Positions 1-64,000 of a stretch of 64,000 nucleotides of DNA are shown here, one piece after another; position 1 is the first letter of the stretch, and every line of letters begins with the position of its first letter. Origin of the DNA: Peptoniphilaceae bacterium (lineage in GTDB: Bacteria; Bacillota; Clostridia; Tissierellales; Peptoniphilaceae). Location of the stretch: positions 1-64,000 of the forward strand of contig JAQYEZ010000003.1 in the NCBI GenBank assembly GCA_028723425.1, read 5' to 3'. A program made the position numbers and the translations under genes. A model generated the notes under the pieces. It searched no databases. It saw only the letters and a program-made list of their open reading frames with translations, and had not been told where the DNA came from.

Positions 1-94
1 TGTAGAACGCAAGTGATATTGTCATAGTAGAAACACAAATAAATTTGTCAGTAATTCAATTAAAAATATTGTAAAATTATCTCTTAGGAGGTAA

Positions 95-1597
95 TTGAAA
101 ATGAAAAAGGTGGATTTGACTATGAATGAGTATTTTGAATATGAAACTGTTAAAAGTTTTGTTGATCATGAGGGCAGTAATTTCAAACATATGTGTGCTA
201 AATTAGGCTGTTGTGAACGTACTGGTTGGAGAAAGGTTAAGGGTTATAAAGAACATGGTAAAAGTTTTTTTATTCATGGTAATCGTAATAAGACTTCTCC
301 TAAAGCTATTGATAAGGCAGTTAAGGATAGGGTTATTGAGTTATATAATTCTTATGAGTTTTCTGGCGCTAATATTTCTCATTTTTATGAACTTTTGAAT
401 AGGTTTTATCCTGATGAGTTTACTTTTTCTTTGTCTTCTTTACGCAATATTTTGAGAGAGTATGATATTATTTCTCCTTTGGCTATTAAAAAGACTAAAA
501 GAGAATGGAATAAAAGGCAAAAAGAGAAGAAAAAGGTTAAAGATAAGGTTAAAGATGTAAATAATACGGTTATTGTTTCTTCTAATGAGTCTTATAGTGA
601 TTGCTTTGATCATGATCCTCATCCTACTAGGGTTAAATCTAAGTATGCAGGTGAACTTATTTTTCTTGATGCTTCTAATCATGATTGGTTTTCTAATGGA
701 AATCCCTGTTTTTTGCATGCTGCTATTGATGATGCTACTGGTATTGTTGTTGGAGCTTTCTTTGATGTTCAAGAAACTCTTTTTGGCTATTATAATGTTT
801 TAAATCAAATGCTTTCTAATTATGGGATTGCTGTTAATTTACAAACTGATGGTAGGAGTATTTTTGAATATGCTGCTTTTAAGAATAAGGGGATTGAAAA
901 TGATAGATTGACACAGTTTTCTTATGCTTGTAAGTATTTTGGTATGAAGCTTAATACTGTTAGTGTCGCTCAAAAACAGGGTAAAATTGAAAGATTGTGG
1001 AAAACTCTTCAGAGTAGATTGGTTACTGAATTTAGGGTATTAAAAATCGAGGATATTAAAAGAGCGAACGAATTTCTTGACGAATACTTAACTAAATTCA
1101 ATAGAAAATTTGCTCACTCTTATTTAGATGATACCCCATCTGCCTTTGAAGTTAAACCTTCTGAAGAAGAAATTAATTTACATTTAGCTAGGATTTTTGA
1201 AAGGACAGTTACTAATGGCAATGATATTCGTTTTAATAACAAGAGATATCGTATTGTAGACGAAAATTCTAATCCATTATATCCAAGACCTAAGACAAAG
1301 GTTGAGGTTATTGAGGCTTTTGATAAAAATTTATTTGTTAATGTTAATAATTCTATCTATGCTTTAGAGGAAATTCATCTGAATGAAGAATTCTCTAGTG
1401 AACTTGACTTTGTCTCTAAGAAAAAAGAGGCTAAAAAAAGATATATTCCTGATATGAATCACGCTTGGGTTAAGGGTAATATTTACAAACATCAACGAAA
1501 ACAAAAGACGTATAAGTTTGTTGATGAATATGGTAAAGAATATTCATATGAAGATATTTTGTATAGTGAGAAGCAATTATTTAATCAGATAAATTAA
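95..1597 (+). CDS. IS1202/ISNCY-family DDE transposase
   Basis: Transposase that would cut and join the element's ends. The N-terminal ~130 residues look like helix-turn-helix DNA-binding segments (CERTGWRKVKGYKEHG). A retroviral-integrase-like core follows with the three acidic residues in order: D in IFLDASNHDWF (about residue 190), D in LQTDGRSIFEY (about 250) and E in QGKIERLWKTL (about 300). The C-terminal part is basic. At 500 residues it has the usual length for this family and no frameshift, so it may be active. A strong ribosome site (TTAGGAGGTAATTGAAA) precedes the ATG. Family assignment rests on architecture and length; the precise subgroup is inferred. Confidence 0.8.
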   Translation: MKMKKVDLTMNEYFEYETVKSFVDHEGSNFKHMCAKLGCCERTGWRKVKGYKEHGKSFFIHGNRNKTSPKAIDKAVKDRVIELYNSYEFSGANISHFYELLNRFYPDEFTFSLSSLRNILREYDIISPLAIKKTKREWNKRQKEKKKVKDKVKDVNNTVIVSSNESYSDCFDHDPHPTRVKSKYAGELIFLDASNHDWFSNGNPCFLHAAIDDATGIVVGAFFDVQETLFGYYNVLNQMLSNYGIAVNLQTDGRSIFEYAAFKNKGIENDRLTQFSYACKYFGMKLNTVSVAQKQGKIERLWKTLQSRLVTEFRVLKIEDIKRANEFLDEYLTKFNRKFAHSYLDDTPSAFEVKPSEEEINLHLARIFERTVTNGNDIRFNNKRYRIVDENSNPLYPRPKTKVEVIEAFDKNLFVNVNNSIYALEEIHLNEEFSSELDFVSKKKEAKKRYIPDMNHAWVKGNIYKHQRKQKTYKFVDEYGKEYSYEDILYSEKQLFNQIN

Positions 1598-1643
1598 AAC
1601 TATTTAATCAAATAAATCAAGTAAATGATTATTAGATTTATCC

Positions 1644-1769
1644 TTGTCAAGGCCGTGCGAAAGCACGTGCATTTTAGCCTTGACAAAGAGAAAAAAATAT
1701 CCTATTGTGTCCAGCCAATTTAATTGGCTGACGAATCCTTCGAGGATGGGGTTTGGGGCAAAGCCCCAA
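1644..1769 (+). other. Array of four hairpins in the IS tail
   Basis: Four inverted repeats follow one another in the non-coding tail of the insertion sequence. (1) TTGTCAAGGC...GCCTTGACAA (1644-1686) encloses CGTGC-GAAA-GCACG. (2) CAGCCAATT...AATTGGCTG spans 1712-1730. (3) ATCCT-TCG-AGGAT spans 1735-1747. (4) TTGGGGC-AAA-GCCCCAA spans 1753-1769 and is followed by an A-rich run. This is much more GC-rich than its surroundings. It could be a structured RNA at the 3' end of the transposase transcript, a terminator, or a DNA structure used by the transposase. Function is unknown. Confidence 0.6.
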
Positions 1770-1854
1770 GGAAAAAACCGGGCTAATGTTTTGATATTTT
1801 TACTGACATTTTAATTTGCGCTTGACAATATTTTTTTATTTTTTTGTAGAACAC

Positions 1855-1902
1855 TGTAGAACGCAAGTGATAATGTCATAGTAGAAAGGCAAATTAATTT
1901 GT
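1855..1902 (+). repeat. Second copy of the IS left end plus its flank
   Basis: This segment repeats window positions 1-48 in the same orientation. TGTAGAACGCAAGTGATA is identical, followed by TGTCATAGTAGAAA and a diverged CAAAT-AATTTGT block. It lies about 25 bases beyond the apparent right end of the insertion sequence and is preceded by a further partial copy, TGTAGAACAC, at 1845. It includes both the outer flank and the first bases of the IS left end, so it is not a simple target-site duplication. It looks like the remnant of a tandem or excised copy. Confidence 0.65.
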
Positions 1903-1935
1903 AGGTTCAAAAAATTTTTATAAAGCTATAAAATT

Positions 1936-1963
1936 ATAGCCACCCAAAAACTCAGGCGGCTAT
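1936..1963. terminator. Bidirectional terminator-like hairpin
   Basis: ATAGCCACC (1936-1944) pairs with GGCGGCTAT (1955-1963) around a 10-base loop, followed on the plus strand by TGTTATTATTCTTT. It sits between the insertion sequence and the 3' end of gpmA and probably ends the minus-strand housekeeping operon. Confidence 0.5.
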
Positions 1964-2016
1964 TGTTATTATTCTTTACCAAAATAATTTTTATTTTAAT
2001 CTCAAGAATTTTATTA

Positions 2017-2706
2017 TTATAGGTAGTATTTTTTGATTACATTTAATTTATCATCTAATTCGTAAACTAATGGTTTTCCTGTTGGAATTTCTAGATCCAT
2101 TATGTCATCGTCTGATATATTGTCTATGTGTTTACATAGGGCTCTGATTGAGTTTCCGTGTGCTGCTATTAGAACATTTTTGCCATCCAATAATTCTGGA
2201 GCTATATGATCAAAGTAGTAAGGAAGAGCTCTTTCTAGAGTTATTTTTAGGTTTTCTGATACTGGAATTAGCTCTTTTGGCATGCCTTTGAATCTTCTAT
2301 CGGCAAATTGTTCTTCTTGCGCTTGGCTTGTTAAATCTGGTGGGAGTGTATCATAGCTTCTTCTCCAGATATGAACTTGTTCTTCACCATATTTTTCTCT
2401 GGTTTCGTCTTTGTTTAATCCTTGTAATCCACCATAGTGTCTTTCGTTTAGTCTCCAAGACTTGGTTACTGGAACATATAATTGATCAGAATATTCTAGA
2501 GCATAGTTACAAGTTTTGATGGCTCTTTTTAGGATAGAAGTATGGGCAAAGTCAAATTTAATCCCTGCTTCTTTTATTTTCTTTCCAGCTTCTTTTGCTT
2601 CTTCTACACCTTTTTCACTTAAATCTACATCTACCCAGCCAGTAAATTTGTTTGCTAGGTTCCACTCACTTTGTCCATGTCTTAATAATACTAATTTTAC
2701 AGACAT
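2017..2706 (-). CDS. gpmA: 2,3-bisphosphoglycerate-dependent phosphoglycerate mutase
   Basis: Interconverts 3- and 2-phosphoglycerate in cytosolic glycolysis through a phosphohistidine. The phosphate pocket [10 protein letters not shown] puts the catalytic histidine at residue 10. [10 protein letters not shown] supplies the acid/base glutamate near residue 88, and AHGNSIRAL the second histidine near 183. At 229 residues it is of normal length for the cofactor-dependent family. It is the last gene of the operon; its ATG overlaps the mreB stop codon (TAATG), so translation is probably coupled. Confidence 0.95.
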
Positions 2707-3755
2707 TATCTCCTCCTCATACGTTCTTTTCTTTCTAGTTGTTTTTGCTTAGCTCTGATTGACTCGTTTTTTTCCTCATCAATCGTTTCAATCCAAGTAA
2801 GAGCCTTAGATGTGCCATCTATTACACAATGAGTCGCATCTTCTGCTATCCTTGCATTGATTTGAAGTTCTTCTGCCAATTTTTGACATAGACCTATTGT
2901 CAAGGATCCTCCCCCTGTTAGGATTATTCCTCTGTCATAAAGGTCTGCTGCAAGTTCTGGTGGAGTTGCTTCTAATATATATTTTACACCTTCAACAATT
3001 TGTTTAATTGCTGGAAGTAGAGCTTGATAAATTTCATTAACTGGAAGATAAATTTTTGATGGTAGACCATCTGCTATTCTTCTTCCTTTGACTTCTACAG
3101 AGTCTGTCATTTCTTTGCCTGAGGCAGCTATTTTGATTTCTTCGGCACTTGTTTCCCCTATTAACATTTGATATTTGTTTCTTATATGATCTTTTATGTA
3201 AGAATCAAATTTCTCTCCCCCAATATCTACCGAGTTAGATATTACTATCTGACCTAGAGATACAAGGGCAATGTCTGTTGTGCCTCCTCCTATATCTACG
3301 ACCAAGCTTCCACCTGCATCGCTTATGTCTACTCCTGCACCTAAAGCTGCGGACAGAGATGCTTCTATAAGATAGGCCCTACTTGCTCCTGCAGCTTCTG
3401 CTGCTTGGAATACAGCTCTTTTTTCTACTTGAGTTGCCTTTGAAGGTACGCTTATTAATACTTCAGGCTTAAATAGAGTTTTTTCCAAGGACTTTTTTAA
3501 AAAGTATTTTAGCATCTCTTCTGTAGATTTCATATCAGAAATTATGCCATCTTTGATAGGCTTTACTGCAACTATGTTTGCTGGAGTTCTGCCTAAAAGT
3601 TTTTTGGCTTCTTTTCCTACAGCAAGAATTTTTCCTGTCAAAATATCTTTGGCTATGACCGAAGGTTCTTCTAGCACTAATTTTTTATTATTTACATATA
3701 CTAAGACTGAGGATGATCCTAAGTCTATAGCTACACTTTTTCTAAACCTTGCCAT
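2706..3755 (-). CDS. mreB: MreB/Mbl-like rod-shape actin homologue
   Basis: Bacterial actin that organises the cell-wall elongation machinery under the membrane. Nucleotide-binding motifs are present: phosphate-1 [12 protein letters not shown] (about 10-21), phosphate-2 [13 protein letters not shown] (about 148-160) and adenosine motif [13 protein letters not shown] (about 280). The 349-residue length is normal. The basic C-terminus ([14 protein letters not shown]) is unusual and could aid membrane association. Genetic context is atypical: metK lies 9 bases upstream and gpmA overlaps downstream, with no mreC or mreD. It may be the Mbl/MreBH type rather than MreB itself. Confidence 0.88.
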
Positions 3756-3764
3756 CTTTATTCC

Positions 3765-4934
3765 TTACTTGTTTTTTAATATTTCTACTTTGTCTAATTT
3801 TTCCCAAGTAAAATCTTTATCATTTCTTCCAAAGTGTCCATAGTTTGTTGTTTTTCTATAAATAGGTCTTAATAAGTCCAAATTATCTATGATAGCTTGT
3901 GGTCTAAAGTCAAATACTTCTTTTACTATTTGAGTAAGTTTTTCATCATCATATTTTCCAGTTCCAAAAGTGTCTACATAGATTGATAGAGGATGACTTA
4001 GACCTATTGCATAGGCAACTCCTATTTCACACTTATGGGCAAGCTTTGCTGCTACCAAATTTTTTGCCGCATATCTTGCCATGTAGGCTGCAGATCTATC
4101 AACTTTTGTTGGGTCTTTTCCAGAGAAGGCTCCTCCTCCATGTCTAGAGTAGCCACCATAGGAATCTACAATTATTTTTCTTCCAGTAAGTCCTGAATCT
4201 CCTTTTGGTCCACCAATTACAAATTTTCCTGTTGGATTTACAAATATTTTAGTATTTTCATCTATATATTTAGGGTCTATAACTGGCTTTATTACATATT
4301 CAATTACATCTTTTCTTATTTGTTCAAGACTTACACTAGCTAAGTGTTGAGTTGAAATAACTATAGCCTCTATTCTTGTAAGTACTTCGTCATTGTATTC
4401 TACAGTTACTTGAGTTTTGCCATCAGGTCTTAAGTAGGCAAGTGTCTTATTTTTTCTAACTTCTGTTAATTTTTGGGCAAGTTCTTGGGAATATACTACA
4501 GAAAGAGGTAGATATTTGTCTGTTTCATCATCTGCATAGCCAAAAATCATTCCTTGATCACCTGCACCAATTTTATCGTATTTATCTTCACTTATCTTAT
4601 GCTCTTGGGCGTTGTCTACACCTTGAGCTATATCTGCTGATTGTTCGATGATTGATGTAAGAACGGCTACATTTTGATAATCAAAGCCCAATTCTGGATC
4701 ATCATAGCCTATATCTTTTATTGTTTCTCTAGCTATTTTTTCAATAGGAGCATAGGCATTTGTGGTAATTTCTCCAACTACCAAAACGAGTCCTGTGGTT
4801 GTTACAGTTTCACAGGCTACTCTAGAGTTTTTATCTTGTTTTAGACATTCATCCAAAATAGCATCTGAAATTTGGTCACAAACTTTGTCTGGATGTCCTT
4901 CAGTCACTGATTCAGATGTAAAATATTTTTTCAT
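3765..4934 (-). CDS. metK: S-adenosylmethionine synthetase
   Basis: Makes S-adenosylmethionine from methionine and ATP in the cytosol. Family signatures are [14 protein letters not shown] near the N-terminus, [15 protein letters not shown] (about 118-132), and the glycine-rich P-loop-like [19 protein letters not shown] (about 262). The 389-residue length is typical. It lies 2 bases after ispF in a seven-gene operon. No S-box or other SAM riboswitch can precede it, since it is internal and has no leader. SAM also serves the radical-SAM enzyme MoaA encoded elsewhere in the window. Confidence 0.97.
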
Positions 4935-4936
4935 AG

Positions 4937-5419
4937 TTACTCCTTGTTTATTTCTTCTAATAGTACAACAGCTCTAGCTTCTATCCCTTCCATTCTCCCA
5001 GCAAAGCCAAGTCCTTCACTAGTCGATGCTTTAATTGATACATTATCTACAGATGTTTTTAAGTGCTTTGCCAAAAGTTTTTTTATTTCTTCTGCCTTTG
5101 GGTTAATTTTTGGCATTTGGCAAATTACAACTGTGTCTACATTGCCTATTTTATACCCATTTTCTTCCATTAAGCCTACAACTTTATCCAAAAGATTTAT
5201 GGAATATATATCCTTATAGGAAGCATCAGTATCGGGAAAAAGTACCCCTATATCTCTTTTATTTATTGCCCCTAGGATAGCATCCATTATAGCATGGGTC
5301 AATACATCAGCATCGGAATGGCCCAAAAGGCCAAATTCATAGTCAAATTTTATTCCACCAAGAATTAAAGCTCTTCCTTTTTCAAACTTGTGGACATCAT
5401 AACCCAATCCAATTCTCAT
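4937..5419 (-). CDS. ispF: 2-C-methyl-D-erythritol 2,4-cyclodiphosphate synthase
   Basis: Fifth enzyme of the MEP isoprenoid pathway. It cyclises CDP-methylerythritol phosphate with release of CMP. Metal ligands are in GYDVHKF (Asp8, His10) and [27 protein letters not shown] is the conserved C-terminal motif. At 160 residues it is full length. Its start overlaps the end of ispD by four bases, the usual ispDF pairing. Confidence 0.96.
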
Positions 5420-6108
5420 AAATCCTCCATTATAGCCTTTGCAAAGATTAAATCTTCAGCTGTTGTGATTTTAATATTTGTGTATTCACCTTCGACAACC
5501 TTTACTTTTATATCTGAAAATAATTCAAAAAGTTGGCTATCATCTGTTATCTTATAGGCAGTATTTTGGTATTTTTTGTAAAGATCTATCAAAACTTTTC
5601 TATCATAAACTTGAGGTGTTTGAACTTGATATAGAAAATCTCTATTTGGTGTTTTAGAAACTGTCATATCACTATTTAAAACTTTTATAGTATCCTTGGC
5701 CTTGGTTGCAGAAATTACAGCCTTATATTTGAGCCCTTCTTCTATTATTTTCTTAAAAAGCTTTCTACTTGCAAAAGGTCTTACCCCATCATGGGTTAAG
5801 ACCAAATCACATGAATCAGAAAGGGCCAAAAGACCTTGGAGGGTTGATTCTTCCCTTGTCTGTCTACCATAGACAAACTTTATATCCGCCTTATATTTTT
5901 TTATTATTTCTTCTATTTCTTTCTGGTCTTCTTTTCTAATCACAAGTATTATTTTGTCAATTTCTTCTATAGAAGTTATGGTATCAAGGGTTATCTCTAA
6001 TATTTTTTTGCCCTTAATTTCAATATAGGGTTTGTTAACTCCCATATTCATCCTTTGACCAGAACCTGCAGCTACTATCACTGCTCCTAGCTTTTTATTG
6101 GCTATCAT
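5416..6108 (-). CDS. ispD: 2-C-methyl-D-erythritol 4-phosphate cytidylyltransferase
   Basis: Transfers CMP from CTP to methylerythritol phosphate, the third step of the MEP pathway. The nucleotide-binding loop is VIVAAGSGQRMNMGVNKPY near the N-terminus. LTHDGVRPF and YQVQTPQVY are the conserved substrate motifs. The 230-residue length is normal. The gene overlaps yacL by 14 bases upstream and ispF by 4 bases downstream. Confidence 0.95.
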   Translation of the reverse strand: MIANKKLGAVIVAAGSGQRMNMGVNKPYIEIKGKKILEITLDTITSIEEIDKIILVIRKEDQKEIEEIIKKYKADIKFVYGRQTREESTLQGLLALSDSCDLVLTHDGVRPFASRKLFKKIIEEGLKYKAVISATKAKDTIKVLNSDMTVSKTPNRDFLYQVQTPQVYDRKVLIDLYKKYQNTAYKITDDSQLFELFSDIKVKVVEGEYTNIKITTAEDLIFAKAIMEDL

Positions 6109-7210
6109 TTTCCATCCTTGCTCTTACAAAAATCATCTTGCCAGCTGAAGTTTGTAGGACACTGGTTACTGTTGCATCTATTTTCTTTCCTATATAGTCA
6201 ATCCCGTCTTCCACAACAACCATAGTTCCATCAGAAAGATAGCCAACTCCTTGTTCTCTACCTTTTCCTTCTTTTATAACTTCTACTTCCAAAAATTCTC
6301 CTGGTATTACTATAGGCTTTAGAGCATTTGTAAGATCATTTATATTTAAAACTGTAATGCCTTGTACATCTGCAACCTTATTTAAATTATAGTCATTGGT
6401 AAAAATTTTTGCATTTAAATCTGTTGCCATTCTCAATAGTTTAGAATCGACTTCTTTTATGTCTGGATAATCCTTATCTGTTATAGTCAAAAACGCCTTT
6501 GGACTTTGCTTGATTTCATTTATTATATCAAGTCCCCTGCGGCCTCTTTCCCTTTTTAAGTCATCAGGACTATCGGCTATGTGTTGAAGTTCTTCCAAAA
6601 CAAATTCTGGAACAATAAGCTCACCTTCCAAAAAGTCTATTTTAATTATATCCAAAATTCTTCCATCTATAATTACAGATGTATCCAAGATTTTTGGTAT
6701 AGCATTTTTGGGTTGATTTCTTTTTAAAATGCCCTTGCCTTCACCTTTTTCCTTTTTAGCTTTTTGGAAAAGTTCAAGAACTTCATCGGTATTTCTAGTT
6801 GCAACTCTCCAACCTAACAAAGCAAATCCCAAATAAATAAATAAAGATAATAGCACAAAAATAGAATTTCCTACCACAGGTAAAGATAGTTTTGTTAATG
6901 GTATAGAGATCAAATAGGCAATTATAAAGCCGATTATAACTCCTAAAGTTCCAAAAATAATTGTTGACAAGGGCATTTGTTCAAGTTTTTTCTCAAGACC
7001 AACAAAGTGCTTTTGAACCCTATCAAAAATTGAGTTTGATACAAAATAAAAAATCCCCGCTACTATTAGTCCTCCCAAAGCATTAACTACTACGAATAAT
7101 ACAGTAGGTGAAAGTGTGATATCTGTCACTGCTAGTATTATTCGTACAATAGATACACCAAGGATTGCTCCAATAATAGCTGACAGTATACGAAATATTC
7201 TTCCTGTCAT
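6095..7210 (-). CDS. Membrane-anchored PIN/TRAM domain protein (YacL-like)
   Basis: Four hydrophobic segments fill residues ~5-150 (SAIIGAILGVSIVRIILAV and others). A PIN nuclease-like domain follows (~190-300) with acidic residues in LDTSVIIDGR, FVLEELQ and IFTNDYN. The C-terminal TRAM segment is a predicted RNA-binding fold (GEFLEVEVIKEGKGREQGVGYL). This is the architecture of Bacillus YacL, which commonly sits between carD/radA and ispD as here. RNase activity is inferred from the fold. The cytosolic domains would be held at the membrane. Confidence 0.9.
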   Translation of the reverse strand: MTGRIFRILSAIIGAILGVSIVRIILAVTDITLSPTVLFVVVNALGGLIVAGIFYFVSNSIFDRVQKHFVGLEKKLEQMPLSTIIFGTLGVIIGFIIAYLISIPLTKLSLPVVGNSIFVLLSLFIYLGFALLGWRVATRNTDEVLELFQKAKKEKGEGKGILKRNQPKNAIPKILDTSVIIDGRILDIIKIDFLEGELIVPEFVLEELQHIADSPDDLKRERGRRGLDIINEIKQSPKAFLTITDKDYPDIKEVDSKLLRMATDLNAKIFTNDYNLNKVADVQGITVLNINDLTNALKPIVIPGEFLEVEVIKEGKGREQGVGYLSDGTMVVVEDGIDYIGKKIDATVTSVLQTSAGKMIFVRARMENDSQ

Positions 7211-7237
7211 ATTAAGCTTCTCCTTAAAATAAAAAAT

Positions 7238-7717
7238 TTAAAGTCCTATAGATTCATCAATCATCTCTTCAGCTTGTTCTTTGTCAAGAGAGCCAGCCAT
7301 AACAAGCTCGCTAGCCATAATTCTTCTAGACCTATTCAAAAGTTTCTTCTCTGTTGTAGATAGGCCCTTCTTTTTATCAAGAACGCTAAGATTTCTAACC
7401 ATTTGAGCAATTTCGAAAATATTTCCCGTTTTCAAAATTTCTTGATTTGTTCTATACCTTATATTCCAATTGCTGCTCATTTTTGTTGGTTCTTGATCTA
7501 AAATCTTTAAGACTTCTTCCCCTTCTTCCTTAGATATAACATCTCTAATATTCATATCACCGATATTAGATGCAGGGACTGATATATCCATGTTGCCTAT
7601 TGGCATTTTTAAAATAAAATATTCCTTCTCTTGGCCCAAAAATTCTTTCGTTTCAATAGCATCTATTATCCCAGCACCATGCATAGGATATACAATTTTA
7701 TCACCGATTTTAAACAT
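7238..7717 (-). CDS. CarD-family RNA polymerase-interacting regulator
   Basis: CarD proteins bind the RNA polymerase beta subunit and stabilise open promoter complexes. The N-terminal ~60 residues form the RID/Tudor-like domain (KIGDKIVYPMHGAGIIDAIE). The helical remainder carries basic DNA-contacting residues (NRSRRIMASELVMAG). At 159 residues it is normal. It is the first gene of the housekeeping operon, with a strong AGGAGGTCAAA ribosome site and two candidate sigma-A promoters upstream. Confidence 0.92.
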   Translation of the reverse strand: MFKIGDKIVYPMHGAGIIDAIETKEFLGQEKEYFILKMPIGNMDISVPASNIGDMNIRDVISKEEGEEVLKILDQEPTKMSSNWNIRYRTNQEILKTGNIFEIAQMVRNLSVLDKKKGLSTTEKKLLNRSRRIMASELVMAGSLDKEQAEEMIDESIGL

Positions 7718-7743
7718 TTTGACCTCCTAAGGCTCTCTCTATT

Positions 7744-7809
7744 ATTATAACCTTTTTGAGCAAAATATCAAAAAACATAATAATATACTATCTTTTAAAT
7801 TTTTGTCAA
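7744..7809 (-). promoter_or_regulatory. Two tandem promoters for the carD operon
   Basis: Reading the minus strand, the proximal promoter is TTGATA (7771-7766), 16 bases, then TATAAT (7749-7744). The distal one has a consensus TTGACA (7809-7804) followed by TATATT or TATTAT after 16 or 18 bases (7787-7780). The distal -35 lies just outside the stop codon of the next gene. Both are read from consensus only. Confidence 0.6.
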
Positions 7810-8697
7810 TTAACTTAAACCAGTTCTAATCTCCAATTTTTTATGAAGGACTTCAATCTCACATGTTCTAGTTTTTCCACCATATTCTCCATCCAAAGTC
7901 CAAAGTAGGTCCTCTTTTGTTTCAAATTTGAAAGTTTTCCCATTTTTAAAAGAAATAAATTCATTTTCCTTATGATTAGTAAGACCTGATATGATTTGAT
8001 TTAAATCCATAATATTTTTTGGATTTTTGACCAACATAACCTCAAAAATTCCATCATCAAGGCCTACATTTTCTCCAACTATTTTTGTAAAACCTCCAAC
8101 AGAAACGGAATTTGTCACCATGCCATGGATAAAATCATCTTCTATAACCTCATCATCTATAGTAATTTTTGCCCTGTATGACTTTAGGTTAGATATAGTC
8201 TTCATGCCCTCAAAGATATAGGCAGACCTACCAAAAATATTTTTCATAGTTTGATCTGTTTCATAGGAAACTTGGGCCAAAGACCCAAAGGCTGCAACAT
8301 AGGTAAAAAACTTATCTTCAAGTTTTCCTACATCAAGTTCTTTAGCTTTTCCTTTTAAGGCTATTTTTATAGCTCTATCAATATCAACAGGAATATTTAG
8401 ACTTTTGGCAAAGTCGTTGGTAGATCCTGTAGGAATATAGCCAATTACAGGTTTTATGTCAGCTTTTAGGGCTCCTGAAACAACCTCATCCAAAGTTCCA
8501 TCTCCACCGCTTACAATAATATTTTCAAAAACTTTACCATATTTTTCTACCTTTTTCCTGGCATCGCCTGCACTTTGGGTAGCATAAGCTGTTGTAAAGT
8601 AACCATTTTGACTAAAATAATTTATAATCTGGTCCATGTACTGGTTTATAATCATCTTCCCACTTTTTGGATTATATATAAAAAGTAGATTTTTCAT
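7810..8697 (-). CDS. Diacylglycerol kinase-family lipid kinase
   Basis: Cytosolic or peripheral kinase that phosphorylates a lipid or diacylglycerol using ATP (DgkB/YegS/BmrU group). The family motifs are NPKSGK near the N-terminus, GGDGTLDEVVSG (about 65) and PTGSTNDFAKSL (about 92). DGIFEVMLVK and the late LDGEY lie in the C-terminal domain. I place the start at the ATG at 8697: the longer track ORF begins at a GTG whose next bases (GGGGGAAAAG) are the ribosome site. The true substrate is unknown. It is transcribed away from thiT. Confidence 0.88.
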   Translation of the reverse strand: MKNLLFIYNPKSGKMIINQYMDQIINYFSQNGYFTTAYATQSAGDARKKVEKYGKVFENIIVSGGDGTLDEVVSGALKADIKPVIGYIPTGSTNDFAKSLNIPVDIDRAIKIALKGKAKELDVGKLEDKFFTYVAAFGSLAQVSYETDQTMKNIFGRSAYIFEGMKTISNLKSYRAKITIDDEVIEDDFIHGMVTNSVSVGGFTKIVGENVGLDDGIFEVMLVKNPKNIMDLNQIISGLTNHKENEFISFKNGKTFKFETKEDLLWTLDGEYGGKTRTCEIEVLHKKLEIRTGLS

Positions 8698-8784
8698 CTT
8701 TTCCCCCACAAATATATGTTTCTACCTATAAATTTTAAAGCAAATTTTATTTTTGTAAAGGCTTTAATAACTATAAATATACAA

Positions 8785-8790
8785 TATAAT
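8785..8790 (+). promoter_or_regulatory. -10 box of the thiT promoter
   Basis: A perfect TATAAT lies 33 bases before the thiT ATG; the only -35 match at suitable distance is TTTAAT (8763-8768). The leader is too short for a TPP riboswitch and none is visible. Confidence 0.4.
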
Positions 8791-8822
8791 AATATGTGAA
8801 ATTTGTTAAGAAAGGACTTATT

Positions 8823-9371
8823 ATGAACAATAAAAATACTAGGATGATTGTAGAAGCTGGTATTTGTATAGCACTTTCTACAATTTTAAGTTTTATCAAA
8901 TTATTTGAACTGCCTTTGGGTGGCTCTGTTACTCTTGCGGCAAGACTTCCTTTGGTTATCTTTGCTATAAGATGGGGTTTTAAGAAGGGGATAGTTGCTG
9001 GTGCAATCTTTGGCTTAGTGCAAATTGCCCTAGGTGGTTATGTAATTCATCCTGTTCAAGGATTTTTGGATTATGTAGTTTCTTATGGCTTTATGGGACT
9101 AAGTGGCATAAGATTTAGCAAGAATTTTTCCAAAACTACCTTCATACCATCAGTTATTCTTGCCTACCTATTTTCAGGTGCAGCTAATGTATTAAGTGGA
9201 ATGATTTATTTTTATGATATGACTACCGCTGTAAAATATGGCTTTCATTCTTTCTTAGTCTACAATCTAGCCTATAACTATTCATTTTTAGTTTTGGATT
9301 GTGCTATACTCTTGTTAATCCTTGTTTTAACCTTTGATAGGCTAAAAAATCTGTATAGCTTGCAAGCATAA
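8823..9371 (+). CDS. thiT: ECF transporter S component, thiamine-specific (ThiT)
   Basis: Membrane substrate-binding subunit for thiamine that works with a shared EcfAA'T energising module. About six hydrophobic segments are visible, and the motif YVIHPVQGFLDYVVSY with its conserved aromatic residues is characteristic of ThiT. The ATG at 8823 is chosen because AAGAAAGGA lies just upstream; the track start (GTG at 8796) would translate that ribosome site. This gives 182 residues, normal for ThiT. It is a single-gene unit ending at a shared terminator. Confidence 0.92.
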   Translation: MNNKNTRMIVEAGICIALSTILSFIKLFELPLGGSVTLAARLPLVIFAIRWGFKKGIVAGAIFGLVQIALGGYVIHPVQGFLDYVVSYGFMGLSGIRFSKNFSKTTFIPSVILAYLFSGAANVLSGMIYFYDMTTAVKYGFHSFLVYNLAYNYSFLVLDCAILLLILVLTFDRLKNLYSLQA

Positions 9372-9377
9372 AAAATA

Positions 9378-9417
9378 AAAGCTGCTACAAAGATTTTTAT
9401 AATCCTGTAACAGCTTT
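9378..9417. terminator. Bidirectional terminator between thiT and manA
   Basis: AAAGCTGCTACA (9378-9389) pairs with TGTAACAGCTTT (9406-9417) with an inner GATT/AATC stem, then T8 on the plus strand and A/T-rich sequence on the other side. It serves two convergent genes. Confidence 0.88.
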
Positions 9418-9420
9418 TTT

Positions 9421-10356
9421 TTACTTAGAATTTGATTCTACAAGGCTTACCTTTCCTTCTATTTCAAAATTGTCGACCAAATTAGTTAGGATAAAGAAAT
9501 CTCCTTTTTTTATAGGATATCTTTCTTCTCCAAGAATTAATTCACCTTTTCCTTCTGTCACAGCTTCCAAAAGATATGGTTTTTCTCTTTTAAAGGAGGT
9601 CTTATCCTTTATTTCAAATTTTCTAACTTCAAAATATTGGTTTGATAGAAGATCTGTTCTTATATAAGTTTCATATTCTTTTTTTTCTGGCTTATTTTCT
9701 ACAAGTTCTGTTTTTATAGACCTTTTGGACTCTTCCAGGTGCAAATCCCTTAAATTTCCCTGATCATCTTTTCTATCATAGTCATAAAGTCTATAGGTAA
9801 TATCTGAAGCTTGTTGAATTTCCAAAACCAAAGACCCTTTTTTTATAGCATGAACCGTACCTGCTGGCACATAGAAAAAATCATCTTTTTGAGAGTTGAC
9901 TTCCCTCAATAAATCATCCCATCTTTTTTCATCTATTAATTTTATAGCCTCATTTTTATCATTTACTTTTAAACCATAGATTATGGAGGAAGGCTCATCA
10001 TTTAGCATATACCAGCATTCGGTTTTACCCAAAGAATTTTCATATTTTTGTGCAAGCCTATCATCAGGATGAACTTGGATAGATAAGTCATCATTAGCAT
10101 CTATTAATTTTATTAAAAGAGGAAAAGAAGCTTTGTCTTCTTTACCAAAAAGTTCTTTATGGTCTTTGTAAATATCTTTTAAATTTTGACCTTTAAAAGA
10201 ACCATTTATTATCTCTGATTCTAAATCATCCATACCCGAAATAGCCCAATATTCTCCAACCTTATTTGAAGGCAAGTCATAGCCAAAATTCTTTAGTCTA
10301 TCTCCACCCCAAATTTTTTCTACAAATTTTCCCTTTAAAAATAAAACTTTTTCCAT
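9421..10356 (-). CDS. manA: Class I mannose-6-phosphate isomerase
   Basis: Zinc enzyme interconverting mannose 6-phosphate and fructose 6-phosphate. Metal-site signatures are LSIQVHPDD (about 92-100), KTECWYML (about 111) and VPAGTVHAIKKG (about 164). At 311 residues it is the short Firmicutes ManA/Pmi form. It stands alone on the minus strand; no clear promoter is visible in the ~190 bases upstream. The orphan mannose-family PTS IIB at 60.4 kb could supply its substrate, but that link is only inferred. Confidence 0.94.
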   Translation of the reverse strand: MEKVLFLKGKFVEKIWGGDRLKNFGYDLPSNKVGEYWAISGMDDLESEIINGSFKGQNLKDIYKDHKELFGKEDKASFPLLIKLIDANDDLSIQVHPDDRLAQKYENSLGKTECWYMLNDEPSSIIYGLKVNDKNEAIKLIDEKRWDDLLREVNSQKDDFFYVPAGTVHAIKKGSLVLEIQQASDITYRLYDYDRKDDQGNLRDLHLEESKRSIKTELVENKPEKKEYETYIRTDLLSNQYFEVRKFEIKDKTSFKREKPYLLEAVTEGKGELILGEERYPIKKGDFFILTNLVDNFEIEGKVSLVESNSK

Positions 10357-10500
10357 AAAACTCCTTTACCAAATCTAATCTTTTTTTCCTAGTAGGATAT
10401 AGGTTTTTCTATACAATAAGAACAAAACTTATATAAGAAAACCATATAATCATATCTAAACTATACCCTTATCGGGAAATTTTAAGAAAAAGCTTAAAAA

Positions 10501-10538
10501 AAGACTCTTAGAAGATATTAGTAACTTCTAAAAGTCTT
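10501..10538 (-). terminator. Terminator of the GntR-ABC operon
   Basis: AAGACT-C-TTAGAAG (10501-10514) pairs with CTTCTAA-A-AGTCTT (10525-10538). On the minus strand the hairpin is followed by TTTTTTTAAGC. It lies 8 bases beyond the permease stop codon. Confidence 0.85.
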
Positions 10539-10545
10539 ATAATTA

Positions 10546-11346
10546 TTAGCCAATTGATAATTTATTTTTTTGTAGGTAGATAGAAAAGATAGCATATATA
10601 GCTGCTATAAGAATATTAGCTCCTATTGTTACATAAAACATTGCTCTTTTAAGTTTTAATAATGGATTGCTAATTTCTAAAGAATTAACATTTAGCATTT
10701 CTTCTATATATTTACCTATATCAGGCATTATATATACAGTTAGGGCAAATAGTATTTGTAATATAATAGTCAACATTATAAACATAAGTATAGGACCAAA
10801 GACGCCCATAGATTTAAAGGCTTTTTGTGTGCCCAAGTTTATACAAAAGATTATTTTGTAGATAAAAGATATAAGAGCACTTAACAAGACAATTATAATT
10901 TTTATCCAATCAGATAAACTTATTTGGCTTAAAGATCTTGTTAATGCCTTAAATAAATCATCCAATTCATTGATTGAAATACTTCCTGAAGCAAGAAGAA
11001 TTATCCCAAAATCTAGAAACATTACCAAAAATATAATTAGGAAAGTTACAAGGTAGGAAAAAAACCTTGACCAAATATTAGCGGCTGGACCTATAGGCAA
11101 TGATTGGTAAAATATAGATTCTCTACCAAAAAATCTTTGATAATCAATATACATTACTATAAGGGCTGAAAGTCCAATTCCTAGAAAAAGTAGCAATAAT
11201 GATATGCCTGAACCTACTTCAGTTAGGGCATTGTCCACTCTTCTATTTAATAGAATAAAGCCTGCCGATAAAACCAGCGGTATTAGCAAAATCCATGATA
11301 AAGCTTTTAAATTTCCCTTAGTTTGCAATTTAAATAGTTTGCCCAT
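10546..11346 (-). CDS. ABC transporter permease of a GntR/YtrA-type module
   Basis: An integral membrane protein of 266 residues with about six hydrophobic segments (for example LLIPLVLSAGFILL, LFLGIGLSALIVMYI, ILIAAIYAIFSIYL). No enzymatic motif is present. It overlaps the upstream ATP-binding gene by one base and has its own GAGGAGG ribosome site, so the two form an exporter-like pair. Modules with a YtrA-type GntR regulator usually respond to cell-envelope stress or antimicrobial peptides; that role is family knowledge, not shown here. Confidence 0.75.
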   Translation of the reverse strand: MGKLFKLQTKGNLKALSWILLIPLVLSAGFILLNRRVDNALTEVGSGISLLLLFLGIGLSALIVMYIDYQRFFGRESIFYQSLPIGPAANIWSRFFSYLVTFLIIFLVMFLDFGIILLASGSISINELDDLFKALTRSLSQISLSDWIKIIIVLLSALISFIYKIIFCINLGTQKAFKSMGVFGPILMFIMLTIILQILFALTVYIMPDIGKYIEEMLNVNSLEISNPLLKLKRAMFYVTIGANILIAAIYAIFSIYLQKNKLSIG

Positions 11347-12029
11347 TAGAATACCTCCTCAAAATATTCTTCTATGCCCATATTGTTTTCTTTTCTTAAA
11401 TCATCGACTTTTTTGTTCAAAAATACTTTTCCATTGCTAATAAAAACTGCCCTATCAAGCATTGGCTCTATTTGATTAATCATATGAGTCGAAATTATCA
11501 TTAGTCCATTTTCATCATAATTATCCAGAATTACTTGAAGAATTTTCTTCCTAGCAGATGGATCTACTCCTGCCATAGGCTCATCCAAAAGATAAACTTT
11601 TGCCTCTCTTGAAAGTGTTAGGGCTATTTGTACCTTATCCTTCATACCCTTGGACATTTCTTTGAGTTTCATATCAAGATTTAGACCAAATTCTCTTATC
11701 ATTTTTATAAATTTTTCTTTTTTAAAATCTTGGAAAAACTCCTCATAAAGTCTTGATAAATCAATTAACTTGTACTTATCATTAAAAGGTATATGGTCGG
11801 GTTGGTAGGAAACAAAAAATTTGCTTTCCCAGGAAGGTTTAAGATGATTTATGCTAACCTCACCCTTATAGCTCATTTCAAGACCTGCCAATATTCTTAA
11901 TAGAGTTGTCTTTCCTGACCCGTTAGGTCCTACTAGACCAACTATTTGCCCATCATCAAGCTTTAAAGAAAAATCATTTAAAACTTTATTTGACTTATAA
12001 CTTATGTTTAAGTTTTCTATGTTAATCAT
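11346..12029 (-). CDS. ABC transporter ATP-binding protein
   Basis: Cytosolic ATPase subunit driving the adjacent permease. Walker A is GLVGPNGSGKTTLL (about 31-44), the signature region is degenerate (EMSKGMKDKVQIAL), Walker B is VYLLDEPMAGVD and the H-loop is IISTHM. The signature lacks the usual LSGGQ but keeps SKGM, as is common in YtrB/BcrA-type exporters. It overlaps gntR by 8 bases and the permease by one base. Confidence 0.9.
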   Translation of the reverse strand: MINIENLNISYKSNKVLNDFSLKLDDGQIVGLVGPNGSGKTTLLRILAGLEMSYKGEVSINHLKPSWESKFFVSYQPDHIPFNDKYKLIDLSRLYEEFFQDFKKEKFIKMIREFGLNLDMKLKEMSKGMKDKVQIALTLSREAKVYLLDEPMAGVDPSARKKILQVILDNYDENGLMIISTHMINQIEPMLDRAVFISNGKVFLNKKVDDLRKENNMGIEEYFEEVF

Positions 12030-12387
12030 CTACTTCCTCCCAATATTTGCCTAGTTTTTCTAGGGCCTCATTTTTTCCTATTTCTAATGCTTGTGATTTT
12101 TCTATAAATTCGTCACATGCTTGATCAAAGGCCTTATCTTTTAACTTATTGATTAAATTCTTATCCTCTGTTACAAATCTGCCCATAGTTCTCATACTTT
12201 CACAAAGTCCTTCTCTTTCTAATTCTTGGAGGGCTCTTTGAACTGTATTAGGATTTACCTGATAGCTTTTTGCTAAGTTTCTTACAGAGTCAATCTTTTG
12301 ACCACTCTTCCATTTTCCACTTGATATTTTTACCTTAAAATCATCTAGTAATTGAAGATATATAGGTCTATCATCATCAAATTCCAC
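12022..12387 (-). CDS. GntR-family regulator, YtrA subfamily
   Basis: Short winged-helix repressor of 121 residues. The DNA-binding domain is at residues 1-75 (PIYLQLLDDFKVKISSGKW, then NTVQRALQELEREGL as recognition region). A short helical dimerisation tail takes the place of a large ligand domain, which defines the YtrA group. The start is GTG with a strong AAGGTGGTGAT ribosome site. It is the first gene of the operon it presumably represses; a palindrome overlaps its promoter. Confidence 0.9.
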   Translation of the reverse strand: MEFDDDRPIYLQLLDDFKVKISSGKWKSGQKIDSVRNLAKSYQVNPNTVQRALQELEREGLCESMRTMGRFVTEDKNLINKLKDKAFDQACDEFIEKSQALEIGKNEALEKLGKYWEEVDD

Positions 12388-12433
12388 ACTATCACCACCT
12401 TATGTATGATTGTATTATTGTACCGCTTCCTTA

Positions 12434-12450
12434 ATACAATAATATTGTAT
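12434..12450. promoter_or_regulatory. Palindromic operator overlapping the gntR promoter
   Basis: ATACAAT-AAT-ATTGTAT is a perfect 7+7 inverted repeat. On the minus strand it covers the -10 (TACAAT) of a promoter whose -35 (TTGCAA) lies 17 bases upstream. A related sequence with TACAAT half-sites follows at about 12403-12422. Autorepression by the adjacent GntR protein is the natural reading. Confidence 0.6.
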
Positions 12451-12515
12451 ACCAAGTTTTTAATTTTTGCAAATTTTTTTATAAAAAAATCTCACTTGGA
12501 AACTTCCTTGTGAGA

Positions 12516-12854
12516 TTAATCATCTTTCTTTATATTTTCAGTTTTTATATAGCCTCTGTTGCCATTATAATTTACAAATACATAGCCATCTTCTGCTTCC
12601 ATAACGATTTTTACATAGGAATCTTCTTCAAGCTTATCAAAACTTGTTGAATCATCTTTATCGCTATACATAAGTGTATCTTTTTTTACAGGATAGATGC
12701 CGTCAATTTGCAACTTTTCTTCTTTATCATTTTTTCTTTGTTCAAATGAAACTTGGCTTAGTTCTATATTCTTTTTTTGGTAAGGCTCACTTTTAGTCCT
12801 AGAACAAGAACTTAAAAGAAGGACTAAAGATAGGATAATTAACTTATCTATAAT
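12516..12854 (-). CDS. Small SH3-like lipoprotein with a non-canonical start
   Basis: The ORF track gives only the last 65 codons from an internal TTG. Reading upstream in frame adds 47 codons that encode a clear lipoprotein signal, DKLIILSLVLLLSSC, with the lipid-accepting cysteine at about residue 17. A charged linker and a C-terminal SH3-like domain follow (YVKIVMEAEDGYVFVNYNGNRGYI). No ATG, GTG or TTG exists before the signal. The possible starts are ATT (12854) or ATA (12851), placed 6 or 9 bases after AGGGG of an extended ribosome site (AGGGGTGATCT). The frame overlaps the end of the upstream ATPase gene. Probably an outer-face surface protein of the exopolysaccharide operon. Confidence 0.7.
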   Translation of the reverse strand: MIDKLIILSLVLLLSSCSRTKSEPYQKKNIELSQVSFEQRKNDKEEKLQIDGIYPVKKDTLMYSDKDDSTSFDKLEEDSYVKIVMEAEDGYVFVNYNGNRGYIKTENIKKDD

Positions 12855-13374
12855 AGATCACCCCTAAAAATTCAAAGCCCAATTTTTTTATTTCTTTTAC
12901 AGCAAGCTTTAGGTCTTTTTTATAAGTTTTACCTTCTTTTACTACAAGAATTTTCCCATCTTCTATATCCTTTGTAAAGTAGGCTTGTGAATAGTCCAAA
13001 GATTTTTCGTTTATTATTATTATGTCATAATCATCCCTTGCTTTATTTATAAGGTCTAAAAAGTCTTTGTTTTCCAAAAAAATATCTACATCATCAGACT
13101 TGGTAAAATTTAGCCTTGCTATATTTTCATCCATCAAAAATTTTCCGTCCTTATTTAAAAGATCATTTATATTTGCAAATTCCTTTTGATTTAAAGTATC
13201 ATTGTCCAAATCTATTAATAGTACTTTTTTGACTTTTGCCATAGTTTTGGCAAGCTCCATTGCAATTTGAGAAGTCTTGCAATTATTTACAGATGTTATT
13301 CCAATAACCCCTTTTGGAATTTGCGAAGATATTTTGGCAAATATTTTTCTATATTGGTCTATATTATTTTTCAT
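12844..13374 (-). CDS. Degenerate CpsD/YveL-like P-loop ATPase
   Basis: It resembles the cytosolic tyrosine-kinase partner of Wzz/CpsC proteins but is worn down. In the Walker A position it has SVNNCKTSQIAMELA, which keeps the lysine but lacks GxGKST. Walker A' is intact in form (VLLIDLDND), Walker B is altered (YDIIIINEKS), and there is no C-terminal tyrosine cluster. It is short, at 176 residues. Position directly behind a Wzz-like gene supports the relationship. I choose the ATG at 13374 (the track start is TTG); it overlaps the wzz-like end. It is more likely a structural or regulatory partner than an active kinase. Confidence 0.7.
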   Translation of the reverse strand: MKNNIDQYRKIFAKISSQIPKGVIGITSVNNCKTSQIAMELAKTMAKVKKVLLIDLDNDTLNQKEFANINDLLNKDGKFLMDENIARLNFTKSDDVDIFLENKDFLDLINKARDDYDIIIINEKSLDYSQAYFTKDIEDGKILVVKEGKTYKKDLKLAVKEIKKLGFEFLGVIYYR

Positions 13375-14017
13375 CAATAACTCCTAAAACTTCTATTCCC
13401 ATATCTCTTATATAGGCTTCATCTTTTATCTTTTGGCTAGTTACTTCTCTTAGGCATACAAAAAGTAATGATAGGAAAAATCCTAGAATAAGACCAAGGC
13501 TTGCAAACTTGATGGTGTCTTTTTTGCTATCATTTCTTACGCTAACATCTTGAAGATAGGCTAGATTGTCAGTTTTTAGATATTTGTTCACATAAAGCTT
13601 AAATTGCTCACAAATTTCCTTTAAACTATCTGAAGCCTTATCTTGGTTATCACTTGAAAGTTCAAAACTAATTATACCTGCTTGGGCAGTTACTTCACTT
13701 TTTAGGCTTGATTTTAACTGACTAGGGCTTGTATTTTTTAAATCAAGTTCTTTAATAGTGTTTTTATAAATATCTTCAGATGATAAAATTTGTGAATATA
13801 TATTGGCTAATTTTTCATTTAAGAGCAACTTGTTATAAGAGATTTTCTCATCATCGTTACCGACAATTATCATAACGGTTTGGGCAGTATACTCTTCAGT
13901 TTTAATATATTTACCATAAATTCCACCTAGTAGTCCTAATATTAGGGTAAGGGATATGATAAGGATAAGATTTCTTCTTATAGCTTTAAAAAGCTCATAT
14001 GTCGTGATTTTCTCCAT
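13364..14017 (-). CDS. Wzz/CpsC-type polysaccharide co-polymerase
   Basis: Membrane protein controlling polysaccharide chain length or export. TM1 is at about residues 15-35 (LILIISLTLILGLLGGIYG), an extracellular domain of ~130 residues follows, and TM2 is at about 167-187 (LGLILGFFLSLLFVCL). A short cytosolic tail would contact the ATPase. The 217-residue length matches the Gram-positive CpsC/YveK form. It has a strong AAGGAGGAAAA ribosome site, overlaps the next gene, and lies 10 bases after the EpsG-like gene. Confidence 0.85.
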   Translation of the reverse strand: MEKITTYELFKAIRRNLILIISLTLILGLLGGIYGKYIKTEEYTAQTVMIIVGNDDEKISYNKLLLNEKLANIYSQILSSEDIYKNTIKELDLKNTSPSQLKSSLKSEVTAQAGIISFELSSDNQDKASDSLKEICEQFKLYVNKYLKTDNLAYLQDVSVRNDSKKDTIKFASLGLILGFFLSLLFVCLREVTSQKIKDEAYIRDMGIEVLGVIDEK

Positions 14018-14027
14018 TTTTCCTCCT

Positions 14028-15149
14028 TTAATTTGTAAGTGATGTTATAGCATTTAGATTTGTAAAGAAAAAATCATAAGCTGGCGCTTCTATCAATAAG
14101 TATATAAAATATGGTATGACAAAAAGCAATATGGATAAGCCTATTAAAAAAGCACCCAGCCTATCTATTTTTCTAATATCCTTTATTACCATAGGTATAT
14201 AAAGCATTTGAAGGATTGAGAAAAATGTTGCAAATCTAAAGGCTATGGCTGTTGATGATCTAAATAGTAGATAGACTACTAGGCTAAACCAAATAGCTTT
14301 TATTGAAGTATCTTCTATGCTTAGCTTTTTTATATTTGTCTTATTATAGTACATAAGGCTAGTTAAAAAAAGCAAAAAAGCAAAGACTATCCTAGGATCC
14401 ATAAAAGACATGGATGAGGCAAATCTTCCTTCAAAAGTATAGCTTATAATTTTTAGTCCCATTCTACCAAGTCCCATAGCTGTAAGTAGTTTTGACAAAA
14501 TACTTAGCATAAGTTTTGAAAAAACAGATATAATAAAAGCTAGCCCCACAGTAAAGATCTTAAAAGCCCTACCTAAGTCAAAGTGCATAAGTAGCAAAAA
14601 TGGCCCTAGTATTACAGAAGAGCTATGGAATGATAGGGCAAGGATAAAAAATAGAAAACTTAAAAGGTAATTTCTTTTAGAGTTTTGATAAATTGCCATA
14701 AAACCAAGACCTATAGCTGTTGCACTCCTTGAAGTTTGCATATCAAATTGAATGAAAATTGGCAAAAATATAAGGACTGACAAGAAAGGATTTACACTTT
14801 CCTTGGCCGTTATATAAAAGGTTGGTAGGATTGAAAGTAAATTCATCAAAACTATAACCCACTGCCTAGAAATTCCCAAGCTATTGATAAAATATGAAAT
14901 AAGCCTAAAAGAAAATTCTACAGGATAGGAAAAATTAAAGACCTTTGACATATCGGTGCCTATATCTCTTGTAAACCAAAGGTAATTATAATAATCTCCA
15001 TCGCCAGACCCTCTTAGGGCTGCAAAGACAAACATTATTAAAAACATCAGTCCTAAACTTATTTTTTTTTGTTTTTCTTTTGAAAAGTCCAAGCAAGAAT
15101 TGATTATAAAAAGGATTATTTCAACACTTGCAAAAATAAAAAAACCCAT
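14028..15149 (-). CDS. EpsG/Wzy-like polysaccharide polymerase
   Basis: A polytopic membrane protein of 373 residues with roughly ten hydrophobic segments. The EpsG-family pattern RGSGDGDYYNYLWF follows the second segment, with STSRSATAIG-like residues (QTSRSATAIGLGF) and a HSSSVILGP motif in the middle. Such proteins polymerise lipid-linked sugar repeats outside the membrane. No glycosyltransferase or flippase lies beside it, so repeat units must be made elsewhere. It is the first gene of the four-gene operon with a TATAAT box just upstream. Confidence 0.8.
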   Translation of the reverse strand: MGFFIFASVEIILFIINSCLDFSKEKQKKISLGLMFLIMFVFAALRGSGDGDYYNYLWFTRDIGTDMSKVFNFSYPVEFSFRLISYFINSLGISRQWVIVLMNLLSILPTFYITAKESVNPFLSVLIFLPIFIQFDMQTSRSATAIGLGFMAIYQNSKRNYLLSFLFFILALSFHSSSVILGPFLLLMHFDLGRAFKIFTVGLAFIISVFSKLMLSILSKLLTAMGLGRMGLKIISYTFEGRFASSMSFMDPRIVFAFLLFLTSLMYYNKTNIKKLSIEDTSIKAIWFSLVVYLLFRSSTAIAFRFATFFSILQMLYIPMVIKDIRKIDRLGAFLIGLSILLFVIPYFIYLLIEAPAYDFFFTNLNAITSLTN

Positions 15150-15164
15150 ATTTTCTCCTTTTGT

Positions 15165-15195
15165 ATATTATAGCATAGGAGATTTAATTTTTGAA
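15165..15195 (-). promoter_or_regulatory. Promoter of the epsG-like operon
   Basis: On the minus strand TTCAAA is followed after 17 bases by TATAAT, about 20 bases before the epsG-like ATG and just upstream of its AAAAGGAG ribosome site. Only the -10 matches consensus well. Confidence 0.5.
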
Positions 15196-15263
15196 AAAAT
15201 GATTTTTTTACAAAACTTTTACAAAGCCTTTCTTTAACTTTTACTATAAACAGCTATTATATT

Positions 15264-15400
15264 TTTAGGCTAGATTAAGTGATATTTCTTAATAAGCCTA
15301 GCCCTTGTATTCATAGCCCTCTATTAATATCTTATAATTCAGATAGCTGAATTATAAATTCTATCTCTGGTCGTCTTTGGACGACTCTTTTCTTTTTAAG
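15264..15400 (+). ncRNA. Possible small structured RNA (three hairpins)
   Basis: This 350-base intergenic region has no ORF but three hairpins in a row. The first is AGGCT-AGA-TTAAG paired with CTTAA-TA-AGCCT (about 15267-15301). The second is a perfect TTATAATTCAG-ATAG-CTGAATTATAA (15332-15357). The third is GTCGTC-TTTG-GACGAC (15370-15385), followed by TCTTTTCTTTTT like an intrinsic terminator. A weak promoter (TTTAAC, 16 bases, TATTAT at 15255-15260) lies just upstream. It does not match T-box, SAM, TPP, purine or Moco riboswitch patterns that I know. It could instead be a pair of terminators. Confidence 0.4.
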
Positions 15401-15411
15401 AAATTATAAAT

Positions 15412-15429
15412 AAAGCAAACATTTGCTTT
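15412..15429. promoter_or_regulatory. Inverted repeat upstream of the FCD GntR gene
   Basis: AAAGCAAA-CA-TTTGCTTT is a perfect 8+8 inverted repeat about 30 bases upstream of a TATAAT box (15460-15465). It could be an autoregulatory operator for the GntR protein, though a short terminator is also possible. Confidence 0.4.
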
Positions 15430-15503
15430 AAAAATCTTCTAATAGCTTAGCCTATATGTTATAATTAAGAATATGACATAAAGGAAGTGACTTAGTAAAT
15501 ATT

Positions 15504-16190
15504 ATGACAAATGTTAATTCAGAAATAGTCAAAGATAATAAAATAAAGAGAGTCTTCATAAAAGATGAAGCTTACGATAGATTAAATACACTTATAGTTA
15601 CAGGAGTCCTTGCTCCAATGACAAAGATTAGAGTATCCGATTTATCAGAACAACTTGGCATATCAAGGACACCCTTGAGAGAGGCGATATTGAGACTTGA
15701 AAATGACGGCTTGATAATTTCAAAAGCCAATAGATGGACCATGGTTGCTCCTATAAATATTAACGATGCCCTAAAGATTTATCCTATTATATCAGCCTTG
15801 GAATGCTTAGCTTTAAAAGAAGCTTTTGACAAACTTACAGATTCTGATATAAAAGAATTGGAAAAAATAAACGAAAATATTAATAGCATCAATGCAAAAA
15901 ATAATCTTTTGGAAAAGATACAAGCTGATAATGCTTTCCACAAAAAAATAATAGATAGTTCTGGCAATGATGAGATTTTCCCTATTATAAAAAATCTTAA
16001 AAGAAAAGTTCAAAGGATGGAAATTTTCTATTACGATGAGATTCAAGGCTACTCAAAGACCTATGATTCCCACAAAAATATAATAAAGTACATAAAAAAT
16101 GGAGATTTAGACAACAGTTTAAAGGCACTTAATAAAAATTGGGAGGATACTTTAGAAATCTTCCACAGGATAAGCCAAAACCAAGAGTAA
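15504..16190 (+). CDS. GntR-family regulator, FadR/FCD subfamily
   Basis: Transcription factor with an N-terminal winged helix (~20-85; VSDLSEQLGISRTPLREAILRLENDGLI) and an all-helical FCD ligand domain (~95-220). The FCD metal or ligand residues include DNAFHKKIIDSSGN and a later SHKNIIKYI. At 228 residues it is normal. The purine-ring aggregate beside it suggests it may respond to a purine or amino-acid metabolite, but the sequence does not show the ligand. The ribosome site AAGGAAGTGA lies unusually far (about 16 bases) from the ATG; no better start exists. Confidence 0.88.
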   Translation: MTNVNSEIVKDNKIKRVFIKDEAYDRLNTLIVTGVLAPMTKIRVSDLSEQLGISRTPLREAILRLENDGLIISKANRWTMVAPININDALKIYPIISALECLALKEAFDKLTDSDIKELEKINENINSINAKNNLLEKIQADNAFHKKIIDSSGNDEIFPIIKNLKRKVQRMEIFYYDEIQGYSKTYDSHKNIIKYIKNGDLDNSLKALNKNWEDTLEIFHRISQNQE

Positions 16191-16195
16191 AGAAG

Positions 16196-16232
16196 AAAAA
16201 GACTTAAGCAAAAATTATGCAAAAGTCTTTTT
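16196..16232 (+). terminator. Terminator of the FCD gntR gene
   Basis: AAAAAGACTT (16196-16205) pairs with AAGTCTTTTT (16223-16232) followed by more T residues. It lies between convergent genes and can also serve the minus-strand operon ending at 16237. Confidence 0.8.
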
Positions 16233-16236
16233 TTAT

Positions 16237-17406
16237 TTATAAATTTTGCCCCACAATAACGGAGTTTGCCAAAGTTTCTGCGGCAGTTTTTATACCTTTA
16301 TCAGATGCAAAAAAGTTTCTAGCATGAAGAGGATTTTTTTCTATTCCATCCTCTCCACTTCCAAACCGATACATAAAGGATGGAACTTTTTGCATATAAA
16401 ATGAAAAATCTTCACTTGCCATAGTTGGCTCGGTATTTTCTATATTTTCTTTTCCCACAACTCTAGTAGCTACTTTTTTTGCTAATTGGTACATAGAATC
16501 TGAGTTATAAACAAGAGGAATTTTATCTGTATATTCTATCTTGTACTTGCATTCATAGGCTTGTGAAATATCCCTTACCATAGCTTCCATTCTTTGTATA
16601 GCTCTTTGGAAAGATTTCTGATCTAGCGATCTAATAGTAGCAGTCATTTTCACCCTATCAACAACCAAATTATCAGAAGAGCCTCCATTTATAGAATTTA
16701 TGGACAAGATAGTTGAGGTTTGAGGGTCCATATTTCTACTAATTATACTTTGTAGGCTCATTACAATATTTGAGGCAGACACTATAGGATCTATATTTAA
16801 ATGTGGATTTGACCCATGACCGCCCTTGCCTATAATTTCTATGATGAAATTAGCCTTAGTCGCCATCAAAGCTCCCTTTTTTAGGATGACTTTGCCTGAA
16901 TTTATCATTGGCCAATTATGAAAGCCAAAAAACATTTGTATTTTTTCTTTATCAAACAAGCCCTTATCTATCAGTTCTTTGGCACCCTTGGTGGTTTCCT
17001 CTGAATTTTGGAAGACGAATACTACATCGGCTTTTAGTTTTTCCTTATTTTTTTGTAAAATTTTGAAAGCTCCCAAAAGAGATGCCATATGAAAATCATG
17101 GCCACAAGCATGCATGACTCCCATGTTTTTTGACTTATAGGAAAGATTATTTTCTTCACTTTGCAAGATAGCATCTATGTCCGATCTTAGGCCAATAATT
17201 TTCCCACTTTTTCCTGTCTTTATTTTAAAAACTAGGCCTGTTTTTAAGGAAAAATCTATTATTTCAACATCTGGGAAAGATTTTACAAAGTTTTTTAATA
17301 AGTTTGTTGTTTGATATTCCTCTCCAGATATTTCAGGATTTTCGTGCAATTTATGTCTTATCTTTATTATTTCATCTAAATCTTTATCTTCTATTCTTAA
17401 AATCAT
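16237..17406 (-). CDS. M20D-family amidohydrolase
   Basis: Zinc-type deacylase/amidohydrolase related to hippurate and N-acyl-amino-acid hydrolases. Motifs are MHACGHDFHMASLLG (metal-binding HACGHD), QNSEETTKGAKELI with the catalytic glutamates, and a late EPTMASEDFSFY. I choose the ATG at 17406, giving 389 residues; the track's extra 15 residues come from a GTG inside the upstream gene. It lies 7 bases behind the MoeA-like gene as last gene of the hydroxylase-maturation operon. It may cleave an acyl or carbamoyl intermediate of purine breakdown, but the substrate is unknown. Confidence 0.82.
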   Translation of the reverse strand: MILRIEDKDLDEIIKIRHKLHENPEISGEEYQTTNLLKNFVKSFPDVEIIDFSLKTGLVFKIKTGKSGKIIGLRSDIDAILQSEENNLSYKSKNMGVMHACGHDFHMASLLGAFKILQKNKEKLKADVVFVFQNSEETTKGAKELIDKGLFDKEKIQMFFGFHNWPMINSGKVILKKGALMATKANFIIEIIGKGGHGSNPHLNIDPIVSASNIVMSLQSIISRNMDPQTSTILSINSINGGSSDNLVVDRVKMTATIRSLDQKSFQRAIQRMEAMVRDISQAYECKYKIEYTDKIPLVYNSDSMYQLAKKVATRVVGKENIENTEPTMASEDFSFYMQKVPSFMYRFGSGEDGIEKNPLHARNFFASDKGIKTAAETLANSVIVGQNL

Positions 17407-17413
17407 TTTTTTC

Positions 17414-18391
17414 TTACAATAAGCCGCCTTCGCCCATTTCTGTAAAGTCACTTTTTTTCAAATCAATGCCAGCAAATATTCTTGGTAGGAAGAAATCAAA
17501 GCTTGTTATTTCAGAATGAATTGAAGCTCCTGGTACTCCTACAAGATAGGTTTGTTTATTTTTTCCTACTGTTAGCATATTTCCCGGTTGCATAGGCAAA
17601 CCTTGGATAATAAATTTATCAGACATAGATCTTATTACTCTTGGTGTCAAATCATCTGGGTCTACACTCATTCCACCTGAAAATACTATAAGATCACATC
17701 CCTCATCCAAAAATTCTTGAGAGATTTCTTCTATCATTTCTAAATCATCTGGGCATTTTTTTATACCTTGAATTTTTCCATCAAAAAAGGCAATTTTTTT
17801 TCTAATAATTGGCTCAAACAAGTCTTTTATCCTACCATAATAGATTTCTGATCCTGTAATGATAACCCCAACTTTTAGCTTTTTAAATTCTCTAACTTCA
17901 AAGATTGGACCGTATTTTTTGCCTATTTCTTTTATAATTTCTACTTCTTTTCTGTCTGTATAAAGGGGAACTATTCTTGCCCCAACCAATTTATCTCCCT
18001 TTTTTACTGTAGAATAGGATTTTATTGTAGCAAAAGTATATATTCCTCTTTGGTTTAATTCTAAAAGAGCCTGTCTATTTATGGTAAATAGACCAAAAAC
18101 TTTGCTAGTAAAGGAAATTTTTCCCTCGCTTGGTTTAGATAGGCTAATATTATCTCCTATAAGCAAAGGCGCAACCTCAGAAATTGCATCTTCTTCATGG
18201 ACACAATCTTTGTCAAGTTCTCCAACATAGATATGATCTTTACCAATATCTCTTAATTTTTCCAAGTCTTCTTCTTGTACTATGTGATTTCTTTTAAAGA
18301 CAACTCCCTTAAAACCATCTGCCATTATTCCTGTCAAATCATGTAAGAGAGGTTGTCCTATAGCATCTTCTATTTTTACTTTTTTTATCAT
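17414..18391 (-). CDS. MoeA-like molybdopterin-binding protein
   Basis: Contains a MoCF/MogA-like molybdopterin-binding domain in the C-terminal half (GVIITGSEIYYGRI, FSGGMSVDPDDLTPRVI, PMQPGNMLTVG, LVGVPGASIHS). A divergent MoeA-like N-terminal half precedes it (MIKKVKIEDAIGQPLLHDLTGI). At 325 residues it is shorter than MoeA (~400). Proteins of this type accompany selenium-dependent molybdenum hydroxylase clusters and probably handle the cofactor or its molybdate insertion. It overlaps the XdhC-type gene by four bases. No conventional MoeA occurs elsewhere in the window. Confidence 0.8.
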   Translation of the reverse strand: MIKKVKIEDAIGQPLLHDLTGIMADGFKGVVFKRNHIVQEEDLEKLRDIGKDHIYVGELDKDCVHEEDAISEVAPLLIGDNISLSKPSEGKISFTSKVFGLFTINRQALLELNQRGIYTFATIKSYSTVKKGDKLVGARIVPLYTDRKEVEIIKEIGKKYGPIFEVREFKKLKVGVIITGSEIYYGRIKDLFEPIIRKKIAFFDGKIQGIKKCPDDLEMIEEISQEFLDEGCDLIVFSGGMSVDPDDLTPRVIRSMSDKFIIQGLPMQPGNMLTVGKNKQTYLVGVPGASIHSEITSFDFFLPRIFAGIDLKKSDFTEMGEGGLL

Positions 18392-19170
18392 ATAAATTCC
18401 TTGTACTTGTTATTTTTTACTGCTAGTATTTGAGAGATAATTGAGATTGCAATTTCTTCTACTTTTCCATTATCTATATCAAAACCAATAGGGGTATATA
18501 TTTGATCTAGATATTTTTGGTCTATGCCTCTTTCTTTTAAATCATCAAAGACAAGCTTAATTTTGTGTCTTGATCCAATCATACCTATATACTTATAATC
18601 CTTGCCCAAGACATTTGTTAGGACTTCTTTGTCAGAATTTGTAGTACATATTACAAGATAGGTATTGGAAGAAGAAAAATCTATATAAGCATTAGCTTCT
18701 TTAGAATCCATAGCCAAGAATTTTTTTATACCAATAAAATCTTCCTTATCCTTAAATTCTTCTCTTGGATCTACTACTGTTACATCAAATCCTGTCCTTA
18801 CAGCAACTCTGGCTAATTTTTGACCTACATGACCTGCGCCATAAATTATTAGTTGAGGTTGTGGCATAAAAACCTTTATATAGCCCTTATTTTCTCCACC
18901 ACAAATCATATTTAAATCAGAAGACTTATTTAGTCTAAGATCAAAGCTATCATCTTTTTCATTTTTTATAGCCTCTATAGCTTTTTTTGTAACTTCATAT
19001 TCCATAGGGCCTCCGCCTATAGTCCCAAAAGTTTGTCCATCTTCAAATACTGCCATCATAGAATCATTGGCACCTGGAACTGAACCTTTGACTTCTGTTA
19101 TAAAAACTAGGCATGCCTTTTTACCTTTACCAACCTCATCTACTACTTTTTTAAGAATTTCTACCTGCAT
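18388..19170 (-). CDS. XdhC/CoxI-family Moco insertion and sulfuration chaperone
   Basis: Cytosolic chaperone that binds molybdenum cofactor and delivers it in mature form to hydroxylases. The N-terminal XdhC domain has KGSVPGANDSMM and GTIGGGPMEYEV. A conserved cysteine follows in LNMICGGENKG (about residue 98). The C-terminal Rossmann domain begins LIIYGAGHVGQKLARVAVRTG. At 260 residues it is normal. It overlaps yqeB by 20 bases and the MoeA-like gene by 4. It is unrelated to the Fe-S subunit also called XdhC. Confidence 0.9.
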   Translation of the reverse strand: MQVEILKKVVDEVGKGKKACLVFITEVKGSVPGANDSMMAVFEDGQTFGTIGGGPMEYEVTKKAIEAIKNEKDDSFDLRLNKSSDLNMICGGENKGYIKVFMPQPQLIIYGAGHVGQKLARVAVRTGFDVTVVDPREEFKDKEDFIGIKKFLAMDSKEANAYIDFSSSNTYLVICTTNSDKEVLTNVLGKDYKYIGMIGSRHKIKLVFDDLKERGIDQKYLDQIYTPIGFDIDNGKVEEIAISIISQILAVKNNKYKEFI

Positions 19171-19966
19171 TTTCTATTCTCCTTTTTAGAATTAGGATTG
19201 CTTCCAAAACTCCACCACCTATGGCCCTTGCCTTATCTGAAATGGTAATAGCATTTTCTTTTACTACTCTTGGGTCTACATCGCCAATTTTTAAGCCTAG
19301 GCTAACCTCTGAACCATCTTTTATCATGCCCCTAACCATACCATCAAGGCCTGCTTTTACAACTTTTCCCTCGACAAGTGCTAGAACTTGGTCTTTTTTT
19401 ACAACCGATCCTATATCTTCTATTACCTTAATCTTTCCACTAGCCGGAGCTCTTAGTATTCTTTGACTAGTAAAGCCTTGGATATTTCCTGGTATGCCCG
19501 TATTTTCTTCAGGCTTTCCTTCAAAAATCAATCTAGCTAAGTTGTGTCCTCTGTTAGTTTCTATTACAAGATCAACATCTTCTCCAGCCGTAAAGCCTGG
19601 TCCTAGACCAATAGTAATGGGAGCCATATCCTTAGTGGTGCCCAAATTTTTCTTTGCCAAAATCCCATCTACCACAACTAGAGGTTTTAATTTTTCTATA
19701 TAGACTCCTTTTTCATCAGCAATTATTGGGATAAAATCTTCTTTAAAGGCTTTTTCTATTCCTTCATAATCATAGACTCTTTTTACCTTAAAATCCTCTA
19801 TTTGAATTTCTCCTTCAAACATAGCAGATGCACACGCAACAGTTCTTCTAATGCAAAGGGGCTTTTCTTTTTCCAAAATCAAAACCTTGAAACCTGCTCT
19901 GTAAACTTTTTGGATTGAACCTGTTGCTACATCTCCACCACCCCTAAATATTACCAAATCATTCAT
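19151..19966 (-). CDS. yqeB: Selenium-dependent molybdenum hydroxylase system protein YqeB
   Basis: YqeB (EF2563 family) is a marker of genomes with selenium-dependent molybdenum hydroxylases. Its reaction is not established, but it is proposed to help place labile selenium on the cofactor. Visible features are LVIFRGGGDVATGSIQKVYRAG with a glycine-rich nucleotide-type loop at the N-terminus, PLCIRRTVACASAMFEG with two cysteines near residue 37-45, and an ITIGLGPGFTAG motif. A biotinyl-lipoyl-like segment (APASGKIKVIEDIGSVVKKDQ) lies in the C-terminal third. It overlaps mocA by 8 bases. Confidence 0.92.
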   Translation of the reverse strand: MNDLVIFRGGGDVATGSIQKVYRAGFKVLILEKEKPLCIRRTVACASAMFEGEIQIEDFKVKRVYDYEGIEKAFKEDFIPIIADEKGVYIEKLKPLVVVDGILAKKNLGTTKDMAPITIGLGPGFTAGEDVDLVIETNRGHNLARLIFEGKPEENTGIPGNIQGFTSQRILRAPASGKIKVIEDIGSVVKKDQVLALVEGKVVKAGLDGMVRGMIKDGSEVSLGLKIGDVDPRVVKENAITISDKARAIGGGVLEAILILKRRIENAGRNS

Positions 19967-20531
19967 AAATATCCTTGATTTGTTCTAGGTTAGTGTAGGT
20001 ATCTATGTCCCAAAGCTCTTTTATATCATCGATTAGAACTTCATTTTTATCATTATCCTTTACCAAAAGCATGCCACCTTGGTCATATTCTAATTCTAAA
20101 AGACCATCCCTAAAGCTTGGTGGAAAGATAACAGGAGCTCCCCTTCTTTTTTCAGTTCTAGGATAGGTAATTACTTCATTTTTCTTATAAGCAGCTATTA
20201 GCTTTTCTACAGTTTCTACTGTCAAAAGTGGTTGGTCAGCTACAAAAAAGATCATGGCATTTTCTTTTTTTGCCTTATTTACTCCAAGTTTTATAGAACT
20301 TGACTTGCCAACTATATTATTGTCATTATAGATGGCTACATAGCCTCTTTTTTTGGCTTCTTGCAAAAGTTTTTCATAAGAACTTACCAAAATAATTTCA
20401 TCAAAGTCTATTTGATCTACAAGATCATAGACATATTCATATATTTTTTTGCCCTTTAAATCTAAGAGCAACTTGTTTTTGCCCATTCTTTCAGATAGGC
20501 CTGAAGCCATAATTATGGCACTAATCTTCAT
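19959..20531 (-). CDS. mocA: Molybdenum cofactor cytidylyltransferase
   Basis: Transfers CMP to molybdopterin to make the MCD form of the cofactor used by xanthine dehydrogenase-family enzymes. The nucleotidyltransferase loop is IIMASGLSERMGKNKLLLDLKG (signature of the MocA/YgfJ group, residues ~6-27) and the metal motif is FVADQPLLT near residue 93. At 190 residues it is normal. It overlaps yqeC by 11 bases. Its presence agrees with the two hydroxylases encoded here, rather than a DMSO reductase-type enzyme needing the guanine form. Confidence 0.92.
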   Translation of the reverse strand: MKISAIIMASGLSERMGKNKLLLDLKGKKIYEYVYDLVDQIDFDEIILVSSYEKLLQEAKKRGYVAIYNDNNIVGKSSSIKLGVNKAKKENAMIFFVADQPLLTVETVEKLIAAYKKNEVITYPRTEKRRGAPVIFPPSFRDGLLELEYDQGGMLLVKDNDKNEVLIDDIKELWDIDTYTNLEQIKDIYE

Positions 20532-21237
20532 AATATTCCTCCCTTAAAAGTGAACCATAAGCATAAGATATGTTCTTGGTGTTTTTTCTTAAAAATTTTA
20601 TTACTTCTAAAGTTTTTTCCTTTTCTTCTAAGCTTTCAACCTGGTTAAAAAAGATGAATTTAGGAGAAGAAAAATCTCCAAAAGGACCTGGTTTACTTTC
20701 TATTAGTTTCAAAAAGACTTCTTTGTTTACTATTTTTTCATCTATAAGCTTTATAAAATCATCATAATTATAGATGAAATCTTTATCTATTCTTCTTCCT
20801 ATAACTTTTGCAGAAAAAACACAAATTACCTTGCTACTAATATTATATATGACAGGTTCATAAGATTTCCACATCTTTAAAGCTAAATTTCTACAACCGT
20901 CTGCTTCAATTAGCATATAGTCAAAGTCTTTTGAGATTTTTGTTAAATTATCTTCTCCTATAGAAGAAAACTTGTTAGTCTTTGGGTCAAGTTTTCCCAT
21001 AGCTAGCAAAAACTTTTTTTCATCTATTTTTTTGTAAGAATTGAAACTATCGTATATATAGTCAATATCCTTATTTTTTGGTCGTCTTATTTTGGTTGAT
21101 GTGCTTATTAAAACCCTACCTTCTTTTTTTAAGCTAGATCCTAATTTTTCCATAAGGCTTGTTTTACCACCAGCTCCTGTGATAAAAATATTATCTCCTT
21201 TTTTTATTTGGAAGATATCTATTAGACTTTTTTTCAT
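20521..21237 (-). CDS. yqeC: Selenium-dependent hydroxylase accessory protein YqeC
   Basis: Putative P-loop protein of unknown reaction that co-occurs with YqeB and selenium-dependent hydroxylases. The N-terminal FITGAGGKTSLMEKLG (about 18-33) is a nucleotide-binding loop, ISTSTKIRRPK and LIEADGCRNLALK are the other conserved blocks. At 238 residues it is typical. It is the first gene after the terminator behind xdh. No separate promoter is visible in the short gap, so expression may come from readthrough. GGGGGCAAG serves as ribosome site. Confidence 0.9.
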   Translation of the reverse strand: MKKSLIDIFQIKKGDNIFITGAGGKTSLMEKLGSSLKKEGRVLISTSTKIRRPKNKDIDYIYDSFNSYKKIDEKKFLLAMGKLDPKTNKFSSIGEDNLTKISKDFDYMLIEADGCRNLALKMWKSYEPVIYNISSKVICVFSAKVIGRRIDKDFIYNYDDFIKLIDEKIVNKEVFLKLIESKPGPFGDFSSPKFIFFNQVESLEEKEKTLEVIKFLRKNTKNISYAYGSLLREEYYED

Positions 21238-21254
21238 CTTGCCCCCAAAAAATA

Positions 21255-21287
21255 AGCTGTTGCAAAAAAAGTAAATTTGCAGCAGCT
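21255..21287 (-). terminator. Terminator/attenuator between xdh and yqeC
   Basis: AGCTGTTGCA (21255-21264) pairs with TGCAGCAGCT (21278-21287); on the minus strand the hairpin is followed by TATTTTTT. It lies 8 bases after the xdh stop and could reduce transcription into the maturation genes relative to the catalytic genes. Confidence 0.75.
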
Positions 21288-21294
21288 ATTTTAT

Positions 21295-23922
21295 CTATTG
21301 TTTTTTAAATTCTTTTTTTGGTTTGCTATAGGCCGTTTCTTTCATTGGAAATTCATCTCTTAAAACTCCATCCAAAGCATAATATGCCCCTTGGACCGCT
21401 GCTGCTATTGGTATAGTTGCTATTTCTCCTATACCCTTTGCTCCATAGGCTATATCCAAAAGCTTTTCTTTTTCAACTAAAATAGGATGAATTTTTGGAA
21501 TTTCTGGTGCTCTCCACAAGCCCAAGGTTCCATATTTTGCCTTAACTACAGAATTTACCACTTTCAAATCCTCTGTCAAAGCATAACCAAGGCCCATTAT
21601 TACCCCACCTTCTATTTGTCCTTCTATGGTGGTTGGATTTATTACCTTACCTGAATCATGAGCTGCATAAACTTCCTTAACCTTACCCTCATCATCTAAA
21701 ATTACAACATGAGTTGCAAAACCGTAGGCTAGGTGAGATTTTGGAAATTCTTTGTCAGAACCAAGTGGGTCTGTTGGATCAAAGTATTCATAGAAATACT
21801 CTTTGCCTTCAAGCTCTTCTAGGCTATGATTTTTCAAATCCTTTGCCAGCTCTTCTGCGGCTCTTCTTACTGCTTCTCCGGTTATTAGAGTATGTCTTGA
21901 ACCTGATGTTGTTCCAGAATCTGGTGAAGTTTCAGAGTTAGGTGTCATTATTTTGATCTTATCATATAAAAGACCAGTAGCCTCTCCTATAATTTGTAAC
22001 ATTACTGTTCCAACTCCTTGGCCTATACCACTGGCTGCACAATAAAGTTTGCAAATTCCATCTTCTATTTTTATTTTTGCCCTACCCTTATCAGGAAGTC
22101 CAACTCCTACACCAGCATTTTTCATGGCACAAGCTATACCAGCATGGTCCTTATTTTTTTCATAAACATCTTTTACCTTTTCCAAAGTCTCTACCAAGGC
22201 TGTAGAACAATCAGCTATTTGACCATTTGGTAGAACTTGACCTGGTTTGATTGCATTTCTATATCTGATTTCCCAAGGAGATATTCCAACCTTTTGAGCC
22301 AATAAGTTTATATTTGATTCCATAGCAAAGTTTGATTGGCAAACTCCAAAACCTCTAAAGGCTCCTGCAGGTGGATTGTTGGTGTAGTAGCCATAACCAT
22401 GAATTTCTGTATTTTGGTAATTGTATGGACCAACAGAGTGAGTACAGGCTCTTTCCAAAACAGGTCCACAAAGTGAAGCATAGGCTCCCGTATCAAAGTT
22501 TATTTCTACTTTCATAGCCTTAAAAATTCCATTTTCATCGCAGCCAAGTGTAAAACGTCCTTCCATAGGGTGACGTTTTGGATGCCATCTTAGGGATTCA
22601 TCCCTTGTCATCTTGTGTTTGACTGGTCTTTGATATAGATAAGCTGCAAGGGCTGCTGGAGGTTGAACAGACATATCTTCTTTTCCTCCAAAGCCTCCTC
22701 CAACATAGGGATTTTCGACCACAATCCTTTCTGGCTTATCTTGCCAACCAAACATAATGGATAATTCTTTTCTTGTATCATAAACGCTTTGGTCTGATGA
22801 ATAAACTTTTATACCATCCTTGTAAGGCATGGCAACACAACATTCTGGTTCCAAGAAGGCATGTTCTGTAAAAGGCGTTTTGTAATCATGGGTTACAACA
22901 TAGGCACACTCTTTTAGAGCTTCTTCTGCATTGCCACGACTTACATGTCTTTCTTGGCAAAGATTGCCATTAGGATGAATTTTTGGAGCATCTTTTGCCT
23001 TTGCTTCTGCTATAGATGAAACAGGCTTTAACTCTTCTAGGTCTACTTTTATTAATTTTTTAGCTTCTTCTACTATTTCTGGACTTTCTGCCACAACAAA
23101 ACATAGGGCATCTCCCAAAGATCTAGTTTCAGATCCTTTTTCTATAAATACATCCCAATCTTGTTGGATGTGACCTACCTTGTTATTTGGAACATCTTCT
23201 GCAGTTAAAACTCCTACAACCCCTTCAAGTTTTAAAGCCTCGCTATAGTCGATGTCAATAAATTTAGCCCTAGGATATTTGGTTCTTACACAAGAGCCAT
23301 AAAGCATGCCCTCTATTTCTATATCATCAGCATAGATACCTGTGCCGAGGATTTTTTCTTTGGCATCAATCCTATTAGTTCTTAGAGATATCTTGGCATC
23401 TTGTTCTTTTTCTTCTTCAATTGCCAGTTCTCCTCTTAGAATAGCTGCTGCCATTTGTATACCCTTGATGATTTTTACATAACCTGTACAACGGCATATA
23501 TTTCCCTTTATGGCTAATTTGATTTCTTCTTCTGTTGGATTTGGGTTTTTTTTGATAACACTCGCTCCACTCATGACCATACCTGGAATACAAAAACCAC
23601 ATTGAACAGCCCCTGCCTTTGTAAAGGCATAGGTGAAGGCATCTTTTTCTTCTTGGCTAAGTCCTTCATTGGTTAAAACTTCTGTATCCTTTAATTTTGA
23701 AAGTTTTACCACACAGGATCTTTTGTTTTCTTCTCCCACAAGTACCGTACATGTTCCACAAGCCCCTTGAGAACAACCGTCTTTAACTGATTTTATATGT
23801 AGATCATCTCTTAAAAATCTTAAAAGAGTTTTATCTTTGTAGGTTTCATAAGTTTGTCCATTTACTTTTACAATAAAAGGCGTCTGCTCTTCTATCTTTT
23901 CTCCAATTAATATCTTTTCCAT
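21295..23922 (-). CDS. xdh: Selenium-dependent xanthine dehydrogenase (fused Fe-S and Mo subunits)
   Basis: Molybdenum hydroxylase interconverting purines such as xanthine and urate. Residues ~15-100 form a plant-type [2Fe-2S] domain (DGCSQGACGTCTVL), and ~105-165 the second [2Fe-2S] domain (QCGFCIPGM and CRCTGY). From ~180 on is the molybdopterin domain (GGGFGGKEDMSVQ, GAFRGFGV) with the catalytic glutamate in GAKGIGEIATIP near 845. There is no FAD domain, so electrons leave to another partner. At 875 residues it matches the Se-dependent family that travels with YqeB/YqeC; the selenium is a cofactor ligand, not selenocysteine, and no in-frame TGA is needed. It is third in the ade-hyuA-xdh unit. 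Confidence 0.93.
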   Translation of the reverse strand: MEKILIGEKIEEQTPFIVKVNGQTYETYKDKTLLRFLRDDLHIKSVKDGCSQGACGTCTVLVGEENKRSCVVKLSKLKDTEVLTNEGLSQEEKDAFTYAFTKAGAVQCGFCIPGMVMSGASVIKKNPNPTEEEIKLAIKGNICRCTGYVKIIKGIQMAAAILRGELAIEEEKEQDAKISLRTNRIDAKEKILGTGIYADDIEIEGMLYGSCVRTKYPRAKFIDIDYSEALKLEGVVGVLTAEDVPNNKVGHIQQDWDVFIEKGSETRSLGDALCFVVAESPEIVEEAKKLIKVDLEELKPVSSIAEAKAKDAPKIHPNGNLCQERHVSRGNAEEALKECAYVVTHDYKTPFTEHAFLEPECCVAMPYKDGIKVYSSDQSVYDTRKELSIMFGWQDKPERIVVENPYVGGGFGGKEDMSVQPPAALAAYLYQRPVKHKMTRDESLRWHPKRHPMEGRFTLGCDENGIFKAMKVEINFDTGAYASLCGPVLERACTHSVGPYNYQNTEIHGYGYYTNNPPAGAFRGFGVCQSNFAMESNINLLAQKVGISPWEIRYRNAIKPGQVLPNGQIADCSTALVETLEKVKDVYEKNKDHAGIACAMKNAGVGVGLPDKGRAKIKIEDGICKLYCAASGIGQGVGTVMLQIIGEATGLLYDKIKIMTPNSETSPDSGTTSGSRHTLITGEAVRRAAEELAKDLKNHSLEELEGKEYFYEYFDPTDPLGSDKEFPKSHLAYGFATHVVILDDEGKVKEVYAAHDSGKVINPTTIEGQIEGGVIMGLGYALTEDLKVVNSVVKAKYGTLGLWRAPEIPKIHPILVEKEKLLDIAYGAKGIGEIATIPIAAAVQGAYYALDGVLRDEFPMKETAYSKPKKEFKKQ

Positions 23923-23936
23923 AATTTCTCGTCTTT

Positions 23937-25307
23937 CTAAAATTTTCTAGGTATAAACTTACCTTCTCCCTTCTTAGCAAAATATTTACCTTTATCCAAA
24001 ATTATCCTTCCTCTTAATATGACACTTTCCACCTTTACGCTTGTCTTGTATCCTTGGTAAGTAGTATAGTCACAATTTGAATGTCTATTTTCTTCTTTTA
24101 TTTCATAAGATGAATTATTCATTATCACAAGATCTGCATCTGATCCAACTTTAATTTCTCCCTTTTTTGGATATAGACCAAAAATCTTGCTTGGATTTGT
24201 TGCTAGTAAGTCTACAAGTCTTCCCAAGCTTATATTTCTCTTTAATCCTTCGCTTATTACAACTTCCATTCTTTCTTCTACTCCAGGGGCTCCACCAGGA
24301 CAATCTATAAAATTATCCTTATAAAGAAGCTTATCTCTTTCATAAAAGAATGGGCAATGATCAGTTGCTATTACATCGACATCTCCATTTTTAACGCCCT
24401 CCCAAAGGGCATCTATATCTTCTTTTTTTCTCAAAGGGGGTGCCATAATGTATTTAATGCCCTCTTTGTTTCCACCTTCTGTATATTTTGATTCATCCAA
24501 GGTCAAATATTGGGTGCAAGTTTCACAATAAAGATTTTTTACTCCACGCTTTCTAGCAGAAATTATCTCATCAAGTCCTTTTTTGCTTGAAGTGTGAACT
24601 ATATAAAGTTTTGGAAAATCGGCTATCTCACTTAGGTAGATAAGCCTATTTATAGCTTCTGCTTCTGTCTGATCGGGTCTAGTTTTTGCATGAAAGATTG
24701 GGCTTAGCTTCTTATTTGCAATAGCTTCATTTCTTAATTCTTCTATGGCCTTGTCATTTTCACAATGAACACAAACTACACTTCCTGTTTGTTTGGCCTT
24801 TTTTAAAACCTTGAGCATTTGCCCATCATCTAGCTTTCCACTATAAGTTGTGTATATTTTTATTGAAACAATTCCGTCATCATATAATTTTGAAATTTCA
24901 TCAAGTAGCTTATCATTTAACTCATACAAGGCTCCATGGAAAGAGTAATCTATAACTGCCTTATCATCTGCCAAGTCATGATAGTGATCTATCATACTTG
25001 TAAGACTTGCTCCTTTTTCCAAAGCCCCTATATGGTCTATTATAGTTGTTGTTCCACCATAAGAAGCTGCAACAGTTCCTGTATAAAAATCATCAACTGA
25101 AACATACTTGCCCAAATCTAGGTTCATATGGGTATGAACATCAACTCCACCTGGAAGAACCAATTTGTCTTTAGCATCTATTATCTTTTGGGCAGAAATA
25201 TCGATCTTATCTGAAATTTGTGAGATTTTTTCATCTTCTATCAAAATATCACATTTTTTTAATTTTCCGCCTACAAGAGCTTTTCCATTTTTAATCAAAC
25301 ACAACAT
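23937..25307 (-). CDS. hyuA: Hydantoinase/dihydropyrimidinase-family amidohydrolase
   Basis: Zinc-dependent ring-opening amidohydrolase. Metal ligands are GVDVHTHMNLDLG (His58, His60), the carboxylated lysine in VSIKIYTTYSG (about 149), CVHCENDKA, YIVHTSSKKG, and the aspartate in IATDHCPFF. At 456 residues it is normal. Between adenine deaminase and the Se-dependent dehydrogenase, it most likely opens the ring of a purine-derived intermediate in anaerobic urate/xanthine breakdown instead of acting on hydantoin. It could alternatively act on dihydropyrimidines. It lies 9 bases after ade. Confidence 0.88.
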   Translation of the reverse strand: MLCLIKNGKALVGGKLKKCDILIEDEKISQISDKIDISAQKIIDAKDKLVLPGGVDVHTHMNLDLGKYVSVDDFYTGTVAASYGGTTTIIDHIGALEKGASLTSMIDHYHDLADDKAVIDYSFHGALYELNDKLLDEISKLYDDGIVSIKIYTTYSGKLDDGQMLKVLKKAKQTGSVVCVHCENDKAIEELRNEAIANKKLSPIFHAKTRPDQTEAEAINRLIYLSEIADFPKLYIVHTSSKKGLDEIISARKRGVKNLYCETCTQYLTLDESKYTEGGNKEGIKYIMAPPLRKKEDIDALWEGVKNGDVDVIATDHCPFFYERDKLLYKDNFIDCPGGAPGVEERMEVVISEGLKRNISLGRLVDLLATNPSKIFGLYPKKGEIKVGSDADLVIMNNSSYEIKEENRHSNCDYTTYQGYKTSVKVESVILRGRIILDKGKYFAKKGEGKFIPRKF

Positions 25308-25316
25308 ATCATTTCC

Positions 25317-27029
25317 TCACGCTTCTATATCAATAAAGTCAAATTTATTTACATCAAAAAGCCCCTTATCAGTCAATTTTATTTCAGGAATCACAGGCAA
25401 GGTCATAAAGCCTAGGGTTAAAATAGGATCTAGATCATCCTTTCCATCCTTTAACTTGTATAAAATTTGATATAAAACTTCTTCAAGCTTTTTATTTGTA
25501 TCTTCTATAGATGTCCTAGACATAAGACCTGCAATCTCCAAAGGTAAACTTGCAAGGACTTTGCCATTTTGAACTACACTTATACCACCGTTGATTTTTT
25601 TAATTGTCTTCATTGCCAAAAACATATCCGGATCATTATCTCCAACTATTACTAAGTTGTGAGAATCATGGGCTATAGTAGAGGCAAAGGCTCCATTTCT
25701 TATGCCAAAACCTTTTATTATCCCCTTGCCCATACTTTTTAAGCCCTTATGTCTTTCTATTACTACTATTTTTTGGTAATCTTCACTTGCTACAAAGACT
25801 CCTCCTTCAAGCTTTACATCTTCGACAAGCTTTGTTGTAAGAAGATTATTTTTGTGGATGCCTATTATATTTGCCTTGGTGCTTTTCATTTTTATTTGAA
25901 AATCTTCCAATTTATAATCATATATATTCACATTATCTAATTTTTTTATATAAGCCTTATCTTCAATATCTATAAGCAATTTAGCATTTTGACTTACTTT
26001 CTTGCCCTTTACATATACCGAATCGATCACAAAATCTTCTAGACTATCAAGAACTATAAAGTTTGCCTCATATCCTGGCGCAAGAGCTCCCTTTTTTTTC
26101 AAATTATAACAAGTAGCAGGATTTATGCTTGCAATTTTTATAGCATCAATAGGATCTATTCCATTTTTAATAGCAATTTTTATATTTTCATTTACTGAAC
26201 CTTTTTCTAAGAGGTCTTTAGGATGCTTATCATCTGTGCAAAAAAGGCATCTGGATATGTTATCCTTGTTTATTGCCTTGGTCAAAGCATCCGCATTTTT
26301 TGCCGATGTTCCCTCTCTGATTTGGACATACATTCCTTTTGAAATCCTATCTTCCATCTCTTGGATGTTTGAACACTCATGATCTGTCTTTATGCCTGCT
26401 ATCGCATAAGCATTTAGATCATTTCCCATAAGTCCTGGAGCATGCCCGTCAATTATCTTATCTTTAAAGCCTTGTATTTTTTCTAAAACGCTATTATCTT
26501 CATTTAAAAGACCTACATAATTCATCAGCTCTCCAAGGCCTAAAACCTTATCACAATCTTTAAATTTTTCAAGCTCTTTATAATCAAGAAGGGCCCCTGA
26601 ATTTTCAAAAAAAGTCGCAGGTACACAAGATGGTAACATAATCCTTATATCAAGATCTAAATCTTTTGAAGCCTTGATTATATATTCTATGCCTTCAAGA
26701 CCAAGTACATTTGCAATCTCATGAGGATCTGCTATTATAGTCGTTACTCCATTTACTAATAATAATTTTGCCAATTGACAAGGACTTACCATAGATGATT
26801 CTATATGGACATGGGAATCTATAAGAGAGGGGCAAATATATTTGCCTTTCAAATCAACTTCTTCTTTTCCTTGATAAAGGCCTATCCCTATAATTTCACC
26901 ATTATCCACAGCCAAATCTTTTTTTATAATTTTATTTGAAAATACATCTACAATCTTTGCATTTTTAAAGACTAAGTCTGCTTTTTTTACTCCTCTTGCT
27001 ATGCTTATTTTATCTTTCAAGTCTTGCAT
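25317..27029 (-). CDS. ade: Adenine deaminase
   Basis: Converts adenine to hypoxanthine and ammonia, feeding the xanthine dehydrogenases. Metal motifs are LIDSHVHIESSM (about 77-88), TIIADPHEIANVLG, GHAPGLMG, and CLFCTDDKHP; the C-terminal ADE domain contains FASTIAHDSHNLVIVG. I choose the ATG at 27029 preceded by AGAGGGAC, giving 570 residues. The track's 15-residue extension merely translates the terminator hairpin upstream. It begins the ade-hyuA-xdh unit. Confidence 0.94.
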   Translation of the reverse strand: MQDLKDKISIARGVKKADLVFKNAKIVDVFSNKIIKKDLAVDNGEIIGIGLYQGKEEVDLKGKYICPSLIDSHVHIESSMVSPCQLAKLLLVNGVTTIIADPHEIANVLGLEGIEYIIKASKDLDLDIRIMLPSCVPATFFENSGALLDYKELEKFKDCDKVLGLGELMNYVGLLNEDNSVLEKIQGFKDKIIDGHAPGLMGNDLNAYAIAGIKTDHECSNIQEMEDRISKGMYVQIREGTSAKNADALTKAINKDNISRCLFCTDDKHPKDLLEKGSVNENIKIAIKNGIDPIDAIKIASINPATCYNLKKKGALAPGYEANFIVLDSLEDFVIDSVYVKGKKVSQNAKLLIDIEDKAYIKKLDNVNIYDYKLEDFQIKMKSTKANIIGIHKNNLLTTKLVEDVKLEGGVFVASEDYQKIVVIERHKGLKSMGKGIIKGFGIRNGAFASTIAHDSHNLVIVGDNDPDMFLAMKTIKKINGGISVVQNGKVLASLPLEIAGLMSRTSIEDTNKKLEEVLYQILYKLKDGKDDLDPILTLGFMTLPVIPEIKLTDKGLFDVNKFDFIDIEA

Positions 27030-27047
27030 AAGTCCCTCTTTTATAAA

Positions 27048-27071
27048 AGGCCTCGCTAAAATACGAGGCCT
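27048..27071 (-). terminator. Terminator/attenuator between xdhC and ade
   Basis: AGGCCTCG (27048-27055) pairs perfectly with CGAGGCCT (27064-27071); on the minus strand the hairpin is followed by TTTTAT. It separates the xdhABC unit from ade, so downstream genes are probably expressed by partial readthrough. Confidence 0.75.
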
Positions 27072-27092
27072 CATTTTTAATAGTTTTTCAAA

Positions 27093-27695
27093 TTAGCCCA
27101 TATAATCTTTTTTATTTTCTTCGCTAATTCTATTAACCTTATGTTCTTCTTTTAATTCAAAGCCATTTTCTATATTGTTTGCTTTTTGAACTGCTATCAA
27201 TATATTTTCATAACCTGTACACCTACACATATTATTAGCTAATTCTTTTCTTAGCTCTTCAATTGTATAGTATTTGCCTCTAGAAATTACTTCTGTAGCA
27301 CGAACTATAAAACCAGGTGTACAAAAACCGCATTGAACTGCCGCTTCATCTACAAAGGCTTGTTGAACGATTGATAGAGATCCATCTTTTAAAGTTATTC
27401 CTTCTGTTGTCCAAATATCTTTGCCTTCTGCCCAAATTGCCAAGTAGATACAAGAGTTAAATGTTTCTCCATCAATAAGAACTGAACATGCCCCACATTC
27501 TCCAACTTCGCAGCCTTTTTTTACTGATGTTAAAGAAAACTCATTTCTTAAAAAATCTGTTAGTGATGCTCTCATGTCCACCATTTTGGCAACATTTACT
27601 CCGTTAATTCTACATTTAACTAGCTTATATTGAGGCTCAAAATGCAAGGCTTCTTCTTCTTTTTTTCCAAAAGGACCGTACTCACTGTTATGCAT
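27093..27695 (-). CDS. xdhC: Xanthine dehydrogenase iron-sulfur subunit
   Basis: Small electron-transfer subunit of a three-subunit xanthine dehydrogenase. The plant-type [2Fe-2S] site is KKGCEVGECGACSVL with a fourth cysteine in FNSCIYL. The second [2Fe-2S] site is AAVQCGFCTPGF and NMCRCTGYENI. I choose the ATG at 27695, which follows AAAGGAGGAGTTA; this gives 200 residues and an 8-base overlap with xdhB. The C-terminal extension after residue ~170 (EEHKVNRISEENKKDYMG) is beyond the usual fold. Confidence 0.93.
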   Translation of the reverse strand: MHNSEYGPFGKKEEEALHFEPQYKLVKCRINGVNVAKMVDMRASLTDFLRNEFSLTSVKKGCEVGECGACSVLIDGETFNSCIYLAIWAEGKDIWTTEGITLKDGSLSIVQQAFVDEAAVQCGFCTPGFIVRATEVISRGKYYTIEELRKELANNMCRCTGYENILIAVQKANNIENGFELKEEHKVNRISEENKKDYMG

Positions 27696-28572
27696 TAACT
27701 CCTCCTTTATGTTGTTTATCAATATCTTTAAGACATCTTATGGCTATTTCATATAGAATTTGTGTTCTTAAAGCCTTGGAAGCTCTCCATGAATCACGAG
27801 GAGATAGTTCCTTTAGTGCCTCTTTGGCAAATTCTTTCATTGTTTCTTCTGTCAAAACTTTTCCTTTAAAAGCATTTTCTGCCTCAAAAACTCTTACAGG
27901 TGTTGGACCTGCAACTCCATAAGCTGCTCTAATACTTTCTATTACATTATCTTCTTTAAATTTTACGGATATTGAACATGAAGAAGTTGCTATATCCATG
28001 GCATTTCTCATAGCGTATTTGAAATAGTGACCGTAGTAATTCTCATAGGATTGTTTTTTTATAATTACAGCTGTCATTATTTCACTAGGTCTAAGGTATA
28101 CCTTACCAAAACCAAGATAAAAATCTGTTATGTCTACATATCTTTTGCCATTTTCTCCTTCAAGTTCGATTACGGCATCATAGGCAAAAAGTGTAGCAGA
28201 AGAATCTGCAGAAGGTACACCATTACAAACATTGCCCCCTATAGTTGCTATATTTCTAAGTTGTGGACCACCTGCTGTATCAACAGCTTCTCCTAATGTT
28301 GGACAGTATTTTTTTACCAAGTCATTGGCTGTTATATGAGAAAATGATGTAAGAGCTCCAATTCTTAAATCTCCATTTTCCATAAGACTAACTCCACGAA
28401 GCTTATCGCAAAGATATATAGAAATTAATTCCGCTCCTGCAAGTTTTCCTTCTCTAATCTTTATTAATACATCAGAACCACCGCCAATAAATACTGCTTG
28501 AGGGTGTTCTTTTTTTAATTCTATAGCTTCTTTTATGGTATTTGCTTCATAAATTGTTTTTACATCGTACAT
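27688..28572 (-). CDS. xdhB: Xanthine dehydrogenase FAD-binding subunit
   Basis: FAD subunit passing electrons from the Fe-S subunit to NAD or another acceptor. FAD motifs are AVFIGGGSDVLIKIREGKL (about 25-43) and RNIATIGGNVCNGVPSADS (about 107-125), and the CO-dehydrogenase-flavoprotein C-terminal domain follows (~180-290). At 294 residues it is typical. It is the only FAD hydroxylase subunit in the window. The fused Xdh lacks one and might share it, though that is speculative. Confidence 0.93.
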   Translation of the reverse strand: MYDVKTIYEANTIKEAIELKKEHPQAVFIGGGSDVLIKIREGKLAGAELISIYLCDKLRGVSLMENGDLRIGALTSFSHITANDLVKKYCPTLGEAVDTAGGPQLRNIATIGGNVCNGVPSADSSATLFAYDAVIELEGENGKRYVDITDFYLGFGKVYLRPSEIMTAVIIKKQSYENYYGHYFKYAMRNAMDIATSSCSISVKFKEDNVIESIRAAYGVAGPTPVRVFEAENAFKGKVLTEETMKEFAKEALKELSPRDSWRASKALRTQILYEIAIRCLKDIDKQHKGGVNA

Positions 28573-28586
28573 ATTATTCCACCTCT

Positions 28587-30878
28587 CTACAAATCATTAT
28601 CGATAAGTCCTGCTTCTTTGAATAATGGGAAGAGGACATGTGGTGTCATAGGTGCTTTATTTACAGATACACCAGTTGCATTTAGGATAGCATTTCTAAT
28701 AGCTGGTGCTGGTGAACAAGTTGGTGGTTCTCCCAAAGACTTGGTGTTAAATGGAGAAGTTGGCTCAGGATTTTCTATAAAGTAAACTTCAAAGTCTGGA
28801 TGATCCATAGTTGTAGATAACTTATAGTCTAGGAGGTTTCCATTTAAGATTCTTCCCTTATCATCATGTTTCATCTCTTCAGTTAGGGCAAAACCAACTG
28901 CCATTGACATACCGCCATGAACTTGGGCTTCGGCAAGTCTAGGATTAATTAGTTTACCACAGTCATGAACATTTACCAATCTTAAAACTTTAACCTTGCC
29001 AAGGTTTATATCAACTTCAACTTCAGCAAAAGAACAACCAAATGAATAAGCATTACTTCTAATAGTATAGGTTGATTCTGCACTTAAATGTTCACTATCT
29101 TTTGTATCATATAGGGAATTTGAAGCAACTTCTTCCAAAGTAGTTACAAGTTTTCCGTCAACTTTTCTTATTATTTCTCCATTGATTAAATCCAAGTTTT
29201 GTGGAGCCATTTCTTTTAGCTTTCCAGCCCTAGTAAGGATTTTTTCTTTTAGGATATTGGCTGTTTTTGTAATAGCAAAACTTGCCATATAAGTTTGTCT
29301 TGAAGCATAGGCACCAGTACCAAATGGAGTTACATCTGTATCTTGTTGGCTTACAATATGTACAGATTCAAAAGGAACTCCCAGAGCATCTGCGCTCATT
29401 TGTGCAAAGGCTGTATCTCCTCCTTGACCAATTTCAGTTTCACCAAGTTGAACTTGCAATGAACCATCTTGGTTTACAATCATTCTACAAGATGAACTTT
29501 CTAGAGAAATTGGATATACTCCTGTGTTATACCAGAAGGTTGCAGCTCCAATACCTCTTCTTATTTGACCTGTTTGGTTTTTATATTCTTCGCGTTTTTT
29601 ATAATAATCTGTAACATTTTTACCAACAGTTAAACATTCTCTAAAGGTATCGTAGTAGTTTTCATTGTGAGTAAAGCCGTCCACATAACCTTTTGGCATT
29701 ATATATTTCATCCTATATTCTAAAGGATCCATACCTAAAGCCTTGGCTACATCTTCTATATGACTTTCTCCTGCAAACATAGCTTGAGGTATACCATAAC
29801 CTCTCATAGCTCCTGAAACAGGTAGATTGGTATAAATACTGTAGGAATCAGCCTCTACATTATCGCAAGGATATTGTTGGTGGAAACAACCCATAGCCTT
29901 GGATGCTATAGAATGACCGTGAGAAGCATAACCACCATTTCCTGCAAATACTTCTATTTTTCTAGCAGCAAAGGATCCATCTTTTCTCACATATGAAATT
30001 ATATGTATCTTCATTGGGTGGCGGGTTCTAGTAGATGTAAATGTTTCTTCTCTTGAAGTATTTAAAACTACAGGATGACCTCCAACTTGAGTTGTAAGGT
30101 AAGCTGCCAATGGCTCATAAAGAGCATCTTGTTTGTTTCCGAAACCTCCGCCTATGTATGGTTTTATTACCCTGATTTTTCCCCAAGGTAGACCTAAAGC
30201 TTGACCGCAAACACGTCTTACTATGTGAGGCAATTGGGTTGAAGCTACAACGACAATTTTGCCTGCTTCTTCGTAAGCATATACTATTCCATTTTCTATA
30301 TGAGCATGTTGAACCATTGGTGTTTCATACCAACCTTCAACTTTTATTAGGCCTTCTTCTTTTATAGCCTCTTTATAATTTCCCCTATAATTTGTAGTAT
30401 GATCTATGATATTTTTTGGACTTTCTTCATGGATCAAAACTCCTTGAGTCTTCATAGACTCTAGTGGATCAAAAACAGCTTGGTATTGTTCATATTCAAC
30501 TTCAATAAGTTTTAGGGCCTTGCTACAAGTTACTTCATCTTGGGCTATAACAACTGCTATATCATCTCCATAATACCTAACGTGGGTATTTAAAAGATTT
30601 CTATCGGCCTTGTCTTGGTGATTTGGATCAAGTGACCAAGGGTGTCCTGCTGTTGGATAACACCATTCTGGCACATCAAAACATGTTATAACCTTTATCA
30701 CTCCTTCAAGTTCCATAGCCTTTGAATAATCAATGGACTTTACCCTACCATGGGCTATGGTTGAGTGTAGTATTTTTGCTACATAAGCATTTTTTGATAT
30801 CATATCCTCGGTATACTTTGCCCTGCCAGTTACCTTGTCATATGCATCAACTCTGTCAACGTTCTTACCAACGTACAT
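28587..30878 (-). CDS. xdhA: Xanthine dehydrogenase molybdenum-binding subunit
   Basis: Catalytic subunit holding the molybdopterin cofactor. Motifs are KPYIGGGFGNKQDALYEPLAA, SGAMRGYGIPQ, and ETEIGQGGDTAFAQM, with the catalytic glutamate in SLGEPPTCSPAPAIRNA near residue 725. At 763 residues it is normal for the separate-subunit form. It begins the xdhABC operon. With the C-terminal glutamate and PT(C)SP context intact, activity on purines is likely; xanthine, hypoxanthine or a related ring is not distinguishable from sequence. Confidence 0.93.
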   Translation of the reverse strand: MYVGKNVDRVDAYDKVTGRAKYTEDMISKNAYVAKILHSTIAHGRVKSIDYSKAMELEGVIKVITCFDVPEWCYPTAGHPWSLDPNHQDKADRNLLNTHVRYYGDDIAVVIAQDEVTCSKALKLIEVEYEQYQAVFDPLESMKTQGVLIHEESPKNIIDHTTNYRGNYKEAIKEEGLIKVEGWYETPMVQHAHIENGIVYAYEEAGKIVVVASTQLPHIVRRVCGQALGLPWGKIRVIKPYIGGGFGNKQDALYEPLAAYLTTQVGGHPVVLNTSREETFTSTRTRHPMKIHIISYVRKDGSFAARKIEVFAGNGGYASHGHSIASKAMGCFHQQYPCDNVEADSYSIYTNLPVSGAMRGYGIPQAMFAGESHIEDVAKALGMDPLEYRMKYIMPKGYVDGFTHNENYYDTFRECLTVGKNVTDYYKKREEYKNQTGQIRRGIGAATFWYNTGVYPISLESSSCRMIVNQDGSLQVQLGETEIGQGGDTAFAQMSADALGVPFESVHIVSQQDTDVTPFGTGAYASRQTYMASFAITKTANILKEKILTRAGKLKEMAPQNLDLINGEIIRKVDGKLVTTLEEVASNSLYDTKDSEHLSAESTYTIRSNAYSFGCSFAEVEVDINLGKVKVLRLVNVHDCGKLINPRLAEAQVHGGMSMAVGFALTEEMKHDDKGRILNGNLLDYKLSTTMDHPDFEVYFIENPEPTSPFNTKSLGEPPTCSPAPAIRNAILNATGVSVNKAPMTPHVLFPLFKEAGLIDNDL

Positions 30879-31056
30879 AGTTAACCTCCATTTTTTTATT
30901 AACCTATTATATTAAATAAGCCTTTATCAGTAGTTTGAAATATATGTACAAAATTCTTTATAGAGCCTAAAGCCCATATAATATTAAAAAAGTATACATT
31001 ACTTTGTTTTATCATAATAACATAAAAAAACAAAAATCAAAACGATATTTCATAAC

Positions 31057-31068
31057 TAATATGTTACA
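31057..31068 (-). promoter_or_regulatory. TGTAACATATTA motif upstream of xdhA
   Basis: This 12-mer, read on the minus strand in the direction of xdhA, is identical to two copies near the ygeX promoter (42450-42461 and 42472-42483). It lies about 180 bases before xdhA, with TTGATT, 18 bases, then TATGAT as possible promoter just downstream. A binding site for a shared regulator is inferred from recurrence. Confidence 0.55.
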
Positions 31069-31085
31069 TTCTTGATATATTTTTT

Positions 31086-31123
31086 AAGTCTGATTTTTTA
31101 TTTGATTTTTAAAAAACCAGACC
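31086..31123 (-). terminator. Terminator of the purine permease gene
   Basis: AAGTCTGATTTTTTA and TAAAAAACCAGACCT form a long hairpin with one mismatch, 17 bases after the 31140 stop codon; minus-strand sequence continues AAAAAATATAT rather than a strong T-tract, and the stem itself supplies U residues. Confidence 0.55.
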
Positions 31124-31139
31124 TAATTTATTAAACTAC

Positions 31140-32543
31140 CTAGCCTTCTACTTTTTCATAAACTACTTCAAGCTCATTTTCGACAGCCTTATCTTCTTCT
31201 TTTTCAGGTATCAATTTATTCATCAATACTGCAGAAATTGTTGCCAAAACTACTGGAGAAGATCCTATGGCAACAGCCAATTCTTGTGGCATAAATACAA
31301 CGCCAGCATTTGCTGCAGCAGCTGTAACTGAAGTAAAACCAACACCTATTGCTACTGAAATTCCAACTATGGATGTATTTCTTGCAGTTAAAGGTTGAGA
31401 TGTTATCATTCTAATTCCATTCATTGTAATAGCCGCAAAAACAGAAAGTGTTGCCCCACCTAGGACTGGATAAGGAATTGTTGTTAATAATGATGATAGT
31501 TTTGGAACAAGTCCTGATATTAGAATAATAATAGATGCAATAGTAAAGACTATTCTATTTACAACTTTATTAATTGAAACAATACCGGCATTTTGTGAAA
31601 ATGTTGCTGTTGGCATACAGTTAATAAAGGCTCCAAAAATATTTGCAACTCCATAACCGATTATGCCTCCCCTTAACTCTCTATCAGTAGGAATCCTATC
31701 CATACCACCTACAGTTGTAGATGTCATATCACCAATTCCCTCGATTGCAGTTACTATAAATATGATTGATATTGAAACTATGGCTGATGGCTCAAAACTT
31801 ATACCAAAGTGTAAGGGTTTAATAAAAGAGAACCAACTTGCATCAGCTACACTTGATAAATCTACCATATTAAAGAAAAGTGCCAAGATATATCCGCAAA
31901 TCATAGAGAATAATACGCTAGCAAGGCTTAACATTTTTTTGCCAAAATTTGAAAAAATTATGCCAAGTATTAGGGTAACAGCTCCTACAAAGAAGTTTTG
32001 CCAAGATCCCCAACCTGCTATAGAAACATCTCCACCACCACCTATGTAATTCATAGCTACAGGATAAAGCGAAAGACCTATTACAAGTACTACTGTTCCT
32101 GAAACCAAAGGCGGAAATAAAGGTAATATGTATTTTAAACCTAGACCAAACAAAATAGAAAACATTGCTCCTACTATTTGAGCTCCAAAAATTATTGCTA
32201 TAATATCTCTTGGATTACCAGTTTGGAACTGACCTGCCAAGGCTATCATTGTTGGTACATAGGCAAAAGAAACCCCAAAAATCATAGGTAGTTTTGAGCC
32301 TATTAGCTTTATAGGATAAAGCATTATCAAGGTTGTAAGGGCTGAACCTATTAGGGACATTTGTACTAAAACTATCATATCTTCTGCTGATAGGCCTGCT
32401 GCAGCACCAACAAGTATTGGAGGCGTTATACAGCCTGCTATCATGGCAATTACGTGTTGAAAAGCAAGTGGTAAAGCATCTTTTACTGAGATTTTTGCGT
32501 AAAAATCAAATAGACCACTATACTTTGAGTCTTCTTTTTTCAT
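31140..32543 (-). CDS. NCS2-family purine permease (xanthine/urate type)
   Basis: Cation-coupled nucleobase transporter of 467 residues with 12-14 hydrophobic segments. The NCS2 signature region is ATFSQNAGIVSINKVVNR, and a second conserved block is TAIEGIGDMTSTTVGGMDR. It is closely similar in layout to the permease encoded upstream but with many differences, so the pair may cover different purines (for example xanthine and urate). A terminator separates the two, implying separate levels of expression. The exact substrate is inferred from context. Confidence 0.9.
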   Translation of the reverse strand: MKKEDSKYSGLFDFYAKISVKDALPLAFQHVIAMIAGCITPPILVGAAAGLSAEDMIVLVQMSLIGSALTTLIMLYPIKLIGSKLPMIFGVSFAYVPTMIALAGQFQTGNPRDIIAIIFGAQIVGAMFSILFGLGLKYILPLFPPLVSGTVVLVIGLSLYPVAMNYIGGGGDVSIAGWGSWQNFFVGAVTLILGIIFSNFGKKMLSLASVLFSMICGYILALFFNMVDLSSVADASWFSFIKPLHFGISFEPSAIVSISIIFIVTAIEGIGDMTSTTVGGMDRIPTDRELRGGIIGYGVANIFGAFINCMPTATFSQNAGIVSINKVVNRIVFTIASIIILISGLVPKLSSLLTTIPYPVLGGATLSVFAAITMNGIRMITSQPLTARNTSIVGISVAIGVGFTSVTAAAANAGVVFMPQELAVAIGSSPVVLATISAVLMNKLIPEKEEDKAVENELEVVYEKVEG

Positions 32544-32563
32544 TTCTTCTCCTTTTTAAGTGT

Positions 32564-32598
32564 AAAAAGACTATCGACTTTTAGCCGATAATCTTTTT
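32564..32598 (-). terminator. Terminator between the two purine permeases
   Basis: AAAAAGACTATCG and CGATAATCTTTTT form a hairpin with one bulge; on the minus strand the descending arm ends CTTTTTACAC. It lies between the two NCS2 genes. Confidence 0.65.
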
Positions 32599-32646
32599 TC
32601 TTATAAGTTTTTTTCTAAACAATTATTAGTATTTTTCCTAATCTTT

Positions 32647-34023
32647 TTATTCCTTTTCCATCATTTCTCTTTCAGCTTCTTCTTCTGCTAGAGATTTCTT
32701 TGGAAGGATAATGTTTAGTATAAATACTACTACTGTTGCTAGAACTACTGGTGATGAGGTAAATACCATTTTAAACCATTCTGGGAATTGTCCCACTGCT
32801 TGATCTCCAAGTTGTACTATTCCCATACCTAAAGCTATACCAAGACCTACTATAGTTATATTTCTTGAGCTCATTTCATCAGAAGTAATTAGCTTCATAC
32901 CAGACATGGTTATTTGGGCAAATACTGTAATTGTAGCCCCTCCTATAACTGCTTGAGGTACTGAAAGCATCAAAGCTCCAAATTTAGGTAAAAATCCTGC
33001 TATTAATATAAGTATAGCTGTATACTTAAATACATGTTTTGATACTACCTTAGTTAAGGTAACAATTCCTACATTTTGGCTATATGTTGCTGTTGGAAGT
33101 CCACCAATTAGTGATCCAATAACAGATACAACCCCGTTTGCCTTTATACCACCAGATAATTCATCCTCACTTGGTGTTCTATTTAAACCACCTGCTGTTG
33201 TTGATGATAAATCTCCAACAGCCTGGATAGAATTTACTACAAACATGACAGACATGGTTATGACTGCATCTAGTGGAAATTCTAGCTTAAAAGGCATAAG
33301 TCTTGGTAGAGTTAACCAAGCCGCAGCTGCTATCCCCTTCAAATTTACTATATTTAGAAATAGAGAGGCTAGGTAACCCGCTAGAATACCAATAAGTATA
33401 GCTGCAAGTTTTACAATTCCTTTTCCAAACATGTTACAAACTAGAACTACTGCTAAAGTTAATAGGGCTACTGCCCAAAATCTTAGGTCACCTTGGTTTG
33501 GATTTCCATTGCCTCCTGCCATGTAATTTAAAGCCACAGGATATAGGGAAAGTCCTATGGTCAATACTACAGTTCCTGATACCATTGGAGGAAAATACTT
33601 ATAAATTCTTTTAATATTCATTCCAACTATAAAGGCGACTATACCCCCTACCAACTGTGACCCATAAACAGCACCAATTCCGTATTTTATGCCTATACTA
33701 GTAAGAACTGGTATATAGGCAAAAGATACTCCCATTATTACAGGAAGTTTAGCTCCAACTTTCATTACTGGATATATTTGTAAGAAAGTGGCTATAGCTG
33801 CAATAAACATACCTGCTTGAATCAAGTATAAAGATTCTTCTGCCGATATGGCATGGGGTGTATTGGCTAATTGTCCTGTCAGTACTATGGCTGGCAAGGT
33901 ATTGCCAACTATCATTGCCAACAAGTGTTGTAAGGATATAGGAAAGCTCTTTTTAAAATCTGGCTTTCCTTCAAAATCAAATAAAGACTTGCTTTGGTTT
34001 TTCTTTGCTACTTTTGTTTCCAT
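32647..34023 (-). CDS. NCS2-family purine permease (first of two)
   Basis: Polytopic membrane transporter of 458 residues. The NCS2 motif is TATYSQNVGIVTLTKVVSK, with SIQAVGDLSSTTAGGLNR as second family block. It lies 24 bases after ssnA in the ygfK-ssnA-permease operon. It probably imports xanthine or urate as growth substrate for the pathway encoded around it. The charged C-terminus (AEEEAEREMMEKE) is cytosolic. Confidence 0.9.
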   Translation of the reverse strand: METKVAKKNQSKSLFDFEGKPDFKKSFPISLQHLLAMIVGNTLPAIVLTGQLANTPHAISAEESLYLIQAGMFIAAIATFLQIYPVMKVGAKLPVIMGVSFAYIPVLTSIGIKYGIGAVYGSQLVGGIVAFIVGMNIKRIYKYFPPMVSGTVVLTIGLSLYPVALNYMAGGNGNPNQGDLRFWAVALLTLAVVLVCNMFGKGIVKLAAILIGILAGYLASLFLNIVNLKGIAAAAWLTLPRLMPFKLEFPLDAVITMSVMFVVNSIQAVGDLSSTTAGGLNRTPSEDELSGGIKANGVVSVIGSLIGGLPTATYSQNVGIVTLTKVVSKHVFKYTAILILIAGFLPKFGALMLSVPQAVIGGATITVFAQITMSGMKLITSDEMSSRNITIVGLGIALGMGIVQLGDQAVGQFPEWFKMVFTSSPVVLATVVVFILNIILPKKSLAEEEAEREMMEKE

Positions 34024-34047
34024 TTTTCCCTCATTACTTTATAAATT

Positions 34048-35373
34048 CTATACAAGCTTCCAAATTTCTTGGGCTCTTTCTTTAGATTTTGCGTGAATTT
34101 CTTCTTGATCAACCTTTAGGATTACCTTATCTTTCATGACAAAGTCGCCGTTTATGATAGTATCATTTACCAGTCTTCCTGTTAGACCAAAGATAGCATG
34201 GCCTCCCCAGTTATCTTTGTTAAATGGAGTATAAGGATTATATTCAAGGGTGATTATATCAGCATAGGCATCTTTTTCTAATACTCCTATTTTTCTCTTG
34301 AAATATTTGGAGAAAATTTCAGGATTGTTCTTAAATTGGATTTCTAAAGCCTCAGCAAAACCTTTTGTAGGATCGGTAGAATTATGAGCTAAAAGTATAT
34401 TTGCTACTTTTAATGAGTCAAACATATCGTTTGTGTAGGCATCTGTTCCCATACCAACCTTTATACCTTTTTCCATTATTCTTAAAATTGGAGGGCAGCC
34501 TACTGCATTGTTCATATTTGATTCTGGGTTAAAGATTAATGGAGTCTTGTGTTCTTTTAATATGTCCATTTCTCTTTCATTAATATGAACTCCATGTACT
34601 GCCAAGGTATTTTCTGTGATTATGCCAAAATCTTCTAATCTTTCTACAATTCTTTTGCTATGCTTTCTTTGGCAATCCCATTGATCCTCTATACCCTCTG
34701 CTATATGAACATGATAACCGTCATAGACTCCTTCCATGGCTTCTCTTGCCTTGTAAAGAGTCTCATCAGAAAGAGTAAAAGATGCATGAAGACCAAACAT
34801 AGCCTTTATCATATCTTCATTATCATCTTTTTGACATTTCTTGATAAAATCGATATTTTCTTTTATTTCCTTATCCCTAATCTCCCTTCCGTCCCTGTCT
34901 GATAACTCATAGCAAAGAGATGTTCTCATCCCTAAATCTTTTGCTGCTTGGGCAAGTATAGACAAAGACCCTGTTACAGAGTTTGGGCCAGAATGGTGGT
35001 CAAATAAAGTGGTAACACCATTTTGAATTGATTCCATGTAAGTTGTGTAGGCATTTAATTTTACATCTTCACTAGTTAAGGTCCTATCCAAAGCCCACCA
35101 TAAGTTTTCCAAAACATTATAGAAATTATCAGTTGGTTTGGATGTCGCCATACCTCTAGCATAGGCAGAATAGATATGTGAGTGACCACATATCATTCCT
35201 GGCATAATTAGTTTTTTCTCTACATCATAAACTTCTTCATCTGGATATTTCTTTTCTATTTCAGAAGCTTCTCCTATATCTGCTATATAATTGTCTTTGA
35301 TGTAAATTGCACCGTCTTCATAAAAATTATTATCAGCATCATTTGTTATAATGCAGCCGTTTGTTAGAATCAT
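34048..35373 (-). CDS. ssnA: SsnA-type aminohydrolase
   Basis: Member of the chlorohydrolase/guanine-deaminase superfamily. Metal ligands are MICGHSHIYSAYARGM, LFDHHSG, GYHVHIAEGIEDQ, LAVHGVHINERE and GTDAYTNDMFD. The 441-residue length is normal. SsnA is regularly found with YgfK and YgeW/X/Y in anaerobic purine-degrading clusters, where it likely deaminates or hydrolyses a purine breakdown intermediate; the exact reaction is not settled. It lies 24 bases after ygfK. Confidence 0.9.
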   Translation of the reverse strand: MILTNGCIITNDADNNFYEDGAIYIKDNYIADIGEASEIEKKYPDEEVYDVEKKLIMPGMICGHSHIYSAYARGMATSKPTDNFYNVLENLWWALDRTLTSEDVKLNAYTTYMESIQNGVTTLFDHHSGPNSVTGSLSILAQAAKDLGMRTSLCYELSDRDGREIRDKEIKENIDFIKKCQKDDNEDMIKAMFGLHASFTLSDETLYKAREAMEGVYDGYHVHIAEGIEDQWDCQRKHSKRIVERLEDFGIITENTLAVHGVHINEREMDILKEHKTPLIFNPESNMNNAVGCPPILRIMEKGIKVGMGTDAYTNDMFDSLKVANILLAHNSTDPTKGFAEALEIQFKNNPEIFSKYFKRKIGVLEKDAYADIITLEYNPYTPFNKDNWGGHAIFGLTGRLVNDTIINGDFVMKDKVILKVDQEEIHAKSKERAQEIWKLV

Positions 35374-35397
35374 TTTTCTCTCCTTTGTCTTAAAGCC

Positions 35398-38300
35398 CTA
35401 CTTATATAGCTTTGCTGTTGGTTTTAGGTAATGTTGGTAATTTTCTTCTATAGCCTCAACTAATTTAACCATTTTTTCATCTAAATCTTTATTTATATCC
35501 TTTGTTTCTATGACATTGCCATTTTCAAGTCTTACTTTGTATTTCTTATCTGAAAGCTTTAAAAAGCCTACATTATTTGAGTCTACAAAGTCTTCTTCTG
35601 TCCAAAATACGGTAAATTTATCCTTGTATGGTTTACCAGCATGGGGACAAAATACTCCACAGTTACCACATTCGTTACACATGCCATCTATATGGATTAT
35701 TTGGTGTAAATTCTCAAATCCAGAAACTTCTATAGAAACATTTGCTCTATTTGGACAAACTTCTGTACAAATTTCACAGATTTGATCACATTTTAGGCAT
35801 CTATTAGCTTCTTTTGGGCCTTCTAGTTTTTCTTTTAAAATTCCTCTTTTAGCATAGATTGTTTCAACTTCTTCATCGACCTTATATTTTTTGAAGTCAT
35901 TTTCTAGATTTTCTTTTCTTAGAATATCTAAGGCTACAACTTTTGCTTGACCCATAGCCTTTACTATAGTTGAGGCTCCTGTCAAACAATCACCAATTAT
36001 ATAAACATTTTCTATGTTTGATTCATAAGTATCTAGAGTCTTTGGTTTTTTCCTATCATCAAGGTTAATGCCATTTTCTTCAAAACAACTTGTATCTACT
36101 TGGGCTCCTGTAGCTCCAATTACTGTATCAAATTCTAAGGATACTTCTTCCCCTGTAGCTACTACAGCTTTTCTACCTGACCCATCAAATTCACCTAGTT
36201 TCATCTTGTTGCATTTTAAAACTTTTCCATCATAAGATACTGGAGCAAGAAGTTCTAATATTTTGTGACCCTCTTCTTTTACATCGTTGACTTCTTCTTG
36301 GGTTGCTGGCATGTAGGCTTCTGTTCTTCTATAAATTAAGGTAACTTCTTCTACGCCTTCTTGTCTTGCTGCAGTTCTTGTACAGTCCATAGCAACATCT
36401 CCTGCACCAACTACGGCTACTTTCTTACCTAATTTAGCCCCACCTTCCATTCTTACATCCCAAAGGAAGTCTAGAGCATCTAGTATATTGTCTTTGCCTT
36501 CTTTAACTGGAGATTTTCCTTTTTTCCATGCTCCTGTAGCAACTATTATGTAATCATAGTCTTTTTTAAGGTCTTGGTATGACTCTGTTACTTCTGAATT
36601 AAAGGCAAATTTTACTCCTTGCTTTAGGGCAATCTTGTAATCTCTTTCAATGTCAGCATCAGAAATTCTAAATTCAGGAATAATGTGAGAAACTATACCA
36701 TAGGGTTTGGATAATTTTTCACGAACCAAAACATCCATACCATTTCTTCTTAAATAGCTTGCTGCAGCAATTCCACCAGGACCTGCACCAATTACTAGTA
36801 CCTTTTTATAAGACTTTAAGTCTGTTGGTTTTATATTTTCTACAAACTTATCTTGGGCCTTGTTTGCTGCTATAAGTTTGATATTTCTTATTTGCATGGT
36901 CTTTTCATAGTCAACTCTAGTACAATGGCTTTGGCAATAATGGGCACAAATTTGGCCAAGTATAGTTGGAGCTGTGTTATCATTGGCTATTACTTCCATT
37001 GCCTTATCATAGTTTCCCCTAGCTACAAGCTTTAAGTATTCAGGAACTTGTTGGTTGATCGGACAGCCTCCGTCTTTACAAGGAGCCTTGTAGCAATCTG
37101 TAAGAGGAAGAGTTGATTGTGTTTTTCTTGAGCCTACTTTTTCTCTATAAAGTTTATTGTTCTTCCAATCGCTTATTATCTGATCCCTAAGACTTACAAT
37201 TTTTTCTACATCCACACCAGCATATGGTTTTTCTAGTAGCTTTTCTGTTTTTTCTGCCAGTTGTTTAAGTCTTACATAGCCACCTGGTTTTAGTAAGGTT
37301 GTAGCAACTGTTATAGGTTGACCTATAGCTTCAAAAATTTCCCCTATATTTCTTGCATCTGCTCCCCCTGAATATGATATAGGAAGTTTGCCAGCAAATT
37401 CTTCGGCAAGCTTTGCTGCCATTGATAAGGTAAGGGGAAGTAGAGATCTACCTGACATATACATTTCTTCTGCTGGAAGCTCATTTCTTTTTACATCTAC
37501 TGGGAAAGTGTTAGATAGTTTAAGGCCAAAGACTAGACCTTTTTCCTTAGCAAGCTTTAAAAGTTTTTTAAACATAAGCACTGCATCATCATATTGAAGG
37601 TCATCTTTAAAATGGAAATCTGTAAAGGAAATATAGTCATAGCCCATATCATCTAGTGTTTTTCTAGCATATTCATAGCCAAGGATGGTAGGGTTACACT
37701 TGATAAAGGTATTGATTTTCTTTTCTGTTAAAAGATATTGGGCTATTTTTTCTATCTCATGAGCAGGACAACCGTGCAAGGTTGATAGGGTTATAGAATT
37801 GCAAATTTTTGGGCTAATATTGTTTAAATCTTCCAGACTAAAGTTTTCAAATTGATCTATGGTTTCTTTTAAATAGTTTTGACATTCTTTGAAAATTTCT
37901 GTAGCTTCAGCATTTTTTAAGCCTTCTATGTAAGAATCTATTTTAGGAGATTTTATTCCTTCTAGGTCGTAACCGCAGGACATGTTGAAAGCAAAATCTT
38001 TTTTATCTGAAAGCTTAAATTCTTTTGCAAATACTTGAATCAAAAAATATGCTTTGACATATTCTTCAAAAGCTTGGCTAACTGTTAATTCTGTTGACCA
38101 TTCGCAGTTGTAGCATTCATCTTCAGCCAAAATACAGGGTCTTCCTATAGCCTTTTGTATGTCTTCTCCGTCAAGAATTTGAACAGTTTTTAATTCTATA
38201 AATCTTGCTCCAGTCAAATAGGCTGTAAGTATATTTTGTGCCAATTGTGAATGAGGTCCTGCGGCAGGACCTAGGCAAGAAGAAATTTCATCTCCAAAAA

Positions 38301-38439
38301 CTGTTTTTAACTTTATATTTGCTTTGTTTTTATAGAAAGCCTCTTTTCTTATTCCAAAAACTTTCCCTTCATTTTTATATTCTTCCTTTATCCAATTGAT
38401 TAAATCTTCAAAAGACATGGGTCTCATATATTCACTCAT
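35398..38439 (-). CDS. ygfK: YgfK-type flavin/iron-sulfur oxidoreductase
   Basis: Large cytosolic redox protein (1013 residues), often annotated as a putative selenate reductase subunit. The N-terminal ~440 residues resemble dihydropyrimidine-dehydrogenase/dihydroorotate-type barrels. Next is a glutamate-synthase small-subunit-like module: cysteines in CYKAPCKDGGCPINQQVPEYL, FAD loop VLVIGAGPGGIAAASYLRR (about 545), NAD(P) loop VAVVGAGDVAMDCTRTAARQ. The C-terminus has ferredoxin-like clusters (CLKCDQICEICTEVCPNRA; CNECGNCGVFCPHAG). It is a strong candidate for carrying electrons to or from the molybdenum hydroxylases or reducing a purine intermediate. It leads the ygfK-ssnA-permease operon. 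Confidence 0.9.
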   Translation of the reverse strand: MSEYMRPMSFEDLINWIKEEYKNEGKVFGIRKEAFYKNKANIKLKTVFGDEISSCLGPAAGPHSQLAQNILTAYLTGARFIELKTVQILDGEDIQKAIGRPCILAEDECYNCEWSTELTVSQAFEEYVKAYFLIQVFAKEFKLSDKKDFAFNMSCGYDLEGIKSPKIDSYIEGLKNAEATEIFKECQNYLKETIDQFENFSLEDLNNISPKICNSITLSTLHGCPAHEIEKIAQYLLTEKKINTFIKCNPTILGYEYARKTLDDMGYDYISFTDFHFKDDLQYDDAVLMFKKLLKLAKEKGLVFGLKLSNTFPVDVKRNELPAEEMYMSGRSLLPLTLSMAAKLAEEFAGKLPISYSGGADARNIGEIFEAIGQPITVATTLLKPGGYVRLKQLAEKTEKLLEKPYAGVDVEKIVSLRDQIISDWKNNKLYREKVGSRKTQSTLPLTDCYKAPCKDGGCPINQQVPEYLKLVARGNYDKAMEVIANDNTAPTILGQICAHYCQSHCTRVDYEKTMQIRNIKLIAANKAQDKFVENIKPTDLKSYKKVLVIGAGPGGIAAASYLRRNGMDVLVREKLSKPYGIVSHIIPEFRISDADIERDYKIALKQGVKFAFNSEVTESYQDLKKDYDYIIVATGAWKKGKSPVKEGKDNILDALDFLWDVRMEGGAKLGKKVAVVGAGDVAMDCTRTAARQEGVEEVTLIYRRTEAYMPATQEEVNDVKEEGHKILELLAPVSYDGKVLKCNKMKLGEFDGSGRKAVVATGEEVSLEFDTVIGATGAQVDTSCFEENGINLDDRKKPKTLDTYESNIENVYIIGDCLTGASTIVKAMGQAKVVALDILRKENLENDFKKYKVDEEVETIYAKRGILKEKLEGPKEANRCLKCDQICEICTEVCPNRANVSIEVSGFENLHQIIHIDGMCNECGNCGVFCPHAGKPYKDKFTVFWTEEDFVDSNNVGFLKLSDKKYKVRLENGNVIETKDINKDLDEKMVKLVEAIEENYQHYLKPTAKLYK

Positions 38440-38503
38440 ATTTACCTCACTTTAATCTTAAACAAATTATAAATTTTCTTTATTTGTAAAAGTATATTTA
38501 TAT

Positions 38504-38520
38504 ATATCGTTTTCATTTTT
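38504..38520 (+). promoter_or_regulatory. ATATCGTTTT-ATTTTT element upstream of ygfK
   Basis: ATATCGTTTTCATTTTT is matched at 16 of 17 positions by the minus-strand sequence ATATCGTTTTGATTTTT at 31032-31048 upstream of xdhA. It lies 65 bases before the ygfK ATG, upstream of a TATAAT box. The orientation relative to the gene differs between the two places. It could be a second shared regulatory site, or chance in AT-rich DNA. Confidence 0.35.
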
Positions 38521-38561
38521 ATGAATTTTAATTTTGTATCCAAAGATTTTTTAAAAAGGGA

Positions 38562-38589
38562 GCTGTTGCAGCATTTTTTTTGCAACAGC
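38562..38589 (-). terminator. Terminator after ygeY
   Basis: GCTGTTGCA (38562-38570) and TGCAACAGC (38581-38589) form a perfect 9-bp stem; on the minus strand it is followed by TCCCTTTTTAAAA. It closes the ygeX-ygeW-ygeY operon 12 bases after the stop. Confidence 0.8.
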
Positions 38590-38601
38590 ACCTTATTTAT
38601 C

Positions 38602-39921
38602 TTATTTTGTATATTCTAATGGTAAAACTGCATAAGTTGCTGCACAGGTTACTAAATCTTGTTTAAAGGTAATTTCATTTGGTGCGTGAGCTTGATCTTC
38701 TGCTCCAGGTCCAAAGCCAATTACAGGAATATTATGTCTACCCATAATAGCAACTCCATTTGTAGAGAAGGTCCATTTGTCTGTTAAAGGAAGTTTCTTT
38801 CTCTTTTTGATTTCTTTTTCTACATTTGGTGCTATTCTTTCTTGACCGTAAAGACCTGTATAGGCTCTTTGAAGTGCCTCTGTTACAGGATGGTCTTCTG
38901 GAATTACCCAAGTTGGGAAGTAAGCTTCTTGTTCATAGCTTAGACCTTTCCAAGATGGTCTTTCATAATTATACATAGTAACTTTTGCCCCGTATTTTTT
39001 AGCAGCTGGTAAATCTTCAATTTCTTTAATACAAGATTGCCATGTTTCTCCTGCTGTCATTCTTCTATCTAAAGATACAGCACAAGAATCTGCTACTGCA
39101 CATCTTGATGGTGATGTAAAGTAAATTTGTGAAGTTGTAACAGTTCCTCTTCCCAAGAAGTTTGCTTCCTTGTAGTCTGGATTGTATTTTTCATCTAGCA
39201 TTTTTACTAGACCCTTAATTTCTACTGAATCATCTGCTGGATTTTCATTTAATTGTTCAATTTCATTTAAGATTTTTGCCATCTTATAAATAGCATTATC
39301 TCCTCTTTCTGGGGCAGAACCATGAGCAGATACTCCTGTAACTTCTACTCTCATTTCCATACGGCCTCTTTGACCTCTATAAATTCCGCCATCAGTTGGT
39401 TCTGTTGAAACAACAAATTCTGGTTTTATTCCCTCTTGTTCAATCATATATAACCAGCAGTTTCCATCACAGTCTTCTTCTTGGACAGTTCCTGTAACCA
39501 AAACTCTAAATTTATCATTTAAGAAATCAAGGTCTTTCATGATTTTTGCTCCATATACAGCAGCTACGATTCCACCTAATTGGTCAGATCCACCACGACC
39601 GCCAATCAAATTTTCATCTTCAAAGCCCTTATAAGGATCAAAATCCCAGTTTTCTAAATTTCCAATACCTACAGTATCAATATGAGCATCAAAAGCTATT
39701 TGCTTTTCGCCTGTTCCCATTTCCCCAAGAACATTACCTTGCTTGTCGATCCAAGCCTTGTTAAATCCAACCTTTTCCATTTCTTCTTTTATTCTATTGG
39801 CCTTATCGCCTTCTTCGCAGGATTCTCCCTTTAGAAAAATTAAATCTCTAAGAAAGGCATTCATGTCTTTAGAATATTTTTGAGCAGTTTCTTTAACTAG
39901 ATCATAATTGATTTGTGTCAT
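38602..39921 (-). CDS. ygeY: YgeY-type M20 peptidase/deacylase
   Basis: Predicted zinc hydrolase of the M20 family, known as a selenium-metabolism-associated hydrolase because it travels with YgeW/YgeX. Metal ligands are [24 protein letters not shown], and [13 protein letters not shown] (catalytic glutamate pair), plus a late [14 protein letters not shown]. At 439 residues it is normal. It probably cleaves an amide intermediate, freeing diaminopropionate for YgeX. It lies 33 bases behind ygeW. Confidence 0.9.
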
Positions 39922-39954
39922 AATATCTCCTTAGCTTTTAAAATCTATAAGTTC

Positions 39955-41154
39955 TTATTTGTTGTTTACTCTTTTTTTATCATTCTTCCAAAGCTCTTCT
40001 AACTTAGCCTTTGGATTTTCTACTCTTTGTAAGAAGATCATAGCTGCAATTATATATGGTTTAAAGCTTGCTTCTTTGTATAAATCTTTTCTATATCTAT
40101 CAAATACACTTGCTTCAACTTCACCTTCCTTACAAGATACGCCTGATATATCTGCTGGAAGTGGATGGCAATATAAAGCCTTTCCATCTTTTGTTGTTGC
40201 CATTAATTCTTCTGTTACTGTCCAATCCTTATGTTGGGCATTTTGCTCTAATAATTCTTTTTCTAGTTGATCAATTCCATCAAAATCACCTTCTGAATAA
40301 AGTTTTGTTCTTTCTTCCATAGCTGCAAAGGGAGCCCAGGATTTTGGATAAACTATGTCAGCATCTTTGAAAGCTTCTTTCATATCATTAGTTACTGTAA
40401 ATGATCCGCCTGATTCTTCTGCTTGTTTTTTAGCAAGTTTAGTAATATCATCCATTACTTCATAGCCTTCTGGATAAGCTAGAACTACATCCATACCAAG
40501 TCTAGTCCATAAACCAATTCCACCTTGGGGACATGATAGTGGTTTACCATATGATGGTGAATAAGCCCATGTTAAGGCAACTTTTTTTCCTTTTAGGGAT
40601 TCTATTCCGTCAAAATAATGAGCAAAGTGGGCTGTATCTGCCATCATTTGTGTTGGGTGGTCTCTATCACATTGTAAAGATACTATAGTTGGTCTTTGTT
40701 CAAGAGTTCCTTCTTCATAACCTCTTTGAACTGATTTGGAAAATTCTTCTTGGTATTCGTGACCTTGGCCGATGTACATATCATCTCTAATTCCAACAAC
40801 ATCTGCCATAAAGGAAACCATATTTGCTGTTTCAAGTAAAGTTTCACCGTGAGCTATTTGGGATTTCTTTTCGTCCAAATCTTGCACTTCAAGGCCAAGT
40901 AGGTTACAAGCTGAAGCAAAGGAAAATCTTGTTCTTGTTGAATTATCTCTAAAGATAGAAATTCCTAAGCCTGAATCAAATATTTTTGCTGATTTGTTAT
41001 TTTCTCTTAACTCTCTTATAGCATCTGCCACAGCCCAAACTGCCTTCAATTCATCTTCGCTCTTATCCCATGTTAAGAGGAAGTCATCTTGGTATAAATT
41101 TTTAAAATCTAAATTGTCTAATTGGTCAATAATATTTTGAAATTTGTCTGTCAT
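39955..41154 (-). CDS. ygeW: YgeW-type knotted carbamoyltransferase
   Basis: Trefoil-knotted carbamoyltransferase related to ornithine/aspartate carbamoyltransferases. The carbamoyl-phosphate site is FRDNSTRTRFSFASACNLLG, and AHFAHYFDGIESLKGKKVALTWAYSPSYG and CHPLPADISGVSC are the other family blocks. I choose the ATG at 41154 after AAGGAG, giving 399 residues; the track's extra 29 residues overlap ygeX. It likely acts in reverse, releasing carbamoyl phosphate (an ATP source) from a ureido intermediate of purine breakdown; the substrate is inferred. Confidence 0.92.
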   Translation of the reverse strand: MTDKFQNIIDQLDNLDFKNLYQDDFLLTWDKSEDELKAVWAVADAIRELRENNKSAKIFDSGLGISIFRDNSTRTRFSFASACNLLGLEVQDLDEKKSQIAHGETLLETANMVSFMADVVGIRDDMYIGQGHEYQEEFSKSVQRGYEEGTLEQRPTIVSLQCDRDHPTQMMADTAHFAHYFDGIESLKGKKVALTWAYSPSYGKPLSCPQGGIGLWTRLGMDVVLAYPEGYEVMDDITKLAKKQAEESGGSFTVTNDMKEAFKDADIVYPKSWAPFAAMEERTKLYSEGDFDGIDQLEKELLEQNAQHKDWTVTEELMATTKDGKALYCHPLPADISGVSCKEGEVEASVFDRYRKDLYKEASFKPYIIAAMIFLQRVENPKAKLEELWKNDKKRVNNK

Positions 41155-41164
41155 TTTTTTCTCC

Positions 41165-42406
41165 TTATCTTTGTATTTTATAATTGTAGTTTTCTTCGTT
41201 GGTATAATATCCATCCCAAACAACTTTCCTATAATGAGCAAAGTCTGTATCTCCTTCTGTTGAGAAGAGTAGAATTACAGAATTTTCATCCAATTTTAAA
41301 TCCTTTTTAATTTCTTCCAAATCTTTTCTTTGAAGAATTTCACTAAGAGCTCCCATAGTAGCTGCTCCCGATTCACCAGAAATAATTCTTTTATCATCTT
41401 TTAAAGGATTGCCTAGAATTCTCATTCCTCTTGCAGCCGCCTTATCTGGAATAGAAAGAAAAGCATCGGCATAGGATTTAAGTATTGGCCAACCTACAGT
41501 TACAGGTTCCCCACAAGCAAGTCCTGCCATTATAGTGTCCATCTTTCCTGTTACCATGTGGATCTTTCCATCATTAGCTTGGGCCGTAATGAAATTGCAA
41601 TTTGCTTTTTCAGGTTCTACTATGGTAATAAATGGCTTATCCTGGCCTTCAAATACAGAGCTAAAGTAGCCTGTTACCCCTGTTGCAAAAGATCCAACTC
41701 CTGCTTGGACAAAAATATGAGTAACTTTTTCTCCTCTCTCTTCTAATTGGTCCTTGGCCTCTTTTGCCATAGTTGAATAGCCTTGGATAATCCAAGTTGG
41801 AATTTTTTCATAGCCATCCCAAGCTGTATCTTGAACCATTATCCAACCGTTTTCTTGGGCATATTTGTTTGCAAGCCTTACACATTGGTCATAATTTAAC
41901 CCATCCATTATGTCGCATTTTGCTCCCAAGGCTCTTATATTATCTCTTCTTTCTATGGCTGATCCACTTGGCATAATTACTACGCATTTTTGATTAAGTT
42001 TATTGGCAGCCCAGGCAACTCCCCTTCCATGATTACCATCAGTTGCAGTAACAAAGGTCAAATCGCCAAGCTTTTCTTTTACTTCTTTTGAAGTTAACTT
42101 CTCAAAAGGTAAATCATCAATATCTACTCCTAGTCTTTCTGCTATGTATTTACCGATAGCAAAAGAGCCACCCAGTACTTTGAAAGCGTTTAATCCGAAC
42201 CTATATGATTCATCTTTTACAAAAATATTTTTTACACCGAATTGCTCCGAAAGATTCTTTAACTCTACTAAGGGAGTAATAGAGTATTGAGGAAAACTTG
42301 AATGAAATTTTTGGGCCTTGCCAGTAACTTCTTTATTAATAAAGCTTAAATCTGCTTTTTTTTCATCTGCTATTTTATTCAGTACAATTTTATAAGTTTC
42401 CTTCAT
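41165..42406 (-). CDS. dpaL: Diaminopropionate ammonia-lyase
   Basis: PLP enzyme (YgeX) splitting 2,3-diaminopropionate into pyruvate and two ammonia. The PLP lysine is in RFGLNAFKVLGGSFA (about 77-80), with VTATDGNHGRGVAWAANKL and the glycine-rich PLP-phosphate loop IFVQAGVGSFATG. The 413-residue length is normal. The ATG at 42406 follows AAAGGAG; the track's extra residue is a TTG. It is the first gene of ygeX-ygeW-ygeY, transcribed away from selD, and is the step that delivers pyruvate to central metabolism. Confidence 0.94.
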   Translation of the reverse strand: MKETYKIVLNKIADEKKADLSFINKEVTGKAQKFHSSFPQYSITPLVELKNLSEQFGVKNIFVKDESYRFGLNAFKVLGGSFAIGKYIAERLGVDIDDLPFEKLTSKEVKEKLGDLTFVTATDGNHGRGVAWAANKLNQKCVVIMPSGSAIERRDNIRALGAKCDIMDGLNYDQCVRLANKYAQENGWIMVQDTAWDGYEKIPTWIIQGYSTMAKEAKDQLEERGEKVTHIFVQAGVGSFATGVTGYFSSVFEGQDKPFITIVEPEKANCNFITAQANDGKIHMVTGKMDTIMAGLACGEPVTVGWPILKSYADAFLSIPDKAAARGMRILGNPLKDDKRIISGESGAATMGALSEILQRKDLEEIKKDLKLDENSVILLFSTEGDTDFAHYRKVVWDGYYTNEENYNYKIQR

Positions 42407-42424
42407 CAAAACTCCTTTCCAAAA

Positions 42425-42483
42425 ATTATAGTACTATCTCAATGTTTTATGTAACATATTACTAAAACAATTGTAACATATTA
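42425..42483 (-). promoter_or_regulatory. ygeX promoter with two TGTAACATATTA repeats
   Basis: On the minus strand TTACAT (42454-42449), 18 bases, then TATAAT (42430-42425) form a promoter just before the ribosome site. Two identical plus-strand 12-mers, TGTAACATATTA, lie at 42450-42461, overlapping the -35, and at 42472-42483. Their starts are 22 bases apart (two helical turns). The same 12-mer occurs upstream of xdhA. This arrangement suits a dimeric regulator. Confidence 0.6.
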
Positions 42484-42593
42484 GCCAAATAATATAAAGG
42501 CTTTTTTTTAAATTTTTTTATTATTTTTTTGAGAGGATTTTTGCCTTTATTTTTGAAATAGATACTTAAGTTTATTCCTTTTCTTTTTAACTG

Positions 42594-42602
42594 TGATATA
42601 AT
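42594..42602 (+). promoter_or_regulatory. selD promoter (extended -10)
   Basis: TGATATAAT provides an extended -10 element 34 bases before the selD ATG. No good -35 is visible, which fits an extended -10 promoter or an activated one. Confidence 0.5.
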
Positions 42603-42635
42603 AAATATCAAATATTACAGCTAAGGAGGAGCTTG

Positions 42636-43655
42636 ATGAAGGATATAAAATTAGATGTATGTGGCGGCTGCAATGCAAAAATTCCACCTGCATCTCTAGA
42701 TGAGATTTTAAATTCTATTGTCAATTATAAGAGAAAAGACATCCTTGTTGGATACGATTCCAAGGATGATTCTGCAGTAATTAATATAGATGATAAAACA
42801 GGAATAATTACAAGTTTAGACTTCTTTCCTCCAATGGTAAGTGATCCCTTTGTTTTTGGTCAGATAGCTGCTGCCAACGCCCTAAGTGATATATATGCCA
42901 TGGGAGCAGAAGCAATTTGTGCATTAAATATTGTAGCTTTTCCAGAGAATGGGGATATAGGAGCTCTCGAAAAAATTCTTCAGGGTGGAGCTTCAAAAGT
43001 GACCGAGGCTAAGGCTAGCCTTGTTGGAGGACATTCTATACACGATCCTAAGGTAAAATATGGACTAAGTGTTATAGGAAAATGTCCAATAGATAAAATA
43101 TGGAAAAATAATACTCCAAAAATTGGCCATAAGTTAATTTTAACCAAGCCTTTGGGAGTAACTCTTGTTGTTAATGCCCACTCTCTAGGTCTTGTAAGTG
43201 ATGAAGACTTTGATTTGGCTATAAATTCTATGACTACCTTAAATAAGTATGCTAAGGATATTTTGCAAAAATACAAGATATCTTCTGCAACAGATGTGAC
43301 TGGCTTTTCGCTTTTGGGTCATCTTGGAGAAATGGTCGATAAGAATTTCACCGCTATTTTAGATTCAAGCCAAATACCCCTACTTAAAGGAGCTAGAAAG
43401 GCTGCCAGTGAATTTGTCTTTACCAAGGGAGGCGAGCGCAACAGGTTGTTTATGGAAAAAAAGGTCGAGTTTCAAGTTGATGACTTTCCCTTAGAGGAAA
43501 TTTTGTATGATCCTCAAACCTCAGGCGGTCTATTGGTTGCCATAGATCCAAATGATGCCGATAAGGCTTTGGAAGAATTGAGGGTAAATAATATAGAAAG
43601 CAGTATAATTGGCGAAATTTACAAAAAATTTGATAAAAGTATTTTTATAGTATAG
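42636..43655 (+). CDS. selD: Selenophosphate synthetase (selenide, water dikinase)
   Basis: Makes selenophosphate, the activated selenium donor, from selenide and ATP. The N-terminal catalytic motif is CGGCNAKIPP. Aligning with the E. coli form GAGCGCKISP, the catalytic cysteine and lysine are conserved, but the second cysteine of the CxC is alanine. The remaining PurM-like domains are intact (LVGYDSKDDSAVI, DFFPPMVSDPFVFGQIAAANALSDIYAMGA, DVTGFSLLGHLGEM). The ATG at 42636 follows AAGGAGG. It starts the selenium-supply operon. No selA, selB or selC is in the window, as expected if selenium serves the hydroxylase cofactor. Confidence 0.95.
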   Translation: MKDIKLDVCGGCNAKIPPASLDEILNSIVNYKRKDILVGYDSKDDSAVINIDDKTGIITSLDFFPPMVSDPFVFGQIAAANALSDIYAMGAEAICALNIVAFPENGDIGALEKILQGGASKVTEAKASLVGGHSIHDPKVKYGLSVIGKCPIDKIWKNNTPKIGHKLILTKPLGVTLVVNAHSLGLVSDEDFDLAINSMTTLNKYAKDILQKYKISSATDVTGFSLLGHLGEMVDKNFTAILDSSQIPLLKGARKAASEFVFTKGGERNRLFMEKKVEFQVDDFPLEEILYDPQTSGGLLVAIDPNDADKALEELRVNNIESSIIGEIYKKFDKSIFIV

Positions 43656-43668
43656 GAGGAAGACTTAA

Positions 43669-44253
43669 ATGAAAGAAGTAGATGCAAGAGGTATAGAATG
43701 CCCAATGCCAGTTATCATGGCAAAAAGACTGGTAAACGAGGGAGAAGAAGAATTTAAGGTTTTTGTAAACGAAAAAATTGCCGTAGAAAATTTAAATAAA
43801 ATGGCAAAACAAGTTAACTACAAAACCAGTGTAAGAGAAAAGGAAAATGGCGAATTTGAACTTTTGTTTGAAAAGTCAGAGTCAGTAGATAAAGATAATC
43901 CAAAAAAGCTTATGGAAAGTGAAGAATATATAGTAGTTTTTGATTCTGATAGTCTGGGAGAAGGCGACAAAGACTTTTCCAAAAAATTGATAGAATCTTT
44001 CCTCCTAGCTCTAACAGAACAAGATAAGTATCCAGAATACCTTATCTGCTACAATAGGGGAGTTTATTTAACAACTGAAAGAGAAAATGCCATAGAGGAT
44101 TTAAAAAAATTGGAAGATAGGGGTGTAAAAGTTCTCTCTTGCGGTCTTTGCCTTGACAATTACGGTCTAAAAGAAAAACCAAAAGTTGGAAAAGTAACAA
44201 ATATGTATGAAATAGTAGGACTTATGACTTCTAAAAGAGTTGTAAGACCCTAA
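43669..44253 (+). CDS. yedF: YedF-family selenium metabolism protein
   Basis: The N-terminal 75 residues are a TusA/SirA-like domain with its carrier cysteine in DARGIECPMPVIMAKR (Cys11). The C-terminal half is DsrE-like, with two cysteines in LSCGLCLDNYGLKEK near residue 157-160. At 194 residues it matches the sulfurtransferase-like protein linked to orphan selD clusters. It probably passes selenium as a persulfide-type perselenide between SelD/desulfurase and the hydroxylase maturation factors. It overlaps the next gene by one base. Confidence 0.9.
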   Translation: MKEVDARGIECPMPVIMAKRLVNEGEEEFKVFVNEKIAVENLNKMAKQVNYKTSVREKENGEFELLFEKSESVDKDNPKKLMESEEYIVVFDSDSLGEGDKDFSKKLIESFLLALTEQDKYPEYLICYNRGVYLTTERENAIEDLKKLEDRGVKVLSCGLCLDNYGLKEKPKVGKVTNMYEIVGLMTSKRVVRP

Positions 44254-44522
44254 TGGAATATATACTTTACACCTTTGAGTCCACAACCGATGCTATGCTT
44301 GCTGAAATGACTGTAACAAATGAAAAAATTAGGGCTAGACTAGTTCCCCTTCTACCTGAAATTGATGCTGGTTGTGGGCTTGCACTTAGGTTTGAAAAAG
44401 ATTTTGATAAAGAAGTGAAAGAGATTTTTTCTAAAAATTCTCTATCATTTCAAAAAAGGTATCGCCTTATTTATGGGGAAAACGAAAGAAAACCAAAGGT
44501 TTTAGAATATGATTTACTTTGA
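44253..44522 (+). CDS. DUF3343 protein of the selenium operon
   Basis: A small soluble protein of 89 residues that recurs next to yedF and selD in selenium-dependent hydroxylase loci. Visible features are a ferredoxin-like alternation of strands and helices (YILYTFESTTDAMLAEM, ARLVPLLPEI) and a single conserved-looking cysteine in IDAGCGLALRF near residue 41. It overlaps yedF by one base and the desulfurase gene by 14, implying coupled synthesis in fixed ratio. No reaction is known. A role as selenium carrier or inhibitor of free sulfide transfer is only a suggestion. Confidence 0.8.
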   Translation: MEYILYTFESTTDAMLAEMTVTNEKIRARLVPLLPEIDAGCGLALRFEKDFDKEVKEIFSKNSLSFQKRYRLIYGENERKPKVLEYDLL

Positions 44523-45642
44523 TAATGCAGCAACAACAATAGATAAGGATAAAAAAGTAATAGAGGCTATAACTTATGCTCTTATGAACAAAAATTTTGC
44601 CAATCCTTCTAGGGGATCCTATAAACTTAGTCAAAATGCCCTTAGAAAGCTTATCGAAATAAGGATGAGCCTTGCGAATTTTTTCGAGTCAAATGATCCC
44701 AAAAAAGTAATCCTTACCCCAAATATTACCTACAGTTTAAATATTATAATTAAAAGTCTATTTAAGAAAGGTGACCATGTGATAAGTAGCCTAGCAGAGC
44801 ATAATTCAGTCCTTAGACCTCTTTATGATTTTGAGACTAGGGGTGGAGAACTTTCTTTTATAGGAATTGATGATAAGTTCAATTTAGAACTTGACCAAAT
44901 CGAAAAACTCATAAAGGAAAATACCAAAGCCCTTGTAATTACTGCGGCATCAAATGTCTCTGGCAAGGTTACAGACTTAAAGAAAGTTTATTCTATTTGC
45001 AAAAAACATAAGCTAAAGTTAATAATTGATGGTGCTCAGCTTGCAGGAGCTTGTGATTTTTCTATGGAAGACTTTGATGATACTATATTTGCCTTTACAG
45101 GTCATAAGGCCCTCCACGGCCCCCAAGGAACGGGAGGCTTTATAATAAAGGGCGATTTTGATTTTGAGCAAGTTTTTTCGGGAGGATCGGGTTTTGATTC
45201 TTTTTCAAAAAAACAACCCCACTCTCTGCCAGACCTCTTTGAACCTGGCACTGCAAACTTGCCTTCTTTTATAGGGCTTGAGGCAGCAATAGAAGTTTTA
45301 AAGGAAAATAAGCCTTATGAGAAGTTAGACAAGCTTACAAGATACCTCTATGAGAATCTAAAAGAAAACAAAAATCTAGACTTTTATACCAGGCTTGAAA
45401 AAATAAACGCCCCAATAGTTTCTTTTAACATCAAAGGTTTTGATGCAAATACCATAAGCCATATTTTAGATTTAAAATATGACATTTGTACAAGGGCGGG
45501 CTCTCATTGTGCCCCACTTTTTCACAAAAGATTTGGCACAAAAAAAAGATCTATTGTTAGATTAAGTCTTTCCCCTTACAACACTAAGGAGGAAATAGAC
45601 TATGTAGTAAAAGCAATAAATGAAATTTCTATACAAAAATAG
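44509..45642 (+). CDS. Class V aminotransferase, cysteine desulfurase-like
   Basis: PLP enzyme that removes sulfur from cysteine or selenium from selenocysteine. The N-terminal motif YFDNAATT is standard; the PLP lysine lies in FTGHKALHGPQGTG (about 204), the active-site cysteine in TRAGSHCAPLFHKRFGT (about 339). At 377 residues it is of SufS/CsdB length. It is last in the selD operon and overlaps DUF3343, so it probably mobilises selenium for SelD or YedF rather than general Fe-S assembly. Sulfur/selenium preference cannot be read from sequence. Confidence 0.9.
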   Translation: MIYFDNAATTIDKDKKVIEAITYALMNKNFANPSRGSYKLSQNALRKLIEIRMSLANFFESNDPKKVILTPNITYSLNIIIKSLFKKGDHVISSLAEHNSVLRPLYDFETRGGELSFIGIDDKFNLELDQIEKLIKENTKALVITAASNVSGKVTDLKKVYSICKKHKLKLIIDGAQLAGACDFSMEDFDDTIFAFTGHKALHGPQGTGGFIIKGDFDFEQVFSGGSGFDSFSKKQPHSLPDLFEPGTANLPSFIGLEAAIEVLKENKPYEKLDKLTRYLYENLKENKNLDFYTRLEKINAPIVSFNIKGFDANTISHILDLKYDICTRAGSHCAPLFHKRFGTKKRSIVRLSLSPYNTKEEIDYVVKAINEISIQK

Positions 45643-45665
45643 CCGCCACAAGGACGGTTATTTTT
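45635..45665. terminator. Bidirectional terminator between the Se and Mo operons
   Basis: AAAAATAGCCG (45635-45645) pairs with CGGTTATTTTT (45655-45665; one A-T/G-T variation) around CCACAAGGA. It is shared by the convergent desulfurase and modC genes and overlaps the modC stop region. Confidence 0.85.
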
Positions 45666-46701
45666 GTAGAAACAATAATTTATTTTTATCAATTTGAAAA
45701 TATAAGTCTTCCTTATTTTTTAAGCTAGTCCACTTTTCTTTATCTATCTCAATCCTTAAAAATCCACCTTTTTTAGAAGCTGCTTTTCTAGCAATTATAG
45801 TATAGCCAAAAAGCTCCTCAATTTCTTCTATAACTTCAAGTTGGTAAGAGTTTATGCCAAGATCTTTATCGCCAAGCTTTATATAAGGACTTCTAATTCC
45901 TATAAAGTCGCTTTTTATACAAGAATCAAGTCTTAATTCAAGATCCCAAGCCTCGGCATAATATAAATCTTTACTTAGATGTTTTAAGCTTGTAAAGTTT
46001 TTACAGCCTGAAAGTTCAGCAGCAGAAAGAGTTTCTGGATTTTTGAAAAGCTCTTCTGTCTTTTTCATTTTTTCAGCTTTGCCCTTATTCATCACAACTA
46101 TAGAATCGCACATTCTATAGGCTTCATCCATATCGTGTGAAACAAATAGGGTTTGTATTTTATATTTTTCTATGGTCTTTTTTATATCTAACTCAATAGT
46201 CCACCTTAGGTATTGATCTATAGCAGAATAAGGTTCATCGAGTATCAAAAGTTCGGCATCATTTACCAAGATTCTTGCAAGGGCTGCCCTTTGCTTTTCT
46301 CCTCCAGAAATTTGTGTCGGATACTTATCTTTTACTGCTAAAAGATTTAATTCTTGTAATTTTTGCCCAACAATAGCATTAAAATCGCAATCCTTATTTC
46401 TAATTCCTGCAGCTATATTTTCATAGACAGTCATATTGGGAAAGAGAGCATAGTCTTGGAAGAGATAACCTATTAATCTATCTTGAACTTTTAAGTTTAT
46501 CTTTTTTTCAGAGTCAAACAAAACCCTATCGTTTAATACAATTCTTCCCCTATCAGGCCTTACTATACCCGATATGCATTTGAGACTTAAGCTTTTTCCA
46601 GATCCCGAAGCTCCTAAAATTCCTAGAACCCCTTCTTTACTTTTAAAATCTACATCCAAAACAAAACTTCCAAAGTCTTTATATATATTTACTTCTAACA
46701 T
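45658..46701 (-). CDS. modC: Molybdate ABC transporter ATP-binding protein
   Basis: Cytosolic ATPase of molybdate uptake. Walker A is GILGASGSGKSLSL (about 30-43), signature QISGGEKQRAALARIL, Walker B LLILDEPYSAID, and H-loop FVSHDMDEAY. The C-terminal ~110 residues form a regulatory TOBE/Mop-like region (SCIKSDFIGIRSPYIKLGDKDLGIN) that senses molybdate in related proteins. At 347 residues it is normal. It lies one base after modB. It is the last gene of the molybdenum operon feeding the two hydroxylases. Confidence 0.93.
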   Translation of the reverse strand: MLEVNIYKDFGSFVLDVDFKSKEGVLGILGASGSGKSLSLKCISGIVRPDRGRIVLNDRVLFDSEKKINLKVQDRLIGYLFQDYALFPNMTVYENIAAGIRNKDCDFNAIVGQKLQELNLLAVKDKYPTQISGGEKQRAALARILVNDAELLILDEPYSAIDQYLRWTIELDIKKTIEKYKIQTLFVSHDMDEAYRMCDSIVVMNKGKAEKMKKTEELFKNPETLSAAELSGCKNFTSLKHLSKDLYYAEAWDLELRLDSCIKSDFIGIRSPYIKLGDKDLGINSYQLEVIEEIEELFGYTIIARKAASKKGGFLRIEIDKEKWTSLKNKEDLYFQIDKNKLLFLQK

Positions 46702-46702
46702 C

Positions 46703-47374
46703 CTAGGCTCTTTTCTTTCCGTAATTGTTGGCTTCTAGTAAGTTTATTATTAAAAGGATAAAAAGTGATATTAAAATATTTATAAACACCCATTTGTAGG
46801 CAAGATCATCTTGACCTACTCTCCAAAATTGATAAACACTTGTCGAAATTGTAGCGGTTTTTCCTGGTATGAATCCACTTACCATGCTGGTTGCTCCATA
46901 TTCTCCAAGGGCTCTTGCAAAAGAGAGTACAAGTCCTGCCAAGACTCCTTTTTTTGAACAAGGCATCATCACTTTCCAAAAAATCCAAGTATTGCTTTTA
47001 CCTAGAGTTTGGGCTGCATATTTTAAATTTATGTCAAAAGATTCAAAAGCTCCTCTGGCAGTCCTGTACATAAGGGGAAATGTTACTATAACTGTTGCAA
47101 TTATTGCAGAATACCACTTCATTATCAAATTTAAGTCAAATAAGTCTTTTAGTGCCCCTCCAAAAAAACTATTTGGTCCTAAAGCTTTTATTATAAAGAA
47201 TCCTATAACAGTTGGTGGAAGAACTAGGGGCAAGGTAAAAATCACATCGCAAATTCCCTTTAAAGTAGGCTTTAATTTTTTTACATAATAGGCAAAAAAT
47301 ATGCCCAAGAAAAAGGTAATAATTGATGATATTATAGCAATTCTTATAGAATTATATAGTGGAAAATAGTCCAT
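46703..47374 (-). CDS. modB: Molybdate ABC transporter permease
   Basis: Membrane channel for molybdate with about five hydrophobic segments (IAIISSIITFFLGIFFAYY, VIFTLPLVLPPTVIGFFI, ISLFILLIINLL). The ATPase-docking loop is RALGEYGATSMVSGFIPG, the characteristic ModB EAA region. At 223 residues it is typical. It lies 8 bases after modA and 1 base before modC. Confidence 0.94.
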   Translation of the reverse strand: MDYFPLYNSIRIAIISSIITFFLGIFFAYYVKKLKPTLKGICDVIFTLPLVLPPTVIGFFIIKALGPNSFFGGALKDLFDLNLIMKWYSAIIATVIVTFPLMYRTARGAFESFDINLKYAAQTLGKSNTWIFWKVMMPCSKKGVLAGLVLSFARALGEYGATSMVSGFIPGKTATISTSVYQFWRVGQDDLAYKWVFINILISLFILLIINLLEANNYGKKRA

Positions 47375-47382
47375 AGCTAAAA

Positions 47383-48252
47383 CTATTTAATTGGGGTAAA
47401 TCCAGCTTTCTCAAAAATTTCACTAGCCTTATCTGTTTTTAAGAAGTCTAAGAATTTTTGAGCATCTTCTTTGTTCTTGCTATTTTCTAAAACAGCTGCA
47501 GGATAGATAACCTTGTTATCAAGCATAGAATCATCAGCTTCTGCAACTACTTGTAGGTTAAATGCTTTAGCATCTGTTGCATATATAATTCCTGCGTCAA
47601 CTGTATTTTCACTTACCCAAGAAGCAACTTCTCTTACATTTGAGCCAAGAGTTACTTTTGGTTTTACTGCGTCAAATATTCCTAAATTTTTAAGAATTTC
47701 TTCTGAATATTGACCTACAGGTACATCTTCATTACCAAGAGCTATAGTTTTTACCTTATCTGTGTTCAAATCTTCAAACTTTTCTATATTATTTTTATTA
47801 CCTTCACTAACTACTAAGCAAACCTTATTTTCTAATAAGTCTACTCTAGAATTTGAGTCGATGCCTACTTTTCCACCGTATTCTTCATTTTTTGGATCAA
47901 GTTCATTCATTTGTTTTTGGGCAGCAGAAATAAATAAATCAACATCTGCTCCTTCTTCTATTTGAGTTTTTAAAGTTCCAGACGAATCAAAGTTAAAGGT
48001 TAAATTTACACCGTAATTTTCTTTTTCATATGCAGTTTTTAATTCATCCAACACATCAGTTAGAGATGCTGCTGCAAATACAACTATGTCTTTTTTCTCT
48101 TTGCTTGTTGTATTTGTGCTTTCTTGGCTTGTAGAAGAAACTGGTGTAATTTTTTCTGTACTGCTATTATCTTTCTCCTTTGATCCACATCCTGCAAAAT
48201 TTAATACCATTGCAAGAGTAAATAAACCAATTGTTGTCTTTTTTAAATTCAT
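47383..48252 (-). CDS. modA: Molybdate-binding lipoprotein
   Basis: Extracellular receptor delivering molybdate to ModBC. The N-terminus is a lipoprotein signal (FTLAMVLNFAGCGS, cysteine near residue 22), followed by a serine/threonine-rich linker. The ModA domain starts VFAAASLTDVLDEL and continues through FDSSGTLKTQIEEGADVDLFISAA. I choose the ATG at 48252: the track's earlier ATG contains the AAGGAGA ribosome site. This gives 289 residues. It lies 44 bases after the MOSC gene. Confidence 0.93.
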   Translation of the reverse strand: MNLKKTTIGLFTLAMVLNFAGCGSKEKDNSSTEKITPVSSTSQESTNTTSKEKKDIVVFAAASLTDVLDELKTAYEKENYGVNLTFNFDSSGTLKTQIEEGADVDLFISAAQKQMNELDPKNEEYGGKVGIDSNSRVDLLENKVCLVVSEGNKNNIEKFEDLNTDKVKTIALGNEDVPVGQYSEEILKNLGIFDAVKPKVTLGSNVREVASWVSENTVDAGIIYATDAKAFNLQVVAEADDSMLDNKVIYPAAVLENSKNKEDAQKFLDFLKTDKASEIFEKAGFTPIK

Positions 48253-48296
48253 AATTTTCTCCTTCATATAACTATTTTTTACTTTTTAAACACTTT

Positions 48297-48728
48297 CTAA
48301 CCAATAATTTCTATTTGGTCCCCTACTTTTATTTTTCCACCTTTTTTTACTATAGTAAAGATCCCTTCACTAGGCATAATGCACTCTCCCACCTTTTGTT
48401 TAATAGCACAGCCCTTGTGACATTCTTTACCAATTTGACTTACTTCTTGTATTGTTTCTCCAATTTTTATTTTAGTTCCTACTGCAAGCTTGTGTAGGAT
48501 GATGCCCTCGGTTGTAATATTTTCGGCGAAATCTCCATTTTTTAAAACAGGGATTTCTTTTTTCATCTTATCTATAGATTCCTTAGCCAAGAGGGAAACT
48601 TGCCTATGCCATTTACCAGCATGAGCATCCCCCTCCAAGCCGTAATCTTCTATAAAAATACCTTCTTCTTGCGGTATTTTAATTACGCCTTTTTTTTCTG
48701 ATTTATTAATTGAAATAACTCTTGCCAT
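48297..48728 (-). CDS. MOSC domain protein
   Basis: Small cofactor-binding protein of the MOSC (molybdenum cofactor sulfurase C-terminal) family, 143 residues. Motifs are IEDYGLEGDAHAGKWHRQVSLL, GDFAENITTEGI, and the conserved cysteine region IGKECHKGCAIK near residue 100-108. MOSC proteins bind molybdopterin and may carry sulfur or selenium to it. In this operon, between moaC-mogA and modA, it could take part in forming the chalcogen ligand that the hydroxylases need; this is inference. It lies 6 bases after moaC-mogA. Confidence 0.88.
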   Translation of the reverse strand: MARVISINKSEKKGVIKIPQEEGIFIEDYGLEGDAHAGKWHRQVSLLAKESIDKMKKEIPVLKNGDFAENITTEGIILHKLAVGTKIKIGETIQEVSQIGKECHKGCAIKQKVGECIMPSEGIFTIVKKGGKIKVGDQIEIIG

Positions 48729-48734
48729 ATAACC

Positions 48735-49691
48735 TCAATGTTGTTTTATATCTCCACTTAATATATCAAGCCCATGACCAAGGCTAGGAAGGATTGCATA
48801 TATACTTTCCTTAACCGCTCTTGGAGACCCGGGTAAATTTATTATCAAAGAATTTTTTCTTATCCCACTTGTCGCTCTGGAAAGCATCCAGTTGTTTGTT
48901 TTTTCTTTAGAGTAAAGTCTTATTGCATCAGAGATTGAAGAAGCAGACCTTTCTATTACTGCTTCTGTTGCCTCTGGAGTAACATCTCTTTTACTAAAGC
49001 CTGTTCCCCCTGAGGTAAAAATTAAAGCCATATTTTTCTCATCTGCCAAATATATTAGCTCATTTTTGATATCTTCTATATTATCAGGGACTATCTTTGA
49101 ATAAGTTAGCCTATAATTATCAGGCATGGCTTCTTTGAAAGAATCTATCACTAAGTCCTTATTTTCTCCGCTTGCCCTAGTATCGCTAGCCACTATTACT
49201 CCATATTCATATATCTTTTCATTTAAAGATTCATGTTTAAAATGACCAGACTTGCCCCCAGTTTTTTCTACCAAATAAATCTTTTCTATAGACATAGATT
49301 TATCCATAGACTTGCACATATCATAAACAGTAAGTAGACCACAAGAAACTCCTGTCAAAGCTTCCATCTCTACCCCAGTTTTCCCTTCGCATTTAACCCT
49401 AACATCGCAATATAAAAATGTATCTTCAAAATAAAAATCTACCTTTACTGAATTTAAAAGTAAGCTATGGGTCATAGGTATTATAGTCGGAGTATTTTTT
49501 ACCCCTTGAATAGCTGCAACTTGTGCTATAGCAAGGACATCTCCCTTTTTTATTTTTTCATTTTTTATAGCTTCTATAGTCTCTTTTTTTAACTTTATGT
49601 ATCCTCTGGCAAAAGCCTCTCTAATAGTCTTACTCTTGTCAGAAATATCAACCATTTGACCCCTGCCATTTTCATCAAGATGAGTAAACAT
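48735..49691 (-). CDS. MoaC-MogA/MoaB fusion protein
   Basis: Two steps of molybdopterin synthesis in one 318-residue chain. Residues ~1-155 are MoaC (GRGQMVDISDKSKTIREA, VKNTPTIIPMTHSLLL, KTGVEMEALTGVSCGLLTVYDMCK), which makes cyclic pyranopterin monophosphate with MoaA. Residues ~165-318 are MogA/MoaB (IVASDTRASGENKD, FTSGGTGFSKRDVTPEAT, INLPGSPRAVKE), which adenylylates molybdopterin before metal insertion. It directly abuts moaA without a gap and lies 6 bases before the MOSC gene. Confidence 0.93.
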   Translation of the reverse strand: MFTHLDENGRGQMVDISDKSKTIREAFARGYIKLKKETIEAIKNEKIKKGDVLAIAQVAAIQGVKNTPTIIPMTHSLLLNSVKVDFYFEDTFLYCDVRVKCEGKTGVEMEALTGVSCGLLTVYDMCKSMDKSMSIEKIYLVEKTGGKSGHFKHESLNEKIYEYGVIVASDTRASGENKDLVIDSFKEAMPDNYRLTYSKIVPDNIEDIKNELIYLADEKNMALIFTSGGTGFSKRDVTPEATEAVIERSASSISDAIRLYSKEKTNNWMLSRATSGIRKNSLIINLPGSPRAVKESIYAILPSLGHGLDILSGDIKQH

Positions 49692-50639
49692 TTATCCTCC
49701 AATCCTGTTCATACTTTCTACAATACTTCTTCCATCTTCAAGCCTATGTTTTAAAGGTTTTATCTTTAAAGCTTCTTCTATAAAAGGCCTAATATCTTCC
49801 CCTTTCCTTAAAGGAGTTTTTAAATCAATAAGCCTATCGCTATGAAGACAAGCCTTTAGGTAACCATCACTTGTAAGTCTAAGCCTATTACAAGACTTGC
49901 AAAATTTATGGGATATCGGCTCTATAAAACCAACCCTTCCCTTTGCTCCTTCAAGTTTATATAAACTTGCTGGAGAGGAAGGGTCTTTGTTATCTATTTT
50001 CCTTAAATTTGTATTTTCTATAATATCATCGCAAGATAAAAATTTATCCTTGGCATATGATGCTGTAGGACCTATTGGCATAACTTCAATAAATCTTACA
50101 TCTATATCATACTGGTAAGTTAAATTTAAAAAATCATTTATTTCCTTTTCATTAATTCCCTTTAGTAGAACAGTGTTAAGCTTTATACCAAGACCCACAT
50201 CTGCTGCAGCTTTTATGCCATCAAGCACATCTTTCAAATCGCCACCTGTTAGGTCTTTAAAAGTTTTTGGATTTAGGGTATCTAGGGATACATTTACCCT
50301 ATCAAGACCTGCTTTTTTTAAGCTATAGGCCTTATCTTTTAACAAGGAGGCGTTGGTAGTCATTGCCAAATCCTTTATCTTTTCCAAAGATCCCAAAGAT
50401 TCAACAAAATTTACTACACCCTTTCTAATAAGAGGCTCCCCACCAGTTATTCTTATCTTATCTATTCCATTTTCGACAAAAAGATGGGCTATATAATAAA
50501 TCTCTTCAAAAGTTAATATTTCTGACCTAGGTTTTTTGTAAATTCCATCCTTAGGCATACAGTACTTACACCTAAAATTGCACAAATCTGTAAGTGAAAT
50601 TCTAAGATAATTAATATTTCTATTAAAATTATCTAACAT
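49692..50639 (-). CDS. moaA: GTP 3',8-cyclase (radical SAM)
   Basis: First enzyme of molybdopterin synthesis, rearranging GTP with SAM. The N-terminal [4Fe-4S] motif is LTDLCNFRCKYCMPKDG (about 18-34) and the C-terminal cluster FCKSCNRLRLTSDGYLKACL (about 246-265). The chain ends RIGG, the flexible GG tail required by MoaA. At 315 residues it is normal. It leads the molybdenum operon. moaD, moaE and moeA/mobA are not in the window. Confidence 0.95.
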   Translation of the reverse strand: MLDNFNRNINYLRISLTDLCNFRCKYCMPKDGIYKKPRSEILTFEEIYYIAHLFVENGIDKIRITGGEPLIRKGVVNFVESLGSLEKIKDLAMTTNASLLKDKAYSLKKAGLDRVNVSLDTLNPKTFKDLTGGDLKDVLDGIKAAADVGLGIKLNTVLLKGINEKEINDFLNLTYQYDIDVRFIEVMPIGPTASYAKDKFLSCDDIIENTNLRKIDNKDPSSPASLYKLEGAKGRVGFIEPISHKFCKSCNRLRLTSDGYLKACLHSDRLIDLKTPLRKGEDIRPFIEEALKIKPLKHRLEDGRSIVESMNRIGG

Positions 50640-50663
50640 GTTACAGCCCCTTTCTGTTTAATT

Positions 50664-50692
50664 GTAATAATGATAACATAAGCTTTAACTTT
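50664..50692 (-). promoter_or_regulatory. moaA operon promoter
   Basis: On the minus strand TTGTAA, 17 bases, then TATCAT form a promoter within ~25-50 bases of the moaA ATG. The remaining leader is too short to hold a Moco riboswitch. Confidence 0.5.
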
Positions 50693-50713
50693 TTACAATG
50701 ATTTTTGTTATCA

Positions 50714-50745
50714 ATAAATCTATAAAAAATTTTTATAAATCTATA
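50714..50745. repeat. Direct repeats upstream of the moaA promoter
   Basis: ATAAATCTATA occurs at 50714-50724 and again at 50735-50745, 21 bases apart, with a partial third copy (TTATCTATAA) about 20 bases further. Helical-phase spacing suggests an operator, for example for molybdate control, but no ModE gene is in the window. Confidence 0.4.
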
Positions 50746-50826
50746 GGTTCTTATTTATCTATAATTTTTCCCCTTATCTACTTGTAACTTTTATTTAAAT
50801 TTAAAAAACTAATACAACTTTCTAAA

Positions 50827-50848
50827 AAAGCCCCCAAAAGGGAGCTTT
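50827..50848 (-). terminator. Terminator of the DUF2089-DUF4097 operon
   Basis: AAAGCCCCC and GGGAGCTTT form a stem with loop AAAA; on the minus strand the hairpin is followed by TTTTAGAAAG. It lies 11 bases beyond the stop codon. Confidence 0.85.
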
Positions 50849-50858
50849 AAAAACTTTA

Positions 50859-51923
50859 TTATTTAACTATTATCTTACCAAAACCAGATTTTAGGTCCAT
50901 ACTTAGGTCTGTTTTTTCTGGATTTGTTGAAACTTGATAACCTTCTTTTCTTTGGATTTTGTTTTTAAACTTATCAGAAATTGAATGATTGGTTGATTTT
51001 ACTAGAGCAGAAACATCTCCTTCAAAGCCTTCTGTATCAACTATCAAAGTTCCAAAACCAGAGTTTAAAGAAATTTCAGATATTTTTAAAAGTTTTGCAA
51101 GTCTTATAGAACCAGATTGGGAATTTACTGCAAGTTTTTCTGAATTTATACCATCAACCCTTACAGAACCATTTACAGCCGATACGTTAACCTCATTTCC
51201 TGAAATATTTGTTAAATTTACAGATCCATTAATATTATCAACATCTAGGCTACCATTGGTATTTTTAATTTCGATCTTTCCATTTACATTCTTAATAGAA
51301 ACTGATCCTGCAGAATTTTCTAGAGAAATTCTTCCGTTAACACTTTCCAGGATAGTATTTGAAAAATCTACTCCTTTAATATCTACTTCTCCATTTACAG
51401 TATTTATAGCAAGCTCATCGTAAATATTTGATCCAAGAAGCAGTTTAATATTTGCTGATGCGTTGTAATTTTTGTATTCTGGATTAACTCTTATAGAAAG
51501 TTGGCCATCTTCTACATTTAGCAAAAGATAATCAGAAACTTCTTCGACCTTGTCTTTAAAATATATTTTTTCTTTGACCAAAATAAAATTATCTTGGGCT
51601 CTTTGAATTTCTATATCTCCATTAATAAGATTTACCGAAATTTCTTTGACTTCATCTTCAATTTTTGTTTCATTTTCCATAGAAACTGAATTGATGTGAT
51701 AAATATTGTTGGGATTTGTCATAGAATCAAAATCTATATTAGAAATAGTTTGACTAGTTTTTTTGATCACTTTTTCCAAAGAAGAGCTAATTTTATTTAT
51801 CAAGCTATCTTCGTCTTTGTCCTTTTTGTTATTTCCTACAGCTTCTAAAAGTTCGCTTGCTTCATCAACGTTTATCTTGCCTTCTTTTAGCATTTCCAAA
51901 ATCATTTGTCTTTCTTCACTCAT
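50859..51923 (-). CDS. DUF4097 beta-repeat protein with N-terminal YvlB-like helical domain
   Basis: A 354-residue protein of unknown reaction. Residues 1-30 form a short helical module (RQMILEMLKEGKINVDEASELLEAVG). From ~90 it has a right-handed beta-helix-like run of repeats with spaced small residues (ISLENSAGSVSIKNVNGKIEI, SLDVDNINGSVNL). No signal peptide is visible. DUF4097 proteins often accompany membrane-stress regulators. Its start overlaps the DUF2089 stop by 8 bases, and its N-terminal module is similar to the C-terminus of that protein. Confidence 0.8.
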   Translation of the reverse strand: MSEERQMILEMLKEGKINVDEASELLEAVGNNKKDKDEDSLINKISSSLEKVIKKTSQTISNIDFDSMTNPNNIYHINSVSMENETKIEDEVKEISVNLINGDIEIQRAQDNFILVKEKIYFKDKVEEVSDYLLLNVEDGQLSIRVNPEYKNYNASANIKLLLGSNIYDELAINTVNGEVDIKGVDFSNTILESVNGRISLENSAGSVSIKNVNGKIEIKNTNGSLDVDNINGSVNLTNISGNEVNVSAVNGSVRVDGINSEKLAVNSQSGSIRLAKLLKISEISLNSGFGTLIVDTEGFEGDVSALVKSTNHSISDKFKNKIQRKEGYQVSTNPEKTDLSMDLKSGFGKIIVK

Positions 51924-52272
51924 TTTTAATCTCCTTTAACAATTCTGTTGCCATTTGGGCTGTTATTTCACCCTTGTCAAGCATATCCAATATATCTATC
52001 CTTGACTCTTCTATATCCACTTTTCTGCCTAATTTTTTTACAATTTTATCTATTCTATTTCTTACTGTTGGATATGATATGTTAAGTTCTTCTCCAACAT
52101 CTTTGATTGAACCTCTTTTTATTAAAAAAAGTTCTATAAATTCTTTGTCTTCTTGGTCTAGCCTTTGAAACTTATCCATTTCAAATTCGCCTGATATTTC
52201 TGTACCACATGTATTGCATCTGTATGATGTTATAACAAGGTCACCACCACAATTTGGACATTTATTAATCAT
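51916..52272 (-). CDS. DUF2089 zinc-ribbon/helix-turn-helix regulator
   Basis: Small probable DNA-binding protein of 118 residues. Residues 1-25 form a zinc ribbon (CPNCGGDLVITSYRCNTCG). A helix-turn-helix follows (~50-80; SIKDVGEELNISYPTVRNRIDKI), and the C-terminus is a short helical module (RIDILDMLDKGEITAQMATELL). It is the first gene of the two-gene unit with a good promoter. It likely regulates or senses together with the following DUF4097 protein. Confidence 0.85.
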   Translation of the reverse strand: MINKCPNCGGDLVITSYRCNTCGTEISGEFEMDKFQRLDQEDKEFIELFLIKRGSIKDVGEELNISYPTVRNRIDKIVKKLGRKVDIEESRIDILDMLDKGEITAQMATELLKEIKNE

Positions 52273-52291
52273 AAGACCTCCTCTTGATTTA

Positions 52292-52319
52292 AGTATACCA
52301 TGATTTTTAATTTTGTAAA
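52292..52319 (-). promoter_or_regulatory. Promoter of the DUF2089 operon
   Basis: TTTACA (52319-52314), 16 bases, then TATACT (52297-52292) on the minus strand, followed by the AGAGGAGGTC ribosome site. Confidence 0.6.
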
Positions 52320-52431
52320 GTTCTACCTAAAGATTTTTTATATTTTTGCTTGTATTATTTAAATATTTTAATTTTTGCTTTTAATTATTGCTTTCTTCCA
52401 AAAAAAGGACCTAGGCCCAATTTTTAAATTT

Positions 52432-53121
52432 TTATATATAATCCTTAATCCAAAAGGCCTTCAAGGCTCTTACTATCCATATTATGGTATTTACAGCTAA
52501 AAATCCACATATTAAAAATAGAAGCATAGAAATAGCATAGGCCCAGTAGGGATTCACAAATTTATAATAAATTTTGGAAATTGCAAGCATAGAAAATATG
52601 GCAAATACTACCGTCCACTTTATAGCTGTAAGTAGTACTTCCCTAAAATCTATGTAAACTTTGTATTTATTCTTATATCTTTTGTTGAAATTATCTCTTT
52701 TTATCTTGTTTTCTTCTCTATTTGCCCTATCTTCTTTAATTAGTCTGGCATAATAAAAATCCATGTCTTCTTTGGAATAACCATATTTTTTTAATAACTT
52801 TAGTTCTTCTTCTGAGTATTCTATATTTAGGATTTTTTTAGTTATTTCAGCCTTGGACCTATATGAAATTCTTTTATCCCTAAGTTCTCTTAGTTTTTCT
52901 ATATCATTTGCTAAACTTATCTTCTCAAGTGTATTTTTCTCATATTCTTTTTCCTTTTTTAAGTATAAAAGGAAAAATCCTGTAAGCGATAAAATCACAA
53001 GTATTTGACCCAAGATAAGAAGAGCTGTACTCGCCCCAAAATAACTTATGATTAGCATGATAAGACTTGGGAAAAATACTATTACAAAAGTAAAGAGAAA
53101 AAATTTTACTACAGATCTCAA
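52432..53121 (-). CDS. Uncharacterised four-helix membrane protein
   Basis: I do not recognise a family. Two hydrophobic segments at the N-terminus (~5-28 VKFFLFTFVIVFFPSLIMLII; ~33-55) are followed by a highly charged coiled-coil-like cytosolic region (~58-150) and two more segments (~167-190, ~195-220). The start is TTG, preceded by a strong AAGGAGGG at 6 bases, and no ATG is available nearby. It lies one base after the glycosyltransferase gene, so they share an operon and perhaps an envelope role. Confidence 0.6.
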   Translation of the reverse strand: MRSVVKFFLFTFVIVFFPSLIMLIISYFGASTALLILGQILVILSLTGFFLLYLKKEKEYEKNTLEKISLANDIEKLRELRDKRISYRSKAEITKKILNIEYSEEELKLLKKYGYSKEDMDFYYARLIKEDRANREENKIKRDNFNKRYKNKYKVYIDFREVLLTAIKWTVVFAIFSMLAISKIYYKFVNPYWAYAISMLLFLICGFLAVNTIIWIVRALKAFWIKDYI

Positions 53122-53122
53122 T

Positions 53123-54259
53123 TTACCCTCCTTGTTTTTTTAATACTTTTAAGTATTCTTTTTCACACTTTTTGCCAAAGGATTCTATAGAAAAATTCTC
53201 CAAAGCATATCTTCTGGCGTTTTCTTCCATCAAAGCTTTATTATCTTGATCTTTGAAAATTATTGTTAAAAATTCTATAAAATCATCCAAATCCCTATAT
53301 TGATATCCATTAAAATTATTTATTATAACTCCCTCAAGGCAAGAATCTTTCCTACAAAGAGCAAGCCTACCATTGGAAAGAGCCTCATAATAAGTAAGGC
53401 CTTGGGTTTCGCTTTTACTAGCAGAAACGAAAACATCCGCCAATTGGTAGTAATCTTTTACAATAGCTGGATCTACCTGACCTATAAAATCTATTTTTTT
53501 ATCTATTTTTTTTGCATACTTTTTAAGTTTATCTAGATAGGGTCCTCCACCAACTATCAAAAACCTGGAATCTTTTAGGGATATTTTTTGATAAAAATCC
53601 ATGAGCTCTTCTATATTTTTCTCTTCGGCTAATCTTCCCAAATAAAGAAGTATCTTTTCGCAATCTTTGTAACCATATTTTTCTCTCAAAGTTTTTTTAT
53701 CAGAAAGTTTACTTATTTCTATTCCAGTTGGAATTACACTTATCTTAGCCTCATCAATATCATAAGATAAGAGGATATTTTTTGTCTTTATTGAAGGCAC
53801 TATCATTTTATCAACCTTCTTAGCTACAGCCCTTGATAGGGTAGCTATAAGTTTTTTTCCTACTTTTTTTGAAGGAGAAAAGTAGTGAGTATAGTCTTCA
53901 TAGACAGTGTGGTAGGTATGGACTATAGGAGCCTTGGTTTTTTTGGAAATTTTTTTGGCCATAATAAATGTTGAAAACTCACACTGACTATGGATTATAT
54001 CAGGTTTCCAGTCAATAAGCTCTAGGATCTCTTTGCTTCTAAGTATCCCACTCATTCTAGCATCTGGATAAACCTTTCCTGCCCCTAAGCTTCTTATATA
54101 ATAAACTCCGTCTTCTTTATAGGATTTGATAGAATGTGAAAGTGTAAGCACTCTTACGTCATGACCTTGGTCTATTAAGTACTGTTTTAAATTTAAAATT
54201 GAACGGACCACTCCATTTACAATTGGATAATACCAGTCGCTCGTGATTAGTATTTTCAT
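53123..54259 (-). CDS. GT4-family glycosyltransferase (glycolipid synthase-like)
   Basis: GT-B fold enzyme of 378 residues. The N-terminal acceptor motif is TSDWYYPIVNGVVRSILNL; the donor domain has LLYLGRLAEEKNIEEL (about 207) and SKSETQGLTYYEALSNG with the EX7E glutamates (about 281-297). It resembles 1,2-diacylglycerol glucosyltransferases that make membrane glycolipids or lipoteichoic acid anchors. Donor and acceptor sugars are not readable. It leads a two-gene operon with the membrane protein. Confidence 0.85.
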   Translation of the reverse strand: MKILITSDWYYPIVNGVVRSILNLKQYLIDQGHDVRVLTLSHSIKSYKEDGVYYIRSLGAGKVYPDARMSGILRSKEILELIDWKPDIIHSQCEFSTFIMAKKISKKTKAPIVHTYHTVYEDYTHYFSPSKKVGKKLIATLSRAVAKKVDKMIVPSIKTKNILLSYDIDEAKISVIPTGIEISKLSDKKTLREKYGYKDCEKILLYLGRLAEEKNIEELMDFYQKISLKDSRFLIVGGGPYLDKLKKYAKKIDKKIDFIGQVDPAIVKDYYQLADVFVSASKSETQGLTYYEALSNGRLALCRKDSCLEGVIINNFNGYQYRDLDDFIEFLTIIFKDQDNKALMEENARRYALENFSIESFGKKCEKEYLKVLKKQGG

Positions 54260-54360
54260 AAATATCTCCTTGGTGATATTCTAAATTAGTTTTATTAAAG
54301 CTATTTCCATATTACAATATTTTTATATTTAATACAAATTGATAAATTTATGATATAATC

Positions 54361-54408
54361 ATTTGGTATAGAAATGAGGTATATATTTGGTATAGAAATG
54401 AGGTATAT
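54361..54408 (+). repeat. Perfect 24-bp tandem duplication in a gene leader
   Basis: Positions 54361-54384 and 54385-54408 are identical over 24 bases (each starts ATTTGGTATAGAAATGAGGT). Each copy contains a ribosome-site-like ATGAGGT. The second ends exactly at the ATG of the following gene. It lies between a TATAAT box (54354-54359) and the start codon, so the transcript carries two ribosome sites. Confidence 0.95.
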
Positions 54409-54753
54409 ATGGAATCTTTAATAGTTGGCGATTTAATGCTTTTATTTTTTTCGATATACGTAGGTATATTTTTTAGGTTTTTCCACAGCTCTTATCCAGA
54501 TATGTCTGTAGGATTTCACCTTTGGGAAGTGTGTTATAGCAAAGAAACCTGGGAGTACGGTAATAGGCTTGCATCAAAGATTGCAATCATCCTAGGAATT
54601 TTATTTTTTGCCATAATTTATCCCCTACTTTTGTATATAAGGTTTAAAAGATCTTATTTAATTGTAGTATTAATCTGTATATTCATACTTTATTTTATAA
54701 GCTTGTTTATTCTAGTAAAGATAATAATGAGAAAAAAATTTAATTTGAAATGA
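54409..54753 (+). CDS. Small SdpI-like membrane protein
   Basis: 114 residues with three hydrophobic segments (~7-23, ~57-80, ~85-108). The loop SVGFHLWEVCYSKETWEYGNRLASK resembles the SdpI/YhfL family signature (GYRT...S...W..A.), in which SdpI protects Bacillus from the SdpC toxin. Similarity is in one short block only, and no toxin gene is next to it. It is a single-gene unit with its own promoter and terminator. Confidence 0.55.
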   Translation: MESLIVGDLMLLFFSIYVGIFFRFFHSSYPDMSVGFHLWEVCYSKETWEYGNRLASKIAIILGILFFAIIYPLLLYIRFKRSYLIVVLICIFILYFISLFILVKIIMRKKFNLK

Positions 54754-54763
54754 TAAGTTAAGA

Positions 54764-54804
54764 GGGACCCTTACAAATAAAAGTTTATTATTTGTAAGAG
54801 TCCC
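54764..54804. terminator. Bidirectional terminator after the SdpI-like gene
   Basis: GGGAC-C-CTTACAAATAA (54764-54780) pairs with TTATTTGTAAG-A-GTCCC (54788-54804) around a 7-base loop, followed by CATTTTTTATT on the plus strand. It also ends the minus-strand sugar operon. Confidence 0.9.
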
Positions 54805-54813
54805 CATTTTTTA

Positions 54814-55914
54814 TTAGAATAATATGTTTTCTGTTGTTTCTTTATCAAAGAAGTGCATCTTGTCTGGATCTATATAAAAGTTTAATTTATCGCCCCTAGC
54901 TGCAAAATTACCATTGGTAACCCTGGATAGAAGTTCTTTTTTGTCAAAATCAAAATATATATATTGTTCAGATCCCAAGGTTTCTGTAAAACTTACAACC
55001 CCTTCGATTTTTATTGGTGTTTGTCTTGTTTGATCGTAGATATGCTCAGGTCTTATACCCAAAACTATATCCTTATTTAAATATCCCTTCTCTTCTAGCA
55101 CTTTTGCTTGTTTTTCTACAATTGGGATTTTGTCAGCCTCAATAAGACCAAAGTAATTATCATTTTCCTTTATAAATTTTACATCTATGAAGTTAATTTG
55201 AGGAGATCCTATAAAGCCAGCAACAAAAATATTCTTTGGGTGGAAATATACATTTTGTGGTGTATCTATTTGTTGAATTTCTCCTCCATCCATTATTACT
55301 ATTTTATCAGCCATTGTCATAGCTTCTATTTGATCGTGAGTTACATAGATAAAAGTGGTCTCTAGTCTTTCATGAAGCTTGGTAATTTCTGATCTTGTTT
55401 GAACTCTTAGTTTAGCATCAAGGTTACTTAAAGGTTCATCCATTAGAAATACCTTTGGTTTTCTAACTATACAACGACCAAGAGCAACCCTTTGTCTTTG
55501 GCCACCAGAAAGAGCCTTAGGTTTTCTTTCTAGTAAATCTTTAATTCCAAGTATTTCTGCCGCTTCTTCTACTTTTCTATCAATTTCATCTTTTGGAGTT
55601 TTTGCAATTTTTAAAGCGTAGGACATGTTTTCCCTAACAGTCATTTGTGGATAAAGAGCATAGTTTTGGAATACCATAGCTATATCTCTATCCTTAGGTT
55701 CTACATTGTTTACCAATTTATCCCCTATATAAAGTTCACCCTTAGAAATTTCTTCAAGTCCTGCAACCATCCTCAAGGTTGTGGATTTACCACAACCAGA
55801 AGGTCCTACAAATACAACAAACTCTTTGTCTTCTATCTCAAGGTTAAAGTCTTTGACAGCAGTAACCTTGCCATCATAAATTTTATATATATGTCTAAAG
55901 CTTAAATTTGCCAT
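54814..55914 (-). CDS. Sugar ABC transporter ATP-binding protein (UgpC/MsmK type)
   Basis: Multi-sugar ATPase of 366 residues. Walker A is FVGPSGCGKSTTLRM (about 33-47), signature LSGGQRQRVALGRCIV, Walker B VFLMDEPLSNLDAKLR, H-loop YVTHDQIEAMTM. A C-terminal TOBE/MalK regulatory region follows (~240-366; GIRPEHIYDQ). It is last in the GH112 operon and would energise the two permeases encoded there. As an MsmK-type subunit it may be shared with other sugar importers. Confidence 0.93.
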   Translation of the reverse strand: MANLSFRHIYKIYDGKVTAVKDFNLEIEDKEFVVFVGPSGCGKSTTLRMVAGLEEISKGELYIGDKLVNNVEPKDRDIAMVFQNYALYPQMTVRENMSYALKIAKTPKDEIDRKVEEAAEILGIKDLLERKPKALSGGQRQRVALGRCIVRKPKVFLMDEPLSNLDAKLRVQTRSEITKLHERLETTFIYVTHDQIEAMTMADKIVIMDGGEIQQIDTPQNVYFHPKNIFVAGFIGSPQINFIDVKFIKENDNYFGLIEADKIPIVEKQAKVLEEKGYLNKDIVLGIRPEHIYDQTRQTPIKIEGVVSFTETLGSEQYIYFDFDKKELLSRVTNGNFAARGDKLNFYIDPDKMHFFDKETTENILF

Positions 55915-55929
55915 TATTTACCTATCTTC

Positions 55930-56109
55930 CTATGAAAATCTTCTATTATAAATGTATAAAACAACTAACAATATAGCTAAAGATACAAATTGTATGGCCA
56001 AATATTTATAGCCTGTTTTATAATGACCTACAAATTGTAAAATCACGCCAATAATAAAGAGTATAAACAAAATTAAATTGGATAATTTTCTTTTTTTGTA
56101 ATAATCCAT
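55930..56109 (-). CDS. Small two-helix membrane protein of the GH112 operon
   Basis: About 59 residues starting at the ATG at 56109 (preceded by GAGGAG; the track's earlier TTG is less likely). Two hydrophobic segments (LSNLILFILFIIGVILQFVG and YLAIQFVSLAILLVVLYIY) with a short loop and basic ends. Function is not known. Small proteins like it are found with GH112 phosphorylase genes and may help assemble the importer; that is inferred from context. Confidence 0.7.
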   Translation of the reverse strand: MDYYKKRKLSNLILFILFIIGVILQFVGHYKTGYKYLAIQFVSLAILLVVLYIYNRRFS

Positions 56110-56111
56110 AT

Positions 56112-58286
56112 CTACTCCTCTAACCAAATCAATTCAGATCCTTCTATAGTAATCTCTTTTGCATTTCCTTCTCCGTCATAAATCATGCTGGTAACTTCTT
56201 CAGCAGAGTTATTTACTAGGCAATATTTACCAAGATCTGGATAAGCTGCGACTTCAAGCCTGATATCATCTGCATAGTATTTTTTCAAATCATCTTCTTT
56301 ATGACTTACATAGGCAATGGCTCTTTTTAATATTCTTGTATTTTGGAAAGAATATGGCATTCCTGTCATATAGAAAGACCTACCCTTACCAAAATCATTT
56401 GCAGCCATGTGTACTTCATTATCAGAGTACTCAATTATTTGAGTATCTTTGGAAATAGCATAGACATTTGATTTACTTTCACCAAAATCCAAGGCTTCTA
56501 TCAAATCTTCTATAATAAAATGCTTACCAACTTGGGTAGTAAAGTACTTATCGTTTGATTGGGAGTATCCCTTTTCTATATCAAGACCCAAGATGTCAGC
56601 AAGTTGGAAATATCTTCCATTAGCTTGATAAGCTGAAGGCTCTCCTATGCCTATAAAGCCACCACCTTCATAGACAAATTTTCTTATATTTTCTACAACT
56701 TTAGGATCTAGGAAATTATCTGCCCCTGAAAATGCCGTATAAGCATCTCCAGCATTGATAATTACATCTATATCAGGATCTATTCCATTTTTGATATCAT
56801 CAAAATTTATAAACTCAACGTCAACATCCATTCCAGCTAGGGCTTCCATCATGCCCATGTATGAATAAGAAAGCTTGTACCATTTGCCGTGAGCTACTAT
56901 AAATGGTGCCCAAGTTCTAAGCTTGCCCCAACAATTTAAGATAGCAACTTTGGCAGCGGTGTAAGGCTTCTTTGATTTTGACATAGTATCATAAATTTGC
57001 CTATATTCATCCGCAAGTTTTGTCATATAGTTTACAAAATCTGGGAAAGCATAAGCTAGGGATAAGTATCCACCATAACCTATCCTATCAAGTGGATTTC
57101 TCAAAAGAGCTCTTCTTGCCTTTACCCAATTATCTTTTGCTTCTATAGTTGGATCATTTCCTTCATGGAAGGTATCTGGGAAGAAATATGGGAGCAATCT
57201 ACCTTCTGTAAAGCCTACATCAATATCTGAAATAAGTCTTAAAGTAACTCCATCTCCAACGCTTCCTACCACTCCATCAAGACCAATATCCTTGAAATAT
57301 TTTCCATAAGGCTCAGTTCCAATCCAATGATCCCCAAGAAACATTATGGCTTTTTTGCCGGCTTTGTGAACAATATCAACCAATTTTTTAGCTTCTTGAG
57401 AAACAAATCTAGATTGAAAATCTATATAGTCCATAAATACTTTTGAAGGCACCTTAAATGTTGAATTGTAATAACCTTGGTCTACTATATCTTCTGGTCT
57501 TAATTTGTAACCATATTCTTTTTCAAAAGCAATCATTGCTTCAGGTGATATGGTATTTGTATATCCAAACCAATCAACGTGTTTTTCAAGTCCTTCTTTG
57601 TTAAAGACCAAAGAGAATTGATAAAAGAAAGTTGTAAATCTAACAACATCTGTCTTAGGATTTTCTTTTAACCACTTGCTTAGAGAATCTTCTACTTGTT
57701 TTAGAGATTTTGGATACCTAATATCTACCGGTATATCTTTCTCAACATCTTCCCAGCCATTGGTAATATAATTATACATTTGAACTGGATCCCAGATTCC
57801 ATAAGCCAAGAAAGTAACTGTATATACATGGAAAGGTATAGACTTAATTACAACTTGATCTTTTTCTTTATCTACTTGCCAATCTTTGGGATCTACAACT
57901 TCTCCTGTAGTCCTATCGTAGACTTCCCACCACTTTTTTGGGTCATAATCATAATCAGCTTTAATTTGTTCCTTGTAGTAGTCTTCTAAAAAATCTATTG
58001 GGGTGCTCTCGCTAGTTGCTGTTACAAAATTGCTCATAAGATAATATCTAGAACATTCAACCATATTTACTTGTGCAAAATCATTCATAGATCTTGCTGT
58101 AAAATATGTGGTATAGATATCTACATCATTCAAATCTTTTAAATTTTCTGGAAGTTTTGTACCATCACTATCTCTAAGAGCATCTGCTCCAGTTCTTTCT
58201 ATCATTTCAATTGTTTGTTCATAGAAATCTTCTTGACTTGGTAGGGTAAGTCTACCCTTTGTATTGCTATATCTTTTTTCCATCAT
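56112..58286 (-). CDS. gnpA: GH112 1,3-beta-galactosyl-N-acetylhexosamine phosphorylase
   Basis: Cytosolic phosphorylase splitting galacto-N-biose or lacto-N-biose into galactose 1-phosphate and N-acetylhexosamine, thus saving ATP. The N-terminal KGRLTLPSQEDFYEQTIEMIERTGADALRDSDGTKLP is typical of the family, with WFGYTNTISPEAMIAFE and FLGDHWIGTEPYGKYF in the barrel. At 724 residues it is normal. The ATG overlaps the permease stop (ATGA). Preference for mucin or milk-type disaccharide cannot be told from sequence. No nahK, galT or galE is adjacent. Confidence 0.92.
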   Translation of the reverse strand: MMEKRYSNTKGRLTLPSQEDFYEQTIEMIERTGADALRDSDGTKLPENLKDLNDVDIYTTYFTARSMNDFAQVNMVECSRYYLMSNFVTATSESTPIDFLEDYYKEQIKADYDYDPKKWWEVYDRTTGEVVDPKDWQVDKEKDQVVIKSIPFHVYTVTFLAYGIWDPVQMYNYITNGWEDVEKDIPVDIRYPKSLKQVEDSLSKWLKENPKTDVVRFTTFFYQFSLVFNKEGLEKHVDWFGYTNTISPEAMIAFEKEYGYKLRPEDIVDQGYYNSTFKVPSKVFMDYIDFQSRFVSQEAKKLVDIVHKAGKKAIMFLGDHWIGTEPYGKYFKDIGLDGVVGSVGDGVTLRLISDIDVGFTEGRLLPYFFPDTFHEGNDPTIEAKDNWVKARRALLRNPLDRIGYGGYLSLAYAFPDFVNYMTKLADEYRQIYDTMSKSKKPYTAAKVAILNCWGKLRTWAPFIVAHGKWYKLSYSYMGMMEALAGMDVDVEFINFDDIKNGIDPDIDVIINAGDAYTAFSGADNFLDPKVVENIRKFVYEGGGFIGIGEPSAYQANGRYFQLADILGLDIEKGYSQSNDKYFTTQVGKHFIIEDLIEALDFGESKSNVYAISKDTQIIEYSDNEVHMAANDFGKGRSFYMTGMPYSFQNTRILKRAIAYVSHKEDDLKKYYADDIRLEVAAYPDLGKYCLVNNSAEEVTSMIYDGEGNAKEITIEGSELIWLEE

Positions 58287-59167
58287 CCTTTGTCTCCTCC
58301 AACCATCATTCCTTCAGTTAATTGCTTTTGTACCAATATATAAATCAATAAAGTAGGTATCATTACTATTACAAGACCAGCATATAACCTACCGTAGTTT
58401 GCAGCTCCTCTGGCTGCTTGTTGAAGGTTAATAAGGCCAACTGGCAAAGTCTTTTTTAGTGGATCTGTCATTATGGTTAAAGCCAAGATATACTCATTCC
58501 AGAATGACAAGAAATTAAATAATATTACAGTAATTACAGCAGGTTTTGCCATAGGCACTATAACATCTATCATAGTTCTAAAATAACCTGCTCCATCTAT
58601 ATAGGCAGCCTCTTCATATGATTTTGAAATTGATGAGAAGAAGTTTGACAAAAGATACACTGTAAATGGAAGGGATGTTGAGGCATAAATCAATGCCAAA
58701 ATAAATCTGTTATTCATCAAAAATCCATTACCAAAAATAGATGCCAAAAATCCATCACTTAGGGCTATATTCCAATCTCTAAGTATCAAAAATATAGGAA
58801 TAACTATATATGATAAGTTGATAAACAAACCTGCCTTTAAAATAGTTGACAAAACTTTTCTAGCTTTAAATTCCATTCTAGCCAAAACATATGAACAAGG
58901 CAAAGCTATTACCAAGAGTAATACTAAAGCCATGGCAGTAACCAAAACTGAATTTAAGAAATAATCTCCCATTTTAGCTGCATTCCACGCATCAACGAAA
59001 TTAGCAAAGTTGAAAGATTTTGGAAGAGCCCATGGATTCCCATAAAACTCTGGATTGGTTTTTATACTAGCCATAAATACCCATCCTACTGGTACTATTA
59101 TAGAAAAAGCTAGAAGAATTAAGCAAATAGATATAAATATTTTAAATAATTTTGATTGTTCCTTCAT
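58283..59167 (-). CDS. Sugar ABC transporter permease (MalG type)
   Basis: Membrane subunit of 294 residues with six hydrophobic segments (IFISICLILLAFSIIVPVGWVF, VLVTAMALVLLLVIALPCSYVL and others). The ATPase-docking EAA loop is SYEEAAYIDGAGYFRTMIDVIVPMAKPAVIT. It overlaps gnpA by four bases and lies 9 bases after the MalF-type partner. It imports the beta-galactosyl disaccharide used by GnpA, by context. Confidence 0.92.
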   Translation of the reverse strand: MKEQSKLFKIFISICLILLAFSIIVPVGWVFMASIKTNPEFYGNPWALPKSFNFANFVDAWNAAKMGDYFLNSVLVTAMALVLLLVIALPCSYVLARMEFKARKVLSTILKAGLFINLSYIVIPIFLILRDWNIALSDGFLASIFGNGFLMNNRFILALIYASTSLPFTVYLLSNFFSSISKSYEEAAYIDGAGYFRTMIDVIVPMAKPAVITVILFNFLSFWNEYILALTIMTDPLKKTLPVGLINLQQAARGAANYGRLYAGLVIVMIPTLLIYILVQKQLTEGMMVGGDKG

Positions 59168-59176
59168 TCTTCTCTC

Positions 59177-60070
59177 CTAGTATTGTGTTATCTCTCTGTT
59201 AGTTATTTTATGAACAATTGCAGATAAGATAAATGAAAATAAAAATACAATAACACCAATGGCTAGTCCATAACCAAAGGCTGAGTTTGTATAAGCTTGT
59301 TCATATTGATAGTTCAATAAGGTCAAGCTTGCACCATCTGGTCCCCCACCTGTCAAAGCCTTGATAATTTGGAAGGCTATATTTATATTAGAAATAATAT
59401 AAAAGGTTAGGGTTGTTCTTACGGTTTGCCATGATAAAGGCAAGGTAATATCAAAAAATTGTTTTACCCTACTTGCACCATCAAGTTTTGCAGCCTCATA
59501 AAGTTGTTCTGGTATTTGGGACATCGTTGACATATACATTACCATATAATAACCAATAGCCTGCCAAATCATTGCAAAAGCTATAGAATAGATAACATAT
59601 TTTCTATCACCAAGAAACGGAAAGTTTGTATAGGTATCAGGATTAAACAATCTGAAGAAACCATTTAACAAGCCTTGATCCATACCATAAATAGCCGCAA
59701 AAATAGAAGCGATTACAGCAATTGACAAAATATTTGGTATATAGAATATTATCCTAAAGAAATTTTGACCCTTGAATTTTTCCCTAGTCAAAATCGAAGC
59801 AAAAATAATAGCCATAAACATAGTTACTATGGTAACTACAACTATCAAAAATACTGTATTTTGAAAGGCTCTTACAAACTTATCATCTGCAAAAAGCAAC
59901 TTGTAGTTTCCCAATCCTACAAATGTCTTGTTACCTGATAGACCTCCAGTTTTATACAAGCTTTCTTTAAAAACGTTTATCGTTGGATAAATTATAAAGA
60001 TTGCATATAATAGGAAGGCTGGCAACAAACCTAGAATAATAAATCTCTTTTTTTCCCCACTGTTCTTCAT
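59177..60070 (-). CDS. Sugar ABC transporter permease (MalF type)
   Basis: First gene of the operon, 297 residues with six hydrophobic segments (FIILGLLPAFLLYAIFIIYP onward). The EAA loop is QLYEAAKLDGASRVKQFFDITLPLSW. Unlike most such operons, no solute-binding lipoprotein gene lies next to it. The binding protein must be encoded elsewhere. Confidence 0.92.
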   Translation of the reverse strand: MKNSGEKKRFIILGLLPAFLLYAIFIIYPTINVFKESLYKTGGLSGNKTFVGLGNYKLLFADDKFVRAFQNTVFLIVVVTIVTMFMAIIFASILTREKFKGQNFFRIIFYIPNILSIAVIASIFAAIYGMDQGLLNGFFRLFNPDTYTNFPFLGDRKYVIYSIAFAMIWQAIGYYMVMYMSTMSQIPEQLYEAAKLDGASRVKQFFDITLPLSWQTVRTTLTFYIISNINIAFQIIKALTGGGPDGASLTLLNYQYEQAYTNSAFGYGLAIGVIVFLFSFILSAIVHKITNREITQY

Positions 60071-60111
60071 ACTTTCTCCTTACTTTTACATAGATTATCA
60101 TCTTTGTACCA

Positions 60112-60138
60112 ATTATACCACAGGAAACGTTTATGTTA
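60112..60138 (-). promoter_or_regulatory. GH112 operon promoter with LacI-type operator
   Basis: On the minus strand TTTAAC, 17 bases, then TATAAT (60117-60112). The spacer holds AAACGTTT (60125-60132), a palindromic core typical of LacI/CcpA-family operators (full context TAAACGTTTCC). Repression by a sugar-responsive LacI protein or CcpA is likely; no such gene is in the window. Confidence 0.6.
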
Positions 60139-60173
60139 AAGTCATTATTTTAGTAATTATTGATTTTTCGATG

Positions 60174-60292
60174 GCACAATTGTTACTATTGGTATCTATA
60201 TGGTAATGATGTTTTAATACTATTTTTTTAAGCATACAAATTAAGTACCAAATTAGATACCATTATTTATAAAATAGTTACCTTATTTTTTT
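60174..60292. promoter_or_regulatory. Cluster of GGTA/TACC half-sites, gene-free region
   Basis: The gene-free stretch 60071-60416 contains, beyond the promoter, several related half-sites: TTGGTATCTA (60189-60198), TGGTAATGA, AAGTACCAA, TAGATACCA (60254-60262) and AGTTACC. TGGTATCTA and TAGATACCA form a perfect 9-bp inverted repeat 55 bases apart. TGGTATA-like half-sites are known for HutC/NagR-type GntR regulators of amino-sugar use. Regulator identity is inferred only. Confidence 0.4.
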
Positions 60293-60363
60293 CTGGACCA
60301 AAGACAAATTGAAAGTACTTTTTGCTATTAGAACTATTAGCAAAGATAAACTTATCTACTAAA

Positions 60364-60391
60364 AAAAGCAGGCTTTATTTCTCCCGCTTTT
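60364..60391 (-). terminator. Terminator of the PTS IIB gene
   Basis: AAAAGCAGG and CCCGCTTTT form a hairpin with one mismatch; on the minus strand it ends CCTGCTTTTTTTAG. It lies 26 bases after the IIB stop. Confidence 0.75.
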
Positions 60392-60416
60392 ATTATGATA
60401 TTTAAATTTTTTTCTT

Positions 60417-60896
60417 TTATGCTTCTATAAAAAAGTCACTTAAATCTCTCTTGCAGGCAAAAGGACTTAGTTGGATAAAGACTTCTATATCATTTGATAT
60501 TAAGTTTGCAAATATCTCAAGGTCTTTTTCATCCACAGCAACTTCTTCTGTTAGAAGTTTTTTTCCTTGGCTTAGATGAATTATTCCTATATTTACTCTA
60601 TCTATAAAATAATCTTTTTCTAATATCTTTTCCAAATCTCTTGGACTTTCTACAATCAAGAAAATATCCTCGTTTTGATTGTTTTCAACATAATTTTTTA
60701 CTTGATCAAGTCTAAGATAATGGGCAGCAATCCCCTCTGGCATGGTCAAATTCATTACAGCTTGTTCGAAATCATCTTGGTAGACCCTATCGTTAGCTAT
60801 AATTACTGTATCCAAATTTAAATACTCAGTCCAATAAGAAACAACTTTTCCATGACTTAATCTTGAATCAATTCTTGCAAGTTTTATATTTTTCAC
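60417..60896 (-). CDS. Orphan mannose-family PTS IIB subunit
   Basis: Phosphocarrier of the mannose/fructose/sorbose PTS class. The active-site histidine lies in LARIDSRLSHGKVVSYW (family pattern RIDxRLxHGxV) about 15 residues from the start. I choose the GTG at 60896 after AAGGGGAT, giving 159 residues, the usual IIB length. The longer track ORF runs through a likely promoter (TTGATT, 17 bases, TATGCT). IIA, IIC and IID genes are absent nearby, so it may be a regulatory or spare IIB. Confidence 0.82.
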   Translation of the reverse strand: MKNIKLARIDSRLSHGKVVSYWTEYLNLDTVIIANDRVYQDDFEQAVMNLTMPEGIAAHYLRLDQVKNYVENNQNEDIFLIVESPRDLEKILEKDYFIDRVNIGIIHLSQGKKLLTEEVAVDEKDLEIFANLISNDIEVFIQLSPFACKRDLSDFFIEA

Positions 60897-60959
60897 ACTA
60901 TCCCCTTCTTTTCTAACTAGCCTTAGCATACCATGTAAAGGGATAAAAATCAAATAAAA

Positions 60960-60999
60960 TTGCCCTAGCAATATTGAAATTCCAATATTATTAGGGCAA
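60960..60999 (-). terminator. Terminator of the serine dehydratase operon
   Basis: TTGCCCTA (60960-60967) pairs with TAGGGCAA (60992-60999) plus an inner CAATATTG/CAATATTA stem; on the minus strand it is followed by TTTTATTTG. It lies just beyond the sdaAA stop. Confidence 0.85.
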
Positions 61000-61007
61000 G
61001 TGTTTTC

Positions 61008-61889
61008 TTATTCTTCTACCTTATCTATATATTTCGCCTTAAGTCTTAGGGCTGATTCACAAACTGCTATTCCACCTTCACCAGTTTCTCTTAGACTTTG
61101 TGGCAAGCTATCTCCAACTCTTTTTAGGGTTTCTACACATTCATCAAAGCTTACAAACATGGTAACTCCAGCCATAGCCATATCTGCTGCCGCCATAGCA
61201 TTTATTACCCCTGATGCATTTCTCAAATTACATGGAAACTCTACCATGCCTCCTATAGGATCACAAACAAGGCCCAAAACTATAAGTAAAGCTATTGATG
61301 CAGCGTTTTCTTGAGTTTCTATATCTCTACCTCTTAAATAGCAAATTGCTGCTGCTGCCATAGCTGATGCTGCTCCACATTCTGCTTGGCAGCCACCTTC
61401 TGCTCCAGCAAAGGTTGCAGAATCCGCTATTACTTGTCCAATTTCACTTGCAACTAAGATAGCCTTACTTAATTCTTGGTCAGAATACTTGTATTTGTTA
61501 TACATAGCCATCAAGGTTGCAGGAAGTATACCAGCAGATCCAGCTGTTGGGGCTGCGACAATTTTTCCCATAGAGGCATTTACTTCAGAAGTTGAAAAAG
61601 CCATAGCCATAGCATTTGTTGCTATATCTCCCAAAACTGTATCATTTGATAAAAAATAATCATTCATAACTTTGGCATTGCCACCAGACATACCAGTCAT
61701 TGATCTTACATCTTTATTAATGGCTGTTGTTGCTGATGATTTCATTATATCTAAAGCTCTTTGAAGTCTATCAAAGACTTCTTCTTTAGACTTCTTTGAT
61801 AGTTCCATTTCATCTTCTAGAGCTATCTCCCAAATTTCCTTATTTTCATTTTTACATCTTTCTTTGATGGATTTCATTGTTGTTTTCAT
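61008..61889 (-). CDS. sdaAA: L-serine ammonia-lyase, iron-sulfur alpha subunit
   Basis: Catalytic subunit deaminating serine to pyruvate with an oxygen-labile [4Fe-4S] cluster. The cluster cysteines are in AEGGCQAECGAASAMAAA and LGLVCDPIGGMVEFPCNLR. The 293-residue length is typical of the two-subunit Gram-positive form. It lies 4 bases after sdaAB. With DpaL it gives two routes to pyruvate from amino acids. Confidence 0.95.
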   Translation of the reverse strand: MKTTMKSIKERCKNENKEIWEIALEDEMELSKKSKEEVFDRLQRALDIMKSSATTAINKDVRSMTGMSGGNAKVMNDYFLSNDTVLGDIATNAMAMAFSTSEVNASMGKIVAAPTAGSAGILPATLMAMYNKYKYSDQELSKAILVASEIGQVIADSATFAGAEGGCQAECGAASAMAAAAICYLRGRDIETQENAASIALLIVLGLVCDPIGGMVEFPCNLRNASGVINAMAAADMAMAGVTMFVSFDECVETLKRVGDSLPQSLRETGEGGIAVCESALRLKAKYIDKVEE

Positions 61890-61893
61890 TTAT

Positions 61894-62550
61894 CTACCCC
61901 AAATATTTTATAAAGATAAATTCTTTACCATTTTTTATTTCTTCATATATATCTTGTCTCAAACCTTGATCAAGCTCTGTTACCAACATAACTTTTTCTC
62001 CATCCTTAATGGTTCTCATATTAAAGATATTGTAGCCTTGGTCATAAAGTATTGAAGAAACAAAAGCTATCATACCTTTTTGTTCCTTATAAGTTGCTAT
62101 AAGAGTAGGATTTTTACCTGAATATTCTACATCATTTCCATAGATTTTATTTATTTTAATATTACCACCACCTATAGATGAGCCTTGAACATCAAAAGTA
62201 CTTCCGTCTGGATAGGTCATTACAATTTTTACTGTATTTGGATGAACATTTCCAAGATCTGTTTCTATAAAATTAAATTCTATAGCTTTTTCCTTTGCAA
62301 TTTCAAAAGAATTTCTAAGTCTTTCATCATCTGGACCAAAGCCCAAAATTCCACCAACCAAGGCCCTGTCAGTTCCGTGGCCCCTGTAAGTTTTTGCAAA
62401 AGATCCATGTAGGTAAAAATCAACCTTGTTAAAACCAACTCCAGCAATATTTCTTGCAATATTAGCTATCCTATTAGCACCGGCGGTGTGCGAGCTAGAA
62501 GGGCCAATCATAATTGGACCTACTATATCAAAAACTGATAAATTTGGCAT
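61894..62550 (-). CDS. sdaAB: L-serine ammonia-lyase, iron-sulfur beta subunit
   Basis: Partner subunit of 218 residues. FDIVGPIMIGPSSSHTAGANRIANIAR at the N-terminus is the signature, and the C-terminal ~70 residues form an ACT-like domain (PTLIATYKEQKGMIAFVSSILYDQGYNIFNM). It overlaps the HAD gene's stop by one base and precedes sdaAA by 4 bases. Confidence 0.94.
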   Translation of the reverse strand: MPNLSVFDIVGPIMIGPSSSHTAGANRIANIARNIAGVGFNKVDFYLHGSFAKTYRGHGTDRALVGGILGFGPDDERLRNSFEIAKEKAIEFNFIETDLGNVHPNTVKIVMTYPDGSTFDVQGSSIGGGNIKINKIYGNDVEYSGKNPTLIATYKEQKGMIAFVSSILYDQGYNIFNMRTIKDGEKVMLVTELDQGLRQDIYEEIKNGKEFIFIKYLG

Positions 62551-63197
62551 TATACTCTCCTTATAGTATTAATTAAGTCTGGACTATCTATAATAGCATC
62601 AGGATTTTGTTGAATAAGGAAATCCTTGTCCCTAAAGCCCCATGCACAAGCTACCGTAAACACTCCAGCATTCCTACCACATTTGATATCAACTTCACTA
62701 TCACCAAAATATATGATATCGGTCATTTTTTCACCGAATCTTTGGCCAATTATATACAAGCCTTCAGGACTTGGCTTTCTTTCAATTTCTTCCTTAAAAC
62801 CAAGAATCATATCAAAATAATCCCTGCCCCAAATGTCTACAAGAACTTTCTTGCAAGTAGAATCTGGTTTGTTAGAAAAAGCAACCAAAAGCTCTCCTCT
62901 TTGTTTAATTTTTTCAAGTTCTTCCTTTATACCAGGATAAGGTTTGGTCAAATATGAAGGATTATCATCATAAATCTTATTATAGTAAGCTAGAACTTTT
63001 TCTAGACTTTGCTTATCCTCTATGCCAAGATATGATAAACATTTTTTTACCAAAACGACAGGTCCATTGCCAACATTTTTTCTAACCTCCTCTTTAGGAA
63101 GGTTTCCTAGGCCAAAATCAGCCAAAGCCTTGTTAATATAATATGAAATAGTGTCAATCGTATATAGCAAAGTTCCGTCAATATCAAAAATATACAT
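62550..63197 (-). CDS. HAD-family phosphatase (phosphoglycolate phosphatase-like)
   Basis: Haloacid-dehalogenase superfamily phosphatase of 215 residues. Motif I is YIFDIDGTLL (nucleophile Asp4, acid/base Asp6), motif II VAFSNKPDS, the lysine motif ERKPSPEG, and motif IV IYFGDSEVDIKCGRNAG. A helical cap of about 70 residues follows motif I. It starts the operon with sdaAB-sdaAA. A substrate cannot be assigned. Confidence 0.87.
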   Translation of the reverse strand: MYIFDIDGTLLYTIDTISYYINKALADFGLGNLPKEEVRKNVGNGPVVLVKKCLSYLGIEDKQSLEKVLAYYNKIYDDNPSYLTKPYPGIKEELEKIKQRGELLVAFSNKPDSTCKKVLVDIWGRDYFDMILGFKEEIERKPSPEGLYIIGQRFGEKMTDIIYFGDSEVDIKCGRNAGVFTVACAWGFRDKDFLIQQNPDAIIDSPDLINTIRRV

Positions 63198-63227
63198 AAT
63201 TTCTCCTTTACTTATGTACTTTCTTAT

Positions 63228-63257
63228 ATTATATCAAAAACGCAAACAATTGTACAA
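63228..63257 (-). promoter_or_regulatory. Promoter of the HAD-serine dehydratase operon
   Basis: TTGTAC (63257-63252), 18 bases, then TATAAT (63233-63228) on the minus strand, with TGATATAAT giving an extended -10. Confidence 0.6.
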
Positions 63258-63360
63258 AATATATAAATCTTTGATAAAATATTAACATTAAAAAGTCGTG
63301 AATAATATAAGTCCTGCGGTATAATATTGAAAATATGAAGAATTTTTAAGGAAGGAAAAT

Positions 63361-64000
63361 ATGACAGAAGAAAGAAACTTATCCATGCTCTCAGATTTTT
63401 ACGAATTTACCATGGGCAATGGATATTTTAATCAAGGTATGAAAAATACTACAGCAATTTTTGATGCTTTCTATAGGTCAAATCCAGATAATGGTGGTTT
63501 TGCTATCTTTTCAGGACTTGAAGATATCATGGACTATGTAGAAAATATCAAGTTTACAGAAGAAGATATTGAATTTTTCAGAAAAAATTCTAACTTCTCA
63601 GAAGGATTTCTAGAATATTTAAAAAACTTCAAATTTACAGGCGATATTTGGTCTTTTAAGGAAGGATCAGCAATGTTTCCAGGAGAGCCTATACTTACTG
63701 TAAGGGCTCCAATTATAGAAGCACAGATTATAGAAACTTATTTACTACTTTCTATGAACTATAACTCCCTTATAACTACCAAGGCCAACAGAATCGTTAG
63801 AGCAGCCGATGGAAGATTGGTTATGGAATTTGGCGCAAGGCGTGCCCAAGGACCTGATGCTTCAATTAAAGGAGCAAGGGCTGCCTTTATAGGAGGGGCT
63901 CCGCTTACTTCAAATACCTTAAGCGGAAAAAAATATAGCATTCCTGTAGGTGGAACCATGGCTCATTCATGGATCCAATCATTTGATTCAGAATATCTAG
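63361..64000 (+). CDS. pncB: Nicotinate phosphoribosyltransferase (5' part)
   Basis: NAD-salvage enzyme joining nicotinate to phosphoribosyl pyrophosphate. The frame opens at an ATG after AAGGAAGGAAAAT and continues past the window, giving 213 visible residues. Family motifs are LSDFYEFTMGNGYF (substrate loop, with the tyrosine), FSGLEDIMDYVE, and ARRAQGPDASIKGARAAFIGGAP, with the histidine region GTMAHSWIQSF near the end. It is missing from the ORF track only because it is incomplete. A TATAAT box lies at 63320-63325. Confidence 0.92.
   Translation, partial: MTEERNLSMLSDFYEFTMGNGYFNQGMKNTTAIFDAFYRSNPDNGGFAIFSGLEDIMDYVENIKFTEEDIEFFRKNSNFSEGFLEYLKNFKFTGDIWSFKEGSAMFPGEPILTVRAPIIEAQIIETYLLLSMNYNSLITTKANRIVRAADGRLVMEFGARRAQGPDASIKGARAAFIGGAPLTSNTLSGKKYSIPVGGTMAHSWIQSFDSEYL

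Follow-up and report, generated by a model that had tools for sequence, protein, structure and literature searches.

Comparative support for pairing of a SHOCT-like hairpin carried by both a DUF2089 regulator and its DUF4097 neighbour

Introduction

In a genome of the Peptoniphilaceae, the gene of a DUF2089 regulator runs into the gene of a DUF4097 (toastrack) protein, and the end of the first protein resembles the beginning of the second. Are these two termini one and the same module, and does this module join the regulator to its neighbour? A first-pass annotation had described the termini as clearly similar and suggested that they may pair, allowing the beta-repeat protein to hold or release the DNA-binding protein. 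We followed up this proposal in the window (the whole analysed stretch of 64,000 nucleotides) and in a survey of related genomes.

Pfam catalogues the module as PF22746 (SHOCT-like_DUF2089-C). The main text of Ravi et al. 2024 (PMC11237479) describes DUF2089 as a zinc ribbon, a helix-turn-helix (HTH) and a SHOCT-like domain encoded beside Toastrack (DUF4097) genes, and places it in a four-gene Toastrack context. Toastrack contexts are proposed there to relay signals from the membrane to an HTH protein or to transcription. SHOCT-like domains are predicted as membrane anchors, not as pairing modules, and that main text makes no mention of module pairing or of opposite charges. The founding SHOCT study found one SHOCT domain to be without self-association and considered that it may bind something else (PMC3581485); that study concerns a related domain, not this module, and would fit a heterotypic role. 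In view of the Pfam entry and of Ravi et al., the shared module is not new. Module and operon type were already known, and the comparative support for pairing is what is new here.

Results

The two genes overlap and most likely form their own operon

The gene pair and its signals were located as follows.

51916..52272, minus strand: DUF2089 regulator gene, 118 aa (open reading frame; Pfam PF09862, E 2.5e-21, and PF22747, E 2.5e-14)
50859..51923, minus strand: DUF4097 (toastrack) gene, 354 aa (open reading frame; PF13349, E 1.8e-13)
51916..51923, minus strand: 8-base overlap, with the DUF4097 ATG within the end of DUF2089 (from the sequence)
51931..51936, minus strand: Shine-Dalgarno AAGGAG for DUF4097, within the module codons of DUF2089 (read from the sequence)
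52292..52319, minus strand: operon promoter, with hexamers TTTACA and TATACT 16 bases apart and TG ahead of the latter (from the sequence)
50831..50843, minus strand: terminator-like stem and T run 3' of DUF4097 (one found, against 0.6 expected by chance)

The 8-base overlap noted at first pass was exact, with bases 51916-51923 common to both genes, and was conserved at 17 of the 18 Anaerococcus loci, the overlap at L003 being 11 bases. The AAGGAG motif lies seven bases 5' of the DUF4097 ATG. TTTACA and GTATA of the promoter were kept in all 19 aligned Anaerococcus sequences, even where the upstream gene differed. The conserved promoter together with the terminator-like site suggests that the DUF2089/DUF4097 pair is most likely an operon of its own. 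No RNA families or tRNAs were found in the window. Upstream, at 52432-54259, the window encodes a GT4 glycosyltransferase and a 229-aa membrane protein; a gene of about 335 aa that sits between these two in most other Anaerococcus is missing here.

Regulator and partner carry the same helical hairpin

Profile searches and AlphaFold2 modelling divided the two proteins into the following parts.

52165..52260, minus strand: DUF2089 zinc ribbon, residues 5-36 (PF22747)
52027..52161, minus strand: DUF2089 HTH, residues 38-82, sigma-70 region 4-like (PF09862, weaker PF04545)
51922..52005, minus strand: C-terminal SHOCT-like module of the regulator, residues 90-117 (PF22746, E 1.6e-4, under the cut-off)
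51822..51917, minus strand: N-terminal SHOCT-like module of the partner, residues 3-34 (PF22746, E 2.4e-11)
51744..51803, minus strand: amphipathic helix of the partner, residues 41-60, candidate membrane contact (AlphaFold2 helix, pLDDT under 50)
50865..51686, minus strand: toastrack beta-repeat domain of the partner, residues 80-353 (AlphaFold2, pLDDT mostly 86-97)

In the regulator, both DUF2089 family profiles (PF09862 and PF22747) scored over their cut-offs, with the zinc ribbon followed by the HTH, and four cysteines were invariant in 19 aligned homologues. PF22746 reached 21.6 bits in this protein (cut-off 27) in a nearly full-length match (profile positions 2-29 of 32). The assignment of the module is backed by 83 non-redundant homologous pairs and is unambiguous from the homologous loci. 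By sequence, the regulator is composed of a zinc ribbon, a sigma4-like HTH and a SHOCT-like helical hairpin.

The partner exceeded the PF22746 cut-off (43.2 bits against 27), and its N-terminal module was highly conserved across 19 Anaerococcus sequences. Its AlphaFold2 model (19 sequences; overall pLDDT 82.6) contained helices at residues 3-13, 19-30 and 41-60, followed by the beta-repeat domain; the linker and the third helix had pLDDT values below 50. A Foldseek search with this model returned PDB entry 4qrk as the best match (E 5e-7) and also 4opw, both of which are toastrack structures cited in the main text of Ravi et al. 2024 (PMC11237479). PF13349 matched with 50.9 bits (cut-off 22.9), so that profile and model both point to the right-handed beta-repeat fold of the Toastrack/DUF4097 family. 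A PDB sequence search yielded nothing useful.

No transmembrane segment was evident in the 354-aa partner sequence. Residues 41-58 had a hydrophobic moment of 0.62 (charge +3), reached by about 1 in 1000 shuffles, and this stretch was strongly amphipathic, with a positive or neutral net charge, in 19/19 Anaerococcus sequences. It is a plausible membrane contact of the partner. By sequence, then, the partner is composed of a hairpin of the same kind as that of the regulator, an amphipathic helix and a toastrack.

The likeness of the two termini reported at first pass was borne out. BLASTP aligned DUF2089 residues 87-117 with DUF4097 residues 1-31 (13/31 identical, 20/31 positive, E 4e-4), and both termini matched PF22746. 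The terminal 40-mers scored 58 (BLOSUM62), a value equalled by none of 20,000 shuffles and the highest among 3,422 ordered C-terminus/N-terminus pairs drawn from 59 non-overlapping ORFs of the window (next score, 46). By these measures of sequence, the C-terminus of the regulator and the N-terminus of the partner are the same helical hairpin of ~30 residues, and not alike by chance. Throughout the genome, the only convincing PF22746 copies were those of this DUF2089 and DUF4097 pair. The genome's only other toastrack protein (G000:C69:41863-42420; L208 1171-2226), encoded after a truA-like gene, has an N-terminal transmembrane segment and is without the SHOCT-like module.

Two clearly homologous modules might also act homotypically, each dimerising or oligomerising its own protein, with their likeness reflecting one domain used twice in an operon. 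Dimers are common among HTH regulators. For a SHOCT domain, however, oligomerisation was tested and not supported (PMC3581485), and we consider the homotypic explanation improbable, also in light of the linkage and the charges described below.

The module links a type of regulator to its neighbour

The survey for PF09862 and PF22746 covered 150 genomes of the phylum, 196 genomes of the class and 121 genomes from the class to which a Sporosarcina belongs; a collection scan added 30 further loci. Among 131 distinct DUF2089 matches, a neighbour bearing the module started within 400 bp downstream in 99 of the 108 DUF2089 loci that had enough downstream sequence and a tail of the window type, this type being assigned by a profile trained on linked loci. 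Among the nine exceptions, four loci encode the module protein further along the same gene run (L204-L207), L197 has a weak module 12 bp downstream, in G293 the module protein lies at another place in the genome, and three loci (L155-L157), all from one genus, encode an aberrant long protein. DUF2089 proteins with another tail ('EPYIALIKRLAVNDKIDFDTAK...') had a module neighbour in 0/13 cases, a count from which a fourteenth match, L158, was left out as a different protein. Within the Bacilli, all 12 DUF2089s with the window-type tail were linked and none of the 10 without it.

The body of the linked neighbour was bimodal in length: 41 proteins were short (120-151 aa), and 62, with 333-557 aa, were for the most part toastracks; in the two short partners scanned, no Pfam body domain was found. 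The module was the constant part of the neighbour, retained with both body types, and linkage persisted across gene gaps of up to about 280 bp. We regard this linkage as the strongest evidence, itself comparative, that the module has to do with how the two proteins relate to each other. Homotypic association of each module would leave the connection between tail type and neighbour unexplained.

No natural fusion of regulator and partner was seen among the surveyed loci. The long DUF2089 frames L155-L159 were considered as candidates and rejected, as they are not such fusions. In L155, L156 and L157 the DUF2089 frame spans 336-593 aa with a low-complexity tail, and the neighbour overlaps it by 4 bases and has its weak module match at the C-terminus.

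Several other arrangements were observed. A second, solitary DUF2089 subfamily (L160-L168, L170, L171, L181, L200 and L281-L290) has a different C-terminal module (EPYIALIKRLAVNDKIDFDTAKILINEYKK), which PF22746 also matches. Some operons (L201, L202, L203) combine one DUF2089 with several consecutive module proteins, one of them with the module at the C-terminus. At L019 (4441-5094) and comparable loci of Clostridium/Sporosarcina, a protein of 83-95 aa without a Pfam match is encoded after the short partner, and regulator, short partner and this protein travel together as three genes.

Module-toastrack proteins occurred without DUF2089 in many Bacilli, where the module must therefore also serve something else. 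This observation favours an explanation in which each SHOCT-like hairpin anchors its own protein to the inner membrane leaflet and the proteins meet there without pairing. Such anchoring is proposed for SHOCT-like domains in the main text of Ravi et al. 2024 (PMC11237479), and the amphipathic helix of the partner adjoins the module. However, this helix could be the anchor in place of the module, and anchoring gives no reason why DUF2089s with the other tail never have a module neighbour. We judge membrane anchoring without pairing to be rather unlikely, yet the strongest of the alternatives.

Charges of the two modules oppose each other at three positions

Charges were counted in 83 non-redundant regulator-partner pairs. 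Column 12 of the module alignment, the residue after the turn glycine, was acidic in 72/83 regulators and basic in 76/83 partners. The pattern was reversed at column 10 (base in 40/83 regulators, acid in 67/83 partners) and at column 23 (base in 62/83 regulators, acid in 55/83 partners), and it was the same for short and long partners. The pair in the window conforms to it, with K in the regulator and E in the partner at column 10, E and K at column 12, and K and E at column 23; column 12 corresponds to regulator residue 102 and partner residue 16. Solitary DUF2089s, in contrast to the linked regulators with E, had K or R at column 12 in all 12 readable cases. In Bacilli genomes without a window-type DUF2089, column 12 was basic in 3/21 module proteins and drifts to K, T, I, Q, A or V in their toastracks; the unlinked toastracks are one clade, and linked versus unlinked thus amounts to a single evolutionary contrast. 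Membrane anchoring leaves the opposite charges of the two modules unexplained, and these charges would rather disfavour a common homodimer interface.

Of the 10 regulators in which column 12 is not acidic, nearly all still have a basic partner; in two pairs, both modules are acidic there. The charges are thus not compensated within individual pairs. Mutual information between the modules lay within the null (0.152, against a permutation 95% level of 0.163; 83 pairs), and the mirror-tree correlation beyond the HTH was weak (partial r 0.12, p 0.036). These data bear on a further explanation, in which the charges compensate one another inside each hairpin and the linkage reflects operon conservation and translational coupling, the modules making no contact. 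Columns 10 and 12 indeed flank the turn and carry opposite charges within each module; the 8-base overlap and the Shine-Dalgarno sequence inside DUF2089 would suit coupling, and covariation between the proteins was absent in the 83 pairs. Nevertheless, the linkage persists when the entire body of the partner is exchanged and when the genes lie up to about 280 bp apart, and we consider this explanation very unlikely.

The first-pass proposal that the modules pair thus gained indirect support, from co-occurrence, body swaps, the contrast between tail types and the opposite charges at three columns; direct contact between the modules was not among the findings.

A proposed docking model for regulator and partner

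As a proxy for the complex, the Clostridium uliginosum pair (L022), which is in frame, was read through its stops as a natural tandem. The AlphaFold2 model of this tandem was of low confidence (pLDDT 49.8, pTM 0.30) and too poor to use.

The reading we prefer, to which we give an even chance, is that the hairpins dock and that the partner makes the regulator's DNA binding depend on the state of the membrane. The oppositely charged hairpins of the two proteins would dock on each other, with the partner lying at the inner membrane face via its amphipathic helix and beta surfaces. The partner's hairpin would then couple membrane state to the binding of DNA by the regulator, which may control at least its own operon. 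Docking could either hold the regulator off DNA, as by an anti-activator or co-repressor, or present it to RNA polymerase. Pairing is a reasonable and testable refinement of a known operon type, and the gene pair may be a main envelope-stress circuit in Anaerococcus, in which PspC is missing here.

Should the hairpins pair, the question of what SHOCT-like domains do, open since the 2013 description of the SHOCT domain, would take a simple, testable form, that of a heterotypic docking module, and DUF2089 operons would constitute a signal relay parallel to LiaFSR. Column 12 (E in the regulator, K in the partner) would provide single residues to mutate. A broader reading, which we hold more tentatively than docking itself, sees in the hairpin pair a dedicated, charge-coded heterodimer interface with interchangeable partner bodies, and thereby a partner-switching stress relay. 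DUF2089 would then be served by toastracks or by proteins of about 130 aa, sometimes several per operon, in a stress relay without a kinase and without a transmembrane protein.

Comparison with known systems

The locus belongs to the DUF2089/Toastrack envelope-stress type of operon, here with two genes, in an Anaerococcus-like genome of the Peptoniphilaceae. As in the operons described in the main text of Ravi et al. 2024 (PMC11237479), a regulator of zinc ribbon, HTH and SHOCT-like domain stands beside a SHOCT-like/Toastrack protein, and the adjacency of DUF2089 to a Toastrack gene was found here. The context described there, however, has four genes, with PspC, LiaI-LiaF-TM or B-box variants, whereas the present operon has two; PspC (PF04024) was not found in the whole genome.

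YvlB of the Bacillus subtilis YvlABCD operon and Lmo2487 of the Listeria lmo2487-2484 operon, the latter annotated as LiaX, are likewise SHOCT-like and toastrack proteins, each belonging to an envelope-stress operon. Unlike the present pair, these operons hold PspC and a holin-like protein, and no DUF2089 regulator is described in them; PF09862 had no match in the B. subtilis control genome. LiaX, the daptomycin-sensing protein of enterococci (NCBIfam NF038025), matched weakly in the toastrack part of the partner, with 60 bits, well below the curated cut-off of 350. LiaX acts with the LiaFSR two-component system, in contrast to this pair, beside which LiaFSR is absent.

A further parallel is provided by the HAAS/PadR-like wHTH pairs, described in the main text of Ravi et al. 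2024, in which a toastrack or membrane protein bears a helical signalling domain that is always coupled to a small, separate DNA-binding protein. There the helical module and the HTH family are different ones, whereas here the same module is present on both proteins.
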